Shown here piece after piece: positions 1-64,000 of a stretch of DNA of 64,000 nt. The position numbers and the translations under genes are program-made. The notes beneath the pieces were generated by a model, which saw only the letters and a list, made by a program, of their open reading frames with translations, ran no database searches and was not told the origin of the DNA. The DNA is from Pseudoxanthomonas sp. PXM01 (GTDB lineage Bacteria; Pseudomonadota; Gammaproteobacteria; Xanthomonadales; Xanthomonadaceae). The stretch lies in NCBI RefSeq assembly GCF_014851815.1, contig NZ_JACVAJ010000002.1, forward strand, positions 434,001 through 498,000, given 5' to 3'. How positions within the stretch are numbered: the stretch's first letter is position 1; every line of letters begins with the position of its first letter.

Positions 1-495
1 ACCGTCGCGGAAGCGCTGCACGGCTCCGGCGTCGGCCGGTTGCGGCGGGATGCCATCGTCGAACAGCACCCGCCAGACGCCATCATCGCCACGCTGCCAG
101 ACCGAGCCGAACCGCCCGATCCGGGTGGCCCCGGTCTTCGGGTCCTCATACAGCGCGGGACCGCTCGAATAGGCGGTGCGGCCGTCGCCGCCCAAGGTGA
201 CGACAGCCGGGTACCAGCGCAGGACAAGTGCGGTGCCGTCGATCAGGCCAGCCCACTCGCGAGTGATCGCCTCGCGGCCACGGGTCGGTTTTCCGCTGAC
301 GCCGAACGCGGCATCCGGGTGCAGGTGCTCGGCGAAGGCCGCGGCGTCGTGCTCGGCGACGGAGCGGGCGAAGCTCTGTTCACGCTGCCAGACCGCGCAT
401 TCGGCCCCGCGGATGGCATCGGTGGCGCCTGCGCGGCAAGGCGCGATGGCGCACGCCAGCAGCAGCACGGACGAAAGTCGGACGACCTGTGTCAT
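1..495 (-). CDS. Secreted NTF2/SnoaL-like (DUF4440-type) protein, partial at left edge
   Basis: The frame stays open for 165 codons from an ATG at 495 and runs off the left edge, so the C-terminus is missing. The start has an AGGGAG ribosome site about eight bases upstream. Residues 1-23 look like a signal peptide (VVRLSSVLLLACAIAPCRA), so the product is probably periplasmic. The remainder (ECAVWQREQSFARSVAEHD, HLHPDAAFGVSG, GREAITREW, TAYSSGPALY, FGSVWQRGDDGVWRVLFD) has the spacing of a DUF4440 / NTF2-like cone fold, which often binds small ligands or has no known activity. It is divergent from the phosphodiesterase lipoprotein gene 57 bases away. The fold is inferred by pattern; the function is unknown. 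Confidence 0.72.
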   Translation of the reverse strand, partial: MTQVVRLSSVLLLACAIAPCRAGATDAIRGAECAVWQREQSFARSVAEHDAAAFAEHLHPDAAFGVSGKPTRGREAITREWAGLIDGTALVLRWYPAVVTLGGDGRTAYSSGPALYEDPKTGATRIGRFGSVWQRGDDGVWRVLFDDGIPPQPADAGAVQRFRDG

Positions 496-552
496 GCGGA
501 TGCTCCCTGAGTCTGCCAAGCTGTACGCGATTTCAGCTTCTGCACCTACCGC

Positions 553-1818
553 ATGCGCCTGCCATTGGTCAGGGTGACGGTGCTGGCCGCCCTGATGTGG
601 ACGGCCGGCTGCACCACCACCCCCTCCGCTCCCTCCACGACGCCGCCCGCACCGCATAGCGTCGTCCTGATCTCCATCGACGGCCTGCCGGCCAGCGCCC
701 TGGGCCGCGGCAACACCCCCACGCTCGACAGGCTCGCCCGCGAGGGCGTGCGCGCCGACTGGATGAATCCCTCCTACCCGGTGCTGACGTTCCCGAACCA
801 CTTCACCCTGGTCACGGGCCTGCGCCCGGACCGCCACGGGATCATCCACAACAGCATGCGCGACGACGCCGTCGGCGGCTTCAAGGTGACCGACAAGGCG
901 GCCGGCGCCGATGCGCGCTGGTGGCAGGGAGAACCGATCTGGAACACCGCCGGCCAGGCCGGGCTGCGCACCGCCGTCTGGGCATGGCCGGGCAATGCCG
1001 CACCGATCAACGGCCTGCGCCCCACGCGCTGGGTACCGTACTCGCCGGAGATCGATTCCGCCGCGCGCGCCGACCAGGTCGCGGCCTGGATGACAGAACC
1101 GCCGGCCACCCGCCCGCACCTGGCCGCGCTGTATATCGAGCGCGTCGACAACGTCGGCCATGAAAAGGGGCCCGATGCACCGGAGACGCGCGCGGCGATC
1201 CGCGAAGTGGACGCGGCCGTCGGCCGCATCGTGCAGGCACTGGACGCGCACGGCCTGAGGGCATCGACCGACATCGTGGTGGTCTCCGATCACGGGATGG
1301 CGCCGGTGCGTCCGGACCAGTACATCGCCATCGAGGACATGGCCACGATCGAGCAGGCCGAAGCGGTCAGCACCGGCCAGGTGATCGGCTTCAATCCGCG
1401 TGCGGGTCATGAGGCGTCCACCGCAAAGCGCCTGCTCGGCCGCCACGACCATTACGAATGCTGGCGCAAGCAGGACCTGCCGGCGCGCTGGCATTACGGC
1501 GCGCATCCGCGCGTGCCCGCGATCGTCTGCCAGTTCGACGAGGGCTGGAACGGTGTGCCCGCCGAGCAACTGGCGCGGGTGCCGACCGACCGCCTGAACC
1601 GCGGTTCGCATGGCTACGACAACACGCTGCCCTCCATGCGCGCGGTGTTCGTGGCCGCAGGCCCGAGCTTTCGCCACGGCATCACGTTGCCCGCGTTCGA
1701 CAACGTGGATGTCTATCCGCTGCTGGCCACGCTGCTGGGCATCACGCCGGCGCACAACGACGGTTCGACGGACGTGTTCACGCCCGCGCTGATGCCGCGG
1801 ACAGGCGCCTCCCATTGA
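553..1818 (+). CDS. NPP-type nucleotide pyrophosphatase/phosphodiesterase lipoprotein
   Basis: 421 residues. The N-terminus is a lipoprotein signal ending in the lipobox TAGC (Cys20), so the protein is likely membrane-anchored in the periplasm. It belongs to the alkaline phosphatase superfamily, ecto-nucleotide pyrophosphatase branch. The metal ligand Asp43 is in SIDG, the nucleophile is Thr85 in FPNHFTLVTG, and further metal-binding elements are NVGHEKGPD, VSDHGM and GSHGYDN. The family hydrolyses phosphodiester or pyrophosphate bonds of nucleotides, with two zinc ions. The exact substrate cannot be read from the sequence. The gene stands alone, divergent from the NTF2-like gene and followed at 50 bases by the alkA fusion. 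Confidence 0.88.
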   Translation: MRLPLVRVTVLAALMWTAGCTTTPSAPSTTPPAPHSVVLISIDGLPASALGRGNTPTLDRLAREGVRADWMNPSYPVLTFPNHFTLVTGLRPDRHGIIHNSMRDDAVGGFKVTDKAAGADARWWQGEPIWNTAGQAGLRTAVWAWPGNAAPINGLRPTRWVPYSPEIDSAARADQVAAWMTEPPATRPHLAALYIERVDNVGHEKGPDAPETRAAIREVDAAVGRIVQALDAHGLRASTDIVVVSDHGMAPVRPDQYIAIEDMATIEQAEAVSTGQVIGFNPRAGHEASTAKRLLGRHDHYECWRKQDLPARWHYGAHPRVPAIVCQFDEGWNGVPAEQLARVPTDRLNRGSHGYDNTLPSMRAVFVAAGPSFRHGITLPAFDNVDVYPLLATLLGITPAHNDGSTDVFTPALMPRTGASH

Positions 1819-1867
1819 TGTCCGGAACCGGTGAGTCCGTGCGCAGGGGCGGTGCTAGCCTGCCCGC

Positions 1868-3364
1868 ATGGTCACCGATGCCACCGCCCTGCCCGATCCG
1901 CGCGTCTGCGAACAGGCGCGACTGAGCCGCGATGCCCGCTTCGACGGGCTGTTCTTCACCGCCGTCACCAGCACGCGGATCTACTGCCGGCCGGTCTGCC
2001 CGGCGCCGGCACCGAAGCCGTCCAACATCGTCTACTACCGCCATGCGGCGGCGGCCGAAGCGGCCGGCTTCCGTCCCTGCCTGCGCTGCCGCCCGGAGCT
2101 CGCGCCCGGCGACGGCGCATGGCGGCGCGGCGACGATGTGGTCGCGCGTGCGCTGAAGATGATCGATCAGGGCGCACTGGTCGATGCGCCGCTGGCGAGC
2201 CTGGCCGACAAGGTGGGGCTGGGCGAACGGCAGTTGCGCCGTCTCTTCAGCGAACGATTGGGCGCGACCCCTACCGAAGTGCATGGCACGCGCCGGCTGC
2301 TGTTCGCCAAGCAGTTGCTGACCGAGACCGCGCTGCCGATCACGCAGGTGGCGCTGGCGGCCGGCTTCGGCAGCCTGACCCGCTTCAACACCACGTTCCG
2401 CGAGGAGTACCGCATGGCGCCGCGCGAACTGCGCAAGCGCGAAGCGACGCCTTCGCATGACGTGATGACGCTGCGGCTGGGCTATCGCCCCCCCTACGAT
2501 CTGGCTGCGATGCTGGATTTCCTGCGCGGGCGCGCGTTGCCGGGCGTGGAAGTGGTCGATGACGCCAGTTACCTGCGCGTGATCGGCACGGCCGATGCGC
2601 CGGGCTGGCTGCGCGTCAGCGCGTGGGGCGCGGATGCGCATGCGCTCAAGCTGGAACTGCATGGCGCCGCACCCGCGCGCTTGCTGGGCATCGTGCATCG
2701 GTTGCGCCGCATGTTCGACCTGGATGCGGATCCGCACGTCATCGCGCAGGCGCTCGGCGGCGATCCCCGCCTGCGTCCACTGCTGGAGGCACGTCCCGGC
2801 CTGCGCCTGCCGAGCGGCTGGGATGGTTTCGAGATCGCGGTGCGCGCGGTGATCGGCCAGCAGGTCAGCGTGGCGGCCGCGCGCACGCTGACCGCGCGGT
2901 TGGCGCAACGGCATGGCACGCCACTGGACATGGGAACCGAGGGACTGACGCACCTGTTCCCGACGCCGGATCGACTGGTCGACGTCGACCTGACCGAGAT
3001 CGGCCTGACCCGCGCGCGCGCCGACACGATCCGCGGACTGTCGCGCGCGCTGCTGGACGGTCGCGTCGACTTCCATCCCGAACGGACGCTGGACGATTTC
3101 ACTGCACGCTGGGTGGCCCTGCCCGGCATCGGTCCGTGGACCGCGCACTACATGGCGCTGCGCGCGCTCGGCCATCCGGATGCCTTCCCCGCCGACGACC
3201 TGGTGCTGCAGAAAGCCGTACCCACCGATGGCGTACGCATGACCGCGAAGGCGCTGACCGCTCGCGCCGAAGCCTGGCGGCCGTGGCGCGCGTATGCGGT
3301 GATCCATGTGTGGAAGGGCAGCATGGCGGCGCCGAAACCCGCGGCTGTTGTGGGAGCGACGTGA
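1868..3364 (+). CDS. alkA: Ada zinc domain / AraC HTH / AlkA DNA-3-methyladenine glycosylase fusion
   Basis: 498 residues in three parts. Residues 25-80 are the Ada metal-binding domain, with Cys40, Cys44, Cys71 and Cys74 in the RIYCRPVC and CLRCRP motifs; in Ada the first Cys accepts methyl groups from phosphotriesters. Residues 85-190 form an AraC-type double HTH. Residues 200-490 form an AlkA N-domain plus HhH-GPD glycosylase, with LPGIGPWTAHYMALRA and the catalytic Asp in FPADDLVLQK. It likely senses methyl phosphotriesters, activates repair genes and excises alkylated purines. The O6-methylguanine methyltransferase domain of classical Ada is absent and is supplied by the ogt gene 77 bases downstream. 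The last residues (VVGAT) are encoded inside a REP-like repeat arm. Confidence 0.9.
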   Translation: MVTDATALPDPRVCEQARLSRDARFDGLFFTAVTSTRIYCRPVCPAPAPKPSNIVYYRHAAAAEAAGFRPCLRCRPELAPGDGAWRRGDDVVARALKMIDQGALVDAPLASLADKVGLGERQLRRLFSERLGATPTEVHGTRRLLFAKQLLTETALPITQVALAAGFGSLTRFNTTFREEYRMAPRELRKREATPSHDVMTLRLGYRPPYDLAAMLDFLRGRALPGVEVVDDASYLRVIGTADAPGWLRVSAWGADAHALKLELHGAAPARLLGIVHRLRRMFDLDADPHVIAQALGGDPRLRPLLEARPGLRLPSGWDGFEIAVRAVIGQQVSVAAARTLTARLAQRHGTPLDMGTEGLTHLFPTPDRLVDVDLTEIGLTRARADTIRGLSRALLDGRVDFHPERTLDDFTARWVALPGIGPWTAHYMALRALGHPDAFPADDLVLQKAVPTDGVRMTAKALTARAEAWRPWRAYAVIHVWKGSMAAPKPAAVVGAT

Positions 3365-3415
3365 GTCGCGATGAAGCTTTACCGATAACCCATCGCGACT
3401 CACGTCGCTCCCACA
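3349..3415. repeat. REP-like inverted pair, copy 1
   Basis: Two 25-base arms (3349-3373 and 3391-3415) are exact reverse complements, separated by 17 bases. Each arm starts TGTGGGA and contains its own small hairpin, GCGAC-GTGA-GTCGC. The same element recurs at 15345, 18260 and 44747 with GTAA in place of GTGA. The first arm contains the alkA stop codon; the pair could also act as a terminator or mRNA stabiliser between alkA and ogt. Confidence 0.9.
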
Positions 3416-3441
3416 GGACACATCACCCTTATCCTGCCCCC

Positions 3442-3939
3442 ATGATCCTCTACCGCCACCTCGACAGCCCCGTCGGCCTGCTCACCGTCGCCGCGACCGA
3501 TGCCGGTCTGCATGCGATCGAGTTCCCGCGCAATCGGCATCCTGCCGATCGGCACAGCTGGACCGAAGGCGACCACGCGTTGATCGGCCTGGCGGCCCGG
3601 CAACTGGACGAGTACTTCGCAGGCAAACGCCATGCCTTCGACCTGCCGCTGGCACCCCGCGGTACAGAATTCCAGCTCACGGTATGGATGACGCTGGCCG
3701 GCATCGGCTATGGCGAGACGATCAGCTATGCGCAACTGGCGCAGCGCGTGGGCAAACCCACGGCGATGCGCGCGGTCGGCGCGGCGAACGGGCGCAACCC
3801 ACTGCCGATCGTGCTGCCCTGCCATCGCGTGATCGGCGCGGACGGCTCGTTGACCGGTTTCGGCGGCGGCCTGCCGACCAAGCAGTTCCTGCTGGAACTC
3901 GAAGGCGCATTGAAGAAGGCCGACGACCTGTTCGGCTGA
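3442..3939 (+). CDS. ogt: Methylated-DNA--protein-cysteine methyltransferase
   Basis: 165 residues, starting at an ATG after the REP pair. It transfers methyl groups from O6-methylguanine (and O4-methylthymine) in DNA irreversibly to its own cysteine. The acceptor is Cys127 in the hallmark PCHRV motif, preceded by the recognition-helix segment GKPTAMRAVGAANGRNP. An N-terminal ribonuclease-like domain covers roughly residues 1-75. The length is normal for the Ogt/MGMT family. It follows the Ada-AlkA fusion on the same strand, which makes a compact alkylation-repair pair, probably under control of that fusion. Confidence 0.93.
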   Translation: MILYRHLDSPVGLLTVAATDAGLHAIEFPRNRHPADRHSWTEGDHALIGLAARQLDEYFAGKRHAFDLPLAPRGTEFQLTVWMTLAGIGYGETISYAQLAQRVGKPTAMRAVGAANGRNPLPIVLPCHRVIGADGSLTGFGGGLPTKQFLLELEGALKKADDLFG

Positions 3940-3944
3940 CGCGC

Positions 3945-4706
3945 CTACATGCCGCGGAATCGCTGCTGGAACGCGGCGCTGACCGGCAACACGTCGGTGC
4001 GCCCCTTGACGCTGAGGTGATGGCGGCCGAGTTCGTCCTTGCGTACGCGATCGATCGCCTGCACACGAACCAGCACGCCGCGGTGCACCTGCCAGAACAC
4101 CTCCGGGTCCAGCCCGCCCAGCAGTTCTTTCAGCGTCATCCGGATGATCGCCTCGTCGCCGGCGGTGACGACGCGCACGTACTTGTCCTGTGCCTGGAAG
4201 AACAGCACATCGTCGATGGCGATCATCCGCACGCTGTCGCCGACACTGGCGGTGATCCAGCGGATCAGCCGGTCGCCCTGCGGGCGCAGGCGCGCCTCCA
4301 GATCGTCGATCAGCGTGCGCAGGTCCGGAGCACGCGCATCAGCAAGCCGCTCGCGCACGCGGGCGACCGCCTGTTCGAGCCGCGCATCCTGCACCGGCTT
4401 GAGCAGGTAGTCGGCGGCGCCGGCCTCGAACGCGCGGATCGCGTAGTCCTCGTAGGCGGTGGTGAAGACGACCAGGCCGCCCTGCGCGACGACCTGGCGT
4501 GCGACATCCAGCCCGCTGACACCCGGCATGCGGATGTCGAGGAAGGCGACCTGCGGTCGATGCTGCGCGACCGCCTCCATCGCGGATACGCCGTCTTCGC
4601 AGATCGCGACCACGTCAAGCTCCGGCCACGCTGCGCGCAACTGCTGCTGCAACGCGCGGCGCTGCGGCGCCTCGTCTTCGGCGATCAGGGCGGTCACGGT
4701 ATTCAT
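3945..4706 (-). CDS. LytTR-family response regulator
   Basis: 253 residues from the ATG at 4706, which overlaps the stop of the sensor kinase gene by four bases (ATGA). Residues 4-120 are a receiver domain with acidic residues Glu10, Asp11 and Glu12, phospho-acceptor Asp57 (FLDIRMPG) and Lys in YLLKPV. Residues 150-253 are a LytTR DNA-binding domain (IDDVLFFQAQDKYVRV, LGGLDPEVFWQVHRGVLV, VKGRTDVLPVSAAFQQRF). It belongs to the AlgR/LytR/YehT type. It is the last gene of a three-gene leftward operon with the kinase and a serine hydrolase, and converges on ogt with five bases between them. Targets are unknown. Confidence 0.93.
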   Translation of the reverse strand: MNTVTALIAEDEAPQRRALQQQLRAAWPELDVVAICEDGVSAMEAVAQHRPQVAFLDIRMPGVSGLDVARQVVAQGGLVVFTTAYEDYAIRAFEAGAADYLLKPVQDARLEQAVARVRERLADARAPDLRTLIDDLEARLRPQGDRLIRWITASVGDSVRMIAIDDVLFFQAQDKYVRVVTAGDEAIIRMTLKELLGGLDPEVFWQVHRGVLVRVQAIDRVRKDELGRHHLSVKGRTDVLPVSAAFQQRFRGM

Positions 4707-5935
4707 TCCGGTGAACCTACCGGCACCCGGATCTCGGCGCAAACCCCGCGACCGGCCGTATTGGGCGTCAACGCGAAGGCGGCACTCGTACCGTAACGTG
4801 CCGCCAGCTGTTCGCGCACGTTCGCCAGGCCGACGCCGGTGCTCAGACCGGGCTGCAGGCCGGCGCCATCGTCGCGCACCTGGACGCGCAGCACGCCGTC
4901 ATCACGGGACGCGTCGATCTCGATCCGGCCCGGGCCGGGACGTGGCTCGATGCCGTGCTTGATCGCGTTTTCCACCAGTGTGATCAACAGCGAAGGCGGG
5001 AAAGGCAACGCACGCAGTGGCTCCTCGGCCCGCACGGTGTACGTCAGCCGCCCGCCCATGCGCACCTGCATCAGCACGAGATAACTCGCGCAGATATCGA
5101 GTTGCTGGCCCAGCGTCGCATGCAGGCCGCGGTCGTCGCGCAGCTTGGGAATGGTCGCGCGCAGGAAATCGACCAGCGCGTCCAGCGTGGCCTCGGCCTG
5201 CGCGGGATCCTGCCGCACCAGCGCGCGCACCGACGCCAGCGTGTTGAACAGGAAGTGCGGTTCCACCTGTGCCTGGAGTACGCCCAGGCGCAGGTCCGCT
5301 TCGTGCACACGACTTTCCAGGGCGTGCACTTCACGCGCATGGTGGTGATCGTCCCAGCGGCGCCGTTCGCTGAAATAGGCGCGCAAGGCCAGACCGCCAC
5401 CGAACAGGCCGTAGATGAGCACCAGCGCGGCCACATTGATCGCCAGCCCGATCGCTTTCAGCAGCGGCGCGACCGGCGCCATCTGTTCGGCCGTCGGCAG
5501 GCCGGCGGCCACCATGCCCGGCCTGATCAGCTGCTCGATGTATGACGAAGCAACGCGATCCACGAAGAAGCTCAACACCATGCCGGCCAATACCGCCATC
5601 ACCACGGCCTTGCGCTCACGCGCCTCCGGCCAGCGTGCATGGCGCACCGCCGTGGCCAGCGCGGGGCCCAGGGTCGCCATCAGGCTGAACGCAACGAACT
5701 GGATGACCGTGACCTTCGACGCGACCGCAACGTCGCGGACGGCGATCCCGGTGCCCGCGCCGATGAACACGGCCACCACGGCGATGACACTGCAGAACAG
5801 CAGGCTGCGTCCTGCCAACCAGCGCAGGCCGAACACCGGATACCGGCGATAGCGGCTGAGGACGGTGGTGCCGCCCACCAGCACGTCCGCAGGCAGCGGA
5901 TCACCCAGCAGGTAGTTGTCGCGCGATCCGCTCAC
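4703..5935 (-). CDS. LytS/YehU-type sensor histidine kinase
   Basis: 410 residues from a GTG start that overlaps the stop of the serine hydrolase gene (GTGA, 5932-5935). Four hydrophobic helices lie near residues 43-65, 76-97, 110-127 and 160-182, so it is an inner-membrane protein with little periplasmic material. A His-kinase domain (PF06580 type) follows, with phospho-acceptor His227 in VEPHFLFNTLASV, then an HATPase domain (LLITLVENAIKHGIE, VRDDGAGLQPG, GVGLANVREQLAARYG). It phosphorylates the LytTR regulator encoded next to it. The stimulus is not evident. Translational coupling on both sides suggests fixed stoichiometry within the operon. Confidence 0.93.
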   Translation of the reverse strand: MSGSRDNYLLGDPLPADVLVGGTTVLSRYRRYPVFGLRWLAGRSLLFCSVIAVVAVFIGAGTGIAVRDVAVASKVTVIQFVAFSLMATLGPALATAVRHARWPEARERKAVVMAVLAGMVLSFFVDRVASSYIEQLIRPGMVAAGLPTAEQMAPVAPLLKAIGLAINVAALVLIYGLFGGGLALRAYFSERRRWDDHHHAREVHALESRVHEADLRLGVLQAQVEPHFLFNTLASVRALVRQDPAQAEATLDALVDFLRATIPKLRDDRGLHATLGQQLDICASYLVLMQVRMGGRLTYTVRAEEPLRALPFPPSLLITLVENAIKHGIEPRPGPGRIEIDASRDDGVLRVQVRDDGAGLQPGLSTGVGLANVREQLAARYGTSAAFALTPNTAGRGVCAEIRVPVGSPE

Positions 5936-7563
5936 TTCCTTTCACCCCGCAGCTGCTGGCCCGCCTGCTTCAGCGTCAGTGCCACCACCTTGCCTGCCGC
6001 ATCACGCTCGAAGCTGATCTCCGCGCCCACCGCGTCCATGACGAAGACATCCCGTTGCACCGCCTTCACGGGCAACGCGGGTTGACCCGTGCCCTGCACC
6101 GTCAGCGCATCACCCTGCACCCTGACGGTCAGGCCGAAGCCCGGCACCAGCGGATACTCGCCTTCGTAGTCGGGCAGCGTGGCGGCTTCGACGGCAAAGG
6201 CCGGCCGGGTCGTCGCCTTGTCGATGCGCGTGGCCGGCACTGCGGCTCCCATCTGCATCCAGATGAACGTGTAGCCATCCGCACCACGCTGCGGCCGCAG
6301 CACGGCATCGAAATCGCGCGGGTAGAAATCGCCGGCACTGTCGTGGCCCATCCTGTACGCGCCCTGCCCGGCGGGATGGATCTCCAGGGCGTCGCCCTGG
6401 CGGCGCAGCGTCATCTTCATGCCGCCGGCCAACGCATAGTCGCCCACCAGCCCATCGAGCAACGCGGCATCGGGTTTGACTTCGACGCGCGGCTTGCCCA
6501 GCGGGAAGCTGGTGTCGACCAGGTGCAACCCCAGCGAGCCCAGGCTGCCGATCGAGTTCCATGTCGTATCCGAGAGGATCACCACACCGCGTCGCTGGTC
6601 CTTGTCGAACGAGACGAACGACGAGAAGCCCCCCGTGCCGCCTTCATGCACGTGCACCGTGCGGCCGCCGACCGGCATCAGCATCCAGTTCATCGCCATC
6701 GGCGGTGCATCGGACACTTTCTGCTGCGACAGCTTCAGCGCCGGGGCGATGATGCTCGCTTCCGCACCCAGTTGACCCTGCACGTAGCGGACCATGTCAT
6801 CGAGCGTGGCGCGCACGCCACCGACACCGGCGAGATTGGTCTGGAAGCGCCACGCAGGCGTTGGCCTTGCATTCGGCGTGTGTCCGACCGCAGCGCGTAC
6901 GCCGGCCGGCGGCGTGTTGATATAGGCGTGCTGCATGCCGAGTGGCGCGAACAGCCGCTGCTTCATCAACGTTTCCATGTCCGTGCCGGCGCGCCGCGCC
7001 ACGGCATACGACAGCACCATCGAGGCGAAGTTGGAGTATTCGAACGTCGTGCCCGGTGCGGCCGCCAACGTGACGTCGCCGAGCGACGCGAGCAACGCCG
7101 CTTCGTCCAGCTTCGCGTACGGGTCGGTCATGTCCGGCGCGCCCATGCGCGAGGGCAACGACGGCAGGCCGGAGGTATGGGTGACGATTTGCCGCAGCAG
7201 GATGGGCTTGCCCTGGTAGTCCGGCAGCTTCGTGCCCGGGGGAAGCCAGGCGGACAGCGGATCGTCCAGCGACCCCTTGCCGTGCCCGATCAGGTCGGCC
7301 AGCAGCGCGGCGGTCATGGTCTTGCTGACCGAACCGATCTCGAACGCGGTATCCGGCCCGATGCGGGCGGCATCCTTCGGATCCGCGCACTGGAACGTGC
7401 GGGCCACGGATCCGTTCTCGATCACCGCCACCGCCATGCAGGCGCCGGTGCGGTCGCCCTGCAGGCGCCTGGCGACCGTGTCGGCCAGCGTGGCGTCGGT
7501 CATGGCATGGGCGGAACCACTGGCGACGGCCAGCGTCAGGGCAAGGGTGTGCGAGTAGGGCAT
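5932..7563 (-). CDS. Serine hydrolase of the class C beta-lactamase / PBP family
   Basis: 543 residues. The ATG at 7563 has an AGGAG site upstream and begins a signal peptide (MPYSHTLALTLAVASGSAHA). The beta-lactamase-related domain has catalytic Ser78 and Lys81 in GSVSKT, Tyr176-Ser-Asn (YSN) and a HEGGTGG element in place of KTG. The C-terminal 150 residues form a beta-rich extension (DALEIHPAGQGAYRM, YEGEYPLVPGFGLTV) seen in many esterase-like or peptidase-like members. Substrates could be peptides or esters; a true beta-lactamase is unlikely given the HEGG box. It is the first gene of a translationally coupled operon with the LytS-like kinase and LytTR regulator, which hints that its product or substrate belongs to the signalling loop. 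Confidence 0.88.
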   Translation of the reverse strand: MPYSHTLALTLAVASGSAHAMTDATLADTVARRLQGDRTGACMAVAVIENGSVARTFQCADPKDAARIGPDTAFEIGSVSKTMTAALLADLIGHGKGSLDDPLSAWLPPGTKLPDYQGKPILLRQIVTHTSGLPSLPSRMGAPDMTDPYAKLDEAALLASLGDVTLAAAPGTTFEYSNFASMVLSYAVARRAGTDMETLMKQRLFAPLGMQHAYINTPPAGVRAAVGHTPNARPTPAWRFQTNLAGVGGVRATLDDMVRYVQGQLGAEASIIAPALKLSQQKVSDAPPMAMNWMLMPVGGRTVHVHEGGTGGFSSFVSFDKDQRRGVVILSDTTWNSIGSLGSLGLHLVDTSFPLGKPRVEVKPDAALLDGLVGDYALAGGMKMTLRRQGDALEIHPAGQGAYRMGHDSAGDFYPRDFDAVLRPQRGADGYTFIWMQMGAAVPATRIDKATTRPAFAVEAATLPDYEGEYPLVPGFGLTVRVQGDALTVQGTGQPALPVKAVQRDVFVMDAVGAEISFERDAAGKVVALTLKQAGQQLRGERK

Positions 7564-7642
7564 GGCGAAGCTCCTGTAGGGACAAGAGCCATGCTGCCGC
7601 AGGCGCTTAACCGGTATGCGCCTATCGGATGGGACCTGGAAT

Positions 7643-7702
7643 GCCGGCGATGGAACCCCCGATCCGGCCGATGACCGATGGCACAGGCGGGTCATCGCCG
7701 GC
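7643..7702. terminator. Inverted repeat between serine hydrolase and hutF genes
   Basis: GCCGGCGATG (7643-7652) pairs exactly with CATCGCCGGC (7693-7702) across a 40-base loop. It lies just downstream of the leftward hutF stop (7708), so it may end hutF transcription, but there is no clear T-tract and the loop is long. Confidence 0.35.
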
Positions 7703-7707
7703 CGGCC

Positions 7708-8964
7708 TCAATCACGCAGCAGTCGCCGGAGTGTTTCGCCGTAACGGCGCGCGATGGCCTCGCCGTCCGCATGCCGTCCCTCGGAAACGACGGTGCGTCC
7801 CGCCACGCGGACCTGCTTCACCAGCGGCCGATTGCCGGCGAACAGCCAGCGGTCGACGACGTCGTCGACCGTGGCGCCCGCCAGCACCGGAGCGGCGGCA
7901 TCCAGCAGCACCGCGTCTTCTCTGACGGACTGGAAGCCCGTGGCATCCGATGCGCTGTCCAGCACGCCCCCCAGCAGCGTTTCGCCGACGCTCGGCGAAT
8001 GCGTGGTCACGGCGATGTTGCGGTGACGCGTGACCAGGCGCTGGCCGTACTCCAGCCAGCGCAACTCCTCGACCGGCGACACCGACACGTGCGAATCCGA
8101 GCCGATGCCCCAGCGCCCGCCCGCCTGAAGGTAGTCGCGCAACGGGAACAGGCCGTCACCGAGGTTGGCCTCCGTGGTCGGACAGATCGCGACGGTGGCG
8201 CCGCGGGATGCGATGCCGCGCGTCTCTTCCTGCGTCAGGTGGGTGGCATGCACCAGCGTCCAGCGACGGTCGACGGCAAACTCCCGCAGCAGCCATTCGA
8301 CAGGTCGCGCGTTGCGGACCGCCAGGCTGTCCTGGACTTCGCCCACCTGTTCGGCGATGTGGATGTGGATCGGCGCGTCGGCCGGCAGCGCCGCCAGCAC
8401 CTCGCGCATCGCGGATTCCGGCACCGCACGCAGGCTGTGGAACGCGCAGCCGATGCGCACTTGCGCGTCCTGCAACGGATGCAGGTCCTCGAGCAGCCGG
8501 AGGAAGTCCCCGACACCGTGGCCGAAGCGCTGCTGCCGTGCCGACAGCGCCCGCCCGTCGAAACCGCCCGTCATGTACAGCACCGGCAACAACGTCATGC
8601 GGATGCCGGTGTCGCGCGCAGCGGCGATCAGCGCCTTCGACATGGCGGCCCGATCGGCGTACGGCGTGCCGTCGGGCTGGTGGTGCACGTAATGGAATTC
8701 GCAGACGGTCGTGTATCCGGCCTCCAGCATCTCGGCATAGAGCTGCGTCGCCACGGCGTACGTGCTGTCCGGATCCATCCGCGCCGCGAAGCGGTACATG
8801 ATCTCGCGCCAGGTCCAGAAGCTGTCCTCCGGATGCGTCTGCCGTTCCGCCAGACCGGCCATGGCGCGCTGGAAGGCATGCGAATGCAGATTGGCGATGC
8901 CCGGTACACGCCAGCCGCCTTCGACAGCGGTAGCCAAGCCTGCGGTGGAATCGGGGTTCGACAT
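7708..8964 (-). CDS. hutF: Formimidoylglutamate deiminase
   Basis: 418 residues. It is an amidohydrolase that converts N-formimino-L-glutamate to N-formyl-L-glutamate and ammonia in the five-step histidine degradation route. Metal-binding and family motifs are NLHSHAFQRAMAGLAE, TVCEFHYVHH, CFHSLRAVP-like AFHSLRAVP, HIHIAEQ, LVHATHLT, CPTTEANLGDG and GIGSDSHVSVSPVEELRWLE. Known HutF proteins have about 35 more residues before the HxH motif; here an in-frame TAG lies 12 codons upstream of the ATG, so the N-terminal beta-strands are absent. The gene is divergent from hutI. hutH, hutU and hutG are not in the window. Confidence 0.92.
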   Translation of the reverse strand: MSNPDSTAGLATAVEGGWRVPGIANLHSHAFQRAMAGLAERQTHPEDSFWTWREIMYRFAARMDPDSTYAVATQLYAEMLEAGYTTVCEFHYVHHQPDGTPYADRAAMSKALIAAARDTGIRMTLLPVLYMTGGFDGRALSARQQRFGHGVGDFLRLLEDLHPLQDAQVRIGCAFHSLRAVPESAMREVLAALPADAPIHIHIAEQVGEVQDSLAVRNARPVEWLLREFAVDRRWTLVHATHLTQEETRGIASRGATVAICPTTEANLGDGLFPLRDYLQAGGRWGIGSDSHVSVSPVEELRWLEYGQRLVTRHRNIAVTTHSPSVGETLLGGVLDSASDATGFQSVREDAVLLDAAAPVLAGATVDDVVDRWLFAGNRPLVKQVRVAGRTVVSEGRHADGEAIARRYGETLRRLLRD

Positions 8965-9030
8965 GGCGGTGCTTACGGCCGGCGACAGGGGTGCGTTAGG
9001 CTACCGCGTCGCCACCGCCAAGGCACCTGC

Positions 9031-9252
9031 ATGGATCCGTCGTCCACACCGCTCATCGCGATCGCCCTTGCGCTGTCCGCCGTCGCGGTTTCGTTGACGG
9101 TGGCAGCCATCGCCGTTCACGCGCAGAAGAAGAACGCGCGGGCGACAGCAGGGGCTGCGGGCGGTGGCGAAGGAAGTGCCGGCCAGCACAGCGATGCCGG
9201 CTGCGATGCGGACAGCGGCGGTGGTTGCGATGGAGGCGGCGGTGGCGACTGA
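9031..9252 (+). CDS. Small membrane protein with Gly/Cys/Asp-rich tail
   Basis: 73 residues with one transmembrane helix ([20 protein letters not shown], residues 8-27), then a short basic stretch (AQKKNAR) and a flexible tail ending [17 protein letters not shown]. Similar short proteins with Gly-Cys tails occur in proteobacteria but have no known role. The ribosome site is weak (AAGG). Its last 23 bases overlap the furthest-upstream possible hutI start. It is divergent from hutF with 66 bases between them, so it may be the first gene of the hutI transcript. It could also be a spurious frame in the hutF-hutI gap; the clear membrane helix and tail favour a gene. Confidence 0.45.
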
Positions 9253-10486
9253 AGCAGTGGACGTGCGGTGGGACGGCGTACTGGTGAACGCCCGCCTCGT
9301 CACCCTCACCGGTGATGCGGGATATGGCGTGATCGAGGATGGCGCGCTGGGCTGGCGCGACGGCATGCTGGCCTTCGCCGGCCCTCGCGCCACCTTGCCG
9401 GCAGCACCCGACGCGCTGGCGGACGAGGTGGTCGATGCGCAGGGCGACTGGGTGACACCCGGCCTGATCGATTGCCATACGCACGTCGTGTTTGGCGGCG
9501 ACCGCGCGGGCGAGTTCGAGCAGCGCCTGCAAGGGGCGAGTTACGAGGAGATCGCACGCGCCGGCGGCGGTATCGTGTCGACCGTACGTGCCACCCGCGA
9601 GGCCGATGAAGACGAACTATTCGCCCAGTCGCTGCCACGTGCACGCGCACTGCGCGACGACGGCGTGACCACGCTGGAGATCAAGTCCGGCTACGGGCTG
9701 GACCTGGAGAACGAGCGCAAGATGCTGCGCGTGGCGCGCAGAATCGGCGGGGAGCTCGGCATCACGATACGTACCACGTTCCTCGGTGCCCACGCGCTGC
9801 CACCGGAGTATGCCGGGCGCGCGGACGACTACATCGCTGCGGTCTGCGCGTGGCTGCCGACCTTGCATGCGGAAGGACTGGTGGATGCCGTGGATGCGTT
9901 CTGCGAGCGCATCGGCTTCACTGCTGCGCAGACGCAGCGTGTGTTCGAAACGGCGCGGGCGCTCGGACTGCCGGTGAAGCTGCATGCGGACCAGCTCAGC
10001 GACGGCGGCGGCGCGGCGCTGGTGGCCGGCTTCGGTGGCCTGTCCGCCGATCATGTCGAATACACCTCGGAAGCCGGCGTGGCCGCGATGAAGCGGGCCG
10101 GCAGCGTGGCGGTGCTGCTGCCTGGCGCATTCCATGTGCTGCGCGAAACGACGCTGCCTCCGCTGGACGCGTTCCGTTCGCACGGCGTGCCGATGGCGGT
10201 GGCCACCGACTGCAATCCGGGCACGTCACCGCTGCAGTCGCTGCGGCTGGCGATGTCGCTGGCCTGCACGCATTTCCGTCTGACGCCCGAGGAAGCACTG
10301 CGCGGCGCGACCGTGCATGCGGCGCAGGCGTTGGGAATGCCGGACCGCGGACGCCTGGTCGCCGGACAGCGCGCGGACTTCGTGCGCTGGCGCATCGGCC
10401 AGCCTGCGCAGCTGGCGTACTGGCTCGGCGGCGACCTGGTGTCTGCCGTGCACGCAGGCGGACGCGCGGTGGCGACGGACCTGTAA
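9230..10486 (+). CDS. hutI: Imidazolonepropionase
   Basis: Up to 418 residues. It hydrolyses 4-imidazolone-5-propionate to N-formimino-L-glutamate, the substrate of HutF. Amidohydrolase motifs are [80 protein letters not shown] and [11 protein letters not shown]. The start is uncertain: the ATG at 9230 overlaps the small membrane protein gene, a GTG at 9242 has a GGAGG five bases upstream, and a GTG at 9257 gives an N-terminus most like known HutI proteins. It ends at a strong hairpin shared with the bTHX gene. Confidence 0.93.
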
Positions 10487-10494
10487 AAAACGAA

Positions 10495-10516
10495 AACCCC
10501 GGCCGGGGCCGGGGTT
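10495..10516 (-). terminator. Rho-independent terminator of the bTHX gene
   Basis: A 22-base palindrome with AACCCCGGCC as its left arm and GGCCGGGGTT as its right arm is followed, on the minus strand, by TTTTCGTTTTTT. This fits termination of the leftward bTHX gene; the hairpin sits nine bases past the hutI stop and may act in both directions. Confidence 0.85.
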
Positions 10517-10551
10517 CCGTGTTCGCTGCCGGCCGAGCCGGCGCGGATGGC

Positions 10552-10728
10552 TTACGCCTTGGCGACGGCCTTCTTGGCGACGGCCTTCTTGACCGGCGCC
10601 TTCACCACGGCCTTCTTGGCGGTGGCAGTAGCAGCCACGGCGGCCTTGGCGACGGTGCTCTTGCGCGCATTGCCGTAGCTCGACGAATAGCGCTTGCCCT
10701 TGGCCGTCTTGCGATCACCCTTGCCCAT
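10552..10728 (-). CDS. 30S ribosomal protein THX (bTHX) with Ala/Lys-rich tail
   Basis: 58 residues from an ATG with an AGGAGA site seven bases upstream. The first 24 residues (MGKGDRKTAKGKRY, SSSYGNARKS) match the bTHX family, a small peptide that stabilises the head of the 30S subunit. Family members are usually about 25-50 residues. Here a further 30 residues of repeated AKKAV/VKKAV units form a strongly basic tail like those of histone H1-like proteins. A dedicated terminator follows. Identity is based on the N-terminal motif; the role of the tail is unknown. Confidence 0.85.
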   Translation of the reverse strand: MGKGDRKTAKGKRYSSSYGNARKSTVAKAAVAATATAKKAVVKAPVKKAVAKKAVAKA

Positions 10729-10868
10729 CTCTGTTCTCCTGATTCGATGAAAAGTCCGCCCGGGTCTGGGCGGCTGCGCGGGCGTCCACCGGTTCGGGGA
10801 CCGCGCGCGAGGCCGCAAAGCCTATCACAGCAGGGCCTTCCCGGCCGCTGCCGAGTCCCGGAACGGGG

Positions 10869-11276
10869 TCAGTGCGCGCAGCTGGCGTCGTGCACGTGCC
10901 AGTGGTTCAGGCGCAGATTCAACAGATGGGCAAGGCCCACCAGCATGCCGCCGACCGTCATCACGATGGCGTGGGGCACCACCGACTCGTGCAGCGGCGC
11001 ATACAGCACGCCTGCCCACAGCGCGGCCAGGCCGAACAGCAACATGCCCAGCGCGCGGAAGGCGCGATGGCGGCGGTAGCCCCAGACCAGGCTGAAAAGG
11101 CCAAGCACGGTCACGAACACCACGAAGGCGCGTTCGAAGCCATCGCCCAGCCAGACCGACAACCCCAGCGACGGGATGACGGCCAACAGCAACGGCGTGA
11201 TGGCGCAATGCAATGCGCAGACCAGCGAACCGGCAGCGGCGAAGCGGTCGAGCAGGGAGCGGAAAGAAGACTTCAT
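10869..11276 (-). CDS. MerC-domain integral membrane protein
   Basis: 135 residues with four hydrophobic helices. The first helix contains the paired cysteines of the MerC family (SLVCALHCAITPLLLAV), and the C-terminus is HWHVHDASCAH, a likely metal-binding tail. MerC proteins move mercuric ion across the inner membrane, but chromosomal MerC-like proteins in this group often lie beside zinc genes. Here it is divergent from a ZnuD-like receptor and shares with it a promoter region carrying two Zur-like boxes, so zinc is the more likely metal. The ATG at 11276 was chosen over an upstream TTG. Confidence 0.82.
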   Translation of the reverse strand: MKSSFRSLLDRFAAAGSLVCALHCAITPLLLAVIPSLGLSVWLGDGFERAFVVFVTVLGLFSLVWGYRRHRAFRALGMLLFGLAALWAGVLYAPLHESVVPHAIVMTVGGMLVGLAHLLNLRLNHWHVHDASCAH

Positions 11277-11302
11277 GGGAAACAAGTATGACTTCTGGGA
11301 GG

Positions 11303-11332
11303 GTTATATTGTCACTATTGGTATAATATAAC
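11303..11332. promoter_or_regulatory. Two Zur-like boxes between merC-like gene and znuD
   Basis: GGTATAATATAAC (11320-11332) differs from the gammaproteobacterial Zur core GTTATANTATAAC at one position, and GTTATATTGTCAC (11303-11315) differs at two. They are 17 bases apart centre to centre, inside the 89-base gap between the two divergent starts. Zur with bound zinc would repress both genes. The assignment rests on the consensus as remembered and on the nearby zur gene. Confidence 0.72.
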
Positions 11333-11365
11333 ATCATTCTTCACCCTCACGAGCGCACCACCCCC

Positions 11366-13537
11366 ATGCCCAACGCACACCGCCTGTCTCCCGTCCCCTC
11401 GACCCTTGCCGTTGCCCTCGCCCTTGCGCTGATCTCTCCGCTGGCGTCGGCCGACGACGCCTCCGGGGCGACCCCCAAGGATCTGGACGCCGTGGTGGTG
11501 ACCGCTTCGCCGCTGAAGGGCAATGCCGAATCCGTGGCGACCCCGGTCGACGTGCTGTACGGCGAGGACCTGGACAAAGCCAAGGCCGGCACCCTCGGCG
11601 AGACCGTCGCCAAGCTGCCCGGGGTGCAGACCACTTACTTCGGCACCGGCGTGGGCCGCCCGATCATCCGCGGTCTGGAAGGCCCCCGCGTGCAGGTGCT
11701 GTCCGGCGGCATCGGCTCGATGGACGCGTCCACGGTCAGCGCCGACCATGCGGTCAGCATCGAACCCTTCCTCGCCGACCAGATCGAAGTCCTGAAGGGT
11801 CCAGCCACCCTGCTGTTCGGCAGCGGCGCCATCGGCGGCGCGGTCAACGTGGTGGATGGACGGCTTGCCGAGTCGATTCCCGACCAGCCCCTGAGCGGCC
11901 GCGCCGAAGTCCGTGGCAACACGGTGAACGACGAGCGCACCGGCATGTTCCGTCTTGACGGCGTGAACCGGAACTGGGTGTTGCATGTCGACGGTCTGGT
12001 GCGCGATACCGACGACTACGACATCCCCGGTGTCGCCATCCTGCACGACCACGAGGAAGGCGAGGAGCACGAAGAAGAGCCCCAGCCCAACGGCACGCTG
12101 CCCAACAGCTCGGTCCGAACCAAGGCCGGCGCGATCGGTGCGACCTATCTGGGCGACCGCGGCTACTTCGGTCTGGCCGCGAGCACCTACCGCAGCAACT
12201 ACGGCATTCCCGCCGGCGCGCACGTGCATGGCGAGGAAGACCACGATCATGACCATGACGGCGAAGAAGACCACGGCCACGAGGAGCACGAGGAAGGCCC
12301 CGTGCGCATCGACATGGTGCAGAACCGGCTGGACATGAAGGCAGGCCTCTACAACCCGGTGTCGTTCCTGGAAAGCATCAACCTGCGCGCCGCCTGGAAC
12401 GACTACGAGCACCTCGAACTGGAAGGCGACGAGATCGGCACGCGCTTCACCAACGAGGGCTACGACGCACGCCTGGAAGCCGTACAGAAGACGTGGAACG
12501 GCTGGCGCGGCGCGTTCGGCCTGCAGTTCGGCAGCACCGACTTCAACGCGGTCGGCGCCGAGGCTTTCGTACCCGCCACCATCACCGACACGCTGGGCCT
12601 GTTCGTCGTGCAGGAAAAGGATTTCGGTCCGTGGAAGCTGGAACTTGGCGGTCGCTACGACCAGGTCAAGCTGAAGCCCGACGACCGCCCCTCCACCGAT
12701 TTCGACGCGATCAACCTGTCGGCCGCTGCCATCTGGCGCCTGAGCGACGGCTTCGACCTGCGATTCGGCCTGGACCGCTCCGAGCGCGCGCCGACGAACG
12801 AGGAACTGTTCGCGGGCGGCACGCACGTGGCCACGCAGTCGATCGAGATCGGCGATACCACGCTCGATACTGAGAAGGGCGTGCGTGCTGAGATTGGCGC
12901 GCACTGGCATACCGACCGCGTGGACCTGAAGCTCGCGGTGTACCAGACGAAGTTCAAGGACTTCATCTACCTCACCGACACCGGCGTGGAAGAGCACGGC
13001 TACCCGGTACGCCTGTGGACGCAGGACGATGCGACCTTCACCGGTGCAGAGGCCGAGGCAAAGATCCAGCTCGCCGACACGGCGGCCGGCGCGTGGGACC
13101 TTCGCCTCTATGGTGACTACGTGCGGGCGAAGCTCGACGGCAACGGCTTGCGCACGGTCGCGTTCGAAGTCCCGCACGGCGACCACACGCATGGCTATGA
13201 GGTCGATGTCGCCCAGGGCGGCTATCTGCCCCGCATCTCGCCGATGCGCGTGGGCGCCGACCTTGGCTGGTCGCTGGGTGGCTGGCGCGCTTCGCTCGGC
13301 GCGGTGCGCTACAGCAAGCAGGACGACGTGGCGCAGAACGAGCACGCCAGCGACGGCTACACGCTGGTCGATGCGCACATGGCCTACCGCTGGGATCGCA
13401 CGGCATCGAGCTGGGAGGTGTTCCTGGACGGCAGCAACCTGACCGACGAAGAAGCGCGCCCGCACACCTCGCTGCTGCGCGACTATGCACCGCTGCCGGG
13501 TCGCGGCGTGGCGTTCGGCATCCGCGCCTACTTCTGA
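11366..13537 (+). CDS. znuD: ZnuD-like TonB-dependent zinc receptor
   Basis: 723 residues. A signal peptide (residues 1-28, ending ALISPLASA) precedes a plug domain (LDAVVVTASPLKGNAES, TLGETVAKLPGVQTTYFG, RPIIRGLEGPRVQVL, VLKGPATLLFGSGAIGGAVN) and a 22-strand-type barrel ending GRGVAFGIRAYF. Two external loops are very rich in His, Glu and Asp: near residues 225-245 (HDHEEGEEHEEE) and 285-312 (HGEEDHDHDHDGEEDHGHE), with HGDHTHGYE near 604. Such loops are typical of ZnuD, which brings zinc across the outer membrane using TonB energy. The upstream Zur-like boxes support zinc rather than iron. A terminator follows the stop. Confidence 0.9.
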   Translation: MPNAHRLSPVPSTLAVALALALISPLASADDASGATPKDLDAVVVTASPLKGNAESVATPVDVLYGEDLDKAKAGTLGETVAKLPGVQTTYFGTGVGRPIIRGLEGPRVQVLSGGIGSMDASTVSADHAVSIEPFLADQIEVLKGPATLLFGSGAIGGAVNVVDGRLAESIPDQPLSGRAEVRGNTVNDERTGMFRLDGVNRNWVLHVDGLVRDTDDYDIPGVAILHDHEEGEEHEEEPQPNGTLPNSSVRTKAGAIGATYLGDRGYFGLAASTYRSNYGIPAGAHVHGEEDHDHDHDGEEDHGHEEHEEGPVRIDMVQNRLDMKAGLYNPVSFLESINLRAAWNDYEHLELEGDEIGTRFTNEGYDARLEAVQKTWNGWRGAFGLQFGSTDFNAVGAEAFVPATITDTLGLFVVQEKDFGPWKLELGGRYDQVKLKPDDRPSTDFDAINLSAAAIWRLSDGFDLRFGLDRSERAPTNEELFAGGTHVATQSIEIGDTTLDTEKGVRAEIGAHWHTDRVDLKLAVYQTKFKDFIYLTDTGVEEHGYPVRLWTQDDATFTGAEAEAKIQLADTAAGAWDLRLYGDYVRAKLDGNGLRTVAFEVPHGDHTHGYEVDVAQGGYLPRISPMRVGADLGWSLGGWRASLGAVRYSKQDDVAQNEHASDGYTLVDAHMAYRWDRTASSWEVFLDGSNLTDEEARPHTSLLRDYAPLPGRGVAFGIRAYF

Positions 13538-13558
13538 TCCCCTGAGTTCCTCCCCCCG

Positions 13559-13590
13559 GGGCGGCTGGCCGGCATGGCAGCCGCCCTTCT
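13559..13590 (+). terminator. Rho-independent terminator after znuD
   Basis: GGGCGGCTG (13559-13567) pairs with CAGCCGCCC (13578-13586) over a 10-base loop and is followed by TTCTT. It lies 22 bases past the znuD stop. Confidence 0.75.
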
Positions 13591-13620
13591 TGACAACAAT
13601 TATGTGCATATACACATAAT
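13590..13620 (+). promoter_or_regulatory. Promoter with overlapping MarR palindrome
   Basis: A consensus -35 TTGACA (13590-13595) is followed by a perfect palindrome, ATTATGTG - 6 bases - CACATAAT (13599-13620). The palindrome fills the spacer and covers the likely -10 (CATAAT at 13615). This is the classical layout of an autoregulated marR promoter, 26 bases upstream of the marR start. Confidence 0.78.
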
Positions 13621-13646
13621 CACCACGCCATCACCCACCCTCCCCC

Positions 13647-14102
13647 ATGACGCCGCCTGCCGCCCCCGTCACGCCCAGCCTGTGCACCTGCTTCCGCCTG
13701 CGCCGCGCCAGTCGCCGGGTGACCCAGGTGTACGACCATGAACTTGCCGCCGTCGGGCTGAGCCTCAACCAGTATTCGATCCTGCGCCGCACCGAGCGCG
13801 AGTCCCGCGTGCTCGGCGGGTTGGCGGATGAGCTGGGCATGGACCGCACCACGCTCACCCGCAACCTGTCGCCACTGGTCGACGCTGGCCTGGTGGAAAC
13901 GGTCCGCGGCCGCGATGCCCGCCAGCGCATGATCGGTCTCACCCAGGCCGGTCGCGACCGACTCGCCGCCGCGAAGCCGTACTGGCGGCGTGCACAGGAC
14001 CTCATCGACACGATGCTGGGTGAAACCGGCATCCAGACCCTGCATGGAGATCTCGATCGCCTGGACGAACGGCTGCGCCAGCATCTGGGAGAGGCCCCAT
14101 GA
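13647..14102 (+). CDS. MarR-family transcriptional repressor
   Basis: 151 residues with a winged-helix domain: VYDHELAAVGLSLNQYSILR, LGGLADELGMDRTTLTRNLS (recognition helix) and the wing DAGLVETVRGRDARQRMIGL. It has the usual MarR length and C-terminal dimerisation helix. It overlaps the MFS gene by four bases (ATGA), so the pair is one operon. The perfect palindrome over the promoter is its likely operator, giving ligand-relieved repression of the transporter. The ligand is not evident. The short CTCFRLRRASR segment near the N-terminus carries a cysteine that could respond to oxidation, which is speculative. Confidence 0.9.
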   Translation: MTPPAAPVTPSLCTCFRLRRASRRVTQVYDHELAAVGLSLNQYSILRRTERESRVLGGLADELGMDRTTLTRNLSPLVDAGLVETVRGRDARQRMIGLTQAGRDRLAAAKPYWRRAQDLIDTMLGETGIQTLHGDLDRLDERLRQHLGEAP

Positions 14103-15334
14103 ACGCCACTGTTGCCGCGCCTGCCCCACGCATGCACTGGGGCCTCCTGCTTGCAGCCTCGGCCACGCTGATGATCACCATGGGTGCTCGGCAGACCACC
14201 GGCCTGTTCGTGGCGCCGATCCACCAGGACACCGGCATCGGCATCGCGGCGATCAGCTTCGCGCTCGCCATCGGCCAGTTCACCTGGGGAGCGGTGCAGC
14301 CGGTGTTCGGCGCGCTTGCCGACAAGCGCGGCTCCACGGGCGTACTGGTATTCGGGGCCATCCTGCTATCGCTTGGCCTCGCGCTGACGCCGCAGCTGAC
14401 CTCGCCCTGGGGTCTGATGTTCACACTGGGCCTGCTGACGGCCGCAGGCGCGGGCGCCGGCAGCTTCTCCATCCTGATCGGCGCCACGGCGCAACAGCTC
14501 GCACCGGAGAAACGTTCTTTCGCCGCAGGCTTCATCAACGCGGGCGGATCGCTGGGACAGTTCGTGTTCGCACCGCTGGTCCAGGCGGTCATCGCGTTCG
14601 CCGGCTGGGCCAGCGCCATGTATACGCTGGCGGTCGCCTCGCTGCTGGCGATCCCGCTCGCTTTTCCACTGCGCAAGAAGGCCGTGGCGGCATCCGGCAC
14701 GCCGACGGCCACCGCGATCGGCGACATCAGCCTGAAGCAACAGATCGCCATCGCCCTGCGCGATCGCAGTTACTGGATGCTGCATCTCGGCTTCTTCACC
14801 TGCGGCGTGCACATCGCCTTCCTGGTCACGCATCTGCCGGGCGAAGTCGCGCTGTGCGGCCTGCCAGCCAGCGTGTCGGCGGCTGCGCTGATGCTGATCG
14901 GCCTGTTCAACGTGGCCGGCAGCCTGATCGCAGGTGCACTGGGCCAGCGTGTGCGGATGAAGTGGATCCTGGCGGTGATGTACGCCAGCCGCGCGGTGAT
15001 GATCGCGCTGTACCTGATGGCGCCCCCTACCCCGCTGACGTTCTACATCTTCGCGGCCGCGCTGGGCTTCACCTGGCTGGCGACCGTCCCGCCGACGGCG
15101 GGCCTGGTCGGAAAACTGTTCGGCCCGCGCTACCTGGGCACACTGTTCGGACTGACCTTGTTGTCGCACCAGATCGGCGGCTTCTTCGGCGCCTGGCTTG
15201 GCGGCCTGGCGCTGGAACGCTCCGGCGACTACACGTGGATGTGGTATCTCGACATGGGCTTGGCGCTGATCGCCGCGGTCGCCAACCTGCCGATCCGCGA
15301 ACGTTCACCCAAGGCGGTGCCAGCAACGGCTTGA
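14099..15334 (+). CDS. MFS transporter of the oxalate/formate-antiporter-like type
   Basis: 411 residues with 12 predicted membrane helices. Features include GARQTTGLFVAPI in helix 1, FGALADKRGS (the conserved loop 2-3 motif), GLLTAAGAGAGSFSILIGA, and the second-half loop YTLAVASLLAIPLAFPL. This pattern resembles the OFA/monocarboxylate branch more than drug antiporters. It is translationally coupled to the upstream marR gene, which probably controls it. The substrate (an organic acid or a xenobiotic) cannot be fixed from sequence. Confidence 0.88.
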   Translation: MNATVAAPAPRMHWGLLLAASATLMITMGARQTTGLFVAPIHQDTGIGIAAISFALAIGQFTWGAVQPVFGALADKRGSTGVLVFGAILLSLGLALTPQLTSPWGLMFTLGLLTAAGAGAGSFSILIGATAQQLAPEKRSFAAGFINAGGSLGQFVFAPLVQAVIAFAGWASAMYTLAVASLLAIPLAFPLRKKAVAASGTPTATAIGDISLKQQIAIALRDRSYWMLHLGFFTCGVHIAFLVTHLPGEVALCGLPASVSAAALMLIGLFNVAGSLIAGALGQRVRMKWILAVMYASRAVMIALYLMAPPTPLTFYIFAAALGFTWLATVPPTAGLVGKLFGPRYLGTLFGLTLLSHQIGGFFGAWLGGLALERSGDYTWMWYLDMGLALIAAVANLPIRERSPKAVPATA

Positions 15335-15344
15335 GCGGTGCCCC

Positions 15345-15489
15345 TGTAGGAGCGACGTAAGTCGCGACCGCACGCCATCCGGCGCCGGATACACCAATAA
15401 GAGGCCATTGACGAAAGCTGCCTCATCCTTCGCGAGACAACGATTCACTACGCTACAAGTCAGCAGTCGCGACTTACGTCGCTCCTACA
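15345..15489. repeat. REP-like inverted pair, copy 2 (long spacer)
   Basis: Arms at 15345-15368 and 15466-15489 are reverse complements of the form TGTAGGAGCGACGTAAGTCG plus four more bases, separated by 97 bases with no recognisable content. They lie between the MFS gene and zur, which converge here, so they may also serve as a bidirectional terminator. Confidence 0.88.
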
Positions 15490-15498
15490 GCAGCAGCC

Positions 15499-15987
15499 TT
15501 ATGCAGCCGCGCACCGCGCGCACAGCCCATGCACTTCCAGTGTCTGCGCCTGCGGCTGGAAGCCCAGCGCCTTCGCGCGCGCATCGAGGGCCGCGACCAC
15601 CTCGCGGTCCTCCAGCTCCACCGCGCTGTGGCAGCGGTCGCAAATGAGGAACGGCACCGAATGCTGGGCGCTGTTGGGGTGATGGCAGGCGACGAAGGCG
15701 TTCACCGATTCGAGCTTGTGCACGAAGCCGTTGGCCATCAGGAAGTCGAGCGCGCGATAGACGGTCGGCGGCGCATCGGCGCCGACACCCTTGGTGGCGC
15801 GCACCCATTCCAGCAGCTCGTACGCCTTCACTGGCTTTCCGGCTTCGGCAATCAGCTGCAGCACGCGCGCGCGGATCGGCGTCAGCCGCAGGCCGCGCTC
15901 CTGGCACGCGTGTTCCACCGCGGCCACGAACGCCTGAGCGTCGTGGACATGGTGGTGCGGGTCGGTGCAGGTATGGGCGTGCGGCAT
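15499..15987 (-). CDS. zur: Zinc uptake regulator Zur (Fur family)
   Basis: 162 residues. The N-terminus is His-rich (MPHAHTCTDPHHHVHDAQ). A winged-helix domain follows (GLRLTPIRARVLQLIAEAG, KAYELLEWVRATKG, APPTVYRALDFLMANGFVHK), then a Fur-type metal-binding domain (SVNAFVACHHPNSAQHS) with a structural zinc site in ICDRC and LCARC. The NAFVACHHP-type regulatory site and CxxC pairs match Zur rather than Fur. With zinc bound it represses zinc uptake. It is 13 bases downstream of gltX and probably co-transcribed with it. Its probable targets, znuD and the MerC-like gene, are about 4 kb away. Confidence 0.9.
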   Translation of the reverse strand: MPHAHTCTDPHHHVHDAQAFVAAVEHACQERGLRLTPIRARVLQLIAEAGKPVKAYELLEWVRATKGVGADAPPTVYRALDFLMANGFVHKLESVNAFVACHHPNSAQHSVPFLICDRCHSAVELEDREVVAALDARAKALGFQPQAQTLEVHGLCARCAAA

Positions 15988-16000
15988 GGGCGATCCGGAA

Positions 16001-17407
16001 TCAGGCGGACGTGCCTACTTTGATGAGTGCGGCGTCGATGCGTTTCAAGGCCTCGTCGCGACCGGCCAGGTAGACGGTCTGCGAGATGTCGGGGCTGACC
16101 TGGGTACCGGTGATGGCCACGCGCAGCGGCTGTGCCACCTTGCCCATGCCGAGTTCCAGCGCCGCCGCGGCTTCGTGCAGCGCCGCCGACACGTTCTCCG
16201 CGGTCCACTCCGCCAGCGCCGCCAGGCACTCGCGGGCCTTGGCCAATGGAGCCTGGGCGGCAGCCCCCAGATGCTTCGCCACGGCCGCGTCGTCGTACGC
16301 GGTCAGCGGCTGGAACCAGACCACGGCCTTCTCAGCCATGTCCTTCAGCGTCTGCACGCGGTCGCGCAGCGCGACCACCACATCGGCCGGCGCCGGACCC
16401 ATCGTCAGGTCGATACCCAGCTTCTCCAACTGAAAGACGAGGTGCGGCGCGATGTCCGCAGGCGCATCCGTCTTCAGGTAGTGCTGGTTCACCCAGCCCA
16501 GCTTGGCCATGTCCAGGCGCGCGGCCTTGGAGTTCACGTCCTTCACGTCGAACAGATCGATCAGCTCCTGCCGCGAGAACAGCTCCTGGTCACCGTGCGA
16601 CCAACCCAGGCGCGCCAGATAGTTGATCAGCGCATGCGGCAGATAGCCGGCGTCCTTGTACTGCATCACGTCGGCCGCGCCGGTGCGCTTGGACAGCTTG
16701 GCGCCCTCCTCGTCCAGGATCATCGGCATGTGCGCGAACTTCGGCACCGGCGCGCCCAGCGCCTCGTAGATGTTGATCTGGCGCGGCGTATTGTTGATGT
16801 GGTCGTCGCCGCGGATCACCTCGGTGATGCCCATGTCCCAGTCGTCGACCACGACGGCGAAGTTGTAGGTCGGGTAGCCGTCCGGACGGAAGATCACCAT
16901 GTCGTCGAGCTCGCTGTTGGCGATCTCGATGCGACCCTTGATCAGGTCGTCGAAGGCGACCACGCCGTCGAGCGGATTCTTGAAGCGGATCACCCGGTTC
17001 GGATCGTCGCGGTGCGGCAGGTTCTGCTCGCGCGCGGCGCCGTTGTAGCGCGGCTTCTCCTGCTTCGCCATCGCGGCCTCGCGCATGGCATCCAGCTCCT
17101 CGCGCGTTTCGTAGGCGTAATAGGCCTTGCCCGATGCGACCAATTGCTCCGCGACCTCACGGTAGCGATCGATGCGCTGCGTCTGATAGACCGGGCCTTC
17201 GTCGTATCCCAGGCCCAGCCAGTCCATCGCATCGAGGATCGCGTCGATGGCGGCCTGCGTGCTGCGCTCGCGGTCGGTGTCCTCGATGCGCAGGATGAAA
17301 TCGCCGCCTCGATGGCGCGCCTCCAGCCAGCAATACAGCGCCGTGCGGGCGCCGCCGATATGCAGGTAGCCGGTGGGACTGGGGGCGAAGCGGGTGCGGC
17401 AGGCCAT
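16001..17407 (-). CDS. gltX: Glutamyl-tRNA synthetase
   Basis: 468 residues. It charges tRNA(Glu) with glutamate using ATP. The class I signature is present as [19 protein letters not shown] and the KMSKS-type loop as [10 protein letters not shown]; the catalytic core also shows EDTDRERS and [21 protein letters not shown]. The ATG at 17407 ([13 protein letters not shown]) was preferred because the motif must lie near the N-terminus. The length is normal. It is divergent from lpxH (89 bases) and is followed closely by zur. Confidence 0.97.
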
Positions 17408-17496
17408 GGTGGACTCGATGAACGGTATGACGCCAATTTTAACCTGCATGGGCCGTATTTCCCTGCCCGTTCCGGGGCAGGGCTTAGAATTCGGCC

Positions 17497-18234
17497 ATGA
17501 CCACGCTCTTCATCTCCGACCTGCACCTGGACGCCGAACGGCCGGCCGTGACCGAACTGTTTGGTGCGTTCATGCAGAAGGAAGGCACGCAGGCCGACGC
17601 GCTCTACATCCTCGGCGACCTGTTCGAGGCCTGGGTCGGCGACGACGATCCGTCCGATACCGGCGCCTACGTGGCCGCCCGCATCCGTGAGGTCGCCGAC
17701 GCTGGCGTACCGGTGTTCTTCATCCGCGGCAACCGCGATTTCCTGCTGGGCGATGCGTTCGCGCGAGGCGCCGGCATGCGCATCCTGCCCGATCCGGCCG
17801 TGGTCATGCTGTACGGGAAGCCGGTCCTGCTGATGCATGGCGACCTGCTGTGTACCGGCGACACCGCCTACCAGGCGTTCCGCGCACAGACCCGCAACCC
17901 GGCCTGGCAGGCGCAGTTCCTGTCGCAGCCACTCGCCGCCAGACTGGCCTTCGCGGCCCAGGCACGTGCGGCCAGCGCCGCCCACCAGGGCGGCATGAAG
18001 CAGAACGACAGGACGCAGTTCGAGACGCTGACCGACGTGGCGCCGGCCACCGTGGACGCAACCTTCGCGCAGTTCGGCATCGACACGATGATCCATGGCC
18101 ATACGCATCGGCCCGCGATCCACGACCTCACGGTCGGCACCCATGCCTGTCGGCGCATTGTGCTGGGCGACTGGTACGAACAGGGATCGGTGCTGCGCGT
18201 GGAGCCGGACGGGATGGCGCTGGACTCGCTCTGA
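17497..18234 (+). CDS. lpxH: UDP-2,3-diacylglucosamine diphosphatase
   Basis: 245 residues. It hydrolyses UDP-2,3-diacylglucosamine to lipid X and UMP in the fourth step of lipid A synthesis at the inner membrane. Metallophosphoesterase motifs are FISDLHLD (residues 5-12), [31 protein letters not shown] and [10 protein letters not shown]. These give the full set of manganese ligands. The start ATG lies just after a TTAGAATTCGGCC stretch. The length is usual for the family. It stands alone, divergent from gltX, and ends before a REP-like pair. Confidence 0.95.
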
Positions 18235-18259
18235 GCGCCGGCTCGGAAGGAATGTCGTC

Positions 18260-18326
18260 TGTAGGAGCGACGTAAGTCGCGATGAGGGCGCCGCGGCAGT
18301 TCATCGCGACTTACGTCGCTCCCACA
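18260..18326. repeat. REP-like inverted pair, copy 3
   Basis: Arms at 18260-18285 (TGTAGGAGCGACGTAAGTCG and six more bases) and 18301-18326 are reverse complements except for one A/G change in the head, with a 15-base loop. They lie between lpxH and the converging DUF455 gene. Confidence 0.9.
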
Positions 18327-18344
18327 CCGACCCCACCGTCGACG

Positions 18345-19142
18345 TCATGGCGCCTCGAGCGCCGCCAGTTCGTCCTCGTCGAAGCCGGCCAGCAGGCGCG
18401 CTTCGATGTTGAACGGCCCGTGCAGGTAGCCGCCGGCGTATTCCTTCAGCAGTTCGCGAAAGCGTGCGCGCGGTTCGATGCCCCGCTGGGCGCAGTACCA
18501 ACGGTACCAGCGCGAACCGGCGGCGACATGCGCGACTTCCTCGCGCAGGATCAGGTCGAGGATCGCCACAGTGGCCTCATCACCCAGGTCACGCAGCTTG
18601 ACGATCATCCCGGGCGTCACGTCCAGGCCGCGCGCCTCCAGCACGCGCGGCACCAGCGCCATTCGCGCCAGGCCGTCATGTGCGGTCTTCTCGGTCATTT
18701 CCCACAGGCCGTTGTGGGCGTCGAAGTCGCCGTAGTCGTGCTCCAGCTCACGCAAGCGATCGCGCAAGAGCACGAAATGGCGCGACTCATCGTGCGCCAC
18801 CTGCACCCAGTCGGCGTAGAACGCCGCCGGCAGTCCACGGAAGCGGTACACCGCATCCCAGGCCAGGTCGATGGCGTTCAGTTCGATGTGCGCGATGGCA
18901 TGGATGAAGGCCGCCCTGCCCTGCACGCTGCCCAGGCCACGGCGCGGCAGGTCGCGTGGATGCACCAGCGTGGGCTTCGTCGGTCGCCCCGGCATCCGGA
19001 TGGGATCAGGCAACGGCGCGTCGTCAGGAATCAGTAACTCGCCACGCGCGAATGCGGCGGCGTACTGCTGCGTCAGCGCGACCTTGGTGTCGACCTCCGC
19101 CGCATCCAGGCAGATGCGGGCGGCCTCGAACAGCGTGGTCAT
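18345..19142 (-). CDS. DUF455 family ferritin-like protein
   Basis: 265 residues. The helical core carries two candidate metal-binding helices, IHAIAHIELNAIDLAWDAVY and the segment VQVAHDESRHFVLLRDRLRE, plus a later EEVAHVAAGSRWYRW. These E-x-x-H spacings are those of ferritin-like di-iron proteins of the DUF455 (COG2833) family, whose function is not established. The ATG at 19142 starts 16 bases after the purF stop on the same strand, so it is probably the last gene of the folC-purF run. No signal peptide is seen, so it should be cytoplasmic. Confidence 0.88.
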   Translation of the reverse strand: MTTLFEAARICLDAAEVDTKVALTQQYAAAFARGELLIPDDAPLPDPIRMPGRPTKPTLVHPRDLPRRGLGSVQGRAAFIHAIAHIELNAIDLAWDAVYRFRGLPAAFYADWVQVAHDESRHFVLLRDRLRELEHDYGDFDAHNGLWEMTEKTAHDGLARMALVPRVLEARGLDVTPGMIVKLRDLGDEATVAILDLILREEVAHVAAGSRWYRWYCAQRGIEPRARFRELLKEYAGGYLHGPFNIEARLLAGFDEDELAALEAP

Positions 19143-19158
19143 GCCGGCGCGAACCGCG

Positions 19159-20628
19159 TCAGCCGACGCGGCGCTTGCGCTTGGCTTCGTCGGAGCGGGC
19201 CTGCTCGATACGTTCGAAGTACCCCGGCTCGATGCCCGTGACGTACTTCCCGTCGAAGCACGACGAATCGAACTCCGCCAGGTTCGGGTTGCCCTCGCGC
19301 ACGGCCGCTTCCAGATCCTCGAGGTCCTGGTAGATCAGCCAGTCGCAGCCCAGTTCGCGTTCGATATCCTCGACGGTGCGGTTGTGCGCGACCAGTTCGT
19401 CGGCGGCCGGCATGTCGATGCCGTAGATGTTCGGGTGACGCACCGGCGGCGCGGCGCTGGCCAGGTAGACCTTGCGCGCACCGGCATCGCGCGCCATCTG
19501 CACGATCTGCTTGGAGGTGGTGCCACGCACGATGGAGTCGTCGACCAGCAGCACGACGCGGTTGCGGAATTCCAGGTTGATCGGGTTGAGCTTGCGGCGC
19601 ACGGATTTCACGCGCTCGCCCTGCCCCGGCATGATGAACGTCCGGCCGACGTAGCGGTTCTTGATGAACCCCTCGCGGTACTTCACGCCCAGCACGTTGG
19701 AGATCTCCAGCGCGGCGTCGCGCGAGGTATCCGGGATCGGGATGATGGTGTCGATGTCGTGGTCGGGACGCAGGCGCAGGATCTTCTCGCCCAGCTTCAC
19801 GCCCATGCGCATGCGCGCCTTGTGCACCGACACGTTGTCGATCATCGAGTCCGGGCGCGCGAAGTAAACGTATTCGAAGATGCACGGCGCATGCTCGGGC
19901 GCGTCGGCGACGATCTCACTGAACAGTTCGCCGCGCGCGGTGATCACGATCGCTTCGCCCGGCTGCACGTCGCGCATGCGCACGAAACCGAGGATGTCGA
20001 GCGCGGCGGATTCCGACGCGATGATGTATTCGGTGCCCTCGCCGTGCTCGCGCTTGCCCAGCACCAGCGGACGGATGCCGTGCGGATCGCGGAACGCCAC
20101 CAGGCCCAGGCCCAGCACGACGCTGACGACGGCATAGCCGCCCTTCACGCGACGGTGCACGCCGGCGACGGCGCGGATCGCCGCTTCCGGCGTCAGCGTG
20201 CGCTGCAGGTCCAGCTCGTGCGCGAACACGTTCAGCAGCACTTCGCTGTCCGAGTCGGTGTTGATGTTGCGGCGGTCCTGCGCGAACACGTCCTGCCGCA
20301 GCGATTCGGTATTGATCAGGTTGCCGTTGTGCGCCAGCGCGATGCCGTACGGCGAATTGACGTAGAACGGCTGCGCCTCGTCCATGCCTTCGGAGCCGGC
20401 GGTCGGATAACGGCAGTGGGCGATGCCCACGCGGCCTTCCAGCACGCTCATGGCCTTGGCGTTGAACACGTCCCGCACCAGCCCGTTGTCCTTGTGCACG
20501 CGCAGGCGCGTGCCGTCGGCCGTGGCGATGCCGGCGGCGTCCTGTCCGCGATGCTGGAGGACGGTCAGCCCGTCATAAAGCTGGCCGGCAACGTTCTGGT
20601 TGCCGACGATTCCGACGATGCCGCACAT
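19159..20628 (-). CDS. purF: Amidophosphoribosyltransferase
   Basis: 489 residues. It makes 5-phosphoribosylamine from PRPP and glutamine, the first committed step of purine synthesis. The N-terminal nucleophile is Cys2 ([11 protein letters not shown]), and the glutaminase domain has [13 protein letters not shown] and [10 protein letters not shown]. The phosphoribosyltransferase domain has the PRPP loop [14 protein letters not shown]. The start at 20628 is fixed by the need for Cys2, which is exposed on removal of Met1. It follows cvpA by seven bases, the conserved cvpA-purF arrangement. A C-terminal [19 protein letters not shown] region completes a normal length. Confidence 0.97.
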
Positions 20629-20635
20629 GGGGGAT

Positions 20636-21247
20636 CTACTCCGGTTTCGACGCGGGCGAGGCGGGCGGTGGGACGTGCTCCTGCGGTGCGCCGGAGTCGT
20701 CCAGCGGCAGGGGCAAGAGGTTTTGCAGGCGCGCATTATCGCCCGCCGGCCGGCCGTTGCCAAAGTCCAGTTCCTGCACAGTCCATTCCGGCAGCCATTG
20801 CGACAGCCACTGCGCGCCAGGCAGCAGGACGGGCACGACGGATGAACGCTGCCATTCAGGTTCGCGTGGCAGATCGGTGAATGCGGTCAGCAGCAGCACG
20901 ATGCAGGCGACGAGTACCCCACGCGCCAGCCCGAGCGCGAGTCCCAGCACACGGTCCAGGCCCGACAGGCCGACCGATGTGACCAGATGGCGAATGGCCC
21001 ATCCGGTCAGCCCGACGAAGATCATCACGCCGACGAAGCTCAGCACGTAGCCGCCCAGCAGCTCGCTCGCCGATGGCTGGCCGTCGCTGGCCAGCAGGTG
21101 CGCGACATCGCCGCCGTAATGGAACGCCACCCAGCCCGACAGCAGCCAGGCGACCATCGAGGCGAGCGCACTGATGAAGCCGCGCATCAGGCCGAACAGG
21201 GTCGACACGCCGACGATGGCCAGCAGCGTCAGGTCGAGCGCGCTCAC
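20636..21247 (-). CDS. cvpA: CvpA family inner-membrane protein
   Basis: 203 residues from a GTG start. Four hydrophobic helices are seen ([75 protein letters not shown]), followed by a soluble proline-rich end. CvpA is named for colicin V production and affects envelope stress tolerance; the molecular role is unclear. It lies between dedD and purF, as in many gammaproteobacteria. Confidence 0.92.
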
Positions 21248-21290
21248 GCAGCGCGCCCGGGGCTATCCGTCATGCGCTCGGGCGATGCCA

Positions 21291-22298
21291 TCAAGGGTGC
21301 GGGCGCACCATGCCGTCGACGCCGATCTTCGACGCGACCTGCGTTTTCAACCGGTCCGCATCGGCACGACTGGCGACCGGGCCTATGCGCACGCGGCTGA
21401 GCGTGCCCTTGTCGGTGCGGACCTGCTCGACGAAGGCGCTGAACCCGGCGCCACGTGCACGATCGCGCAAGGCGTTGGCATCGGCAGCATTCGAGAAGGC
21501 GCCCAGTTGCACCGCGAAACCGGTACCGGAGGCTGCCGGCTTGGCGGTTTCAGCCGGCTTGGGCGCCGGGGCTGCAGGTTTGACGGCGGGCGGCGGTACC
21601 GGCCTGGTCTCGGCCGTCGTCGTGGCGACGGGTTTGGCTTCGGTTGCGGCGGGCTTCGGTGCGGGCTTGGCCGGCTCCGGCGGCAGCGCCTGGGTGGTGA
21701 CCGCCGGTGCGGCGGGCGCGGCGACAGACGCCGCAGGCACGGGCGCCGTCGCCGTCGGCGCCGCGGCGGGAACGTCCAGCGTCACCACCTGCGCGTTGAC
21801 GTCGCTACGGACCCTGATCGCGTCCAGGCGCGCGGCTTCGGCCTGCGGCCGGTCGACGTAGGGGCCGACGCGAACGCGGAAGGCCGGCTTGCCATTGATG
21901 GTCGCCGGCTCGACGAAGCCCGGGAGCTTCGCCTGCTTCACGCGGACCAGCACGGCGTCCGCGTCGGACTGCGTGGCATAGGCGCCGAAGCTGACAGCGA
22001 AGTTGCCCCCCGCGGTGGCGGCCGGTTGCAGCACGCCGTCGGCAGGTGCCGGCTCCGCGGCAGGCGCAGCGACCTGGCCCTGCAGGCCCACCGCACCGGT
22101 GGCGGGCGCATTGCCCGGTGTCACCAGCGGCAGCTCGCGCGTCTCGAACTCGCCGCCGGCAGCGGGCGGTACGTCCAGTGGCACGTCGGACACGCCGCTG
22201 TCGGGCGCGGGTCCCTTGACCAGCATGGGCAGGAAGATGACGGCCAGCGCCACCAGCACGACCGCGCCGATCAGGCGCTGTTTCAGGGCAGTATCCAT
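21291..22298 (-). CDS. dedD: DedD-like cell division protein with two SPOR domains
   Basis: 335 residues. A single N-terminal membrane helix (LIGAVVLVALAVIFLPML, residues 9-26) is followed by periplasmic segments. Two SPOR domains are recognisable: residues 98-165 (FAVSFGAYATQSDADAVL, FRVRVGPYVDRPQAEAA) and residues 257-332 (GFAVQLGAFSNAADANAL, SRVRIGPVASRADADRLK). They are joined by an Ala/Pro/Thr-rich linker of about 90 residues. SPOR domains bind septal peptidoglycan lacking stem peptides, and DedD supports constriction. E. coli DedD has one SPOR domain, so the double copy is a difference. The gene sits between folC and cvpA, as usual. Confidence 0.9.
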   Translation of the reverse strand: MDTALKQRLIGAVVLVALAVIFLPMLVKGPAPDSGVSDVPLDVPPAAGGEFETRELPLVTPGNAPATGAVGLQGQVAAPAAEPAPADGVLQPAATAGGNFAVSFGAYATQSDADAVLVRVKQAKLPGFVEPATINGKPAFRVRVGPYVDRPQAEAARLDAIRVRSDVNAQVVTLDVPAAAPTATAPVPAASVAAPAAPAVTTQALPPEPAKPAPKPAATEAKPVATTTAETRPVPPPAVKPAAPAPKPAETAKPAASGTGFAVQLGAFSNAADANALRDRARGAGFSAFVEQVRTDKGTLSRVRIGPVASRADADRLKTQVASKIGVDGMVRPHP

Positions 22299-22365
22299 CC
22301 AGGTCCACGGCTGCTGCGGCGGGAATGCCGCGGCGATTATACGGCGCGCCCTCGCGCGCTTTCCG

Positions 22366-23634
22366 TCATCGACCTGAATGCAGGACCCGCATTGCGTCGG
22401 CCACGGTGTGGAAGGAGCCGAACACCAGCACGCGGTCGCCCGGCACCGACGCGTCGCGCGCCGCCTGCAATGCGTCGGACACGGTGGCGTGCAGGTCCGG
22501 CGCGTCTTGCTTGAATGCGCCTTCCAGGCGGGCGGCTAGTTGTTCGGCGGTCTGCGAGCGCTGTCCGATCGCCAGGCCAGCGAGGAACCAGTGCACCGGC
22601 ACACCGGCGAATGCTTCCACCACGCCGACCACGTCCTTGTCGGCAAGCGCGGCGAACACCACGCGGGTCGCGCCCGCGATCGGGTGCGTCTGCAACCACG
22701 CGGTTAGTTCGCGTGCCGCCTGGGGGTTGTGGCCGACATCCAGCACCACGTCCACGCCGTCGCGTTCCAACCGCTGCAGCCGCCCTGGCAATGCCGCCCC
22801 GGCTACGCCTTCTGCGAACGCGCCGTCGGGCACCGGCTCGCCCGGCAAGGCGCGCAGCGCGGCGATCGCCGTCGCCGCGTTCGCGCGTTGCGACGGCGCG
22901 GACAATGCCGGCGACGGCAGTTCGAGTTCGGCGCCGACTTCACGCCAGCGCCAGCGCTGGCTGTCGATCGGCTCGTGGAAGAAGTCGCTGCCGAGCCGCA
23001 ATGCGTTCGCACCCAGCGTGTAGGCATGCCGCAGCACACTGGACGGCGAGTCCACTTCGCCCAGCACCAGGGGCTTCCACGCGCGGGCGATGCCGGCCTT
23101 CTCGACCCCGATGGCTTCGCGGTCGTTGCCCAGCCAGTCGGTGTGGTCGATGTCGACGGTGGTGATGACGGCGACATCGGGGTCGACGATGTTCACCGCA
23201 TCCAGGCGCCCGCCCAGGCCGATCTCCAGCACCGCAAGGTCCAGCCCGGCACGTTCGAACAACCACAGCGCCGCCAGCGTGCCGAACTCGAAATAGGTCA
23301 GCGGCGTGTCGCCGCGCGCGGCCTCGACCGATTCGAATGCGGCCACCAGCGATGCATCATCGGCCTCCTTGCCATCGATGCGCACGCGCTCGTTGTAGCG
23401 CAGCAGGTGCGGCGAGGTGTAGGCGCCCACCTTCCAGCCGGCGGCGCGCGCGATGGCGTCGATGAAGGTCACGGTCGAGCCCTTGCCGTTGGTGCCACCG
23501 ACCATGATGACGCGGGCACCCGGCCTGCCCAGCGGCAACCGCGTCGCGACCGCGCGCACGCGGTCCAGGCCCATCTCGATGGACCTGGTGTGTTGCTGCT
23601 CGATATGGGAGAGCCAGTCGTCGAGAGTGCGCAT
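22366..23634 (-). CDS. folC: Bifunctional dihydrofolate/folylpolyglutamate synthase
   Basis: 422 residues. It adds glutamate to dihydropteroate to form dihydrofolate and then extends polyglutamate tails. The ATP-binding loop is VGGTNGKGSTVTFID, and the core has VGAYTSPHLLRYNERVRIDG, LEIGLGGRLDAVNIVDPDVA, VDIDHTDWLG and VLDVGHNPQAARELT, with EKAGIARAWKPLV. Two ATGs are possible (23643 or 23634); the downstream one gives MRTLDDWLSHIE. It heads the folC-dedD-cvpA-purF block and follows the TonB-domain gene by about 30 bases. Confidence 0.95.
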   Translation of the reverse strand: MRTLDDWLSHIEQQHTRSIEMGLDRVRAVATRLPLGRPGARVIMVGGTNGKGSTVTFIDAIARAAGWKVGAYTSPHLLRYNERVRIDGKEADDASLVAAFESVEAARGDTPLTYFEFGTLAALWLFERAGLDLAVLEIGLGGRLDAVNIVDPDVAVITTVDIDHTDWLGNDREAIGVEKAGIARAWKPLVLGEVDSPSSVLRHAYTLGANALRLGSDFFHEPIDSQRWRWREVGAELELPSPALSAPSQRANAATAIAALRALPGEPVPDGAFAEGVAGAALPGRLQRLERDGVDVVLDVGHNPQAARELTAWLQTHPIAGATRVVFAALADKDVVGVVEAFAGVPVHWFLAGLAIGQRSQTAEQLAARLEGAFKQDAPDLHATVSDALQAARDASVPGDRVLVFGSFHTVADAMRVLHSGR

Positions 23635-23665
23635 GGCGCGCATTATCCCCTACGGCGGGTCCGGA

Positions 23666-24490
23666 TCAGCGGTGTTCGCCCGGCGGTGTCGGCGGTGGCG
23701 GGATGATGCGCTGCCTGCCTTCGGCACGCATCGCGGCGTCGAAACGCTCGCATACCGACGCCTCCTGCGAGCCACAGAGCCCACTGCTGACCCAGAACGC
23801 CTTCTTGCCGTCGCTGACGAGCCTGCGCCGGATCACCGACGGCGCGAGCGCAGAACCGGCCTGATGCAGTTCCCAGGTCGAGATATCGAGGCCATCGTGG
23901 AGCCGATAGACGCTGACGCCGTTCGATGGCGCCTGTACCTGCTCGCCCTTGGACGACAGCAGCGCGACGGCTTCATCTACGCTGTCCATCGGCATCGCCT
24001 GGGGATCCGGCAAGTAGGACGGTACGGTCGCATCCGCGTCGGCCTGGACCTCCGGCACCTGCATGCGACGCCATTGCTCCAGATCGCGCTCGAAACCGGC
24101 CGAACGCGAGGGCGAGTGCGAGTACGTCGCATCGGTGTTGAAGTCGACGGGGATACGCACCCTGCCCGCCACCGCCCTGCCGTCGCGCACCGCAGGAGTG
24201 AACCGCCAGGTACGGGCCGCTTCACTGGCGGCGGCATCGAGCGCAGGGATGCCCGAACTCTTTTCGACCATCACCCGGGTCGCCATGCCGCATGCGTCGT
24301 GGTCGATCACCAGCGTGACGATGCCGCGGTCGCCTTCCTTCAGGCCCTCGGGCAGCGAAGGCGGACGCGGCTCGACTATCTCGCGGCCGGCGCATTCCGC
24401 TGGCAGAGGCGGCAACGCCTCGGCCGTCGCGCACGCCACCCGCCCGAACATCAGCACGAGACCCAGACACACCGGTGCAGCGATCTTCAT
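23666..24490 (-). CDS. Periplasmic TonB C-terminal-domain protein, paralogue 1
   Basis: 274 residues with a signal peptide (MKIAAPVCLGLVLMFGRVACATA). Residues 35-125 resemble a TonB C-terminal domain (GDRGIVTLVIDHDACGMATRV, KSSGIPALDAAASEAARTW, FTPAVRDGRAVAGRVRIPV). The N-terminal anchor helix with the SxxxH motif and the proline-rich spacer of a true TonB are absent. Residues 150-265 form a second region shared with the next gene (VPSYLPDPQAM, AVALLSSKG, GVSVYRLHDG, APSVIRRRLVSDGKKAFWVS, LCGSQEASVC). An energy-transducing role is therefore doubtful. It lies between paralogue 2 and folC on the same strand. Confidence 0.78.
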   Translation of the reverse strand: MKIAAPVCLGLVLMFGRVACATAEALPPLPAECAGREIVEPRPPSLPEGLKEGDRGIVTLVIDHDACGMATRVMVEKSSGIPALDAAASEAARTWRFTPAVRDGRAVAGRVRIPVDFNTDATYSHSPSRSAGFERDLEQWRRMQVPEVQADADATVPSYLPDPQAMPMDSVDEAVALLSSKGEQVQAPSNGVSVYRLHDGLDISTWELHQAGSALAPSVIRRRLVSDGKKAFWVSSGLCGSQEASVCERFDAAMRAEGRQRIIPPPPTPPGEHR

Positions 24491-24570
24491 TCCTTTCCCC
24501 TGGAGTGACGCGACAAGCTTCGCAACGTAGTCCGTTCAGCACTGCGCCGAGGAACGGCGCGATGCGTGCC

Positions 24571-25374
24571 TCATCGCCCGGGTCCGGGCTCCAGCGGAAC
24601 AGCACGTTGCCGGTAAGGGCGCTGCACGCCCCGGTCAAGGCGCGCGCATACGTCGGCCTCCATCGCCTCGCACAGTACACGCGTCACCAGATAGGCATGG
24701 CGCCCGTCGTGCGCCACGCGCTTACGGACCAGGGCCGGCGCATAGTAGTGCGCGCCTTCGTATACGAGCCAACGGGTCCTGTCGTTCTCGCCATCGAGCG
24801 TGTAGATGGCGACGCCAGGCGGCATGCCTGCCGTACTGCGTTGGCTACCGCGTGCCTTCAGCATGGCGATGGCATCCGCCACGTTGCCCACCTCAAGCGG
24901 AACCGGATCCTCGATGTATCCCGGCACCGTACCATCGGCATCGAGCTCCACCGACGATGCAGGCATCTGCAGCCGCGACGGCAGGGTGAGCGCGCGCTCC
25001 CGCATTGCTTCATCCTCGGCATCGCCGGGCTCCCACGCGAACGACACGGGAATACGTACCCTGCCCCGCGCTGGAACGCCATTCACGACCGCAGACGAAA
25101 AGCGCCATGTCCTGGCGGCTTCGATAGCCGCCTTGTCGAGCGCGCGGTTGCGTGAACTCTGCTCGACGAACACCTGCTCAACCGCGCCATCCAGGCCGAC
25201 GTCCATGATCAGCACCACGGTGCCGGTGATGCCGAGATAAAACTCCTCGGCGGGATACCGCGGCGGTGGCGATTCGATCACCGCCGGGAAGACGTCTTCG
25301 ACCGCCCACGCCACCGGCACGGCGGTCAGCATGGCGGCCAGCAGGAGCAGGCGATGCATCGCCAGTCGCCTCAT
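24571..25374 (-). CDS. Periplasmic TonB C-terminal-domain protein, paralogue 2
   Basis: 267 residues. The ATG at 25374 was chosen because GGGGA lies seven bases upstream; ATGs at 25380 and 25359 are alternatives. A signal peptide (MHRLLLLAAMLTAVPVAWA) precedes a TonB C-terminal-like domain (LGITGTVVLIMDVGLDGAV, EQSSRNRALDKAAIEAARTW, FSSAVVNGVPARGRVRIPVS). The distal region (VPGYIEDPVPL, AIAMLKARG, GVAIYTLDGENDRTRW, APALVRKRVAHDGRHAYLVT, LCEAMEADVC) aligns with that of the adjacent paralogue 1, so the pair arose by tandem duplication. It is 34 bases downstream of the histidine phosphatase gene. Function is unknown. Confidence 0.75.
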   Translation of the reverse strand: MRRLAMHRLLLLAAMLTAVPVAWAVEDVFPAVIESPPPRYPAEEFYLGITGTVVLIMDVGLDGAVEQVFVEQSSRNRALDKAAIEAARTWRFSSAVVNGVPARGRVRIPVSFAWEPGDAEDEAMRERALTLPSRLQMPASSVELDADGTVPGYIEDPVPLEVGNVADAIAMLKARGSQRSTAGMPPGVAIYTLDGENDRTRWLVYEGAHYYAPALVRKRVAHDGRHAYLVTRVLCEAMEADVCARLDRGVQRPYRQRAVPLEPGPGR

Positions 25375-25408
25375 CGTCATTCCCCGTGGACCGTAAACCC
25401 CGACGCCC

Positions 25409-26053
25409 TTACAGCGCCCGATGCTTCGCTTCGCCGAAGAACGGCGTGTGGTGCGCGCAGTCGTTGAGGCGCACGACTTCAAGCTGGTCCACCGACGGGC
25501 CTTCCAGCAGGTTGAGCGTGGTCGGCGCCTGACGGAACGTCCACAGCTTGGCGATCGGCAGGCCCAGGATGCGGCACAGCAGGACGCGATTGACCGCATC
25601 GTGCGCGACGATCAGCAACGTATCGTCGTCGCCCAGGCCTTCGGCGGCACGCGCGAGGCCGCGCCACGAGCGGTCGAGCACCTGGCGCAGCGATTCGCCG
25701 CCCGGCATCAGCACGGTGTCAGGCTCTTCGCGCCAGGCGAGCAGGCGTGCGGGATCCTTGTCCTGGATCTCGCTGGCCAGCAGGCCTTCCCATTCGCCGT
25801 GCGCGATCTCCTGCAGATCCGGATCGGTCTGCAGCATCTCTGCGCGCGCATCGCCCAGGGCGAGCTTCGCGGTGAGCTGCGCACGCGATAGCGGCGACGC
25901 CACCGCCCGGTCGATGCGAACCTCCTCCAAACGCTGGCCCAGCGCCTTGGCCTGGCCTTCGCCGACCGGCGACAGCGGGATATCGATCTGGCCCTGGTAA
26001 CGGCCTTCAGCGTTCCACGGCGTTTCGCCATGGCGGGCAAGCAGGATGCGCAT
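25409..26053 (-). CDS. Histidine phosphatase family protein (GpmB/CobC-like)
   Basis: 214 residues. The catalytic RHG motif is at the N-terminus (MRILLARHGETPWNAEGRYQ), followed by DIPLSPVGEGQAKAL and SPLSRAQLTAKLAL. The acid residue lies in the EIAHGEWEGLL segment, and the second histidine in LIVAHDAVNRVLLC. It belongs to branch 1 of the superfamily, which includes broad-range phosphatases, alpha-ribazole phosphatase and cofactor-dependent mutases; the specific substrate is uncertain. It is the first gene of the leftward run ending at the DUF455 gene. Confidence 0.88.
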   Translation of the reverse strand: MRILLARHGETPWNAEGRYQGQIDIPLSPVGEGQAKALGQRLEEVRIDRAVASPLSRAQLTAKLALGDARAEMLQTDPDLQEIAHGEWEGLLASEIQDKDPARLLAWREEPDTVLMPGGESLRQVLDRSWRGLARAAEGLGDDDTLLIVAHDAVNRVLLCRILGLPIAKLWTFRQAPTTLNLLEGPSVDQLEVVRLNDCAHHTPFFGEAKHRAL

Positions 26054-26108
26054 GCGTCAGTGTGTCCATTCGGGGTAAGCGGTCCTGCTTCCGGCAGCCG
26101 GAAACGAA

Positions 26109-26137
26109 GACGGGAGCGGATGATACCCGCTCCCGTC
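26109..26137 (-). terminator. Terminator of the S46 peptidase gene
   Basis: An 11-base stem (left arm GACGGGAGCGG, right arm CCGCTCCCGTC) with a seven-base loop lies 27 bases past the peptidase stop. On the minus strand it is followed by TTCGTTTCC. Confidence 0.7.
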
Positions 26138-26163
26138 CCGTGCCTGCCGCTAAGTTGCAGGTG

Positions 26164-28332
26164 TTACTTGCCGACGCCCATTTCCGTCAGCAACTGCGGC
26201 GCCGGGTAGACCTCCTGCATGATCCAGCGCAGGTAGCGACCGTCCACGGCGATCATGCGGGTCATCTTCGGATCGAACACCCAGTTGGAGCTCACCGATT
26301 CCCAGTTGCCGTCGAAGGCCAGGCCGATCAGCTTGCCGTGCGCGTCGAGCACCGGCGAGCCCGAATTGCCGCCGGTGATGTCCAGGTTCGACAGGTAGTT
26401 CACCGGCACGGAACCGAGGCGCTTGTCTTCCAGCCCGCCGTAGCGCTTGGCGGCCACCGCATCGAGCAGCGCCTTCGGCGAATCGAACGGATCCTCGCCG
26501 GTTTCCTTGGCGACCACGCCTTCCAGCGTCGTGAACGGGGTGTATTCCACGCCGTCCTTCGGCGCGTAACCCATGACGTTGCCGAAGGTGATGCGCAGCG
26601 ACAGGTTGGCGTCGGGATAGACGAACTCGCCCTGGCTCTTCTTGTAGTCGGCCAGCGCCTGCAGGAACACCGGGCGCGCGGCCAGGTTCTCGCCGGCGCG
26701 CGTCTTGCGCTCCTGCTCCAGCTGCAGCAGCGTCGGCATCACCGCCACCGCGTACTGGATGGCCGGATCCTTGCTGGCCTCGAACGCCTTGCGGTCGGCG
26801 GCGAACCACTTCAGCCGCTCCTCGGTGCTGCCGAGCTGGGTGCCGGCGAGACGATCCAGCGCGCGCTTCACCGCGGCGGCATCGTTGCCGCCCAGCCAGG
26901 TATCGATGGCGGCCACGCGCTGGTTGGCCGGCAGCTTGAGGTACTCGTTCAACCAGTATTCCTGCAGCTGGCGGTCCATCGCGGCCACGTAACGGCGCTC
27001 GAGCTGCTTCTGCGCGCCCTCGATGGACGGCAGGTCGCGCTCCTGGTAACCCGACTCGCGCTCGGCGTTCGGCTTCTCGCGCTCGATCGACAGCCGGTAC
27101 AGCTGAGCGGCGGAACCGACCACCGCGGTGTTGTTGAACATCGCCAGCGTCAGGTCGCGCTCGCGCGTGGTCTTGTTCTGCTCGAGCAGCGCCAGCAGCT
27201 TGGCGTGCGCGTCGAGCGCGGGCTGGCCCTTGGCGCCCTGCCCCTTCAGCCAGGCCAGCACCTCGGCTTCCTCGCGCTGCTTCTGGCCGGCGGCGTCGAT
27301 GCGCTTGAAGCCTTCCAGCTGGCCATCGTAGTTCTTGCTGGTGTTGTTCCAGCCGGCCATCGTGTTGGCGTACTTCACCTGGATGTCGGCGTTCTTCTTG
27401 CCGGCGTCCTGCACCATCGCGATCTGGTTCTTGTAGTGGCGCGCGATGGTCGGGTAGGTCCACGCGGCGGTGTTGTCGAATTCCGCCGCGAGTGCGTAGC
27501 GGTTGGTCGAACCCGGATAGCCGGCGACCATCACGAAGTCGCCCTCGCCCAGCGGCTGGTCGGCGAACTTCAGCCAGTGCTTCGGCTGGTACGGCACGTT
27601 GTCCTTCGAGTACGCCGCCGGCTTGCCGTCCTTGCCGACGTAAGCGCGGTAGAAGGCGAAGTCGCCGGTGTGGCGCGGCCACATCCAGTTGTCGATGTCG
27701 CCGCCGTACTTGCCCACGCTGCCCGGGGGCGCGTACGCCAGGCGCACGTCCTTGATCTCCAGGTTCTTGAACAGCCGGTAGGTGTTGCCGCCGGAGAAGC
27801 TGTACAGGCGGCAGCGGAAGCCGGCATCGGCCTCGCAGTCGGCGATCAGCTTCTTCTCGAACGCTTCCAGCGCCTTCGTGCGCGCCAGTGCGTCGTCGCC
27901 GGCAGCCGCGATGGCGGCCTGCGCATCCTTGGTCACGTCGGTGATGTCATCAAGCACGAACACACGCGCATTCGGACCGGCGCTGACTTCGTCCGTGGTG
28001 GCCGGCGCGTTGAACCCGTTCTTGATCAGGTTGTTCTCGGCGGTCGAGTTCAGCTGGATCGCACCGTAGGCGCAGTGGTGGTTGGTCACCACCAGGCCGT
28101 TGGGCGACACGAAACTGGCGGTGCAGCCGCCCAGCGCGACCACCGCGCCCATCGGATCGCCGGTCAGGTTGGCCAGCTGCTGCGGCGACAGCTTCAGGCC
28201 CGCCTTCTTCAGCGGCCCGGCGATTTCGGGAAGCTGCTGCGGCACCCACATGCCCTCGCCGGCATGGGCGAACTGGGCGGCGAGCAGGGACAAGGGAACC
28301 GCGATGGCGGCGGCGAGCAGGTTCGGACGCAT
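26164..28332 (-). CDS. S46 family dipeptidyl peptidase (DPP7 / DAP BII type)
   Basis: 722 residues. A signal peptide ends at Ala24 (AAQFAHA, then GEGMWV), so the enzyme acts in the periplasm or outside. The chymotrypsin-like triad is His86 (VTNHHCAYG), Asp224 (RHTGDF) and Ser657 (GGNSGSP). Asn215, Trp216 and Arg220 (DNWMWPRHTG) bind the substrate N-terminus. Residue 675 in AFDGNWE is Gly; Gly here marks DPP7-like preference for hydrophobic P1 residues, while Arg marks DPP11. Length and numbering match, from memory, DAP BII of Pseudoxanthomonas mexicana. It releases dipeptides from the N-terminus of peptides. It is divergent from tdh with a 181-base gap. Confidence 0.95.
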   Translation of the reverse strand: MRPNLLAAAIAVPLSLLAAQFAHAGEGMWVPQQLPEIAGPLKKAGLKLSPQQLANLTGDPMGAVVALGGCTASFVSPNGLVVTNHHCAYGAIQLNSTAENNLIKNGFNAPATTDEVSAGPNARVFVLDDITDVTKDAQAAIAAAGDDALARTKALEAFEKKLIADCEADAGFRCRLYSFSGGNTYRLFKNLEIKDVRLAYAPPGSVGKYGGDIDNWMWPRHTGDFAFYRAYVGKDGKPAAYSKDNVPYQPKHWLKFADQPLGEGDFVMVAGYPGSTNRYALAAEFDNTAAWTYPTIARHYKNQIAMVQDAGKKNADIQVKYANTMAGWNNTSKNYDGQLEGFKRIDAAGQKQREEAEVLAWLKGQGAKGQPALDAHAKLLALLEQNKTTRERDLTLAMFNNTAVVGSAAQLYRLSIEREKPNAERESGYQERDLPSIEGAQKQLERRYVAAMDRQLQEYWLNEYLKLPANQRVAAIDTWLGGNDAAAVKRALDRLAGTQLGSTEERLKWFAADRKAFEASKDPAIQYAVAVMPTLLQLEQERKTRAGENLAARPVFLQALADYKKSQGEFVYPDANLSLRITFGNVMGYAPKDGVEYTPFTTLEGVVAKETGEDPFDSPKALLDAVAAKRYGGLEDKRLGSVPVNYLSNLDITGGNSGSPVLDAHGKLIGLAFDGNWESVSSNWVFDPKMTRMIAVDGRYLRWIMQEVYPAPQLLTEMGVGK

Positions 28333-28513
28333 GGAAACCCCGGGTCTGGCAGGAAAGTTCCGATTGTAATGAACCTGTCACCGCGGCCGACCCATGACTT
28401 TCGTCCTAGGAAGACGGACGCCCGCAGGGTCCGGCGTGTCAAGGCGCCCTGCAACAGGGCGCCGTGGAGGCGGGGCGTATAATCCGCGCCCTCATTCCCT
28501 GGATCGACGCCCG

Positions 28514-29548
28514 ATGGCACAGACGATGAAGGCGCTGGTGAAGCGCGAGGCCGGCAAAGGCATCTGGATGGAGGAACTGCCCGTCCCTCAGCCCGGCCCC
28601 AACGAGGTGCTGATCAAGCTGGAGAAGACCGCCATCTGCGGCACCGACCTGCACATCTACCTGTGGGACGAGTGGAGCCAGCGCACCATCAAGCCCGGCC
28701 TGACCATCGGCCACGAGTTCGTGGGGCGCATCGCGCAGCTGGGCTCCGCCGTCACCGGTTACGAGGTCGGCCAGCGCGTGTCCGCCGAAGGCCACATCGT
28801 CTGCGGCCATTGCCGCAACTGCCGCGGTGGTCGCCAGCACCTGTGCCCGAACACCGTCGGCATCGGCGTGAACCGCAACGGCGCCTTCGCCGAATACATG
28901 GTGATGCCGGCCAGCAACCTGTGGCCGATTCCCGACCAGATCCCGTCCGAACTGGCCGCCTTCTTCGACCCCTACGGCAACGCGGCGCACTGCGCGCTGG
29001 AGTTCGACGTGGTGGGCGAAGACGTGCTGATCACCGGCGCGGGTCCGATCGGCATCATCGCCGCCGGCATCTGCAAGCACATCGGCGCGCGCAATGTGGT
29101 GGTCACCGACGTCAACGACTTCCGCCTGAAGCTGGCCGCCGACATGGGCGCCACGCGCGTGGTCAACGTCGCCAACACCTCACTGAAGGACGTGATGGCC
29201 GACCTGCACATGGAAGGCTTCGACGTGGGCCTGGAGATGAGCGGCAACCCGCGCGCCTTCAACGACATGCTCGACTGCATGTACCACGGCGGCAAGATCG
29301 CGATGCTCGGCATCATGCCCAAGGGCGCCGGCTGCGACTGGGACAAGATCATCTTCAAGGGTCTCACCGTGCAGGGCATCTACGGCCGCAAGATGTACGA
29401 GACCTGGTACAAGATGACGCAGCTGGTGTTGAGCGGCTTCCCGCTGGGCAAGGTGCTGACCCACCAGCTGCCGATCGACGATTTCCAGAAGGGGTTCGAC
29501 CTGATGGAACAGGGCAAGGCCGGCAAGGTCGTGTTGAGCTGGAACTGA
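28514..29548 (+). CDS. tdh: L-threonine 3-dehydrogenase
   Basis: 344 residues. It oxidises L-threonine to 2-amino-3-oxobutyrate with NAD+. It is a zinc medium-chain dehydrogenase: catalytic zinc ligands are in [19 protein letters not shown] and GHEFVG, and the structural zinc site has four cysteines in [15 protein letters not shown]. The Rossmann motif is [19 protein letters not shown]. The ATG at 28514 gives the normal length. The next enzyme of the pathway, kbl, is 6.5 kb downstream on the same strand, separated by a porin gene and the sulfate operon. A bidirectional terminator follows. Confidence 0.96.
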
Positions 29549-29574
29549 TTCCGCACGCCCCCCGCGGCGAAAAG

Positions 29575-29600
29575 AAAAGGGCGCCTTGCGGCGCCCTTTT
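29575..29600. terminator. Bidirectional terminator between tdh and torF-like gene
   Basis: AAAAGGGCGCC (29575-29585) pairs perfectly with GGCGCCCTTTT (29590-29600) over a four-base loop. The A-tract and T-tract at both sides let it stop tdh on the plus strand and the porin gene on the minus strand. Confidence 0.92.
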
Positions 29601-29620
29601 CCGTTGCTATGCGGCTGCGA

Positions 29621-30325
29621 TCAATTGCCGACGCTGAGCGTCAGCACCACGCGATCGTCGGCGAACTTGCCGAACAGGTCGTCGCCCTTGCCGTTCGTGC
29701 CGACGTAGCCGAGTGAAGCCGACACCGCGCCCCAGCTCTTGCTGAAGCCCAGGTTCCAGTCCACGTAGTTCTCACCCAGCGCGTCTTCGGTTTTGTTGTA
29801 GCCCACGCCGGCGTTGAAGCTGTAGTCGTTCGGCAGGCCCCACTCGCCACCGGCATTGAAGTACCACGCGTCTTCATCGGTACCGCCGAAGTCGTCGCTG
29901 TAGGCCACGGTCAGGCTGTAGGTCTCGGCGAACGTGGTCTTGGTGATCAGCTCGGCGAAGTTGAGATCGGCCGCATCCGGATAGGTGTAGCGATTGACCA
30001 TCACGTCGAAGTTGACGTTCTCGCTGAAATCCACGTTATAGCCGACAAAGTAGTCGACTTCGAAGTCCGGCTTGTTGCCACCGAAATCGACACCCGAAGC
30101 CCACGCGCCCGCATAGAAACCGCCGGGGATGTTGAAGGTCAGACCGGCCTGGGCGGTCGGGTTCTCGTCCGACTGCGACACGCCGCGCCAGGCGTAGTCG
30201 GACGTCGCCGCGAGCGACCAGTTGATCAGCGGGGTTTCTTCTTCCGCGTCCTGAGCAAAGGCCGCCATGGGCAGGGACAGCAGCAGGGCGGTGGCAAGGG
30301 CGGTGCAGAGCTTGGCGGGCGTCAT
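29621..30325 (-). CDS. TorF family putative porin
   Basis: 234 residues. The signal peptide is MTPAKLCTALATALLLSLPM ending AAFA. The mature part is a small beta-barrel (INWSLAATSDYAWRGVSQSD, FNIPGGFYAGAWASGVDFGG, VDYFVGYNVDFSENVNFDV, YNKTEDALGENYVDWNLGFS), ending DDRVVLTLSVGN. The SDYAWRGVSQ signature and length match the TIGR02001/TorF family of outer-membrane proteins found next to ammonium or nutrient transporters. The substrate is unknown. It is the only gene on its transcript, with a shared terminator on one side and a 173-base gap to cysA on the other. Confidence 0.9.
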   Translation of the reverse strand: MTPAKLCTALATALLLSLPMAAFAQDAEEETPLINWSLAATSDYAWRGVSQSDENPTAQAGLTFNIPGGFYAGAWASGVDFGGNKPDFEVDYFVGYNVDFSENVNFDVMVNRYTYPDAADLNFAELITKTTFAETYSLTVAYSDDFGGTDEDAWYFNAGGEWGLPNDYSFNAGVGYNKTEDALGENYVDWNLGFSKSWGAVSASLGYVGTNGKGDDLFGKFADDRVVLTLSVGN

Positions 30326-30498
30326 CCGGGGTTCTCCTGGGCGGTTGGGGCGTTGGCCGTGAGTTAAACCGTCATCACGACTTCACGGTTTTTTAACTGC
30401 GCCCCGATAGTGCGCCGCACCAATCGCTCGCGTCAAGTGCTGGTTGACTTCCCCTGAAATTGGTTTCTTTTTCAATTAATTCAGCAGGTTACGTCGCA

Positions 30499-31566
30499 TC
30501 ACGCTGGTGCCGTTGCACCGTCGCGGGGAAACCAGCCGAACCGTTTTGGTGCCAAGCGGACCGTCTGCCCCGGCGCGGTGGTGGGTCCCTCGCGCTCGGC
30601 CGGCAGCTCGACATCCAGCTCGACCTCACTGCCGGCGACACGTGTGCGCAGACGCAGACGGGGCCCGGTGCGTTGGGCGCCGATGATCGTCGCCGGCCAC
30701 GCTTCAGGATGGGTCGCATCCACCAGGTGGAGATCCTCGGGACGCACGTAGACCTCCGCCTCCCCCCGCCCTGCCTGGCCACGCGGCCGCAGGGGCAGTC
30801 CCGCAACATGCAGGGCTCCTCCGTCCCACTGCGCCGGCACGCGGTTCACCGCGCCCACGAACGAGTACACGAAGGGGGACGCCGGCATATCGTAGGCATC
30901 GGCGGGACTGCCCAGTTGTTCGATGCGGCCGCGGTTGAGGATGGCCACCCGGTCGGCGAGTTCCAACGCCTCTTCCTGATCATGGGTCACGAAGATCGTG
31001 GTCAGTCCGGTGCGGTCGTGCAGTTCGCGCAGCCAGCGGCGCAGATCGCGGCGCACCTGCGCATCGAGTGCGCCGAAGGGTTCGTCCAGCAGCAGGACCC
31101 GCGGCTCGATGGCCAGCGCGCGGGCCAATGCCACACGTTGCCGCTGGCCGCCGGAGAGCTGCGCCGGATAGCGGGTGCCGAAGCCTTCCAGCTGCACCAG
31201 CGAGAGCAACTCGGCAACGCGCGTACGGATGGTCGCGTCGGGCACGCGGTCACGCCCCTTGCGCACACGCAGGCCGAACGCGACGTTCTCCTCCACCGTC
31301 AGGTGACGGAACAGCGCGTAATGCTGGAATACGAAGCCTGCGCGACGCGCCTGCACAGTGAGGCGTGTCGCATCCTCGCCATCGAACAGCACGCGCCCGC
31401 TGTCCGCCTGCTCAAGGCCGGCGATCACACGCAGCAGCGTGGTCTTCCCGGAGCCCGACGGGCCGAGCAACGCCAGCAGCTCGCCCTTGCGGATGTCCAG
31501 CGATACATCGTCCAAGGCGGCGAAGCTGCCGAAGCGCTTGACCAGGTGTTCGATCTTGATGCCCAT
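30499..31566 (-). CDS. cysA: Sulfate/thiosulfate ABC transporter ATP-binding protein
   Basis: 355 residues. Walker A is GPSGSGKTT (residues 35-43), the Q-loop is [18 protein letters not shown], the signature is [16 protein letters not shown] and Walker B is [12 protein letters not shown], followed by the switch [18 protein letters not shown]-terminal TOBE-type regulatory domain ([13 protein letters not shown]) is present. It powers sulfate import through CysT and CysW. The ATG at 31566 ([15 protein letters not shown]) lies 11 bases after the cysW stop. It is the last gene of the porin-sbp-cysT-cysW-cysA operon. Confidence 0.96.
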
Positions 31567-31577
31567 GAAATGCCCTG

Positions 31578-32537
31578 TCAGTGACGGTGGTTGGCGGCCA
31601 GCGCTTCGCCGTGGCGCCATTCCAGCCAAGTCTTCAATACCAGTGTCAGCAGCGCGGTCAGCGCCAGCAGCGACGCGGCCGCGAACGCGGCGCTGTACGC
31701 GTACTCGTTGTAAAGGATCTCCACGTGCAGCGGCAGCGTATTGGTGCGCCCGCGGATGTGGCCGGACACAACCGATACGGCGCCGAACTCGCCCAGCGCG
31801 CGCGCACTGCACAACAGCACGCCGTACAGCAGCGCCCAGCGGATGTTCGGCAACGTCACCCGCCAGAACGTCTGCCAGCCGTTGGCGCCCAGGCTGAGCG
31901 CAGCCAGCTCCTCGTCGGTGCCCTGCTGCTCCATCAGCGGCATCAGTTCGCGCGCGATGAACGGGAACGTCACGAAGATCGTCGCCAGCACGATGCCCGG
32001 CAGCGCGAAGATGATCTTCGGCAGCTGCAGGTGCAGATCGCCCAGCAGCGGCAAGGTGACATGCCAGCCCTCGTCGATCAACGAGTACGCCCAGCCCTGC
32101 GCACCGAAGATCAGCACGTAGATAAGGCCCGCCACCACCGGCGACACCGCGAACGGCAGATCGATCAGCGTCACCAGCCAGCGCTTGCCGCGGAACTCGT
32201 GCTTGCTGACGGCCCAGGCGGCGGCCACGCCGAAGACGAGGTTGAGCGGCACGACGATGGCGGTCACCAGCAGCGTCAGCTGTACCGCCGCCAGCGCATC
32301 CGCTTCGAGAATGGCGGCGACGAACGCGGTCCAACCGCCGCGCAGCGCTTCCACGAACACCAGTGCCAACGGCAGCAGCAGGAACGACAGCAGGAACCCC
32401 AGCGCACCCAGCACCAGCAGCACCTGCACCCACACAGGCTCGGTGGTGGCGGCATGGCGACGGACGGGACGTGCGGGCACTTCCACGGCGGACGACTCCG
32501 GGGGAATGGCGATGACGGCGGAGATGGTGTCGCCCAT
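31578..32537 (-). CDS. cysW: Sulfate ABC transporter permease CysW
   Basis: 319 residues with about six membrane helices ([57 protein letters not shown]). The ATPase-contact EAA loop is [24 protein letters not shown]. The N-terminal 35 residues are cytoplasmic and variable. It forms the membrane channel together with CysT. It begins one base after the cysT stop, consistent with translational coupling. Confidence 0.95.
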
Positions 32538-32538
32538 G

Positions 32539-33399
32539 TTAGCCCCCTGCCCGCTTGCCGGTGCGCTGCAGGCGCGCTTGCAGGGTGTTGATAAGCAGCA
32601 GCAGCGCGAACGAGAGCAGCAGCATCGCCGCGGCGATCGCGGTGGCGCCTTCGTAATCGAACTCCTCCAGCTTGATGGTGATCAGCAGAGGCGCGATCTC
32701 CGAGACGCCCGGCAAGTTGCCGGCAATGAAGATCACCGAGCCGTACTCGCCCACGCCGCGCGCGAACGCCAGCGCGAAACCCGCCAGTACGGCAGGCCAC
32801 AACGTCGGCAACACCACATGGCGCACCGCCTGCCAGCGACTCGCGCCGAGCGTGGCGGCCGCTTCCTCCAGTTCGGTTTCGATTTCGGCCAGCACGGGCT
32901 GCACCACCCGCACCACGAACGGCAGGCCGATGAACACCAGCGCCACGCTGATGCCGAGCGGCGTGTAAGCGACCTTGACGCCGGCGGCCTCCAGCCACTG
33001 CCCGATCCAGCCGGTCGGCCCGTACAGCGCCGTCAGCGCGATGCCGGCCACCGCCGTGGGCAGCGCGAACGGGAGGTCGATCATCGCATCGAACAGGCGC
33101 TTGCCCGGGAAGCGATAGCGCACGAACACCCACGCGACCAGCGTACCCATCACTGCGTTGAACGCGGCCGCCGCCAATGCGGTGCCGAAGCTGATGCGCA
33201 ACGCCGCCAGCACGCGCGGCTCGGTCCAGATGGACCAGATGCCGGCCGGCCCCAGCCCGCTGGCTTTGGCGAACACCCCCACCAGGGGAATGAGGACGAT
33301 CAGCCCCAGCCAGGCCAGCGTATAGCCCAGGCTGAGGCCGAAACCGGGAATGACGCGCTTGGCGCGCGCCTTTCCCGGCCAGGGATGCACTGCCGCCAC
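32539..33399 (-). CDS. cysT: Sulfate ABC transporter permease CysT
   Basis: 286 residues from a GTG at 33399, one base after the sbp stop; longer upstream starts would overlap sbp. Six membrane helices are predicted, with [20 protein letters not shown] first, then [13 protein letters not shown] and the EAA loop [20 protein letters not shown]. It pairs with CysW in the sulfate ABC importer. The gene is also called cysU. Confidence 0.95.
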
Positions 33400-33400
33400 G

Positions 33401-34417
33401 TTACTTCGCCTGGATCTGGTCGAACACGCCACCGTCGGCGAAATGCGTGGCCTGCGCCTTCGCCCAGGAGCCGAAGACGCCATCGATCGTCACCAGCTCC
33501 AGCTTGGGGAACCGCGCGATGTCTTCCGGCGCGGCGTACTGCGGATGGCGCGGACGGTAGTAGTGCTTGGCGGCCAGGCGCTGGCCCGTGGGCGAATACA
33601 GGTACTTCAGGTAGGCCTGCGCCGCCTCGCGCGTGCCGTGCTTGTCTACGTTGCGGTCGACCAGGGCCACCGGCGGCTCGGCGAGGATCGACAGCGACGG
33701 CACCACGATGTCGAACTTGTCCGGACCCAGTTCCTCGATCGACAGGAAGGCTTCGTTCTCCCACGCCAGCAGCACGTCGCCGATCCCGCGCTGCACGAAG
33801 GTGGTGGTCGAGCCGCGTGCCCCGGTATCGAGCACCGGCACATTGCGGAACAACCCACGCACGAAGTTGCGCGTCTTCGCCTCGTCGCCCTTGAATATCT
33901 TCAGGCCGTAGGCCCATGCCGCCAGGTAGTTCCAGCGCGCACCACCGGAGGTTTTCGGATTCGGCGTGATCACCGAAATGCCCGGCTTCACCAGGTCGTG
34001 CCAGTCGCGGATCTTCTTCGGGTTGCCCTTGCGCACCAGGAACACGATCGTCGACGTGTACGGCGCGCTGTTCTCCGGTAACCGCGATTGCCAGTTCGCC
34101 GGAAACAGCTTGGCGCGCTGGGCGATGGAGTCGACGTCGTACGCCAGCGCGAGCGTGACCACGTCGGCCTCGAGGCCGTCGATGACCGAACGTGCCTGCT
34201 TGCCCGAACCGCCGTGCGAGGTCTCGATGCTGACCTTCTGTCCTTTCGTCTTCTGCCAGTCGGCGGCGAACGCGGCATTGAACTCGCGGTAGAACTCGCG
34301 CGTCGGGTCGTACGATACATTGAGCAGCTTGATGTCCTTGGCGCCCGCCGCCGCCGCCAGGGTCAGGCCGATAGCGAGCAGTGCGTTGCGTGTATGGCGT
34401 CGGATGGAAGTCTTCAT
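33401..34417 (-). CDS. sbp: Sulfate-binding periplasmic protein
   Basis: 338 residues. A signal peptide ([20 protein letters not shown], ending AAAAGA) precedes the mature start [17 protein letters not shown]. The family pattern includes [18 protein letters not shown] (sulfate contacts), [31 protein letters not shown] and [11 protein letters not shown]. It delivers sulfate to CysT/CysW. It follows the porin gene by 16 bases and precedes cysT by one base, so all are in one operon that should respond to sulfur limitation through CysB, although no CysB site was identified here. Confidence 0.95.
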
Positions 34418-34433
34418 GCGATGTCTCCGGGAA

Positions 34434-35900
34434 TCAGAAGGCGACCTGTAGTCGCGAGAACACGGCCTTTTCGTCTTCGCGATCCGCGCCTGCCGCGGCA
34501 CCGCCCTCGAACTGCGTGTCCAGGTAGTTGACGACCAGCTTCAGGTTGCTGGTGAGGTACCAGTTGACGCCGACCGTCCACGCCTTTGCTCGACGGGCGG
34601 ACACCGCGGGATCAGCGAACAGCGGAAATGCGCCATCGTCGATGTCGAGTTCGCCGTAACGGCCTACCAGTTCCCATGCACCCCAACCGCCGCCGGGGCT
34701 GAACGGGCTCGACGGTTTGACCACACCGCGATAGCTGGCGTCTTCGCCGGTAAGCACCCAGCTGGCAGTTGCCTGCCACGCCGTGTTCTCCAGGTCCGCA
34801 CGCGTGCCTGCCGCCGCACCGCTGGTGACCAGCAGTTCCTGCTTCGAGGCGATGTACTCGGCCAGCAGGCCGAAACGGCCACGATAGAGATACCCCTGCG
34901 GCGAGAAGCGGCTGTGCTCGCCATCCGCCGCGATCGCACTGCGGTAGTTGAAGAACTGCGCCTGTCCCTGCGTGCGATAGCGCGGCAGGAAGTTGTTGCC
35001 CGCGCCCTGCTTGTCGCCGATGCTGCCGGCAATGCCGAAGCCAAGGCCGGACCACGAACTGCTGGTGTTCTTGAACGGCTCGAAGAAGATGCGACCGGCG
35101 TACTCGAACTCGTTGTCCGGATTGGTGGTCGCGGCATCGCGGCCATCGGGCGCACCGTTGTAGACGCCCGCCACGTAGCTCACCCGTCCTTCGGCGAACT
35201 CGCCCTGCGCCTGGATGCCCAGGTCGCGGTTGGGCGCCAGTTCGGTGGGGAAGCTGCGCTCGATCAGGCCGATCGCGCTGCCGGACTGCAGCCGTTCCAG
35301 CCCGATCGGGCCCTTGACCTTGCCCGCGCGCAGCGTGAAGGCCGGATCCAGCTTCACGTCGACGTAGGCGTCGACGATCGTCGCACTGTCGCCGGCGAAC
35401 TCCGGCGTCAGGCGGAACGACACCAGCTTGCCCAGCGAACCCTCGATGGTCGGGCGGATGCGACGGAACAGGAACGTGTCGTTCTGCGGCAAAGCGTCGT
35501 CGTCGAGGAAGAAGCGCGCGTCACCCTGCACCAGCCCGCGCAGCTTGAACTCGAACTCGCCGTTGGCCGACCTGAGCGATGCACCCTTGTCGTTCACCGC
35601 GACCACCGGCGCGTCCTTGGCCTTGGCGGCGGTTTCCTCCTGCTGCAGTTCGAGACGACGTTCCAGGATGCGCAGGCGCTGGTCCAGGTCGCCCAGGGTC
35701 GCAGGACCCGACTCGCCCTCCGCCGCCACGGGCGCCGGCGCGTCGCCGACGCGGCGCTCCAGGGCTTCCAGTCGTTGCAGCAGTTCCTGCACGCTGGGCT
35801 GGCTCTGTGCGGATACGGGGAGGGCCAGCGAACAGGCCAACGCGCCGAGGATGGCGACGCCGCTGCCTTTCCGCTTGCGTGGGCCCGAGTGTGTCCGCAT
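34434..35900 (-). CDS. OprP/OprO-type porin heading the sulfate operon
   Basis: 488 residues. A signal peptide ([18 protein letters not shown]) is followed by a short coiled coil ([36 protein letters not shown]) that may trimerise, and by a 16-strand-type barrel starting [19 protein letters not shown] and ending VFSRLQVAF. Motifs [19 protein letters not shown] and [19 protein letters not shown] are typical of the phosphate-selective porin O/P family. The operon position suggests an anion porin for sulfate rather than phosphate. The ATG at 35900 has GGGGAAA upstream. Confidence 0.9.
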
Positions 35901-36072
35901 GACCGCATTTCCCCGCGTGAAGGCCCGTCGTGGGCCGGAGACGCGATGCTGCGTGCGCACATCCAAGCAGGGAAATGACGAAACTGGGGTCGCTTATGCC
36001 GTATCCGCATGACGCGGCAGGGGTGTTGCGAGCGACGGGTAGAATGGCGCCTTTCCCGCTCATTGCACCGCC

Positions 36073-37272
36073 ATGGCCAACCCGCTGACCGCCCATTACG
36101 CCACCACCCTCGATGAGATCCGCGCACAAGGCCTGTTCAAGGCCGAGCGGATCATCACCAGCCCGCAGTCGGCAGAGATCACCCTGGCCGACGGACGGAC
36201 GGTGCTGAACTTCTGCGCCAACAACTACCTGGGCCTGGCCGACCATCCGGACATCATCGCGGCGGCCAAGGACGCGTTGGACACGCATGGCTTCGGCATG
36301 GCGTCGGTGCGCTTCATCTGCGGTACGCAGGACCTGCACAAGCAGTTGGAGCAGACGATCGCCGACTTCTTCGGCACCGAAGACACGATCCTCTATGCCG
36401 CCTGCTTCGACGCCAACGGCGGCCTGTTCGAGCCGCTGCTGGGCGAAGACGACGCCATCATCTCCGACGCACTGAACCACGCCTCGATCATCGACGGCGT
36501 GCGCCTGTGCAAGGCCAAGCGCTTCCGCTACGCCAACTGCGACATGGCCGACCTCGAGGCGCAGCTGCAGGCGGCCGACGCAGCAGGCTGCAAGACCAAG
36601 CTGATCACCACCGACGGCGTGTTCTCGATGGATGGCTTCATTGCGCCCCTGGACGAGATCACCGCGCTGGCGAAGAAGTACAACGCCCTGGTGCACATCG
36701 ACGAATGCCATGCCACCGGCTTCCTCGGCGCCACCGGCCGCGGGTCGGCCGAGGTGAAGGGCGTGCTGGACCGCATCGACATCATCACCGGCACGCTGGG
36801 CAAGGCGATGGGCGGCGCGCTGGGCGGCTTCACCACGGCGCGCAGGGAGGTGATCGAACTGCTGCGCCAGCGCTCACGGCCCTATCTGTTCTCCAACTCG
36901 CTGCCGCCGCACGTGGTGGCTGCGGGCATCAAGGCGTTCGAGATGCTGTCCGCCGCCGGCCACCTGCGTGAGCAGTTGCAGGAGAACACGCGCTACTTCC
37001 GCGAGAAGATGACGGCCGCCGGTTTCGACATCAAGCCGGGCGTGCACCCGATCAGCCCGGTGATGCTGTACGACGCACCGCTGGCGCAGCGCTTCGCCGA
37101 GCGTCTGCTGGAAGAAGGCATCTATGCGATCGGCTTCTTCTTCCCGGTGGTGCCCAAGGAACAGGCGCGCATCCGCACGCAGATCAGCGCCGCGCACACG
37201 CGCGAACACCTGGACCGTGCGATCGACGCCTTCATCCGCATCGGCCGCGAACTGGGCGTGGTGAAGGCCTGA
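36073..37272 (+). CDS. kbl: Glycine C-acetyltransferase (2-amino-3-ketobutyrate CoA ligase)
   Basis: 399 residues. It cleaves 2-amino-3-oxobutyrate with CoA to glycine and acetyl-CoA, the second step after Tdh. It is a PLP-dependent alpha-oxoamine synthase: the PLP lysine is in [16 protein letters not shown], and other motifs are [44 protein letters not shown] and [13 protein letters not shown]. The length matches the family. It is divergent from the sulfate operon across 172 bases and is not adjacent to tdh. Confidence 0.96.
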
Positions 37273-37296
37273 TCGCGACGCCGGCGCGCCTGCGTA

Positions 37297-37587
37297 TCAG
37301 CGGGCGCGCTTGGCGGTGCTGGCGGTCTTCGGCTTCGCCGGCGCCCCCTTGGCCACGCGGATGCCGCGGGCCTTCATCCACGCATCGAATTCCTCGGCCG
37401 TCATGCTGCGGCCGTTCTGCTGCATGTCGAAACGGTGTCCGTGCGGACCGACCTTGACGGTGACCACCTCGTCCGTGGCGGCCTGCTTCGCTGCAGTGGA
37501 TGAGGGTTTTGTAGCGCAGCCTGTCGTCAGGCCAAAGACGAGCAGCACGGCGCAGCACAACGGCAGGCGCGGGATCGAACGGTGCAT
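37297..37587 (-). CDS. Small lipoprotein with FDM-QNG-EFDAWMK motif
   Basis: 96 residues. The N-terminus is a lipoprotein signal ending TTGC (Cys24). After a low-complexity stretch comes the segment HRFDMQQNGRSMTAEEF followed by DAWMKARGIRVAKG, then a basic Lys/Ala/Pro/Thr tail ending TASTAKRAR. The same segment occurs in the protein encoded at 38501-39004, so these are paralogues sharing a roughly 30-residue module. I do not recognise a described family. It is on the same strand as, and 74 bases downstream of, the pseudouridine synthase gene and converges on kbl. Confidence 0.72.
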   Translation of the reverse strand: MHRSIPRLPLCCAVLLVFGLTTGCATKPSSTAAKQAATDEVVTVKVGPHGHRFDMQQNGRSMTAEEFDAWMKARGIRVAKGAPAKPKTASTAKRAR

Positions 37588-37661
37588 GGTGATTTCCCCA
37601 AGGTCAGCGCGGACGAGTGTAGGCAGGCCCCTCGCCACGAACCCGGACCGCCGTCTCGCAA

Positions 37662-38456
37662 TCAGCGGCCGGTCGTCGGCGCGAGCACGTCACGCTCGTG
37701 CGGTTCGAGCATGCGCCATGCGCCCTTGCCCAGCCCCCCCAACGCCAGTGGTCCGATGGCGACGCGTACGAGCCGCAGAACCCCGATGTCGAACGCGGCC
37801 AACAGGCGTCGGATCTGCCGGTTGCGCCCCTCGTCCAGCACGATTTCCAGCCATGCGTTGCGCTCGCCGCTCCTGAGCACCTGTGCCGAACGGGCGGAAA
37901 GGTGTTCGCCATCTGCGCTTACGCCGGTCTTCAATCGGTGTATCAGCGCATCATCCGGCAGCGTGTCGATCTGCACGTGGTACGTCTTTTCCGGCCCCAG
38001 CGCGGGATCGGTAATGCGGGCCGCCCACTCGGGATCGTTGGTGAACAGCAGTAGGCCTTCGCTGGCCTTGTCGAGCCTGCCGACCGGCGCGACCCAGGGC
38101 AGTTCCGCGCCATCCAGGCACCGGTACACCGTGTCGCGTCCCTGTTCGTCGCGTGCCGTGGTCACCAGGCCACGCGGTTTGTTGAGCATCAGGTAGCAGC
38201 GCTCCGGCGCAGCGCTCGCCAGGCCATCCACGCGGATTACGGCCCGGCCGACGACCACCGGAAACTCGGGATCCCGCACGATGCGCCCATCGACGGACAC
38301 CCGCCCTTCGACGATCCAGCGCGCGGCTTCGCTACGCGAACACACGCCCTGCTTGGACAGCACGCGGGCCAGGCCATGACGCACTCCCTGCCCGGACGGT
38401 ACACGGGAGCGCGCGGCACGCGAGGTTTCGCGAAAAGGAGGTCTGCGCGTACTCAT
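37662..38456 (-). CDS. RsuA/RluB-family pseudouridine synthase
   Basis: 264 residues. A basic N-terminal tail is followed by an S4 RNA-binding domain (GLARVLSKQGVCSRSEAARW, VEGRVSVDGRIV) and the catalytic domain, with the nucleophilic Asp in APVGRLDKASEGLLLFTND. Other family motifs are LMLNKPRGLVTTARDEQG, KTYHVQIDTLPDDALI and EGRNRQIRRLLAAFDIGVL. It isomerises a uridine in rRNA; whether the target is 16S (RsuA) or 23S (RluB/E/F) is not fixed by these motifs. Both flanking genes on this strand encode paralogous small exported proteins. Confidence 0.9.
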   Translation of the reverse strand: MSTRRPPFRETSRAARSRVPSGQGVRHGLARVLSKQGVCSRSEAARWIVEGRVSVDGRIVRDPEFPVVVGRAVIRVDGLASAAPERCYLMLNKPRGLVTTARDEQGRDTVYRCLDGAELPWVAPVGRLDKASEGLLLFTNDPEWAARITDPALGPEKTYHVQIDTLPDDALIHRLKTGVSADGEHLSARSAQVLRSGERNAWLEIVLDEGRNRQIRRLLAAFDIGVLRLVRVAIGPLALGGLGKGAWRMLEPHERDVLAPTTGR

Positions 38457-38471
38457 CGGGGACCGACAGGA

Positions 38472-38495
38472 GAACGGCCGGGAGACCGGCCGTTC
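38472..38495 (-). terminator. Hairpin after the 38501-39004 gene
   Basis: A perfect 10-base stem, GAACGGCCGG (38472-38481) with CCGGCCGTTC (38486-38495), and a four-base loop lies between the stop at 38501 and the pseudouridine synthase start. The T-tract is weak (TTCTCCTGT). Confidence 0.55.
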
Positions 38496-38500
38496 GTGGA

Positions 38501-39004
38501 TCAGTTCTTCTTGGCAGGCTCGGCAGGTGCCGGTGCGGGCGCTGCCGCCGGAGTACCCGGCGCCTTCACCACGCGCACGCCGCGCGACTTCATCCACGCA
38601 TCGAATTCGTCGGCCGTCATGCGCTTGCCGTTCTGGCTCATATCGAAGCGCCAAGGCGTGTTGTCGTGCGCGGTCTTCGGCTGGTACGCCGCCGAGCTGG
38701 ACGTGGCGGCCGCAGCCGACGGCGCGGCCGGCAATGCCTTGGCGATGTTGCGGCAACCTTCGATGCGCAGTCGCATCAGCACGCGCTCGACCGACTGCGA
38801 TTCGTCGAAGGCATGCGACGCCAGCACGCCCGAGGGCGCACCCAGTTGCGTGGCGGCAGCGGTGAATTCCGGTGCGACCGGTGCGATCACCGTGGCGGGC
38901 GTCTTCAGCGGCGGCGGCACCAGGCTGCCACTGCAGTCCGGGGCCGCATGGGCGGCGGGAATCGCGGCGATGCACAGCACACTGGCGAACACATGACGAC
39001 GCAT
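38501..39004 (-). CDS. Exported protein with FDM-QNG-EFDAWMK motif, paralogue of 37297-37587
   Basis: 167 residues with a signal peptide (MRRHVFASVLCIAAIPAAHA). The middle region (FTAAATQLGAPSGVLASHAF, SVERVLMRLRIEGCRNIAKA) has two cysteines in the mature protein, one after the signal (APDCSG) and one in EGCRN. The distal segment WRFDMSQNGKRMTADEF, DAWMKSRGVRVVKAPG repeats the module of the nearby lipoprotein, and an Ala/Pro tail ends PAEPAKKN. No described family is recognised. A chaperone, envelope or peptidoglycan role is possible but not supported directly. Confidence 0.72.
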   Translation of the reverse strand: MRRHVFASVLCIAAIPAAHAAPDCSGSLVPPPLKTPATVIAPVAPEFTAAATQLGAPSGVLASHAFDESQSVERVLMRLRIEGCRNIAKALPAAPSAAAATSSSAAYQPKTAHDNTPWRFDMSQNGKRMTADEFDAWMKSRGVRVVKAPGTPAAAPAPAPAEPAKKN

Positions 39005-39153
39005 CGGCACAACTCCTGACGGTTTACAGCTGGACGTGCCCGGAGTGTAGGCAGCGCGCCAGGGCATGGCAAGAAATTGCCCGTTGCGTGACGCGTCAAT
39101 GCGGAAAGACGGAAGCGCGGTCACGCAAAACCCGCGCACCGTGCCGTAAAAAA

Positions 39154-39178
39154 GAAGCCCGGCGCGAGGCCGGGCTTC
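39154..39178 (-). terminator. Terminator of ompA
   Basis: GAAGCCCGGC (39154-39163) pairs perfectly with GCCGGGCTTC (39169-39178). On the minus strand the stem is followed by TTTTTTACGG, a clear Rho-independent terminator 25 bases past the ompA stop. Confidence 0.92.
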
Positions 39179-39202
39179 GGGTGTTGCGGGAAGAGCGTCC
39201 GA

Positions 39203-40279
39203 TCAGTTCTGGACGTTCAGTTCCGTACGACGGTTGCGCTCGCTCTTGCAGCCCGGCAGGGTCTGCGCGGTCGGCTCCAGCGGACGGCTCTCGCCGTAAC
39301 CGATCGGACCCACCAGACGCGAGGCGCTGACGCCATTGTTGGTCAGGTAGTCGTACACGGTCTGCGAACGACGCTGCGACAGCGACTGGTTGTAGGCGTC
39401 CGCACCGCACAGGTCGGTGTGGCCGGCCACTTCGACGCGCAGGTCGGGGTAGCGCTTCAGGATCTCGGCGGCTTCGCTGAGGATCGCGATCGCGTCCGGA
39501 CGCAGGGTCGACTTGTCGAAGTCGAAGTTCACGCCCTTCAGGTCGATCGAGACCTGCACCGGGCAGCCGTCCGGACCGATGGTCTGGCCAGCCTGCGAAC
39601 CGGGGCACTTGTCGTCGCAGTTGTTGACGCCGTCGCCGTCGTCATCCAGGTCGGCGCAGCTCGGGGCAGCCGGCGGCGGGGCCGGCGGCGGAGCGGTTTC
39701 GGCCTTCGGGCCAAGCGGGATCACGACGCCAACCGAAGCCAGCACGTCGCCGAACCAGTCTTCCTGCGGAGCGGCAGCGCTCTGGTCGTCGAAGTCGGCA
39801 CGATAGGCAACTTCGGCGCGCACGCCGACGCGCTTGTCGAGCGTGGTCTGCAGACCGACGCCCAGCTTGGCGGCGAGGTTGTTGTCACGACGCTGGTTGG
39901 ACGCGTTGATCAGCGACTCTTCTTCCGAACGCTGCATGCCCAGGCCCGCCACGATGTAGGGGTTCCAGCCGCGGCCTTCCTGGACGAAGTGGCGACGCAG
40001 GTCCAGCGAGATGCCGTACTGGCTCCACAGCGCATCACGGTTGTCTTCGAACTTCGGGTTCTGATAGTTCAGCTCACCGTCCAGCGACCAGTTCGGGCTG
40101 ATGAACTTGCCCAGGCCCAGGCCCAGGAAAGGGGCATTGCGGGTGGTGCGGTCATCGTCCTGCAGGTTGAAGCCAGCCGAACCCGTCAGGTACCAGCGGT
40201 CATCGAACTCCTGCGCCATCGCGTGGTTCGCGAGGCTCAGGCCGCCCAGCAGCGCGGCGCAGAGAATCTTCTTGTTCAT
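39203..40279 (-). CDS. OmpA family outer-membrane protein
   Basis: 358 residues. A signal peptide (MNKKILCAALLGGLSLANHA, then MAQEF) precedes an eight-strand-type barrel (DRWYLTGSAGFNLQDDD, GLGLGKFISPNWSLDGELNY, VGVRAEVAYRADF). A proline-rich hinge (APPPAPPPAAP) leads to a thrombospondin type 3 calcium-binding repeat (DLDDDGDGVNNCDDKCPGS). The C-terminal OmpA domain has NFDFDKSTLRPDAIAILSEA and the peptidoglycan-binding motif VEVAGHTDLCGADAYNQSLS, QRRSQTVYDYL. It links the outer membrane to peptidoglycan. The ribosome site is strong (AAGGAGCTGC). The TSP3 repeat places it near OprF-type proteins. Confidence 0.95.
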   Translation of the reverse strand: MNKKILCAALLGGLSLANHAMAQEFDDRWYLTGSAGFNLQDDDRTTRNAPFLGLGLGKFISPNWSLDGELNYQNPKFEDNRDALWSQYGISLDLRRHFVQEGRGWNPYIVAGLGMQRSEEESLINASNQRRDNNLAAKLGVGLQTTLDKRVGVRAEVAYRADFDDQSAAAPQEDWFGDVLASVGVVIPLGPKAETAPPPAPPPAAPSCADLDDDGDGVNNCDDKCPGSQAGQTIGPDGCPVQVSIDLKGVNFDFDKSTLRPDAIAILSEAAEILKRYPDLRVEVAGHTDLCGADAYNQSLSQRRSQTVYDYLTNNGVSASRLVGPIGYGESRPLEPTAQTLPGCKSERNRRTELNVQN

Positions 40280-40598
40280 TTGCAGCTCCTTTCCTTGTAA
40301 AAGTTCAGTAGTAGAGAAACCGAAGTGCTTCGCTTACGGCAGTTCTAGTTGTTATTCGAGGCGACAGGCTGCCGTCGCCTTGCTGAACAGATTATGCGGG
40401 GGTATGTGAAGACTGTGTTAACGGTACCATAACAAGTTGGCCAAGGTTAACACTCTGTAAGAGAACTCGCGCAGATCCGCCCTGTTCCAAGCGCCGTGGC
40501 CGCCGACCATCACAGCAGCCGGGCAAGTCCAGTAACGGCAACACACCGGTCCATCCAAGACCCTTGGTAAGTCTCCCTCGGGGGCCGATGCTCGCATC
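40280..40598. other. 319-base intergenic region upstream of ompA and the dioxygenase gene
   Basis: This gap holds the ompA leader and both divergent promoters. On the minus strand CATAAT (40391-40396) with TTAACA 19 bases upstream is a possible ompA promoter, and TGTTA/TAACA arms (40415-40433) form a small inverted repeat of operator type. No open frame with credible features, RNA gene or repeat is seen. Confidence 0.45.
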
Positions 40599-41405
40599 AT
40601 GAACCTGCCTGCTCCCGCCGTACACCGTCTCCCGAGCCTGTTCCTGTCGCATGGCTCCCCCATGCTGGCGATCGAGGACTCGCCCACCGGCCGATTCCTC
40701 GACCAGCTGGGAGGCCTCCTGCCCCGGCCTCGCGCCATCCTGGTGGCCTCTGCGCATTTCGTCCACGCGCGCCCGACGCTCACGGCCACGCCTGCGCCGA
40801 AGACGATCCACGACTTCGGCGGGTTCCCGGCACCGCTTTACCGGATCCAGTATCCGACGGCCGGTGCGCCGACACTCGCCCACGACATCGCAGCGCGCCT
40901 GAACGCCGCCGGATTCGAAGCGCACGAAGACGACCACCATGGACTGGATCATGGCGTCTGGGTCCCGTTGAGGCGGATGTATCCAGCGTCGGACATCCCG
41001 GTGGTCGCGCTGTCCGTAAACCCCTCCCAAAGCGCCGAGTGGCACTACCGGCTGGGCCGGGCACTTGCGCCGTTGCGGGACGAGGGCGTGCTGATGGTCG
41101 GCTCCGGCGGCTTTTCCCACAATCTGCGCGCACTGGATTGGCAGCACGCGCGAGCCAACACATACCCGTGGGTGACGGCGTTCACCGATCCGTTGCGCGC
41201 TGCGCTGCTGGAAGGCGACGCGGCCGCCGCGCTCGACTGGATCTCGCTGCCGCATGCGGCCCAGAACCATCCCACCACCGAGCACCTCTATCCGCTCTAC
41301 GTGGCGCTCGGTGCGGGCGGCGAGGGCGCGAAGGGACGATTGCTCCATCGCGACGTGGAAATGGGTGGACTGGCGCTGGACGCCTTCGCGTTCGACACAG
41401 CCTGA
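40599..41405 (+). CDS. DODA-type extradiol ring-cleavage dioxygenase (YgiD-like)
   Basis: 268 residues. It belongs to the LigB-like class III dioxygenases of the 4,5-DOPA extradiol group. Metal-binding histidines lie in LFLSHGSPMLAIED, ILVASAHFVHARP (family HF), HHGLDHGVWVPLRRMYP and the distal HNLRALDW/GSGGFSHN segment. Enzymes of this group open catechol rings using a metal and oxygen, although YgiD homologues have no settled physiological substrate. Its stop abuts the LysR gene stop on the other strand (no gap). Confidence 0.9.
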   Translation: MNLPAPAVHRLPSLFLSHGSPMLAIEDSPTGRFLDQLGGLLPRPRAILVASAHFVHARPTLTATPAPKTIHDFGGFPAPLYRIQYPTAGAPTLAHDIAARLNAAGFEAHEDDHHGLDHGVWVPLRRMYPASDIPVVALSVNPSQSAEWHYRLGRALAPLRDEGVLMVGSGGFSHNLRALDWQHARANTYPWVTAFTDPLRAALLEGDAAAALDWISLPHAAQNHPTTEHLYPLYVALGAGGEGAKGRLLHRDVEMGGLALDAFAFDTA

Positions 41406-42326
41406 CTACACCGCCAGTCCGCGTTCCCACGGCGGATCGTCACCGAACTGGTCGGTCAGGAATTCCACGAACGCACGCACCCGCGGCGGCACCAGCCGGC
41501 GCTGCGGCATGACAGCACTGATCGCGGTCGTGGCCAGCGGAAAGTCCGGCAGCACGACCTGCAGCCTCCCGGTGCGCAGGTCGTCCGCCACGTGCCAAAG
41601 CGAATGCACGACGATGCCCTCCCCCGCCAGCGACGCATCGCGCAGCACCTCGCCGAAGTTGCTTTCGAAGCGCCCGTGCACGCGAACCGCGACCTCGCCG
41701 CCCTCCGGCGTGCTCAGCCGCCAGACGTCCTGGCGTCCACCGCTGCCGAACAGCAACAGGCAATCATGGTCGGCCAGCTCTTCGGGCGTCCGGGGGGTGC
41801 CGTGCCTGCGCAGGTAGTCCGGCGACGCGCACAGCACGCGACGGTTGGGGGCGATGCGCCGCGCGACCAGCCGTGAGTCGTCCAGCGCCCCGATGCGGAT
41901 GGCGAGGTCGAAGCCCTCACTCACCAGATCCACCACGTTGTCGCTGAGGTGGACGCTGAGCCGCACCTTCGGGTGGCGCGCCAGGAAGGCCGGCAGCAGC
42001 GGCGACACGTACTGGCGCCCGAACGAGGCCGACATGGTGACCCTCAGCGTGCCGGCAACCTCATTGGCAGCCTCGCGCAGGCCGCTGCCCAGCGACTCCA
42101 GCTCCTCGACCAGTACCCGCCCCTGCTGCGCCAGGGCCAGGCCTTCAGGCGTGGGATGCAGACTACGCGTGGTCCGGTGCAGCAGCCGCACGCCCAGCTC
42201 CTTCTCCAGCCGCTTCAGGCGCTGACTGGCCACCGCCACCGACAGGTCCAGGCTGTGGGCCGCCGCCGTGATGGAGCCGAGGTCGAGCACGCGCAGGAAC
42301 AGGGTCAGGTCACCGACACGATCCAT
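41406..42326 (-). CDS. LysR-family transcriptional regulator
   Basis: 306 residues. The N-terminal winged helix is DLTLFLRVLDLGSITAAAHS, LDLSVAVASQRLKRLEKELG, RLLHRTTRSLHPTPEGLAL; the rest is a substrate-binding regulatory domain (VRLSVHLSDNVVDLVSEGFD, LAIRIGALDDSRLVARRIAP). The ATG at 42326 was preferred over a TTG two codons earlier. It is divergent from an MFS transporter and an oxidoreductase gene across 99 bases, the usual arrangement for a regulator and its targets. The inducer is unknown. Confidence 0.93.
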   Translation of the reverse strand: MDRVGDLTLFLRVLDLGSITAAAHSLDLSVAVASQRLKRLEKELGVRLLHRTTRSLHPTPEGLALAQQGRVLVEELESLGSGLREAANEVAGTLRVTMSASFGRQYVSPLLPAFLARHPKVRLSVHLSDNVVDLVSEGFDLAIRIGALDDSRLVARRIAPNRRVLCASPDYLRRHGTPRTPEELADHDCLLLFGSGGRQDVWRLSTPEGGEVAVRVHGRFESNFGEVLRDASLAGEGIVVHSLWHVADDLRTGRLQVVLPDFPLATTAISAVMPQRRLVPPRVRAFVEFLTDQFGDDPPWERGLAV

Positions 42327-42425
42327 TTTCAATAATTCATTGAAAGTGATTCGTCATCTTCTCGGTTTTTCATCTGCGGGGGAAGGGGCACGCTGCACGC
42401 CTTCTTTCCCACCCCGCCCTCTTCC

Positions 42426-43634
42426 ATGTCGCCCGTCTCCTCCTCTTCCCGGATGCCGCTGGGGCTTTACGCCCTGACCGCCGGCGCCTTCGGCATCGGC
42501 ACCACCGAGTTCGTCATCATGGGCCTGCTGATGCAGGTCGCCGCCGACCTGCAGGTCTCCATCGCCGCCGCCGGCCTGCTGATCTCCGGCTATGCGCTGG
42601 GCGTGTTCGTCGGTGCGCCGCTGCTGACCGCCGCGACCAGCCGCATGCCGCGAAAGGCGGTGCTGGTGGCACTGATGATCGTATTCACCCTCGGCAACCT
42701 GGCCTGCGCGCTGGCGCCGAACTACGAACTGCTGATGGCGGCGCGCGTGGTGACCTCGCTCGCGCATGGCACTTTCTTCGGCGTTGGCGCCGTGGTCGCC
42801 ACCGGCATGGTCAGCGAAGACCGCAAGGCCTCGGCCATCTCCATCATGTTCACCGGCCTGACCGTCGCCACCCTGCTCGGTGTGCCGGCGGGCGCGTGGC
42901 TGGGCCTGGAGTTCGGCTGGCGCGCGACGTTCTGGGCGGTGACCGCCATCGGCGTGCTGGCCACGATCATCATCGCCACCCTGGTGCCAGCCGACCGCAG
43001 CGCGCCCGCGCCACTGCCGTTCCGCGACGAGCTGCGCGTGGTCGCGCGTCCGCAGGTAGTGCTGGGACTGCTGATGACCGTGCTCGGTTTCGGCGGCATG
43101 TTCACCGTGTACACCTATATCCAGCCATTGCTGACGCAGGTCACCGGCTTCGCCGATGCGGCGGTCTCGCCGATCCTGCTGGTGTTCGGCGTCGGCATGA
43201 TCGTCGGCAACCTGCTCGGCGGCCGCTTCGCCGACCGTCGCCTGGCACCTGCTTTGCTCGGCACGCTCGCGCTGCTGGCGCTGGTGATGGGCGCGATGAC
43301 CTTCGTGCTGCACAGTCAGTGGACGATGATCGCGTTCACCGGCCTGCTCGGCGCGGCTGCATTCGCCACGGTCTCGCCGCTGCAGCTCTGGGTGTTGCAG
43401 AAGGCCAGCGATGCCCAGAGCCTGGCGTCCAGCCTCAACATCGGCGCCTTCAATCTCGGCAATGCACTGGGCGCCTGGCTCGGTGGCGTGGTGATCTCGC
43501 AAGGCCTGGGCCTCTCGGCGCTGCCCTGGGTCGCCGCGCTGGTGCCTGCGTCAGCCTTCGCCGTCGCGCTTTGGGCGCTGGCGCTCGAGCGTCGCCAGCG
43601 TTTCCCGCTGGTTCCGGAAGCGGACTGCGCCTGA
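42426..43634 (+). CDS. MFS efflux transporter of the AraJ/YdhP type
   Basis: 402 residues with 12 predicted helices. Helix 1 has LTAGAFGIGTTEFVIMGLL, the DHA1-family signature seen in AraJ/YdhP/sugar efflux proteins; motif A-like residues SRMPRKAVLVALM follow. Motif C-like GVPAGAWLGLEFGWRATFW lies in helix 5. Members export arabinose-type sugars or drugs such as chloramphenicol; the substrate here is open. It is probably transcribed with the downstream oxidoreductase gene (82-base gap) and regulated by the divergent LysR gene. Confidence 0.9.
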   Translation: MSPVSSSSRMPLGLYALTAGAFGIGTTEFVIMGLLMQVAADLQVSIAAAGLLISGYALGVFVGAPLLTAATSRMPRKAVLVALMIVFTLGNLACALAPNYELLMAARVVTSLAHGTFFGVGAVVATGMVSEDRKASAISIMFTGLTVATLLGVPAGAWLGLEFGWRATFWAVTAIGVLATIIIATLVPADRSAPAPLPFRDELRVVARPQVVLGLLMTVLGFGGMFTVYTYIQPLLTQVTGFADAAVSPILLVFGVGMIVGNLLGGRFADRRLAPALLGTLALLALVMGAMTFVLHSQWTMIAFTGLLGAAAFATVSPLQLWVLQKASDAQSLASSLNIGAFNLGNALGAWLGGVVISQGLGLSALPWVAALVPASAFAVALWALALERRQRFPLVPEADCA

Positions 43635-43716
43635 TCCGCCCTTCGTCGCATCGCCTCTTTACTGCGCGCGCCGCATCATCGCGGCACGCCTCCCGACTCT
43701 CCCACGAGGATCCACC

Positions 43717-44733
43717 ATGAAAGCCGTCGCCCTCACCCGCTACCTGCCAATCGACGATCCGCAGTCACTGGTCGATGTCGAACTCGAGACACCCACCGCC
43801 ACCGGCCACGACATCCTCGTGCGCGTGGAAGCCGTGTCGGTGAATCCGGTCGACACCAAAGTCCGCTCGCCCAAGCCGCAGGTCGAAGCGCAGCCGAAGG
43901 TGCTGGGCTACGACGCCGCCGGCGTGGTCGAAGCGGTCGGCGATGCCGTCACCCGCTTCAAGCCCGGCGATACCGTGTACTACGCCGGCGACATCACCCG
44001 TCCCGGCAGCAATGCGCAGTTCCAGCTGGCCGACGAACGCATCGTCGGCCGCAAGCCCGCCTCGCTGGATTTCGCGCAGGCCGCCGCGCTGCCGCTGACC
44101 ACGATCACCGCCTGGGAGCTCCTGTTCGACCGCATGCCGTACGTCATCGATGGCGGCGGCAACGGCAAGTCGCTGCTGGTGATCGCCGGTGCCGGCGGCG
44201 TCGGCTCGATCGCGATCCAGCTGGCCAAGCGCGCGGGCTTCACCGTCGTTGCGACCGCCTCGCGCCACGACACCATCGACTGGTGCAAGGCGCTCGGCGC
44301 CGACCACGTGATCAACCATCGCGAACCGCTCGGCCCGCAGCTGAAGGCGCTGGGCTTCGACACCATCGACGCGGCGCTCAATCTCGCCGACACCGACCGC
44401 TACTGGACCGAGCTGGGCGAGTTGCTGTCGCCGCTCGGCCATGTCGGCCTGATCGTCGAACCGCGCGGCGAGCTGCGCATCGGCGACCCCTACAAGGCCA
44501 AGAGCATCGGCATCCACTGGGAAATGATGTTCGCCCGCCCGCGCTTCCGCACCGCCGACATGGGCGAACAGGGCGCACTGCTGGATCGCGTCGCCGACCT
44601 GATCGATGCCGGTCAGCTGCGCGGCACGCTCACCGACACGTTGTCACCGATCGACGCGGCGAACCTGCGCGAAGCACATCGCCGTCTCGAATCCGGCACC
44701 ACCATCGGCAAGCTGGTGCTCGCCGGCTGGTAA
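43717..44733 (+). CDS. Zinc-binding-type alcohol dehydrogenase family (quinone oxidoreductase-like)
   Basis: 338 residues of the medium-chain dehydrogenase superfamily. The N-terminal GroES-like domain has VEAVSVNPVDTKVRSPKPQ and VLGYDAAGVVEAVGDAVTRF. The NADPH-binding Rossmann motif is VIAGAGGVGSIAIQLAKRAG. The cysteine and histidine zinc ligands of true alcohol dehydrogenases are missing, as in the quinone oxidoreductase branch (TIGR02817 type). It likely reduces quinones or enones. A good ribosome site (GAGGATCCACC) precedes the ATG. A REP-like pair follows the stop. Confidence 0.9.
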   Translation: MKAVALTRYLPIDDPQSLVDVELETPTATGHDILVRVEAVSVNPVDTKVRSPKPQVEAQPKVLGYDAAGVVEAVGDAVTRFKPGDTVYYAGDITRPGSNAQFQLADERIVGRKPASLDFAQAAALPLTTITAWELLFDRMPYVIDGGGNGKSLLVIAGAGGVGSIAIQLAKRAGFTVVATASRHDTIDWCKALGADHVINHREPLGPQLKALGFDTIDAALNLADTDRYWTELGELLSPLGHVGLIVEPRGELRIGDPYKAKSIGIHWEMMFARPRFRTADMGEQGALLDRVADLIDAGQLRGTLTDTLSPIDAANLREAHRRLESGTTIGKLVLAGW

Positions 44734-44746
44734 AGGCGAAAAGAGC

Positions 44747-44830
44747 TGTGGGGGCGACGTAAGTCGCGACTGGACGGCGGAGACATCTTCATCTCCTGAC
44801 GACTCCATCGCGACTTACGTCGCTCCCACA
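44747..44830. repeat. REP-like inverted pair, copy 4
   Basis: Arms at 44747-44770 (TGTGGGGGCGACGTAAGTCG and four more bases) and 44808-44830 are reverse complements with one change in the head and a 37-base spacer. They lie between the oxidoreductase gene and the converging SMC gene. Confidence 0.88.
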
Positions 44831-44843
44831 GCATTATGTTGCC

Positions 44844-47651
44844 TTACGCGGCTGCGGCATCCCCGCTGCGGTCGCGTTTCAGCACCGCGACCGGCTCGGC
44901 CCACGTGCTCGCCGCGCGGCGCTTGCTGGTCGCCAGCACCAGGTCGGACGGCTCGAACACGTTGACGTTGTGCGTGATCGGCGTGGTCAGGATGTACTGC
45001 GCATCGGTCGAGCGCAGGAAGCGGCCGACCTTCTCGATGTTGGCGACGTCGAGGTGCGCGAACGGTTCGTCGATGAAGACGAAGCCGCCCGGTTGCTCCT
45101 CGTCGCGCAGCAGCGCCACCAGCAGCAGCAGCGACTTCATGACCTGCTGGCCACCCGAGGCTTCGCCGTCGTCCAGGCCGATCCAGCCCTTGCGGTCGAA
45201 GTCGAAGCGCACGGTCAGGCCGGCCTGCGCCAGCGCCGTATCCTCGTTCACCAGTTCGGGCAGTTCCGCGTCCACGCCGATGCCGGCGAGATCGCCCAGG
45301 GCGGCCAGGTTGCGCTTGTAGCGACGTACCGTAGCGCGCAGCACGTTGATGTACGCGCCACGCGCCTCCTCGGTCAGACGACGGGCACGATGCAGATGCG
45401 TTTCGCGCTTGCCGATGGCGGCTTCCAATCCCGCATGGTCGGCGCCGAACTTGTCGCGCAGGGCGACGCAGCCTTCGTCCTCGACATAACCACCGCGTGC
45501 GATGCGCTCATCGATGCGCTCGAGTTCACGGCGCACGGCACTGCTGCTTTCGTATTCCTCGCGTGCCGCGCGCAGCACGGCGGCGCTGCGCCACGCCGCC
45601 GGCATCTGCGCACGACGGCGACGGAAGTCGACGATCCGCTGCGCCAGCGCCAGACGTTCCTGCCCGATCTGCTGGCCACGCTCCTTCAGCTCGCCGGCCA
45701 GCGCCTTGATTTCGCCGGCACGGCTGGCGGCCGCGATGCCTTCCGCCTTGTCGAGCGCTTCCAGACCATCCAGCCGCTGACGTGCCTCTGCCAGTGCCGC
45801 GGCCGCCTCGGCGGCGGCATCCGCCAAGGCAGGCAGGCGCTCGGCGGCATCGGCGAACTCCGCCGCGCGCGTGACCAGTTCCTGACCGGCGTCCAGACCG
45901 AGCAGGCGCGACTGCGCCCCGTCCAGCTGTCGGCGCAAGGTCGCCAGGGCGTCCTCGCGAACCTGCGCACGGTCCTGCAGCATGGCCTGCTCCGACCGCA
46001 GCGATGCCAGATGCGCCTGACGCGCACCGGCGCCGAAGTGATGCGCGCCACCGCCGATGTGGCGGCCACCGCGCTGTTCGCGCAGGTAGCCCTTGGCGGT
46101 GATCCAGTCCTGGCCCTTCGACAAGCGATGACCGGCCTCGACGTCGGCCACGCGCTGGATGCGGTCCAGATGGCGCGGCAGCCACGCGGGCGGATCGTCG
46201 GAGAAGCGCACGACTTCGAGCAGCGAACCCCGGGTCGCCTTCTCGACGGGTGCGCGGTCGGCGACGACGAAATGCCGGTACTGCAGCTGCTCGCCGAGGC
46301 GCCACGCCTCGCGCGCGTCCTTCGGATGTTCCAGTAGCACCAGGTGACGGTACGGCGCCAGCACCGCTTCCACGGCCGTCGCCCAGTCGGGATCGACCAC
46401 GTCGACCAGCTCGGTCAGTACCCGATGCGCAATGCCCTGCCGGTCCAGCGCAGCGCGGAAGTCGCGCTCGAACGGTTCGATCACCCGGCCACCGCCGCTG
46501 AGCGCAGCGACCTGCGCGACGATCTCGCCGGTTCGCTGGCGGTCACGCTCGGCTTCCAGCTTCAGTTCGGCCTGGCGACGGCGACCGTCCTCCAGTTCAC
46601 GACTCAGGGCGTCGACATCGGCGCCGCCGCGTTCGGCCTGCAGCTTCGCCAGTTCATCATGGCGGCGCACCAGCGATTCGGCATCGCGCGCGTGGTCGCG
46701 CGCCTGGGTGAAGGCGGCTTCGGCCTGCTTGAGCTGCGCGCGCGTGTCGACCAGATCGGAACCGGCGCGATCGCGCTGCAACTGGGCGGCCACTTCCTGC
46801 GCCAGCAGGCTGGCATGCGCGCGTTCCCGCTCACGCAGCGCGCGGCGCAGGCCAGTCAGGCGCGGTCGCGCGCCTTCGACGGTGGCGCGCAGGTCGGCGA
46901 GTTCCACCTTGGGCGCGATCTCGGTCTGCAGACGGTTGCGCTGCGAGCGCAGCGACAGGCCATCCTCGAACGAGCGCACGTCGGCGCGTGCGGACTCCAG
47001 CTTCACGTGCAACTCGGCCAAGCCCTGCTGCAGCTGACCGATCTCCTTCTCCACGTCGAACTGCTCGCTGCGGGCGCGCTGGTAGTCGTCCAGCACCGCC
47101 TTGTCTTCGAACACGTCGAACACCAGTTGCAGCAGCTCACGCGGCGACAACTGGCACAGCTTGTCGGTCGCGCCCTGCTCCAGCGTCAGCACGCGGCAGA
47201 TCGCGCGGCTCAGACCGGCACCCGCCAGGCGCACGCGGTAGTCGCGCACGCCCAGCCAATCGCCGCCCTGGTCCAGCGTTTCGACCGGCACGTCGCCGGC
47301 GACGATCTGGTAGTCGCGCGACCAGTCGCCCCCGCGCTTGCGAATGCGGCAGGCGATGGTGACCTGCTCGTCCATGTGCGGGAAGAACGCGCGCTTGCCG
47401 CGGCGGTCGACCGGATTGCTGACCACCGCGCGCAGCCAGGCGTACGGCTTGCCGTTGTGGCGCAGGTAGGTCTTGTAGTCGCGCGCCATGTCGCGGTCGT
47501 CGATGGCGAGCAGCGTGCGCAGCGCATCAAGCAGGGTGGTCTTGCCGGACCCGTTCGGCCCGACCACGGTGATGACCGACGCGTCCAGCGGCAGCGTGTA
47601 GCGCTGCCAGTAGTCCCAGTGGACGACTTCCAGGCTGCGGAACTCAAACAT
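44844..47651 (-). CDS. SMC-type ATPase of an MksBEF/Wadjet-like complex (MksB/JetC-like)
   Basis: 935 residues. The N-terminal head has Walker [17 protein letters not shown] (residues 31-38 core). Coiled coil covers about 185-385, a hinge-like globular region about 400-545 (VLTELVDVVDPDWATAVEAV, KGQDWITAKGYLREQRGG), and a second coiled coil about 545-785. The C-terminal head has signature SGGQQVMKS (832-840), Walker B GFVFIDEPFAHLD (856-868) and the late PITHNVN histidine. This is the plan of SMC/MukB ATPases with arms of about 200 residues each, well below the 1486 residues of MukB. The start overlaps the KITE-subunit gene by eight bases. It likely binds and loops DNA with the two upstream-encoded subunits. 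Confidence 0.85.
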   Translation of the reverse strand: MFEFRSLEVVHWDYWQRYTLPLDASVITVVGPNGSGKTTLLDALRTLLAIDDRDMARDYKTYLRHNGKPYAWLRAVVSNPVDRRGKRAFFPHMDEQVTIACRIRKRGGDWSRDYQIVAGDVPVETLDQGGDWLGVRDYRVRLAGAGLSRAICRVLTLEQGATDKLCQLSPRELLQLVFDVFEDKAVLDDYQRARSEQFDVEKEIGQLQQGLAELHVKLESARADVRSFEDGLSLRSQRNRLQTEIAPKVELADLRATVEGARPRLTGLRRALRERERAHASLLAQEVAAQLQRDRAGSDLVDTRAQLKQAEAAFTQARDHARDAESLVRRHDELAKLQAERGGADVDALSRELEDGRRRQAELKLEAERDRQRTGEIVAQVAALSGGGRVIEPFERDFRAALDRQGIAHRVLTELVDVVDPDWATAVEAVLAPYRHLVLLEHPKDAREAWRLGEQLQYRHFVVADRAPVEKATRGSLLEVVRFSDDPPAWLPRHLDRIQRVADVEAGHRLSKGQDWITAKGYLREQRGGRHIGGGAHHFGAGARQAHLASLRSEQAMLQDRAQVREDALATLRRQLDGAQSRLLGLDAGQELVTRAAEFADAAERLPALADAAAEAAAALAEARQRLDGLEALDKAEGIAAASRAGEIKALAGELKERGQQIGQERLALAQRIVDFRRRRAQMPAAWRSAAVLRAAREEYESSSAVRRELERIDERIARGGYVEDEGCVALRDKFGADHAGLEAAIGKRETHLHRARRLTEEARGAYINVLRATVRRYKRNLAALGDLAGIGVDAELPELVNEDTALAQAGLTVRFDFDRKGWIGLDDGEASGGQQVMKSLLLLVALLRDEEQPGGFVFIDEPFAHLDVANIEKVGRFLRSTDAQYILTTPITHNVNVFEPSDLVLATSKRRAASTWAEPVAVLKRDRSGDAAAA

Positions 47652-48351
47652 CGGCCGGCTCCTCGTTCACTTCGTCCAGGCTGTCGTCCGCGGGCAACGC
47701 AGGGGCATTCGCCTGCGAGGCGCGCGCCTCCTCGATCACGTACGCCAGCGCACCGTCCATCACGCGGCTGGCGATGCGTTCGTAGTCGAACGCCAGGTCG
47801 AGCAGCGGGCCTTCCTGGATGCGCTCGCGGCGGCGCACGATGAAGCCGTGCCGCTGCAGCGTGCCGAGATTCATCTGCAAACGCCCCTTGCCACCGAGCT
47901 TGTCGGCGAAGTCGGCCAGCAGCGTGCGCTCGTTGATCGGTTCGATCAGTTCGGACCCGACCGGCACCGGCTTCAGCTCGGCGAACATCTGCTCCTGCTC
48001 GTGCTGGCGATCGCCCTCCTGGCGTGCGATCTGGCGTTGGCGTTTCGGCAGCACCAGCAGCGCCCACAGCACGACCAGCAGCGCGATGGTGTCGCGGCCG
48101 AGCGACAGGTTGCTGGCAGCCCAGGCGTCGCCATGGCCGAACACCTCGCTCTCCTGCGCGCGCGCGATGCCGACGGCGACGTGGGCGGCGTAGGGGTGTT
48201 CGAGCAGGCGCAGGCCGGCGGCAGCGAGGCGGCGGTCGAGGTCGTCGCGCAGTTCGGCGTCGACAAGCACCTGGCGCACGGCGCGGTCGTCGCGCGGCAG
48301 CCAGCGCTCGGCCAGCAGCCGCGCGATCAGGGAAGCGATGGGGTCATTCAT
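47644..48351 (-). CDS. KITE subunit of the SMC complex (MksE/JetB/MukE-like)
   Basis: 235 residues. The central and C-terminal parts form winged-helix modules (LLADFADKLGGKGRLQMNLG, TLQRHGFIVRRRERIQEG) resembling MukE/JetB. A hydrophobic segment (TIALLVVLWALLVLPKRQRQ, residues 87-106) is probably a buried helix, because no other membrane features exist. The acidic C-terminus ends DDSLDEVNEEPADV. It overlaps the kleisin gene by four bases upstream and the SMC gene by eight bases downstream, so the three proteins are made together. Recognition rests mainly on position, size and winged-helix character. Confidence 0.75.
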   Translation of the reverse strand: MNDPIASLIARLLAERWLPRDDRAVRQVLVDAELRDDLDRRLAAAGLRLLEHPYAAHVAVGIARAQESEVFGHGDAWAASNLSLGRDTIALLVVLWALLVLPKRQRQIARQEGDRQHEQEQMFAELKPVPVGSELIEPINERTLLADFADKLGGKGRLQMNLGTLQRHGFIVRRRERIQEGPLLDLAFDYERIASRVMDGALAYVIEEARASQANAPALPADDSLDEVNEEPADV

Positions 48352-49667
48352 GCGGTACGGGCTTTCTTCTTGCGGGAAGGCGCAGGCGCAGCCTGCGTCT
48401 CTGGGGTCTGCGGCAGCAGGCGGCCGCGGCTCATGTAGGCCACGCCGGCGCGCTGGACGGATTCGAATTCGGCATCGACATGCCACTGCATCGGCAGCTG
48501 CGCCAGCGAGGCCGCCACGCCGTTGCGGTTCTCCGCACCGGCATCACCGATCAGGCCGAGCAGCGACAGGCGGTAGGCGCTGACCGCGAAGCCGTCCTGC
48601 GGCACCCAGTCCGACAGCGGCGCTTCGGTGTCGAGCGCGGCGAGCTGGTCGAACCATCGTTCGGCATGGCCGTAGTCGTTCTGCACGACCGGCGCCTGCG
48701 TCTCGGTCGGCGCGGCCTGCGACGGCGGCAGCGAGGCGTCGTCCTGCGCGGCACGTTCGCGTTCGACCAGTTCGTATTCGGCCACGTCCAGTGCGATCGG
48801 CCCCAGCGCGAACGCCGGCTGCGGCATGCGCGCCAGCACGTCGTCGGCCAGCGCGGTCAGTGCCGCGGTGTCGAGCACGCGCAAATAGCGGTTGACGTCG
48901 GATGACGACAATCCGCTCGCGCCGAGGTGCACGCGGTGGCGGTCCAGCTGGTTCAGCGCGCGCTGGAACACCGACGCCTGCCGCAGCAGCGCACTCTGCG
49001 CGCGGCCGATCTGCTGCGCGACGCGGTGGGTGGCGGTATCGAGGTCGCCGTCGGCGGCGATATCGCGGATCAGCTCGGTGCCCTTCTCCACCCATTGCCA
49101 GACCGATTGCAGGGTGTCGGCGGCGCGCTGGATGCGGTGTTCCGAACCGCTGAGCACGGCCTGGTCGAAGTCCTCGCGCAGCTCGTTCAATCGCGACAGC
49201 AGGTGTTGCAGGTCGTCCGCCTTGACCCGGCCGACGGCCTGGCCGGCGGCGAGCTGGGCGGTGACGTAGGCGAGTTCGTCGCCCTCGCGCTGGAACTGCA
49301 GCAGCAGGCCGATCGAGGCCAGCGCCTGGCGGCCGACCGGGCTGATGCGGTAGCGCTGGCTGGCGGCGTCCCACAGCAGCAGGCCGTTCTCGCGCAGGCG
49401 GCCGAGCACGGTGTCGAACTTGACCGGGTCCAGGTAGGCGAACTGGTCACGCAGCTCCTGCGGCGACCAGTCCGGCGCTTCGCCGCGCTCGCCGAGGGTG
49501 CGCAGGACCAGCAGGCGCACCATGACGCTCTCCTCGCCGCCATGGAACAGCGTCGAGAAGGCCCGCAGCAGGTCACGGGCGTTGAGCAGGGGGTGGAGGT
49601 CCGGCAGGTCGGCGGCGGCGAAGCCGGCGCGCAGGTAGTCGTGCAGGGGCGGTGAGGCGGTGTCCAT
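48348..49667 (-). CDS. Kleisin subunit of the SMC complex (MksF/JetA/MukF-like)
   Basis: 439 residues. The N-terminal 150 residues contain a winged helix (ELRDQFAYLDPVKFDTVLGR, LRENGLLLWDAASQRYRISP). A long helical middle follows (DDLQHLLSRLNELREDFDQA, AADTLQSVWQWVEKGTELIR), and the C-terminal part (LDVAEYELVERERAAQ, YGHAERWFDQLAALDTEAPL, SAYRLSLLGLIGDAG) should contact the ATPase heads. The basic end is APSRKKKARTA. This matches the size and plan of MksF/JetA. It is the first gene of the operon, divergent from the FadH-type gene across 170 bases. Confidence 0.78.
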   Translation of the reverse strand: MDTASPPLHDYLRAGFAAADLPDLHPLLNARDLLRAFSTLFHGGEESVMVRLLVLRTLGERGEAPDWSPQELRDQFAYLDPVKFDTVLGRLRENGLLLWDAASQRYRISPVGRQALASIGLLLQFQREGDELAYVTAQLAAGQAVGRVKADDLQHLLSRLNELREDFDQAVLSGSEHRIQRAADTLQSVWQWVEKGTELIRDIAADGDLDTATHRVAQQIGRAQSALLRQASVFQRALNQLDRHRVHLGASGLSSSDVNRYLRVLDTAALTALADDVLARMPQPAFALGPIALDVAEYELVERERAAQDDASLPPSQAAPTETQAPVVQNDYGHAERWFDQLAALDTEAPLSDWVPQDGFAVSAYRLSLLGLIGDAGAENRNGVAASLAQLPMQWHVDAEFESVQRAGVAYMSRGRLLPQTPETQAAPAPSRKKKARTA

Positions 49668-49669
49668 GA

Positions 49670-51948
<2,279 letters not shown>

Positions 51949-52272
51949 GACCCTGTTCCGGGCGTCGATTTGCCCTTGCGGCTGCGACGTTCCTCACAGT
52001 TTCCAGCCAGACGGACACCCCCGGCGTCAAGCCGACCCGTTCAGGCCGAGTTGGGACTGCCCCCCCTACCTTGCGCCGACTTTCCGGCCCGCCGCCCAGT
52101 TCAGGCGGGCTGAGCCCGGCGCTCGGACCCCCTCTTGGTCCGGCCTTGCCGGTCCCCGGGCAGCCCGTGTGAAGGCTGCCTCCCCATGACGCCCTGCCGC
52201 ATGTCCCAGGTTTGCCGCTCCCATCGTGACGGGAGAGGCAGGGGTGCGGGAAAGACGGAGCAAGGAGTTCCC
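51949..52272. other. Structured leader region upstream of the SleB-like gene
   Basis: About 320 bases with no credible gene. It holds several short palindromes, such as GGACC/GGTCC near 52125-52140 and TGCC-G-CTCCC / GGGAG-A-GGCA (52213-52240), and ends with a strong AAGGAG ribosome site at 52262. The content suggests a folded 5' leader, but no known riboswitch was recognised. Confidence 0.4.
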
Positions 52273-52728
52273 ATGAAACTGGCCTGGATCCTATGGCTGT
52301 CGCAGATGTTGCCGCAGCCGGCCGCCGATTCGCTTTGCCTCAGCACCACCGTTTACCTGGAAGCCCGCGACCAGACCCTGCGCGGCCAGCAAGCCGTCGC
52401 CGAAGTAGCCTTGCGCCGTCGCGACAGCGGCCTGTGGGGCGATTCCGTCTGCTCCGTGGTCACCGCCCGCAAACAGTTCGCCCCGACCATCGTGGGCCCG
52501 AACACCCGCCTGAAGAACCCGGACGCCTGGGCCAAGTCGGTCAGCGTCGCCCTGAACGCCGAGCGCAACTGGGCCCTGCCGCCCGGCCAGCGCAAGGAGA
52601 TCGTGCCGGGCGCCAGCCACTTCATGGCGCACCAGATCGCCAGCCCGAGCTGGCGCAACGCGTATCACGTGGCCACCATCGGCGACCACACGTTCCTGCG
52701 CGTGCAGAAGCTCAAGCCGCGTTCCTGA
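52273..52728 (+). CDS. SleB-like cell wall hydrolase
   Basis: 151 residues. The N-terminus is hydrophobic (MKLAWILWLSQMLPQPAA), a probable signal peptide. The Hydrolase_2 (PF07486, SleB catalytic) pattern is visible: CLSTTVYLEARDQTLRGQQA with the likely catalytic Glu in YLEAR, VAEVALRRRDSGLWGDSVC, VVTARKQFAPTIVG and ASHFMAHQIASPSWRN ending HTFLRV. Family members cleave peptidoglycan glycan strands. In a non-sporulating bacterium it is more likely involved in wall remodelling than germination. It stands alone, with a folded leader before and a terminator after it. Confidence 0.88.
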   Translation: MKLAWILWLSQMLPQPAADSLCLSTTVYLEARDQTLRGQQAVAEVALRRRDSGLWGDSVCSVVTARKQFAPTIVGPNTRLKNPDAWAKSVSVALNAERNWALPPGQRKEIVPGASHFMAHQIASPSWRNAYHVATIGDHTFLRVQKLKPRS

Positions 52729-52790
52729 GACGGCAAGTCGTGATGATGCGACGGTCCGTTGCACCGCGCATCACGCTGGAAACATTCGAG

Positions 52791-52819
52791 GCCCGCGATA
52801 ATCGCGGGCCTTTCTTTTT
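52791..52819 (+). terminator. Terminator of the SleB-like gene
   Basis: GCCCGCGAT (52791-52799) pairs with ATCGCGGGC (52801-52809) and is followed by CTTTCTTTTT, 62 bases past the stop and just upstream of the GST start. Confidence 0.85.
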
Positions 52820-52833
52820 CCAGGGGACACTGC

Positions 52834-53445
52834 ATGAAGCTCTATACCAAGCCCGGCGCCTGCTCGACCGCCGACCACATCGCACTGCAGTGGACCGGAC
52901 AACCGTTCGATGTGCAGGTGATGACGGCGACCGAGATGAAGGAACCCGCCTACCTGGCGATCAATCCGACCGGCGCCGTGCCGGCCATCGTCGACGGCGA
53001 CTTCGTGCTCACGCAGAACGCCGCGATCATGGGCTACATCGCCGACGCGTATCCTCAGGCGCATCTCGCCGGCGACGGTTCGCCGCAGCAGCGCGCGCTG
53101 GCCGCCAAGTGGCTGGCGTTCGTCAATTCGGACCTGCATCCGGCGTTCCACCCGCTGTTCGGGCCGGCACGCTTCATCGGCGACGAAACGCAGTTCGACG
53201 CGGTGAAGGACGCCGCCCGCAAGCGGCTGCGCGGCCTGTTCGAAAGCGCGGAAAAACAGCTGGAAGGCCGCGACTGGCTGGCCGGCTTCCGCAGCTTCGC
53301 CGATCCGTACTTCTACATCACGCTGCGCTGGGCGGCGCGCACCGGCGTCGATCTTTCCGGCTTGCCGAACATCGCAGCGTTCACGCAGCGCATGGAGGCC
53401 GATGCCGGTGTGCAGGCCGCCCTGAAGGCCGAAGGCCTGAGCTGA
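52834..53445 (+). CDS. Glutathione S-transferase
   Basis: 203 residues. The thioredoxin-like N-domain has MKLYTKPGACSTADHIALQW, with Cys10 in a beta-class-like position, then the cis-Pro segment NPTGAVPAIVDGDFVLTQN and AAIMGYIADAYP. The C-terminal helical domain includes DWLAGFRSFADPYFYITLRW with the N-capping box. The pattern is that of the bacterial beta/GstA-like class, which conjugates glutathione to electrophiles. The gene starts within 15 bases of the preceding terminator and is followed by a converging gene of unknown function. Confidence 0.92.
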   Translation: MKLYTKPGACSTADHIALQWTGQPFDVQVMTATEMKEPAYLAINPTGAVPAIVDGDFVLTQNAAIMGYIADAYPQAHLAGDGSPQQRALAAKWLAFVNSDLHPAFHPLFGPARFIGDETQFDAVKDAARKRLRGLFESAEKQLEGRDWLAGFRSFADPYFYITLRWAARTGVDLSGLPNIAAFTQRMEADAGVQAALKAEGLS

Positions 53446-53461
53446 CCGCGATGCGCGCGCG

Positions 53462-53959
53462 TCAGGCCACCGACGCGCGCACTTCCTCCAGCCAGCGGGT
53501 GGCGAAAGTGTGGTCGCGCGCCTTCGTCAGCGCGGTGGCCACGTCGGGCAGCAGCGCCACCAGCTCGTCGGCATCGGCGCAGCGCTCGACCTTGAGCTGC
53601 AGGAAGTATCCCTTCAACCCGATATGTGAGCGGATGTCGTCGGTGATGCGTGCGTAGAGCAGGTTGTAGCGGTCGGCCGCCGTGCGCGTGGCCGCCTGCA
53701 GCGTATCGCCCGGCTTGGGGGCGGACACGGCGGCCAGCACCCACGCCGCGCCCGAACGCCGTTCGATCAGTCCTTCCGCTTCCAGTTGTTGCAGGGCGTC
53801 GTCGGGCGCATGCAGCCCGCTCATCATCGTCCGCAGTTCATCGTCGTTGCGCTGGCCATCCACCAGCAACAGGATCGAACGCAGCACCGCCGGCAGCTTG
53901 CGCGTGCGCTGCTGGATCTCGTTGCGTCCGGCCTCGGTCTTGCACCACATCGTCTGCAT
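53462..53959 (-). CDS. Uncharacterised protein with winged-helix-like N-terminal half
   Basis: 165 residues. The start ATG at 53959 was chosen because AGGGGGA lies upstream; an ATG at 53974 is an alternative. The opening (MWCKTEAGRNEIQQRTRKLP, AVLRSILLLVDGQRNDDELR) and the segment DALQQLEAEGLIERRSGAAW resemble a winged helix with a wing. The second half (ADRYNLLYARITDDIRSHIG, LKGYFLQLKVERCADADELV) is helical. It is a conserved hypothetical type in proteobacteria, probably cytoplasmic; DNA binding is an inference only. It lies downstream of gltA/prpC-type genes only by chance, as a terminator separates them. Confidence 0.7.
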   Translation of the reverse strand: MQTMWCKTEAGRNEIQQRTRKLPAVLRSILLLVDGQRNDDELRTMMSGLHAPDDALQQLEAEGLIERRSGAAWVLAAVSAPKPGDTLQAATRTAADRYNLLYARITDDIRSHIGLKGYFLQLKVERCADADELVALLPDVATALTKARDHTFATRWLEEVRASVA

Positions 53960-54077
53960 GGCGTCCCCCTGCATCGCACGACGGGCCTCTCCCGACGGTC
54001 GCGATGCACCCCTAGCGTCCGCCAGTAGTACCGCGCCGGACCCGTTCCGGGCTGCCACGCGGGTCACACAAACGACA

Positions 54078-54110
54078 CGGGGCCGCCCGACCTTCGTCGA
54101 AGCGGCCCCG
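54078..54110 (-). terminator. Terminator of the prpB-prpC operon
   Basis: CGGGGCCGC (54078-54086) pairs with GCGGCCCCG (54102-54110) over 15 bases. On the minus strand it is followed by TGTCGTTTGTGTG, 21 bases past the prpC stop. Confidence 0.65.
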
Positions 54111-54130
54111 CGGACACCTGTCGGCGCGGC

Positions 54131-55285
54131 TCAGCGCTGGTCGATCGGCACGAAGGCCAGGTCTTCCGGGCCCGTGTAATTGGCGCTGGGACGGATGATC
54201 TTGCCATCGATGCGCTGTTCGATGACGTGCGCGCTCCAGCCGCTGGTGCGGGCGATCACGAACAGCGGCGTGAACATCGCCGTCGGCACGCCCATCATGT
54301 GGTAGCTGACCGCACTGAACCAGTCGAGGTTCGGGAACATCTTCTTGATGTCCCACATCACCGACTCCAGCCGCTCGGCGATGTCGTACATCTTCGTGCT
54401 CGACTGCTCGACCGACAGCTCCTTCGCCACGTTCTTGATGACGTCGTTGCGCGGATCGCCGGTGGTGTAGACCGGATGACCGAAGCCGATCACCACTTCC
54501 TTGCGCTCCACGCGCGCCTTGATGTCGGCCTCGGCTTCGTCCGGCGTTTCGTAGCGCTTCTGCACTTCGAACGCGACCTCGTTGGCGCCGCCGTGCTTCG
54601 GACCGCGCAGCGCGCCGATGCCGCCGGCGATGGCCGAGTGCATGTCGCTGCCGGTGCCGGCGATGACACGACAGGTGAAGGTCGAGGCATTGAACTCGTG
54701 CTCGGCGTACAGGATCAGCGAGGTGTGCATCGCGCGCACCCAGCTGTCCTTCGGCTTCTCGCCGTGGAGCAGATGCAGGAAGTGACCGCCGATGGAATCG
54801 TCGTCGGTCTCCACGTCGATGGCGCGGCCGTTGTGGCTCCAGTGGTACCAGTACAGCAGCATCGAGCCCAGCGAGGCCATCAGCTTGTCGGCGATGTCGC
54901 GTGCGCCGGGATGGTTGTGGTCGTCCTTTTCGGGCGACACGCAGCCGAGCACGGACACGCCGGTGCGCATCACGTCCATCGGGTGCGCCGACGGCGGCAG
55001 TTCTTCCAGCGCGGCCTTCACTGCGGCCGGGATGCCGCGCAGCGACTTCAGCTTGGCCTTGTAGCCGGCCAGTTCGGCGCGGTTGGGCAGCTTGCCGTGC
55101 ACCAGCAGGTAGGCGACTTCTTCGAACTCACTGGTCGTGGCCAGGTCGAGGATGTCGTAACCGCGGTAGTGCAGGTCGTTGCCGCTGCGGCCGACCGTGC
55201 ACAGCGCGGTGTTGCCGGCGGCGGTACCCGACAGCGCGACGGATTTTTTCGGCTTGAAGCCGGGGGCAGGCGTGGTTTCGCTCAT
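54131..55285 (-). CDS. prpC: 2-methylcitrate synthase
   Basis: 384 residues. It condenses propionyl-CoA with oxaloacetate to 2-methylcitrate. Citrate synthase-family catalytic elements are [33 protein letters not shown] (first His), [14 protein letters not shown] (second His) and [13 protein letters not shown] (Asp). The short length and the operon partner prpB separate it from the longer hexameric GltA. It follows prpB by 14 bases. The N-terminal [20 protein letters not shown] motif is usual for the methylcitrate branch. Confidence 0.95.
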
Positions 55286-55299
55286 GGTGGACTCCCTAC

Positions 55300-56184
55300 T
55301 CACTTCTTTGCGGAAAACAGGGTATCGAGCTTCTGCTCGAAGGCGTGGTAGCCGATGCGGTCGTACAGCTCTTCGCGCGTCTGCATGGTATCGACCACGT
55401 TCTGCTGGTGACCGTCGCGGCGGATCGCCTGGTAGACGTTCTCGGCGGCCTTGTTCATGGCGCGGAATGCGGACAGCGGATACAGCTGGATCGCCACGCC
55501 GACCGAGGCCAGCTCGTCGCGGGTGAACAGCGGCGTCTTGCCGAACTCGGTGATGTTGGCCAGCACCGGCACCTTCACCGCGTCGACGAAGCGCTGGTAG
55601 GTCGGCAGGTCGTAGGCGGCTTCAGCGAAGATGCCGTCGGCGCCGGCCTCGACGCAGGCGATGGCGCGTTCGATGGCAGCATCGACGCCCTCGACCTGGA
55701 TGGCGTCGGTGCGCGCGATCAGGAAGAAGTCCGGATCGGTCTTGGCATCGGCGGCGGCCTTGACGCGGTCGACCATCTCGCCGGCCGACACGATCTCCTT
55801 GCCGGGACGATGGCCACAGCGCTTGGCGCCGACCTGGTCCTCGATGTGGCAGGCGGCCGCGCCGGCCTTGATCAACGACTTCACCGTGCGCTCGATGTTG
55901 AACGCACTGGGGCCGAAGCCGGTGTCGATGTCGACCATCAGCGGCAGGTCGCAAACATCGGTGATGCGACGGACATCGATCAGCACGTCTTCCAGCGTAT
56001 TGATGCCCAGGTCGGGCAGGCCCAGCGAGCCCGCGGCGACACCGCCGCCCGACAGGTAGATCGCCTTGTAGCCGGCGCGCTTGGCCAGCAGGGCATGGTT
56101 GGCGTTGATGGCGCCGATCACCTGCAGCGGCGATTCGGCGGCGAGGGCGGCGCGGAATTTCGCACCTGCGGAAACGGAACTCAT
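55300..56184 (-). CDS. prpB: Methylisocitrate lyase
   Basis: 294 residues. It cleaves 2-methylisocitrate to pyruvate and succinate, the last step of the methylcitrate cycle. Isocitrate lyase-superfamily motifs are [39 protein letters not shown] and the catalytic signature [13 protein letters not shown] (KKCGH type). An additional [19 protein letters not shown] segment is characteristic of PrpB. It is the first gene of prpB-prpC and is divergent from the HTH-citrate synthase regulator gene across 135 bases. prpD or acnD is not in the window. Confidence 0.96.
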
Positions 56185-56283
56185 GGGAACTCCTGTCGAT
56201 CTGGCGCCCGGACGTGCCGGCCGCCGGAGGTGCGTGAAGGGTACGCCCCTCTTCGGGTCGCAAATCTGGCACTATCCGCAGGG

Positions 56284-56310
56284 TTGATCAATCTTGATCG
56301 AATCAATCAA
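56284..56310. promoter_or_regulatory. Repeated TTGAT/ATCAA operator between prpB and the HTH-citrate synthase gene
   Basis: A 27-base AT-rich stretch begins TTGATCAATC, continues TTGATCG and ends AATCAATCAA, so TTGAT and its complement ATCAA occur several times as an imperfect palindrome. Flanking DNA is GC-rich. It lies ten bases before the ATG of the rightward gene and about 100 bases before prpB, a suitable position for autoregulation and control of prpBC. TTGATC could also act as a -35 element with a -10 near 56311. Confidence 0.6.
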
Positions 56311-56319
56311 TATTTTCGC

Positions 56320-57546
56320 ATGGCGTCCTCCACCGACCTGCTGACCGCGCGCGAGACCTGCCGCCTGCTGGGCATCAGCCAGGCCACGCTGTACGCCTAT
56401 GTCAGCCGCGGCCTGCTGGAGTCGCGTCCGGGCAAGGACCAACGCAGCCGCCTGTACCTGCTGCAGGACGTGGAGCGGCTGGCGCAGCGCAAACAGGTGG
56501 GGCGCGGGGCGGCCCGTGGCGCGGCGCAGAGCCTGGACCGTGGGCTGCCGGTGCTGGAAACGCGCATCTCGCTGATCCGTCCCGATGGACCCTACTACCG
56601 CGGCCGCTCGGCGATCGCGATGGTGCAGGACGGCGCCACGCTGGAAGACGTCGCCCGGCAGCTGTGGGGCGGCGGCGAGGACGACCCGTTCGCCGAGCCG
56701 TCACTGACGCAATGGCCGACGGTCGTCGCACCGCTCGCCAGTGACGCCTCGCTGCCGCCGCTGGAACGCGCGATGGCGGCCATTCCGTTGCTCGCACTCG
56801 ACGTGCGCCATTCCTTCAGCTCGGCGCCGCGCGTACGTCATGAGATCGCGGCGGGGCTGCTGCGCCACAACGCAGCACTGCTCGTCGCCCGACCACCCTC
56901 CGACGCGCCGGTGCATCGCGTGCTGGCGCAGGCCTGGCATCCCGATGACGACGGTTTCGCCGAACTCGTGCGTGCCGCCCTGGTGGTCTGCGCGGACCAC
57001 GAACTCAACGTCTCCGCGTTCGCCGCGCGCGTGGTCGCCTCCACCGGCGCGCATCTGCACGCCACCGTCTGCAGCGGCCTGGCGGCGCTGTCCGGCCCGC
57101 GCCACGGCGGCGCCACCGCGCGCGCCTACGCCCTGATCGCCGACGCCAGCGAAGCACGCTCGCCGCGCGCCTTCATCGCGCAGCGCTGGCAGCGTGGCGA
57201 CGACCTGCCCGGCTTCGGACATGCGCTGTATCCACAAGGCGATCCGCGGGGCGCCGAACTGCTGGCGCGTGCCCGTGCGCGCCACGCCGGCGAGCGCGAG
57301 ATGGCCGCGCTGGAGACACTGATCGCCGCGACGGAAGACATCAGCGGCCTGCGGCCGAACATCGACTTCATGCTTGCCGCCATCTGCCACCTCAACCGCC
57401 TGCCGGCGACACCGGCACTGGTGATGTTCGCCGCCGGCCGTCTCGCGGGATGGCTGGCGCATGCGCTGGAACAGCAGGCGCAGGGCCGGTTGATCCGTCC
57501 GCGGGCGAGCTATACGGGCGTGACGCCGCCTGCAACATCGGCGTGA
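56320..57546 (+). CDS. Citrate synthase-like protein with N-terminal MerR/HTH_17 domain
   Basis: 408 residues. Residues 5-58 are a helix-turn-helix of the MerR/excisionase type (LTARETCRLLGISQATLYAY, VSRGLLESRPG, SRLYLLQDVERLAQRKQVG). Residues 75-400 form a citrate synthase fold with intact catalytic residues: His262 (GPRHGGATARAY), His301 (GFGHALYPQGDPR) and Asp349 (RPNIDFMLAAICH), plus ADHELNVSAF. It is divergent from prpB. The likely role is a regulator that senses 2-methylcitrate, propionyl-CoA or oxaloacetate through its enzyme domain; real synthase activity is also possible. No ribosome site is seen before the ATG, which sits only ten bases past the operator. Confidence 0.88.
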   Translation: MASSTDLLTARETCRLLGISQATLYAYVSRGLLESRPGKDQRSRLYLLQDVERLAQRKQVGRGAARGAAQSLDRGLPVLETRISLIRPDGPYYRGRSAIAMVQDGATLEDVARQLWGGGEDDPFAEPSLTQWPTVVAPLASDASLPPLERAMAAIPLLALDVRHSFSSAPRVRHEIAAGLLRHNAALLVARPPSDAPVHRVLAQAWHPDDDGFAELVRAALVVCADHELNVSAFAARVVASTGAHLHATVCSGLAALSGPRHGGATARAYALIADASEARSPRAFIAQRWQRGDDLPGFGHALYPQGDPRGAELLARARARHAGEREMAALETLIAATEDISGLRPNIDFMLAAICHLNRLPATPALVMFAAGRLAGWLAHALEQQAQGRLIRPRASYTGVTPPATSA

Positions 57547-57633
57547 TTGACTGGCATCCCGCGGATGCGTGGGTTTGACATCACCGACGCATGCAGGGAC
57601 CCTGCCCGGGCCCGTCTTTCTCCTGCTGCTGCA

Positions 57634-59037
57634 ATGCGCCCTGCCCTTGCCCTGTGCCTGCTGCTGACGATGATGACCCCCACCACCATCGCCCGGGACA
57701 CCGACGCGCCCGACGTGACCGCGACGTCGCGCGCCACGACGCCCGTTCCACCGCCACCGAGCTGGCTGTCCGATCTGGATGCGCTGTACGACACCGACCT
57801 GCGTGCGGTCGGCCTGGACGACCGCACGTTCAATGCCGAGCACTGGTGGTCGGTCGCCACGCCACTGCTGGACAAACATCATGGCTTCCGCATCGACGAG
57901 ATCGGACGCAGCGTCGAGGACCGTCCACTGCGCCACGTGCGCTGGGGAACCGGCAAGACCTCCGTGCTGCTGTGGTCGCAGATGCATGGCGACGAGAGCA
58001 CGGCGTCAATGGCGCTGGCCGACCTGTTCCGCTTCCTTGGCGAACACGCGGACCATCCGCTGGTGAAACAACTGCACGCGAACACCACGCTGCACATCTT
58101 TCCGATCGTGAACCCCGACGGTGCCGCGCGTTTCCAGCGCCGCAACGCGCAAGGCATCGACCTCAATCGTGATGCGCGGATGCTGGCGACGCCCGAGGCT
58201 CGCACGCTGAAAGCCCTGTTCGACCAGGTGAAGCCGACCTACGGTTTCAACCTGCACGACCAGCGCGTCGGCTACCGCGCAGGCAACTCGGATCGCGGCA
58301 CGGCCATCGCGCTGCTGTCGCCGCCCTACAACCACGCCGCCGACGTCAACGACGTGCGCACGCGCGCCATCGAAGTGGCCGGCGTCATCCGCACGGCATT
58401 GGAGCCCTACCTCGCCGGCCACATCGCGCGCTGGGACGAGGAGTTCGACCCGCGCGCGTTCGGCGACCTGACCACGCAGTGGGGCGCCAGCACCGTGCTG
58501 ATCGAAGCGGGCGGCATCGAAGGCGACGTGCAGAAGCAGCGCCTGCGCAAGCTCTACTTCCTCGGTCTGGTGGCGGCACTGGACAGCATCGCCACCGGCA
58601 AGCATGCGGGCGTTTCGCCCGCGCTGTATCGCGACCTGCCGGAGAACGGCGATGTCTGGCCGGACCTGGCGCTGCGCGGCGGCACCCTTTCCGTGCCCGG
58701 CCATCCGCCGACGCGCGCCGACCTGCTGGTCAACTTCCGCAATCCGCTGACCGAGACCGGTGGTGCGATCGCAGACGTCGGCGACCTCGGCACGAAGAAG
58801 GCGCGCCGCACCATCGATGCACGCGGCCTGTTCATCGTGCCGATTGCAGGACATGCGGGCGAACGCACCGTCATCGAAGCCAATGACGACAACGATGAAG
58901 ACGCAGGCTCGCCGATGCCGCTTACGCCAGGCGCTTCGGCGCGCTTCGTGCTCAGCCGCGACCCGCAAGGCCGCGACGTGGTGTGGACGCTGGACGGCGA
59001 CGTGGATCCGGCGACGCCCTCGCCGCCGGTCCGCTGA
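57634..59037 (+). CDS. M14 family zinc carboxypeptidase
   Basis: 467 residues with a signal peptide (MRPALALCLLLTMMTPTTIA). The zinc-binding pair is His and Glu in WSQMHGDESTASMALADLF, and the third ligand is His in GFNLHDQRVGYRAG. Substrate and catalytic elements are NPDGAARFQRRNAQG, DLNRDARM, and the general base Glu in STVLIEAGGIEG. A C-terminal region of about 120 residues (PDLALRGGTLSVPGHPPTRA, VLSRDPQGRDVVWTLDGD) is probably beta-rich. It removes C-terminal residues from peptides in the periplasm or outside. It ends six bases from the prpE stop on the opposite strand. Confidence 0.9.
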   Translation: MRPALALCLLLTMMTPTTIARDTDAPDVTATSRATTPVPPPPSWLSDLDALYDTDLRAVGLDDRTFNAEHWWSVATPLLDKHHGFRIDEIGRSVEDRPLRHVRWGTGKTSVLLWSQMHGDESTASMALADLFRFLGEHADHPLVKQLHANTTLHIFPIVNPDGAARFQRRNAQGIDLNRDARMLATPEARTLKALFDQVKPTYGFNLHDQRVGYRAGNSDRGTAIALLSPPYNHAADVNDVRTRAIEVAGVIRTALEPYLAGHIARWDEEFDPRAFGDLTTQWGASTVLIEAGGIEGDVQKQRLRKLYFLGLVAALDSIATGKHAGVSPALYRDLPENGDVWPDLALRGGTLSVPGHPPTRADLLVNFRNPLTETGGAIADVGDLGTKKARRTIDARGLFIVPIAGHAGERTVIEANDDNDEDAGSPMPLTPGASARFVLSRDPQGRDVVWTLDGDVDPATPSPPVR

Positions 59038-59043
59038 CGCGTC

Positions 59044-60945
59044 TCAGCTGCCGACCTCTGGTCCGCGCAGCAGCGCGCGCTTCACTTCCTCCAGCGCGTT
59101 GGGATCGTCCAGCGTCGACAGATCGCCAGGATCGGCGCCCTGCGCCAACGCCTGCAGCGAGCGTCGCAACAGCTTGCCCGAGCGGGTCTTCGGCAGCGCG
59201 TTGACGATGTAGACGCGCGCAGGCCGCGCCACCGCCCCCAGGCGCTGCTCGACCGTGCGACGCATCCCATCGGCGGCCTGTACGCGCTCGTGTGGCTCTT
59301 CCGTCGCCTGGCGCAGCGTGGCGAACACCACCGGCACCTGTCCCTTCAGCTCATCCGCAACACCGATGACGGCCGCTTCCGCGACGGCGGCGAAACCCGA
59401 CACCGACTCCTCGATCTCGCGCGTGCCCAGGCGGTGGCCGGCGACGTTGATGACGTCATCGGTGCGGCCGAGGATGAAGGTGTAGCCGTCCTCGTCGCGG
59501 ATCGCCCAGTCCAGCGAGCTGTACAGCAGCTCCTTGAAGTGGCTGAAGTAGCTGGACAGGAAACGCGCATCGTCGTTCCAGATGGTGGTCATGCAGCCCG
59601 GCGGCAGCGGCGGCTGCATCACCAGCACGCCCTTCTGTCCGGGACCGACTTCCTCACCGGACGCCTCGTCGATCACCTTCATCCGGTAGCCGAGATTCGG
59701 GAAGCCGGGTGAGCCGAACCGCACGGGCTTCATGTCCAGGCCGGGCAGCAGCGTCAGCGCCGGCCAACCCGTTTCGGTCTGCCAGTAGTTGTCGATCACC
59801 GGCTTGCCGATCGCATCGGTGATCCAGTGCGCGGTCGGTTCGTCCAGCGGCTCGCCGGCGAGGAACAGGTATTTCAGTTCGGACAGATCGTGGCGTTTGA
59901 TGAAATCGATGTCGTGCTTCTTCAGCACACGCACCGCCGTCGGCGACGAGAACATCGTGCGCACGCCGTACTGCTCGCACAGCGCCCACCAGATGCCGGC
60001 GTCGGGATTGATCGGCAGACCTTCGTACAGCACCGACGTCGCACCGACGATCAGCGGCCCGTACACGTTGTACGAATGGCCGACGGCCCAGCCGACGTCG
60101 GAGGTGGAGAACATCACCTGCCCCGGCCCGACATCGAACACGGTGCGCATCGACAGCGCCATCGCCACCGCATAGCCGCCGACATCGCGCTGCACGCCCT
60201 TCGGCTTGCCGGTGGTGCCGGAGGTGTAGAGCAGGTAACTGGGTTCGTTCGACTCCAGCCATTCCACCGGCACCTCCGCATCGCCAACCTCGGCGCGCAG
60301 CGTGGCGTAGTCCTCGTCGCGCCCGGCGACCTTCGGTTCGGCGGGATCCAGCCCTCGCGACACGATCAACACCTTCGGTGGCGGCGTCACCGCCTGTGCA
60401 CAGGCCTCGTCTACCAGCGACTTGTAGGGAATGACCTTGCCGCCCCGGCTGCCGGCATCGGCGGCGATCAGAAGTTTCGGTTGTGCGTCGTCGATGCGCA
60501 GCGCCAGGTTGTGCGCAGCGAACCCACCGAACACCACCGAGTGCACCGCACCGATGCGCGCGCAGGCGAGCATTGCGAAAACCGCTTCGGCCATGTTGGG
60601 CATGTAGATGACGACACGATCGCCGCGGCCGACATCGAGTTTCTTCAACACCGCCGCGAACGCATTCACCTCGCGATACAGGTCGCGGTAGGTCAGCTCG
60701 CGGGTGACGTCGGTTTCGGTGGATACCGCCACCAGCGCCAACTGATCGCCGCGCTCGGCGAGATGACGGTCGACCGCGTTGTAGCAGAGGTTGGTCTGCC
60801 CACCGACGAACCAGCGGCGGAACGGCGGCGTCGAATAGTCCAGTATCTGCTGCGGCGGGACGTGCCAGTGGATCGCCTTGGCCTCCTCGCCCCAGAAGGC
60901 CTCGGGCTGCTCGATCGAGCGCCGATAGACGTCTTCGTATGCCAT
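59044..60945 (-). CDS. prpE: Propionyl-CoA synthetase
   Basis: 633 residues. It activates propionate with ATP and CoA to propionyl-CoA through an acyl-adenylate. ANL-superfamily motifs are LLYTSGTTGKPKGVQRDVGG, FSTSDVGWAVGHSYNVYGPL, IDNYWQTETGWPALTLLP and GRTDDVINVAGHRLGTREIE. The acetylation-regulated lysine lies in LPKTRSGKLLRRSLQ. The N-terminus (AYEDVYRRSIEQPEAFWGEE, FVGGQTNLCYNAVDRHL) matches PrpE rather than Acs. It provides the substrate for PrpC, encoded about 5 kb away. It is on the same strand as the membrane protein gene upstream. Confidence 0.94.
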   Translation of the reverse strand: MAYEDVYRRSIEQPEAFWGEEAKAIHWHVPPQQILDYSTPPFRRWFVGGQTNLCYNAVDRHLAERGDQLALVAVSTETDVTRELTYRDLYREVNAFAAVLKKLDVGRGDRVVIYMPNMAEAVFAMLACARIGAVHSVVFGGFAAHNLALRIDDAQPKLLIAADAGSRGGKVIPYKSLVDEACAQAVTPPPKVLIVSRGLDPAEPKVAGRDEDYATLRAEVGDAEVPVEWLESNEPSYLLYTSGTTGKPKGVQRDVGGYAVAMALSMRTVFDVGPGQVMFSTSDVGWAVGHSYNVYGPLIVGATSVLYEGLPINPDAGIWWALCEQYGVRTMFSSPTAVRVLKKHDIDFIKRHDLSELKYLFLAGEPLDEPTAHWITDAIGKPVIDNYWQTETGWPALTLLPGLDMKPVRFGSPGFPNLGYRMKVIDEASGEEVGPGQKGVLVMQPPLPPGCMTTIWNDDARFLSSYFSHFKELLYSSLDWAIRDEDGYTFILGRTDDVINVAGHRLGTREIEESVSGFAAVAEAAVIGVADELKGQVPVVFATLRQATEEPHERVQAADGMRRTVEQRLGAVARPARVYIVNALPKTRSGKLLRRSLQALAQGADPGDLSTLDDPNALEEVKRALLRGPEVGS

Positions 60946-61062
60946 GCGATCCTCCCAGATGCAGCGACTGGGACGAGCATAGTCCCGCGCTGTGGCAGCG
61001 GCCCTCCTACCTTGGTCGCATGGGACACGCGGTCGCATGCAGGCGCGGCGGCCGGCCGTCCA

Positions 61063-62043
61063 TCACGCCAGCGGCAACGCGCTGTCCGCGCGGCACAGGC
61101 GGTCGTGCAGGGTGCGCACGGTGTCGATGCCGGCGTCGGTGCGCCCGTCGCCCAGCGTGCGTACGTAGCGGCACGCCGCGAAGCCATCTGAACGCCGCTC
61201 GTAGTCGGCCACCCACTGCATGCGGTCGGCCATGCGCTCCGGGTTGATCGGCCAGGTGCCCGGACGTGGCCGCATATGCCGGTTGATGCCGATGCGCCAC
61301 GGCTTCGGGCTGACGCGTGCGCGGAAACAATGCTGGCGCACGCACATCACGGCGTACACCGGATCGGTCTGCAACGCGGTGAAACAGGCTTCGACCGCCG
61401 GCTCGTGCGGATCGAACGCGCGATGCATCGCCAGCAGCCGGATACCCGCGGGGGTGCGGTACTGACGCAGCTGCCAGTCCGGATGCTGCTCGACAAAGGT
61501 CTCTATCCGACGATCCGCCCGTGCCTCCGGACCACCGTCCCTGCCCATGCGTGATGCGTGGATGCGACGACTGATCCATGCGGCCAGCCACAGCGCAAAG
61601 GTGACCGCCACGATGCCGACCATCCACGACGAAGCTGCCAGACCGACCAACAGGGCTAAGGCCAGCAGCGGCCATCGGACCTTGCGCTTGAGCGCCGGCT
61701 CCGGCCCTGGATCGTGCAGGTCGATGTCCACGAACAATGCGCTCGGCGTGTTGAGGCAAAGCGCGCCATAAGAGTTGCGCGTGATGACGCAGTCGCCTTC
61801 CCGCGCGACGATCTCCTCGCGGATCGGCACGCCCACGGCACCGTTGTACGGCTGCTTGCCTTCGCGGCGCGGCAGCGGCTCGCCTGCCAGCACACGCTCG
61901 AACGCTTCGCGCGTACGCACATCCGCTAATGCTTGCGCATCATCCAGGCTCAGGTCGGACCAGCCAAAGCGACGGACCGTGACCTGCCTTCCCTTCGCGC
62001 GGTGTTGGAGCCGTCCTTCGGCCCAATATTTCGGAACGATCAT
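61063..62043 (-). CDS. Conserved uncharacterised protein with a central membrane hairpin
   Basis: 326 residues. The N-terminal domain begins MIVPKYWAEGRLQHRAKGRQ, VTVRRFGWSDLSLDDAQALA and contains KQPYNGAVGVPIREEIVARE, GDCVITRNSYGALCLNTPSA and LFVDIDLHDPG; this block occurs in many proteobacterial proteins of unknown function. Two hydrophobic helices follow (WPLLALALLVGLAASSWMVG, IVAVTFALWLAAWISRRI, residues 132-170). The C-terminal part (FVEQHPDWQLRQYRTPAGIR, LLAMHRAFDPHEPAVEACF, CVRQHCFRARVSPKPWRIG) is soluble. Both soluble domains are probably cytoplasmic. No function is assigned. It lies between mdh and prpE on the same strand, with terminator and gap on each side. Confidence 0.78.
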   Translation of the reverse strand: MIVPKYWAEGRLQHRAKGRQVTVRRFGWSDLSLDDAQALADVRTREAFERVLAGEPLPRREGKQPYNGAVGVPIREEIVAREGDCVITRNSYGALCLNTPSALFVDIDLHDPGPEPALKRKVRWPLLALALLVGLAASSWMVGIVAVTFALWLAAWISRRIHASRMGRDGGPEARADRRIETFVEQHPDWQLRQYRTPAGIRLLAMHRAFDPHEPAVEACFTALQTDPVYAVMCVRQHCFRARVSPKPWRIGINRHMRPRPGTWPINPERMADRMQWVADYERRSDGFAACRYVRTLGDGRTDAGIDTVRTLHDRLCRADSALPLA

Positions 62044-62076
62044 GTCGACTCCCTTCAACTGGACGGATCGAAACAA

Positions 62077-62101
62077 GAACGCCGGGACATGCCCGGCGTT
62101 C
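62077..62101 (-). terminator. Terminator of mdh
   Basis: GAACGCCGGG (62077-62086) and CCCGGCGTTC (62092-62101) form a perfect 10-base stem with a five-base loop, followed on the minus strand by TTGTTTCG. It lies 27 bases past the mdh stop. Confidence 0.85.
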
Positions 62102-62127
62102 CTGGACTCACGGCAGATGCCGGCGGA

Positions 62128-63114
62128 TCAGCCCAGCAGGTGCGCCACGCCGCTGCGCTCTTCTTCCAGCTCGCCCAGCGTCTTGTCGATCGCGGCCTGG
62201 CTGAAGGCGTCGACCGGCAGGTCCTTCACCATCGTGTACTCACCGTTCTCGGTGGTCACCGCGAAGCCGAACATCACGCCTTCCGGGATGCCGTAGCTGC
62301 CGTCGGACGGAATACCCATCGTCACCCACTTGCCGTTGCTGCCCAGCACCCAGTCGCGCACGTGGTCGATGGCGGCGTTGGCGGCCGAAGCGGCCGACGA
62401 CAGACCGCGCGCCTCGATGATCGCGGCACCACGCTTGCCGACCTTCGGGATGAACTCGTTCGCGTTCCAGTCGGCGTCGTTGATCTTGTCCTTCAGCGAC
62501 TGGCCGTTGACGGTGGCGAAGCGGTAGTCCGGGTACATGGTCGGGCTGTGGTTGCCCCACACGACCAGCTTCTCGATGTCGCCGACGGCCACGCCAGCCT
62601 TGTTGGCCAGCTGCGACAGCGCGCGGTTGTGATCCAGGCGCAGCATGGCGGTGAAGTTCTTGGCCGGCAGGTCCGGCGCCGACTTCATCGCGATGTAGGC
62701 GTTGGTGTTGGCCGGGTTGCCGACCACCAGCACCTTGACGTTGCGCGATGCGACCTTGTTCAGCGCGGCGCCCTGGGCGGTGAAGATCTTGGCGTTCTCC
62801 AGCAGCAGGTCCTTGCGCTCCATGCCCGGGCCGCGCGGACGCGCGCCGACCAGCAGGGCCACGTCGACGTCCTTGAACGCGGCTTCCGGATCATCGGTGC
62901 CGACGATGCCAGCCAGCAGCGGGAACGCGCAGTCTTCCAGCTCCATGATCACGCCCTGCAGCGCGGCCTGGGCCTTCTCCAGCGGCAGCTCGAGCAGCTG
63001 CAGGATGACCGGCTGGTCCTTGCCCAGCATTTCGCCGGAGGCGATGCGGAACAGCAGCGCGTAGCCGATCTGGCCAGCAGCGCCGGTGACGGCAACACGG
63101 ACGGGGGTTTTCAT
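62128..63114 (-). CDS. mdh: Malate dehydrogenase
   Basis: 328 residues. It interconverts malate and oxaloacetate with NAD+ in the citric acid cycle. The NAD-binding motif is [20 protein letters not shown], the substrate Arg pair is in [32 protein letters not shown] is the central loop, and the catalytic His lies in [13 protein letters not shown]. This is the cytosolic-type MDH (group 2, near 327 residues) rather than the 312-residue enteric form. The ATG at 63114 gives the canonical start [14 protein letters not shown]. It precedes the membrane protein gene and follows the aminotransferase gene. Confidence 0.97.
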
Positions 63115-63135
63115 GATGCGGATCCTCGGGGTTTC

Positions 63136-63186
63136 GTAGGGCGGGCGTCGGCCCGCCGCGTGGGGACAGCGTGGGCCGTGGCCCAC
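63136..63186. repeat. GTAG-headed palindrome and second hairpin between aminotransferase and mdh genes
   Basis: GTAG at 63136 is followed by the hairpin GGCGGGC-GTCG-GCCCGCC (63140-63157), and then GTGGGCC-GT-GGCCCAC (63171-63186). Both are strong hairpins. The first has the GTAG head of REP-like elements; the second lies directly after the leftward aminotransferase stop and may serve as its terminator. Confidence 0.7.
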
Positions 63187-63193
63187 AGTGCGA

Positions 63194-64000
63194 TTACTTC
63201 AACTCGGCGAAAAATTCCTGGAAGCGTTGCAGGCCCGGCGCCAGCTGCGGCGTCGGGCAGGTGTAGCTGATGCGCAGCGCGCGCGGCTCGCCGAACGCGG
63301 AACCCGGCACGCAGGCCACGCCCTTGGCATCGAGCAGCACGCTGCAGAAGTCGACGTCGTTCTCGATCTTCACGCCGTTGTGCGACTTGCCGAATGCGCA
63401 ACTGATGTCGGGGAACACATAGAACGCGCCCTGCGGACGCGGGCAGACCACGCCCGGGATCGCTTCCATCGCCGCCAGCACCTGGTCGCGCTTGGCCTGG
63501 AACTCGGCGTTCTTCTGCGCGGGCACGTCCTGCGGACCGGTCAGCGCGGCAATCGCCGCGGCGGTGACCACTTCCGGCACGTTGGTGATGTGGTTGGAGT
63601 TCATCGTGGTCAGCGCTTTCGCGACCGACTCCGGACCGGCCATGAAACCGACGCGCCAACCCGGCATGCCGTAGGTCTTCGACAGCGAGTCGACGAACAC
63701 CGTGCGCTCGCGCAGTTCCGGCCGCGCCTGCACGAAGTTGGTGTAGGCCAGGCCGTCGAACAGCATGCGGTTGTAGATGTCGTCGGTGATGATCCAGGTG
63801 TCCGGATACTTCACCAGCACGTCGGCCAGCGCAGCGATCTCGTCGCGCGTGTAGACCATGCCCGTCGGATTGGACGGGTTGTTGAACAGGAAGACTTTGG
63901 GTTTGTGCGTCGCCAGCGCATCGTCCAGCTGCGCCGGTGTCAGCTTGTAGTCCTGGCTGGCGGGACACGGCAGCGGCACGGCCTTCGCGTTGACGATGTC
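63194..64000 (-). CDS. PLP-dependent class I/II aminotransferase (aspartate aminotransferase-like), partial at right edge
   Basis: The frame is open from the right edge through 268 residues to the stop at 63194, so the N-terminus is missing. The PLP lysine is in the motif [17 protein letters not shown], with [31 protein letters not shown] (PLP-binding Asp and Tyr) and the carboxylate-binding Arg in [10 protein letters not shown]. It belongs to the aspartate/aromatic aminotransferase group Ibeta, moving amino groups between amino acids and 2-oxoacids. The precise specificity is undetermined. The neighbour mdh would pair with it in oxaloacetate metabolism. Confidence 0.92.

Follow-up and report, generated by a model that had tools for sequence, protein, structure and literature searches.

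A Wadjet-group SMC operon without JetD in Pseudoxanthomonas sp. PXM01, probably with a nuclease-independent role

The locus raises the question of what a kleisin-KITE-SMC operon of the Wadjet type does when the Toprim nuclease JetD is missing from it. The window analysed, a stretch of 64,000 nucleotides (64 kb) from the genome of Pseudoxanthomonas sp. PXM01, contains such an operon on the minus strand (49667-44844), with gene coordinates as given in the original prediction. The first gene is an open reading frame for a kleisin-like protein of 439 aa (48348..49667, minus strand; JetA/MksF/MukF position), followed by a KITE-like gene encoding 235 aa (47644..48351, minus strand; JetB/MksE/MukE position) and the gene for a 935-aa SMC ATPase of the JetC/MksB type (44844..47651, minus strand). 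The claimed overlaps of four bases between the kleisin and KITE genes and of eight bases between the KITE and SMC genes were both present, and identical overlaps occurred in 41 of 59 three-gene loci (PXM01 locus L001 counted). The full gene trio was found in 59/61 loci, the other two (L054 and L058) showing SMC alone, with both cut by contig ends. The protein sizes, the consecutive and co-directional arrangement and the Walker motifs of the SMC fall within the limits described in PMC7617805 (SMC >890 aa with Walker motifs, kleisin 400-1200 aa, KITE 150-800 aa, consecutive and co-directional). The operon lies between a convergent putative dehydrogenase-type gene (43717..44733, plus strand) and a divergent putative fadH-type gene (49694..51880, plus strand), both of which are conserved flanks outside the complex.

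The complete ATPase motifs predicted for the SMC were confirmed as Walker A (GPNGSGKTT, residues 31-39), signature (SGGQQ, 832-836) and Walker B (FVFIDEP, 857-863), all of which were invariant across 17 aligned sequences; the central region, residues 363-610, aligns with JetC. The protein scored 62.5 bits against Pfam SMC_N (cut-off 40), its top PADLOC match was JetC1 (78.6 bits, E 7.9e-23), and hhalign with type I JetC gave 98.6% (E 5.5e-16, 243 columns). In a PDB search, Smc and Rad50 heads ranked first and JetC lower, over ~50 residues, and the general SMC_prok_B model gave 106.5 bits, above every JetC model. Membership of Smc-ScpAB was rejected, with the SMC_prok_B equivalog cut-off lying at 567 bits. 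Placement in the SbcC/Rad50 group was also rejected, in agreement with the original prediction: the SbcC-type Walker B model PF13558 remained under its cut-off (24.7 vs 27 bits), and the 935 residues contain no CxxC zinc hook. Membership of MukBEF was excluded by the MukB model NF003422 (19.3 bits vs a cut-off of 699), and the SMC is much shorter than this model (935 aa vs 1486 positions). As judged from sequence, the SMC is a member of the JetC/MksB group.

Sequence profiles of the kleisin and KITE gave nothing convincing against PDB, Pfam, PADLOC and NCBIfam, a winged-helix regulator at E 0.007 being among the unconvincing matches of the kleisin, and hhalign of the two proteins with JetA or JetB gave no convincing match (best P 0.042, for the KITE). 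Profile comparison thus bore out the SMC, which matched JetC, and did not do so for the kleisin and KITE, which are too diverged for it and were unmatched by JetA/JetB profiles. The predicted kleisin fold (mean pLDDT 64.9) comprises an N-terminal-side winged helix, a helical middle and a C-terminal domain, with MukF in the top Foldseek and VIA-align rows; the KITE fold, predicted with modest confidence, points to JetB, and fold matches to JetABC were also obtained. Together with gene order, these modest-confidence folds point to the 439-aa protein as a kleisin and the 235-aa protein as a KITE.

The predicted lack of JetD in the operon was borne out by tblastn of the window, and no JetD remnant was detected in the 110-nt junction between the SMC stop and the dehydrogenase-type gene (44734..44843), which is the position of JetD in JetD-bearing relatives at this site (L044 and L037 compared). 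Three profile searches of the PXM01 genome gave no JetD above cut-off; the JetD_C profile and a family-specific JetD profile had no match, and a single DUF2399 match (18.8 bits, cut-off 23.4) lay within a 1119-aa frame. Another fourth subunit in place of JetD was considered and rejected, as the genes after the SMC vary among relatives and look by eye like ordinary neighbours.

Among the relatives, eight loci have a JetD-family gene whose overlap with the SMC stop is 1 or 4 nt; seven of these belong to the 43 named loci. JetD1 was assigned in 5/5 scanned JetD-bearing loci, and the Toprim acids E272, D321 and D323 are kept in 8/8. JetD fills the gap between SMC and dehydrogenase-type genes in L030, L032, L037 and L044, where the distance is 1243-1994 nt. 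The nuclease gene was missing from 36/43 named loci (tblastn), from 16 of the 18 operon-bearing genomes in the family sample and from three of four outside the family; in the two operon-bearing family genomes with a JetD match (G020 and G033), it lies a few kilobases from the kleisin gene on the same contig. The crude gene caller used for neighbourhood clustering missed the JetD genes of L037 and L053, and counts were taken from the other analyses. Given the adjacent JetD genes in relatives and the JetC/MksB-like SMC, the filing of the operon as an MksBEF/Wadjet type is sound, with the nuclease missing in PXM01. Presence or absence of JetD requires at least six state changes on the SMC tree, and the deepest sampled relatives (L071-L073) are without it. 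The JetD tree rejects the SMC-tree pair L037 and L044 (p-AU 0.03), so that some of the JetD genes may be acquisitions. The relatives that carry JetD at the same site point to its absence by loss, which is the simplest reading of these sequences, with some re-acquisition possible.

The operon was present in 18/119 genomes of the family sample and in 6/398 of the phylum sample, and empty sites occur in the same genus and the same family, a pattern as compatible with an accessory or defence function as with a housekeeping one. When the SMC profile was run across the class (E 1e-20), only the PXM01 genome and G269 were recovered among 369 genomes, which is weak evidence of rarity because at most two candidates were scored per genome. 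The site itself is conserved: both flanks are kept in 28/43 named loci, with the fadH-type gene upstream in 35/43 and the dehydrogenase-type gene downstream in 28/43. In a congener, the same chromosomal site is occupied by a distinct Wadjet I whose JetD is truncated. The PXM01 genome also encodes ScpA, as a separate gene elsewhere.

All three core genes are under purifying selection without JetD, as dN/dS in 15 JetD-less pairs ranged from 0.019 to 0.118 for the SMC, from 0.018 to 0.261 for the kleisin and from 0 to 0.423 for the KITE. No consistent rate difference between JetD-bearing and JetD-less loci was found in nine contrasts (some members shared): the JetD-bearing side had significantly more amino-acid changes in two (L053; L044, with synonymous changes raised too), the JetD-less side in one (L049, again with raised synonymous changes), and neither side in the remaining six. 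Among control pairs of JetD-less loci, 1/12 was uneven (L040/L043). An arms-race speed-up of JetD-bearing operons, suspected from branch lengths in the SMC tree, was unsupported by these contrasts.

Because loss is the simplest reading and the core genes are constrained without JetD, the operon probably encodes a JetD-less Wadjet-group (MksBEF-type) complex with a nuclease-independent role. The account that we favour, with reasonable confidence, is that of an SMC complex resembling MksBEF and JetABC, most likely descended from a JetD-bearing form by loss of the nuclease, which now most likely serves as an accessory condensin. An SMC dimer would form a ring with the kleisin and KITEs and extrude DNA loops through ATP hydrolysis; as no nuclease would be triggered by a small circle, the outcome would be DNA compaction or segregation. 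The complex would most likely work next to Smc-ScpAB as an accessory condensin of the chromosome, a role that has been described for P. aeruginosa MksBEF.

Alternatively, the complex may have kept a defence against plasmids or other circular DNA that proceeds without cutting, through compaction, sequestration or mis-segregation. The patchy operon with its empty sites, the likely derivation from a four-gene Wadjet and the congener's Wadjet I at the same site are consistent with such a function, but the conserved chromosomal position (both flanks in 28/43 named loci) and the lack of a tblastn match for the kleisin in a plasmid collection argue against it, and we regard it as unlikely. A partner nuclease encoded elsewhere in the genome, also raised in the original prediction, found no support as regards the JetD family: the open, constrained trio in JetD-less relatives and the sub-threshold DUF2399 match are in its favour, but the other JetD searches of the genome were negative, the match sits in a 1119-aa frame, and G020 and G033 keep JetD near the kleisin gene, which together make this solution improbable. 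Least probable of all is that the operon is what remains of a defence system in decay; the nuclease is gone, many relatives are without the whole operon and the congener's JetD is truncated, yet the frames are open, the ATPase motifs invariant and dN/dS well below 1, and the JetD-less partner evolved no faster in most contrasts (L049 being the exception noted above).

Compared with known systems, the PXM01 operon resembles Wadjet type I (JetABCD/MksBEFG) in its kleisin-KITE-SMC(-JetD) order with short overlaps, in its SMC being nearest to JetC1 (PADLOC) and in the JetD-family nuclease of the eight related loci. It differs in lacking JetD, in the unmatched kleisin and KITE profiles and in its shorter SMC (935 aa vs ORFs of 1131-1195 aa in three type I loci). 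Likened by description, P. aeruginosa MksBEF is also a three-subunit complex beside SMC in one cell (PMC7485682), with a role in chromosome organisation and a likely derivation through JetD loss (PMC10586767). Enterobacterial MukBEF, described as having no nuclease subunit (PMC7617805), provides, with MukF, the first match of the predicted kleisin fold but has a far longer SMC, and PXM01 additionally has ScpA. Smc-ScpAB shares the SMC-kleisin-KITE make-up, but the PXM01 SMC is under the SMC_prok_B cut-off and ScpA is encoded apart from the operon.

Nuclease-free complexes of this kind are already known in MukBEF and P. aeruginosa MksBEF; what stands out here is that the nuclease is absent again and again at a single chromosomal site, the one at which the congener's distinct Wadjet I has a truncated JetD. 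We tentatively propose, with somewhat more doubt than conviction, that in Lysobacteraceae and Rhodanobacteraceae an armed Wadjet was repeatedly disarmed by JetD loss, mostly at one position and with a strongly constrained motor. Each case would be a recent and independent change of an anti-plasmid SMC into a DNA organiser that has no nuclease, with near-relatives both armed and disarmed, and with the second Wadjet I at this site in a congener having a truncated JetD as well. A derivation of MukBEF and MksBEF condensins from a plasmid-defence machine was put forward in a review from distant comparisons (PMC10586767). In this family, JetD-bearing and JetD-less loci can be compared at short distance (L032 vs L033 and L035; L030 vs L029 and L036), and the effect of the nuclease is therefore testable on nearly the same motor. 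The operon family thus provides a natural setting in which to examine the possible change of a defence machine into a chromosome organiser.

Promoter and terminator scans found none. The predicted REP-like inverted pair (44745..44832; arms 44745-44769 and 44808-44832) was recovered with 25-nt arms that are 96% complementary, and it is a dispersed genomic repeat, its 18-base core having 89 copies in the PXM01 genome vs 0 for a reversed control pattern. By eye, genes following the SMC in relatives appeared kinase-like, methyltransferase-like, elongation-factor-like and LysE-like.

The operon consists of three genes on the minus strand, encoding a kleisin-like protein (49667-48348), a KITE-like protein (48351-47644) and an SMC protein (47651-44844), and both these positions and the overlaps of 4 nt (kleisin/KITE) and 8 nt (KITE/SMC) agree with the original prediction. 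The REP-like inverted pair said to bound it was located in the 110-nt gap between the SMC gene and the convergent dehydrogenase-type gene (43717-44733, plus strand), with arms at 44745-44769 and 44808-44832. Since its core occurs in 43 forward and 46 reverse copies throughout the genome, versus none for the reversed control, the pair is a dispersed repeat lying outside the operon. The 89 exact copies of this REP-type core, GAGCGACGTAAGTCGCGA, often form inverted pairs, and sites within the window are 44808, 18304, 18265, 15467 and 15350. On the opposite side lies the fadH-type ORF (49694-51880, plus strand), whose true start may be downstream of the first ATG: aligned regions in nine relatives all started within query residues 10-55, and in eight of the nine not before residue 27.

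A contig scan of genomes yielded 43 loci (L019-L061), all assignable to Lysobacterales from their title or lineage, with the closest SMC protein (99% identity) in Pseudoxanthomonas sp. PXM02. Of the 61 loci L001-L061, which include the window's own operon, 59 contained the complete three-gene set, and 41 of these 59 had exactly the window's gene overlaps; locus sets share some members (e.g. L048 and L070). The kleisin was detected in 18/119 genomes of the family sample and in 6/398 genomes of the phylum sample. The chromosomal site, whose conservation across relatives had been proposed as a check, is conserved, with the upstream fadH-type flank found in 35 and both flanks in 28 of the 43 loci.

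The predicted lack of JetD, the Toprim-type nuclease encoded by the fourth Wadjet gene, held up in genome-wide searches. JetD was not found in the window genome by PF09983 or by a profile built from the operon family's own JetD proteins, and DUF2399 gave no match above the cut-off, the latter being a weak test because this model also missed the JetD of genome G033. Among the 18 operon-bearing genomes of the family sample, two (G020 and G033) gave a JetD match and 16 gave none at E 0.001, including two (G014 and G094) that are less than 85% complete. Outside the family, JetD was present in G269, absent from G408 and G463, and represented in G502 by just a distant-lying 13-bit match. Five family genomes without a match to the window operon's kleisin (G003, G013, G057, G061 and G065) gave weak scores of 29-45 bits against the C-terminal portion of the JetD profile; these matches perhaps represent other Wadjets.

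In eight related loci (L030, L032, L037, L044, L048, L053, L058 and L075), the start of a gene encoding 398-420 aa overlaps the end of the SMC gene by 1 or 4 nt. All five products scanned (L030, L032, L044, L048 and L075) matched PADLOC JetD1, with the best E-value of each protein between 2.6e-14 and 4.2e-9; with Pfam DUF2399, three of the same five gave E <0.001, two of them above the cut-off, and two gave no match. The family aligned to type I JetD (292 columns, 94.2%, E 1.1e-7), and all eight proteins carry E, D and D at L044 positions 272, 321 and 323, respectively, the acidic residues that we take to be the Toprim catalytic ones. Seven of the eight loci belong to L019-L061, so that JetD is absent from 36 of these 43. 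In L030, L032, L037 and L044, it sits between the SMC and dehydrogenase-type genes, which are spaced by 1243, 1358, 1994 and 1268 nt, respectively; in the window, the equivalent downstream DNA starts ~110 nt past the SMC gene and matches L044 at 80% over 1 kb. The position after the SMC gene is variable, with genes named by eye as kinase-like, elongation-factor-like or methyltransferase-like occupying the place of JetD in other relatives (L033, L034, L035, L041, L051; L038, L040, L042, L043, L045, L050; L056, L061).

On the SMC tree, a quick tree of 51 rows that carries long-branch warnings, the starred branches force at least six changes in JetD presence, and a root with JetD that was never regained would require 22 losses. 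An ancestral JetD is favoured by its similar junction with the SMC gene in all eight JetD-bearing loci, the A-B-C-D gene order shared by three type I Wadjets and the 4-nt overlap of a related partial SMC gene with JetD on a Variovorax plasmid. A history purely by loss is weakened by the JetD tree, which rejects the L037+L044 pair of the SMC tree (p-AU 0.03) and is weakly resolved in most branches, and by the lack of JetD in the deepest sampled relatives of the operon. Losses may have been mixed with some re-acquisition.

For 15 JetD-less pairs, dN/dS was 0.019-0.118 for SMC, 0.018-0.261 for kleisin and 0-0.423 for KITE, the four KITE values >0.2 all coming from KITEs of 265-332 aa. Five pairs differing in JetD gave SMC values of 0.069-0.354 (maximum, L053/L039), and relative-rate contrasts between loci with and without JetD revealed no consistent difference. 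The motor is maintained as such without the nuclease. According to PMC10586767 and PMC7617805, the SMC-kleisin-KITE complexes of Wadjet and MukBEF entrap DNA and act as ATP-driven loop extruders, with JetD cutting small circles; the window complex would then extrude or compact DNA without cleavage. Our first choice is a chromosomal role beside Smc-ScpAB, by analogy to P. aeruginosa MksBEF, and ScpA is present in the window genome. The main rival to this chromosomal role, plasmid defence without a nuclease, is favoured by the patchy distribution of the operon. The operon belongs to a known kind of complex, in which the recurrent absence of the nuclease is here unusually clearly recorded. No publications on Wadjet in Lysobacter or Pseudoxanthomonas, or on MksBEF in Xanthomonas, were found by a search that most subscription papers fall outside, and a phrase on JetD loss or lack occurred, among the matches listed, only in the review PMC10586767; further literature is in PMC10123090, PMC10512200 and PMC7485682.

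Ten operon-less family genomes were searched for the fadH-type gene, and the regions of the nine positives were fetched. Nothing of the operon lay between the flanks in L121, L122 and L124 (675, 140 and 60 nt between match ends), other long ORFs occupied the site in L123 and L126, and no dehydrogenase flank was found within the fetched stretches of L125, L127 and L128. In the remaining region, from a genome of the window's genus (G117), a distinct canonical Wadjet I (L120:2114-8202) lies between the same two flanks in the orientation opposite to the window operon, with matches to JetA1 (E 8.4e-235), JetB1 (E 2.4e-97) and JetC1 (1637.7 bits). Its JetD1 gene matches just model positions 2-110 of 394, approximately the first quarter; as the window operon lacks JetD, two different Wadjet-group operons without a full JetD therefore occupy one site.

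On Variovorax plasmids (L099:6511-9062 and L100:8025-9488), distant SMC relatives adjoin IS1071 transposase genes. Strain RA8 carries a C-terminal SMC part followed by JetD, and strain WDL1 an N-terminal SMC part with a JetD match ~27 kb off.
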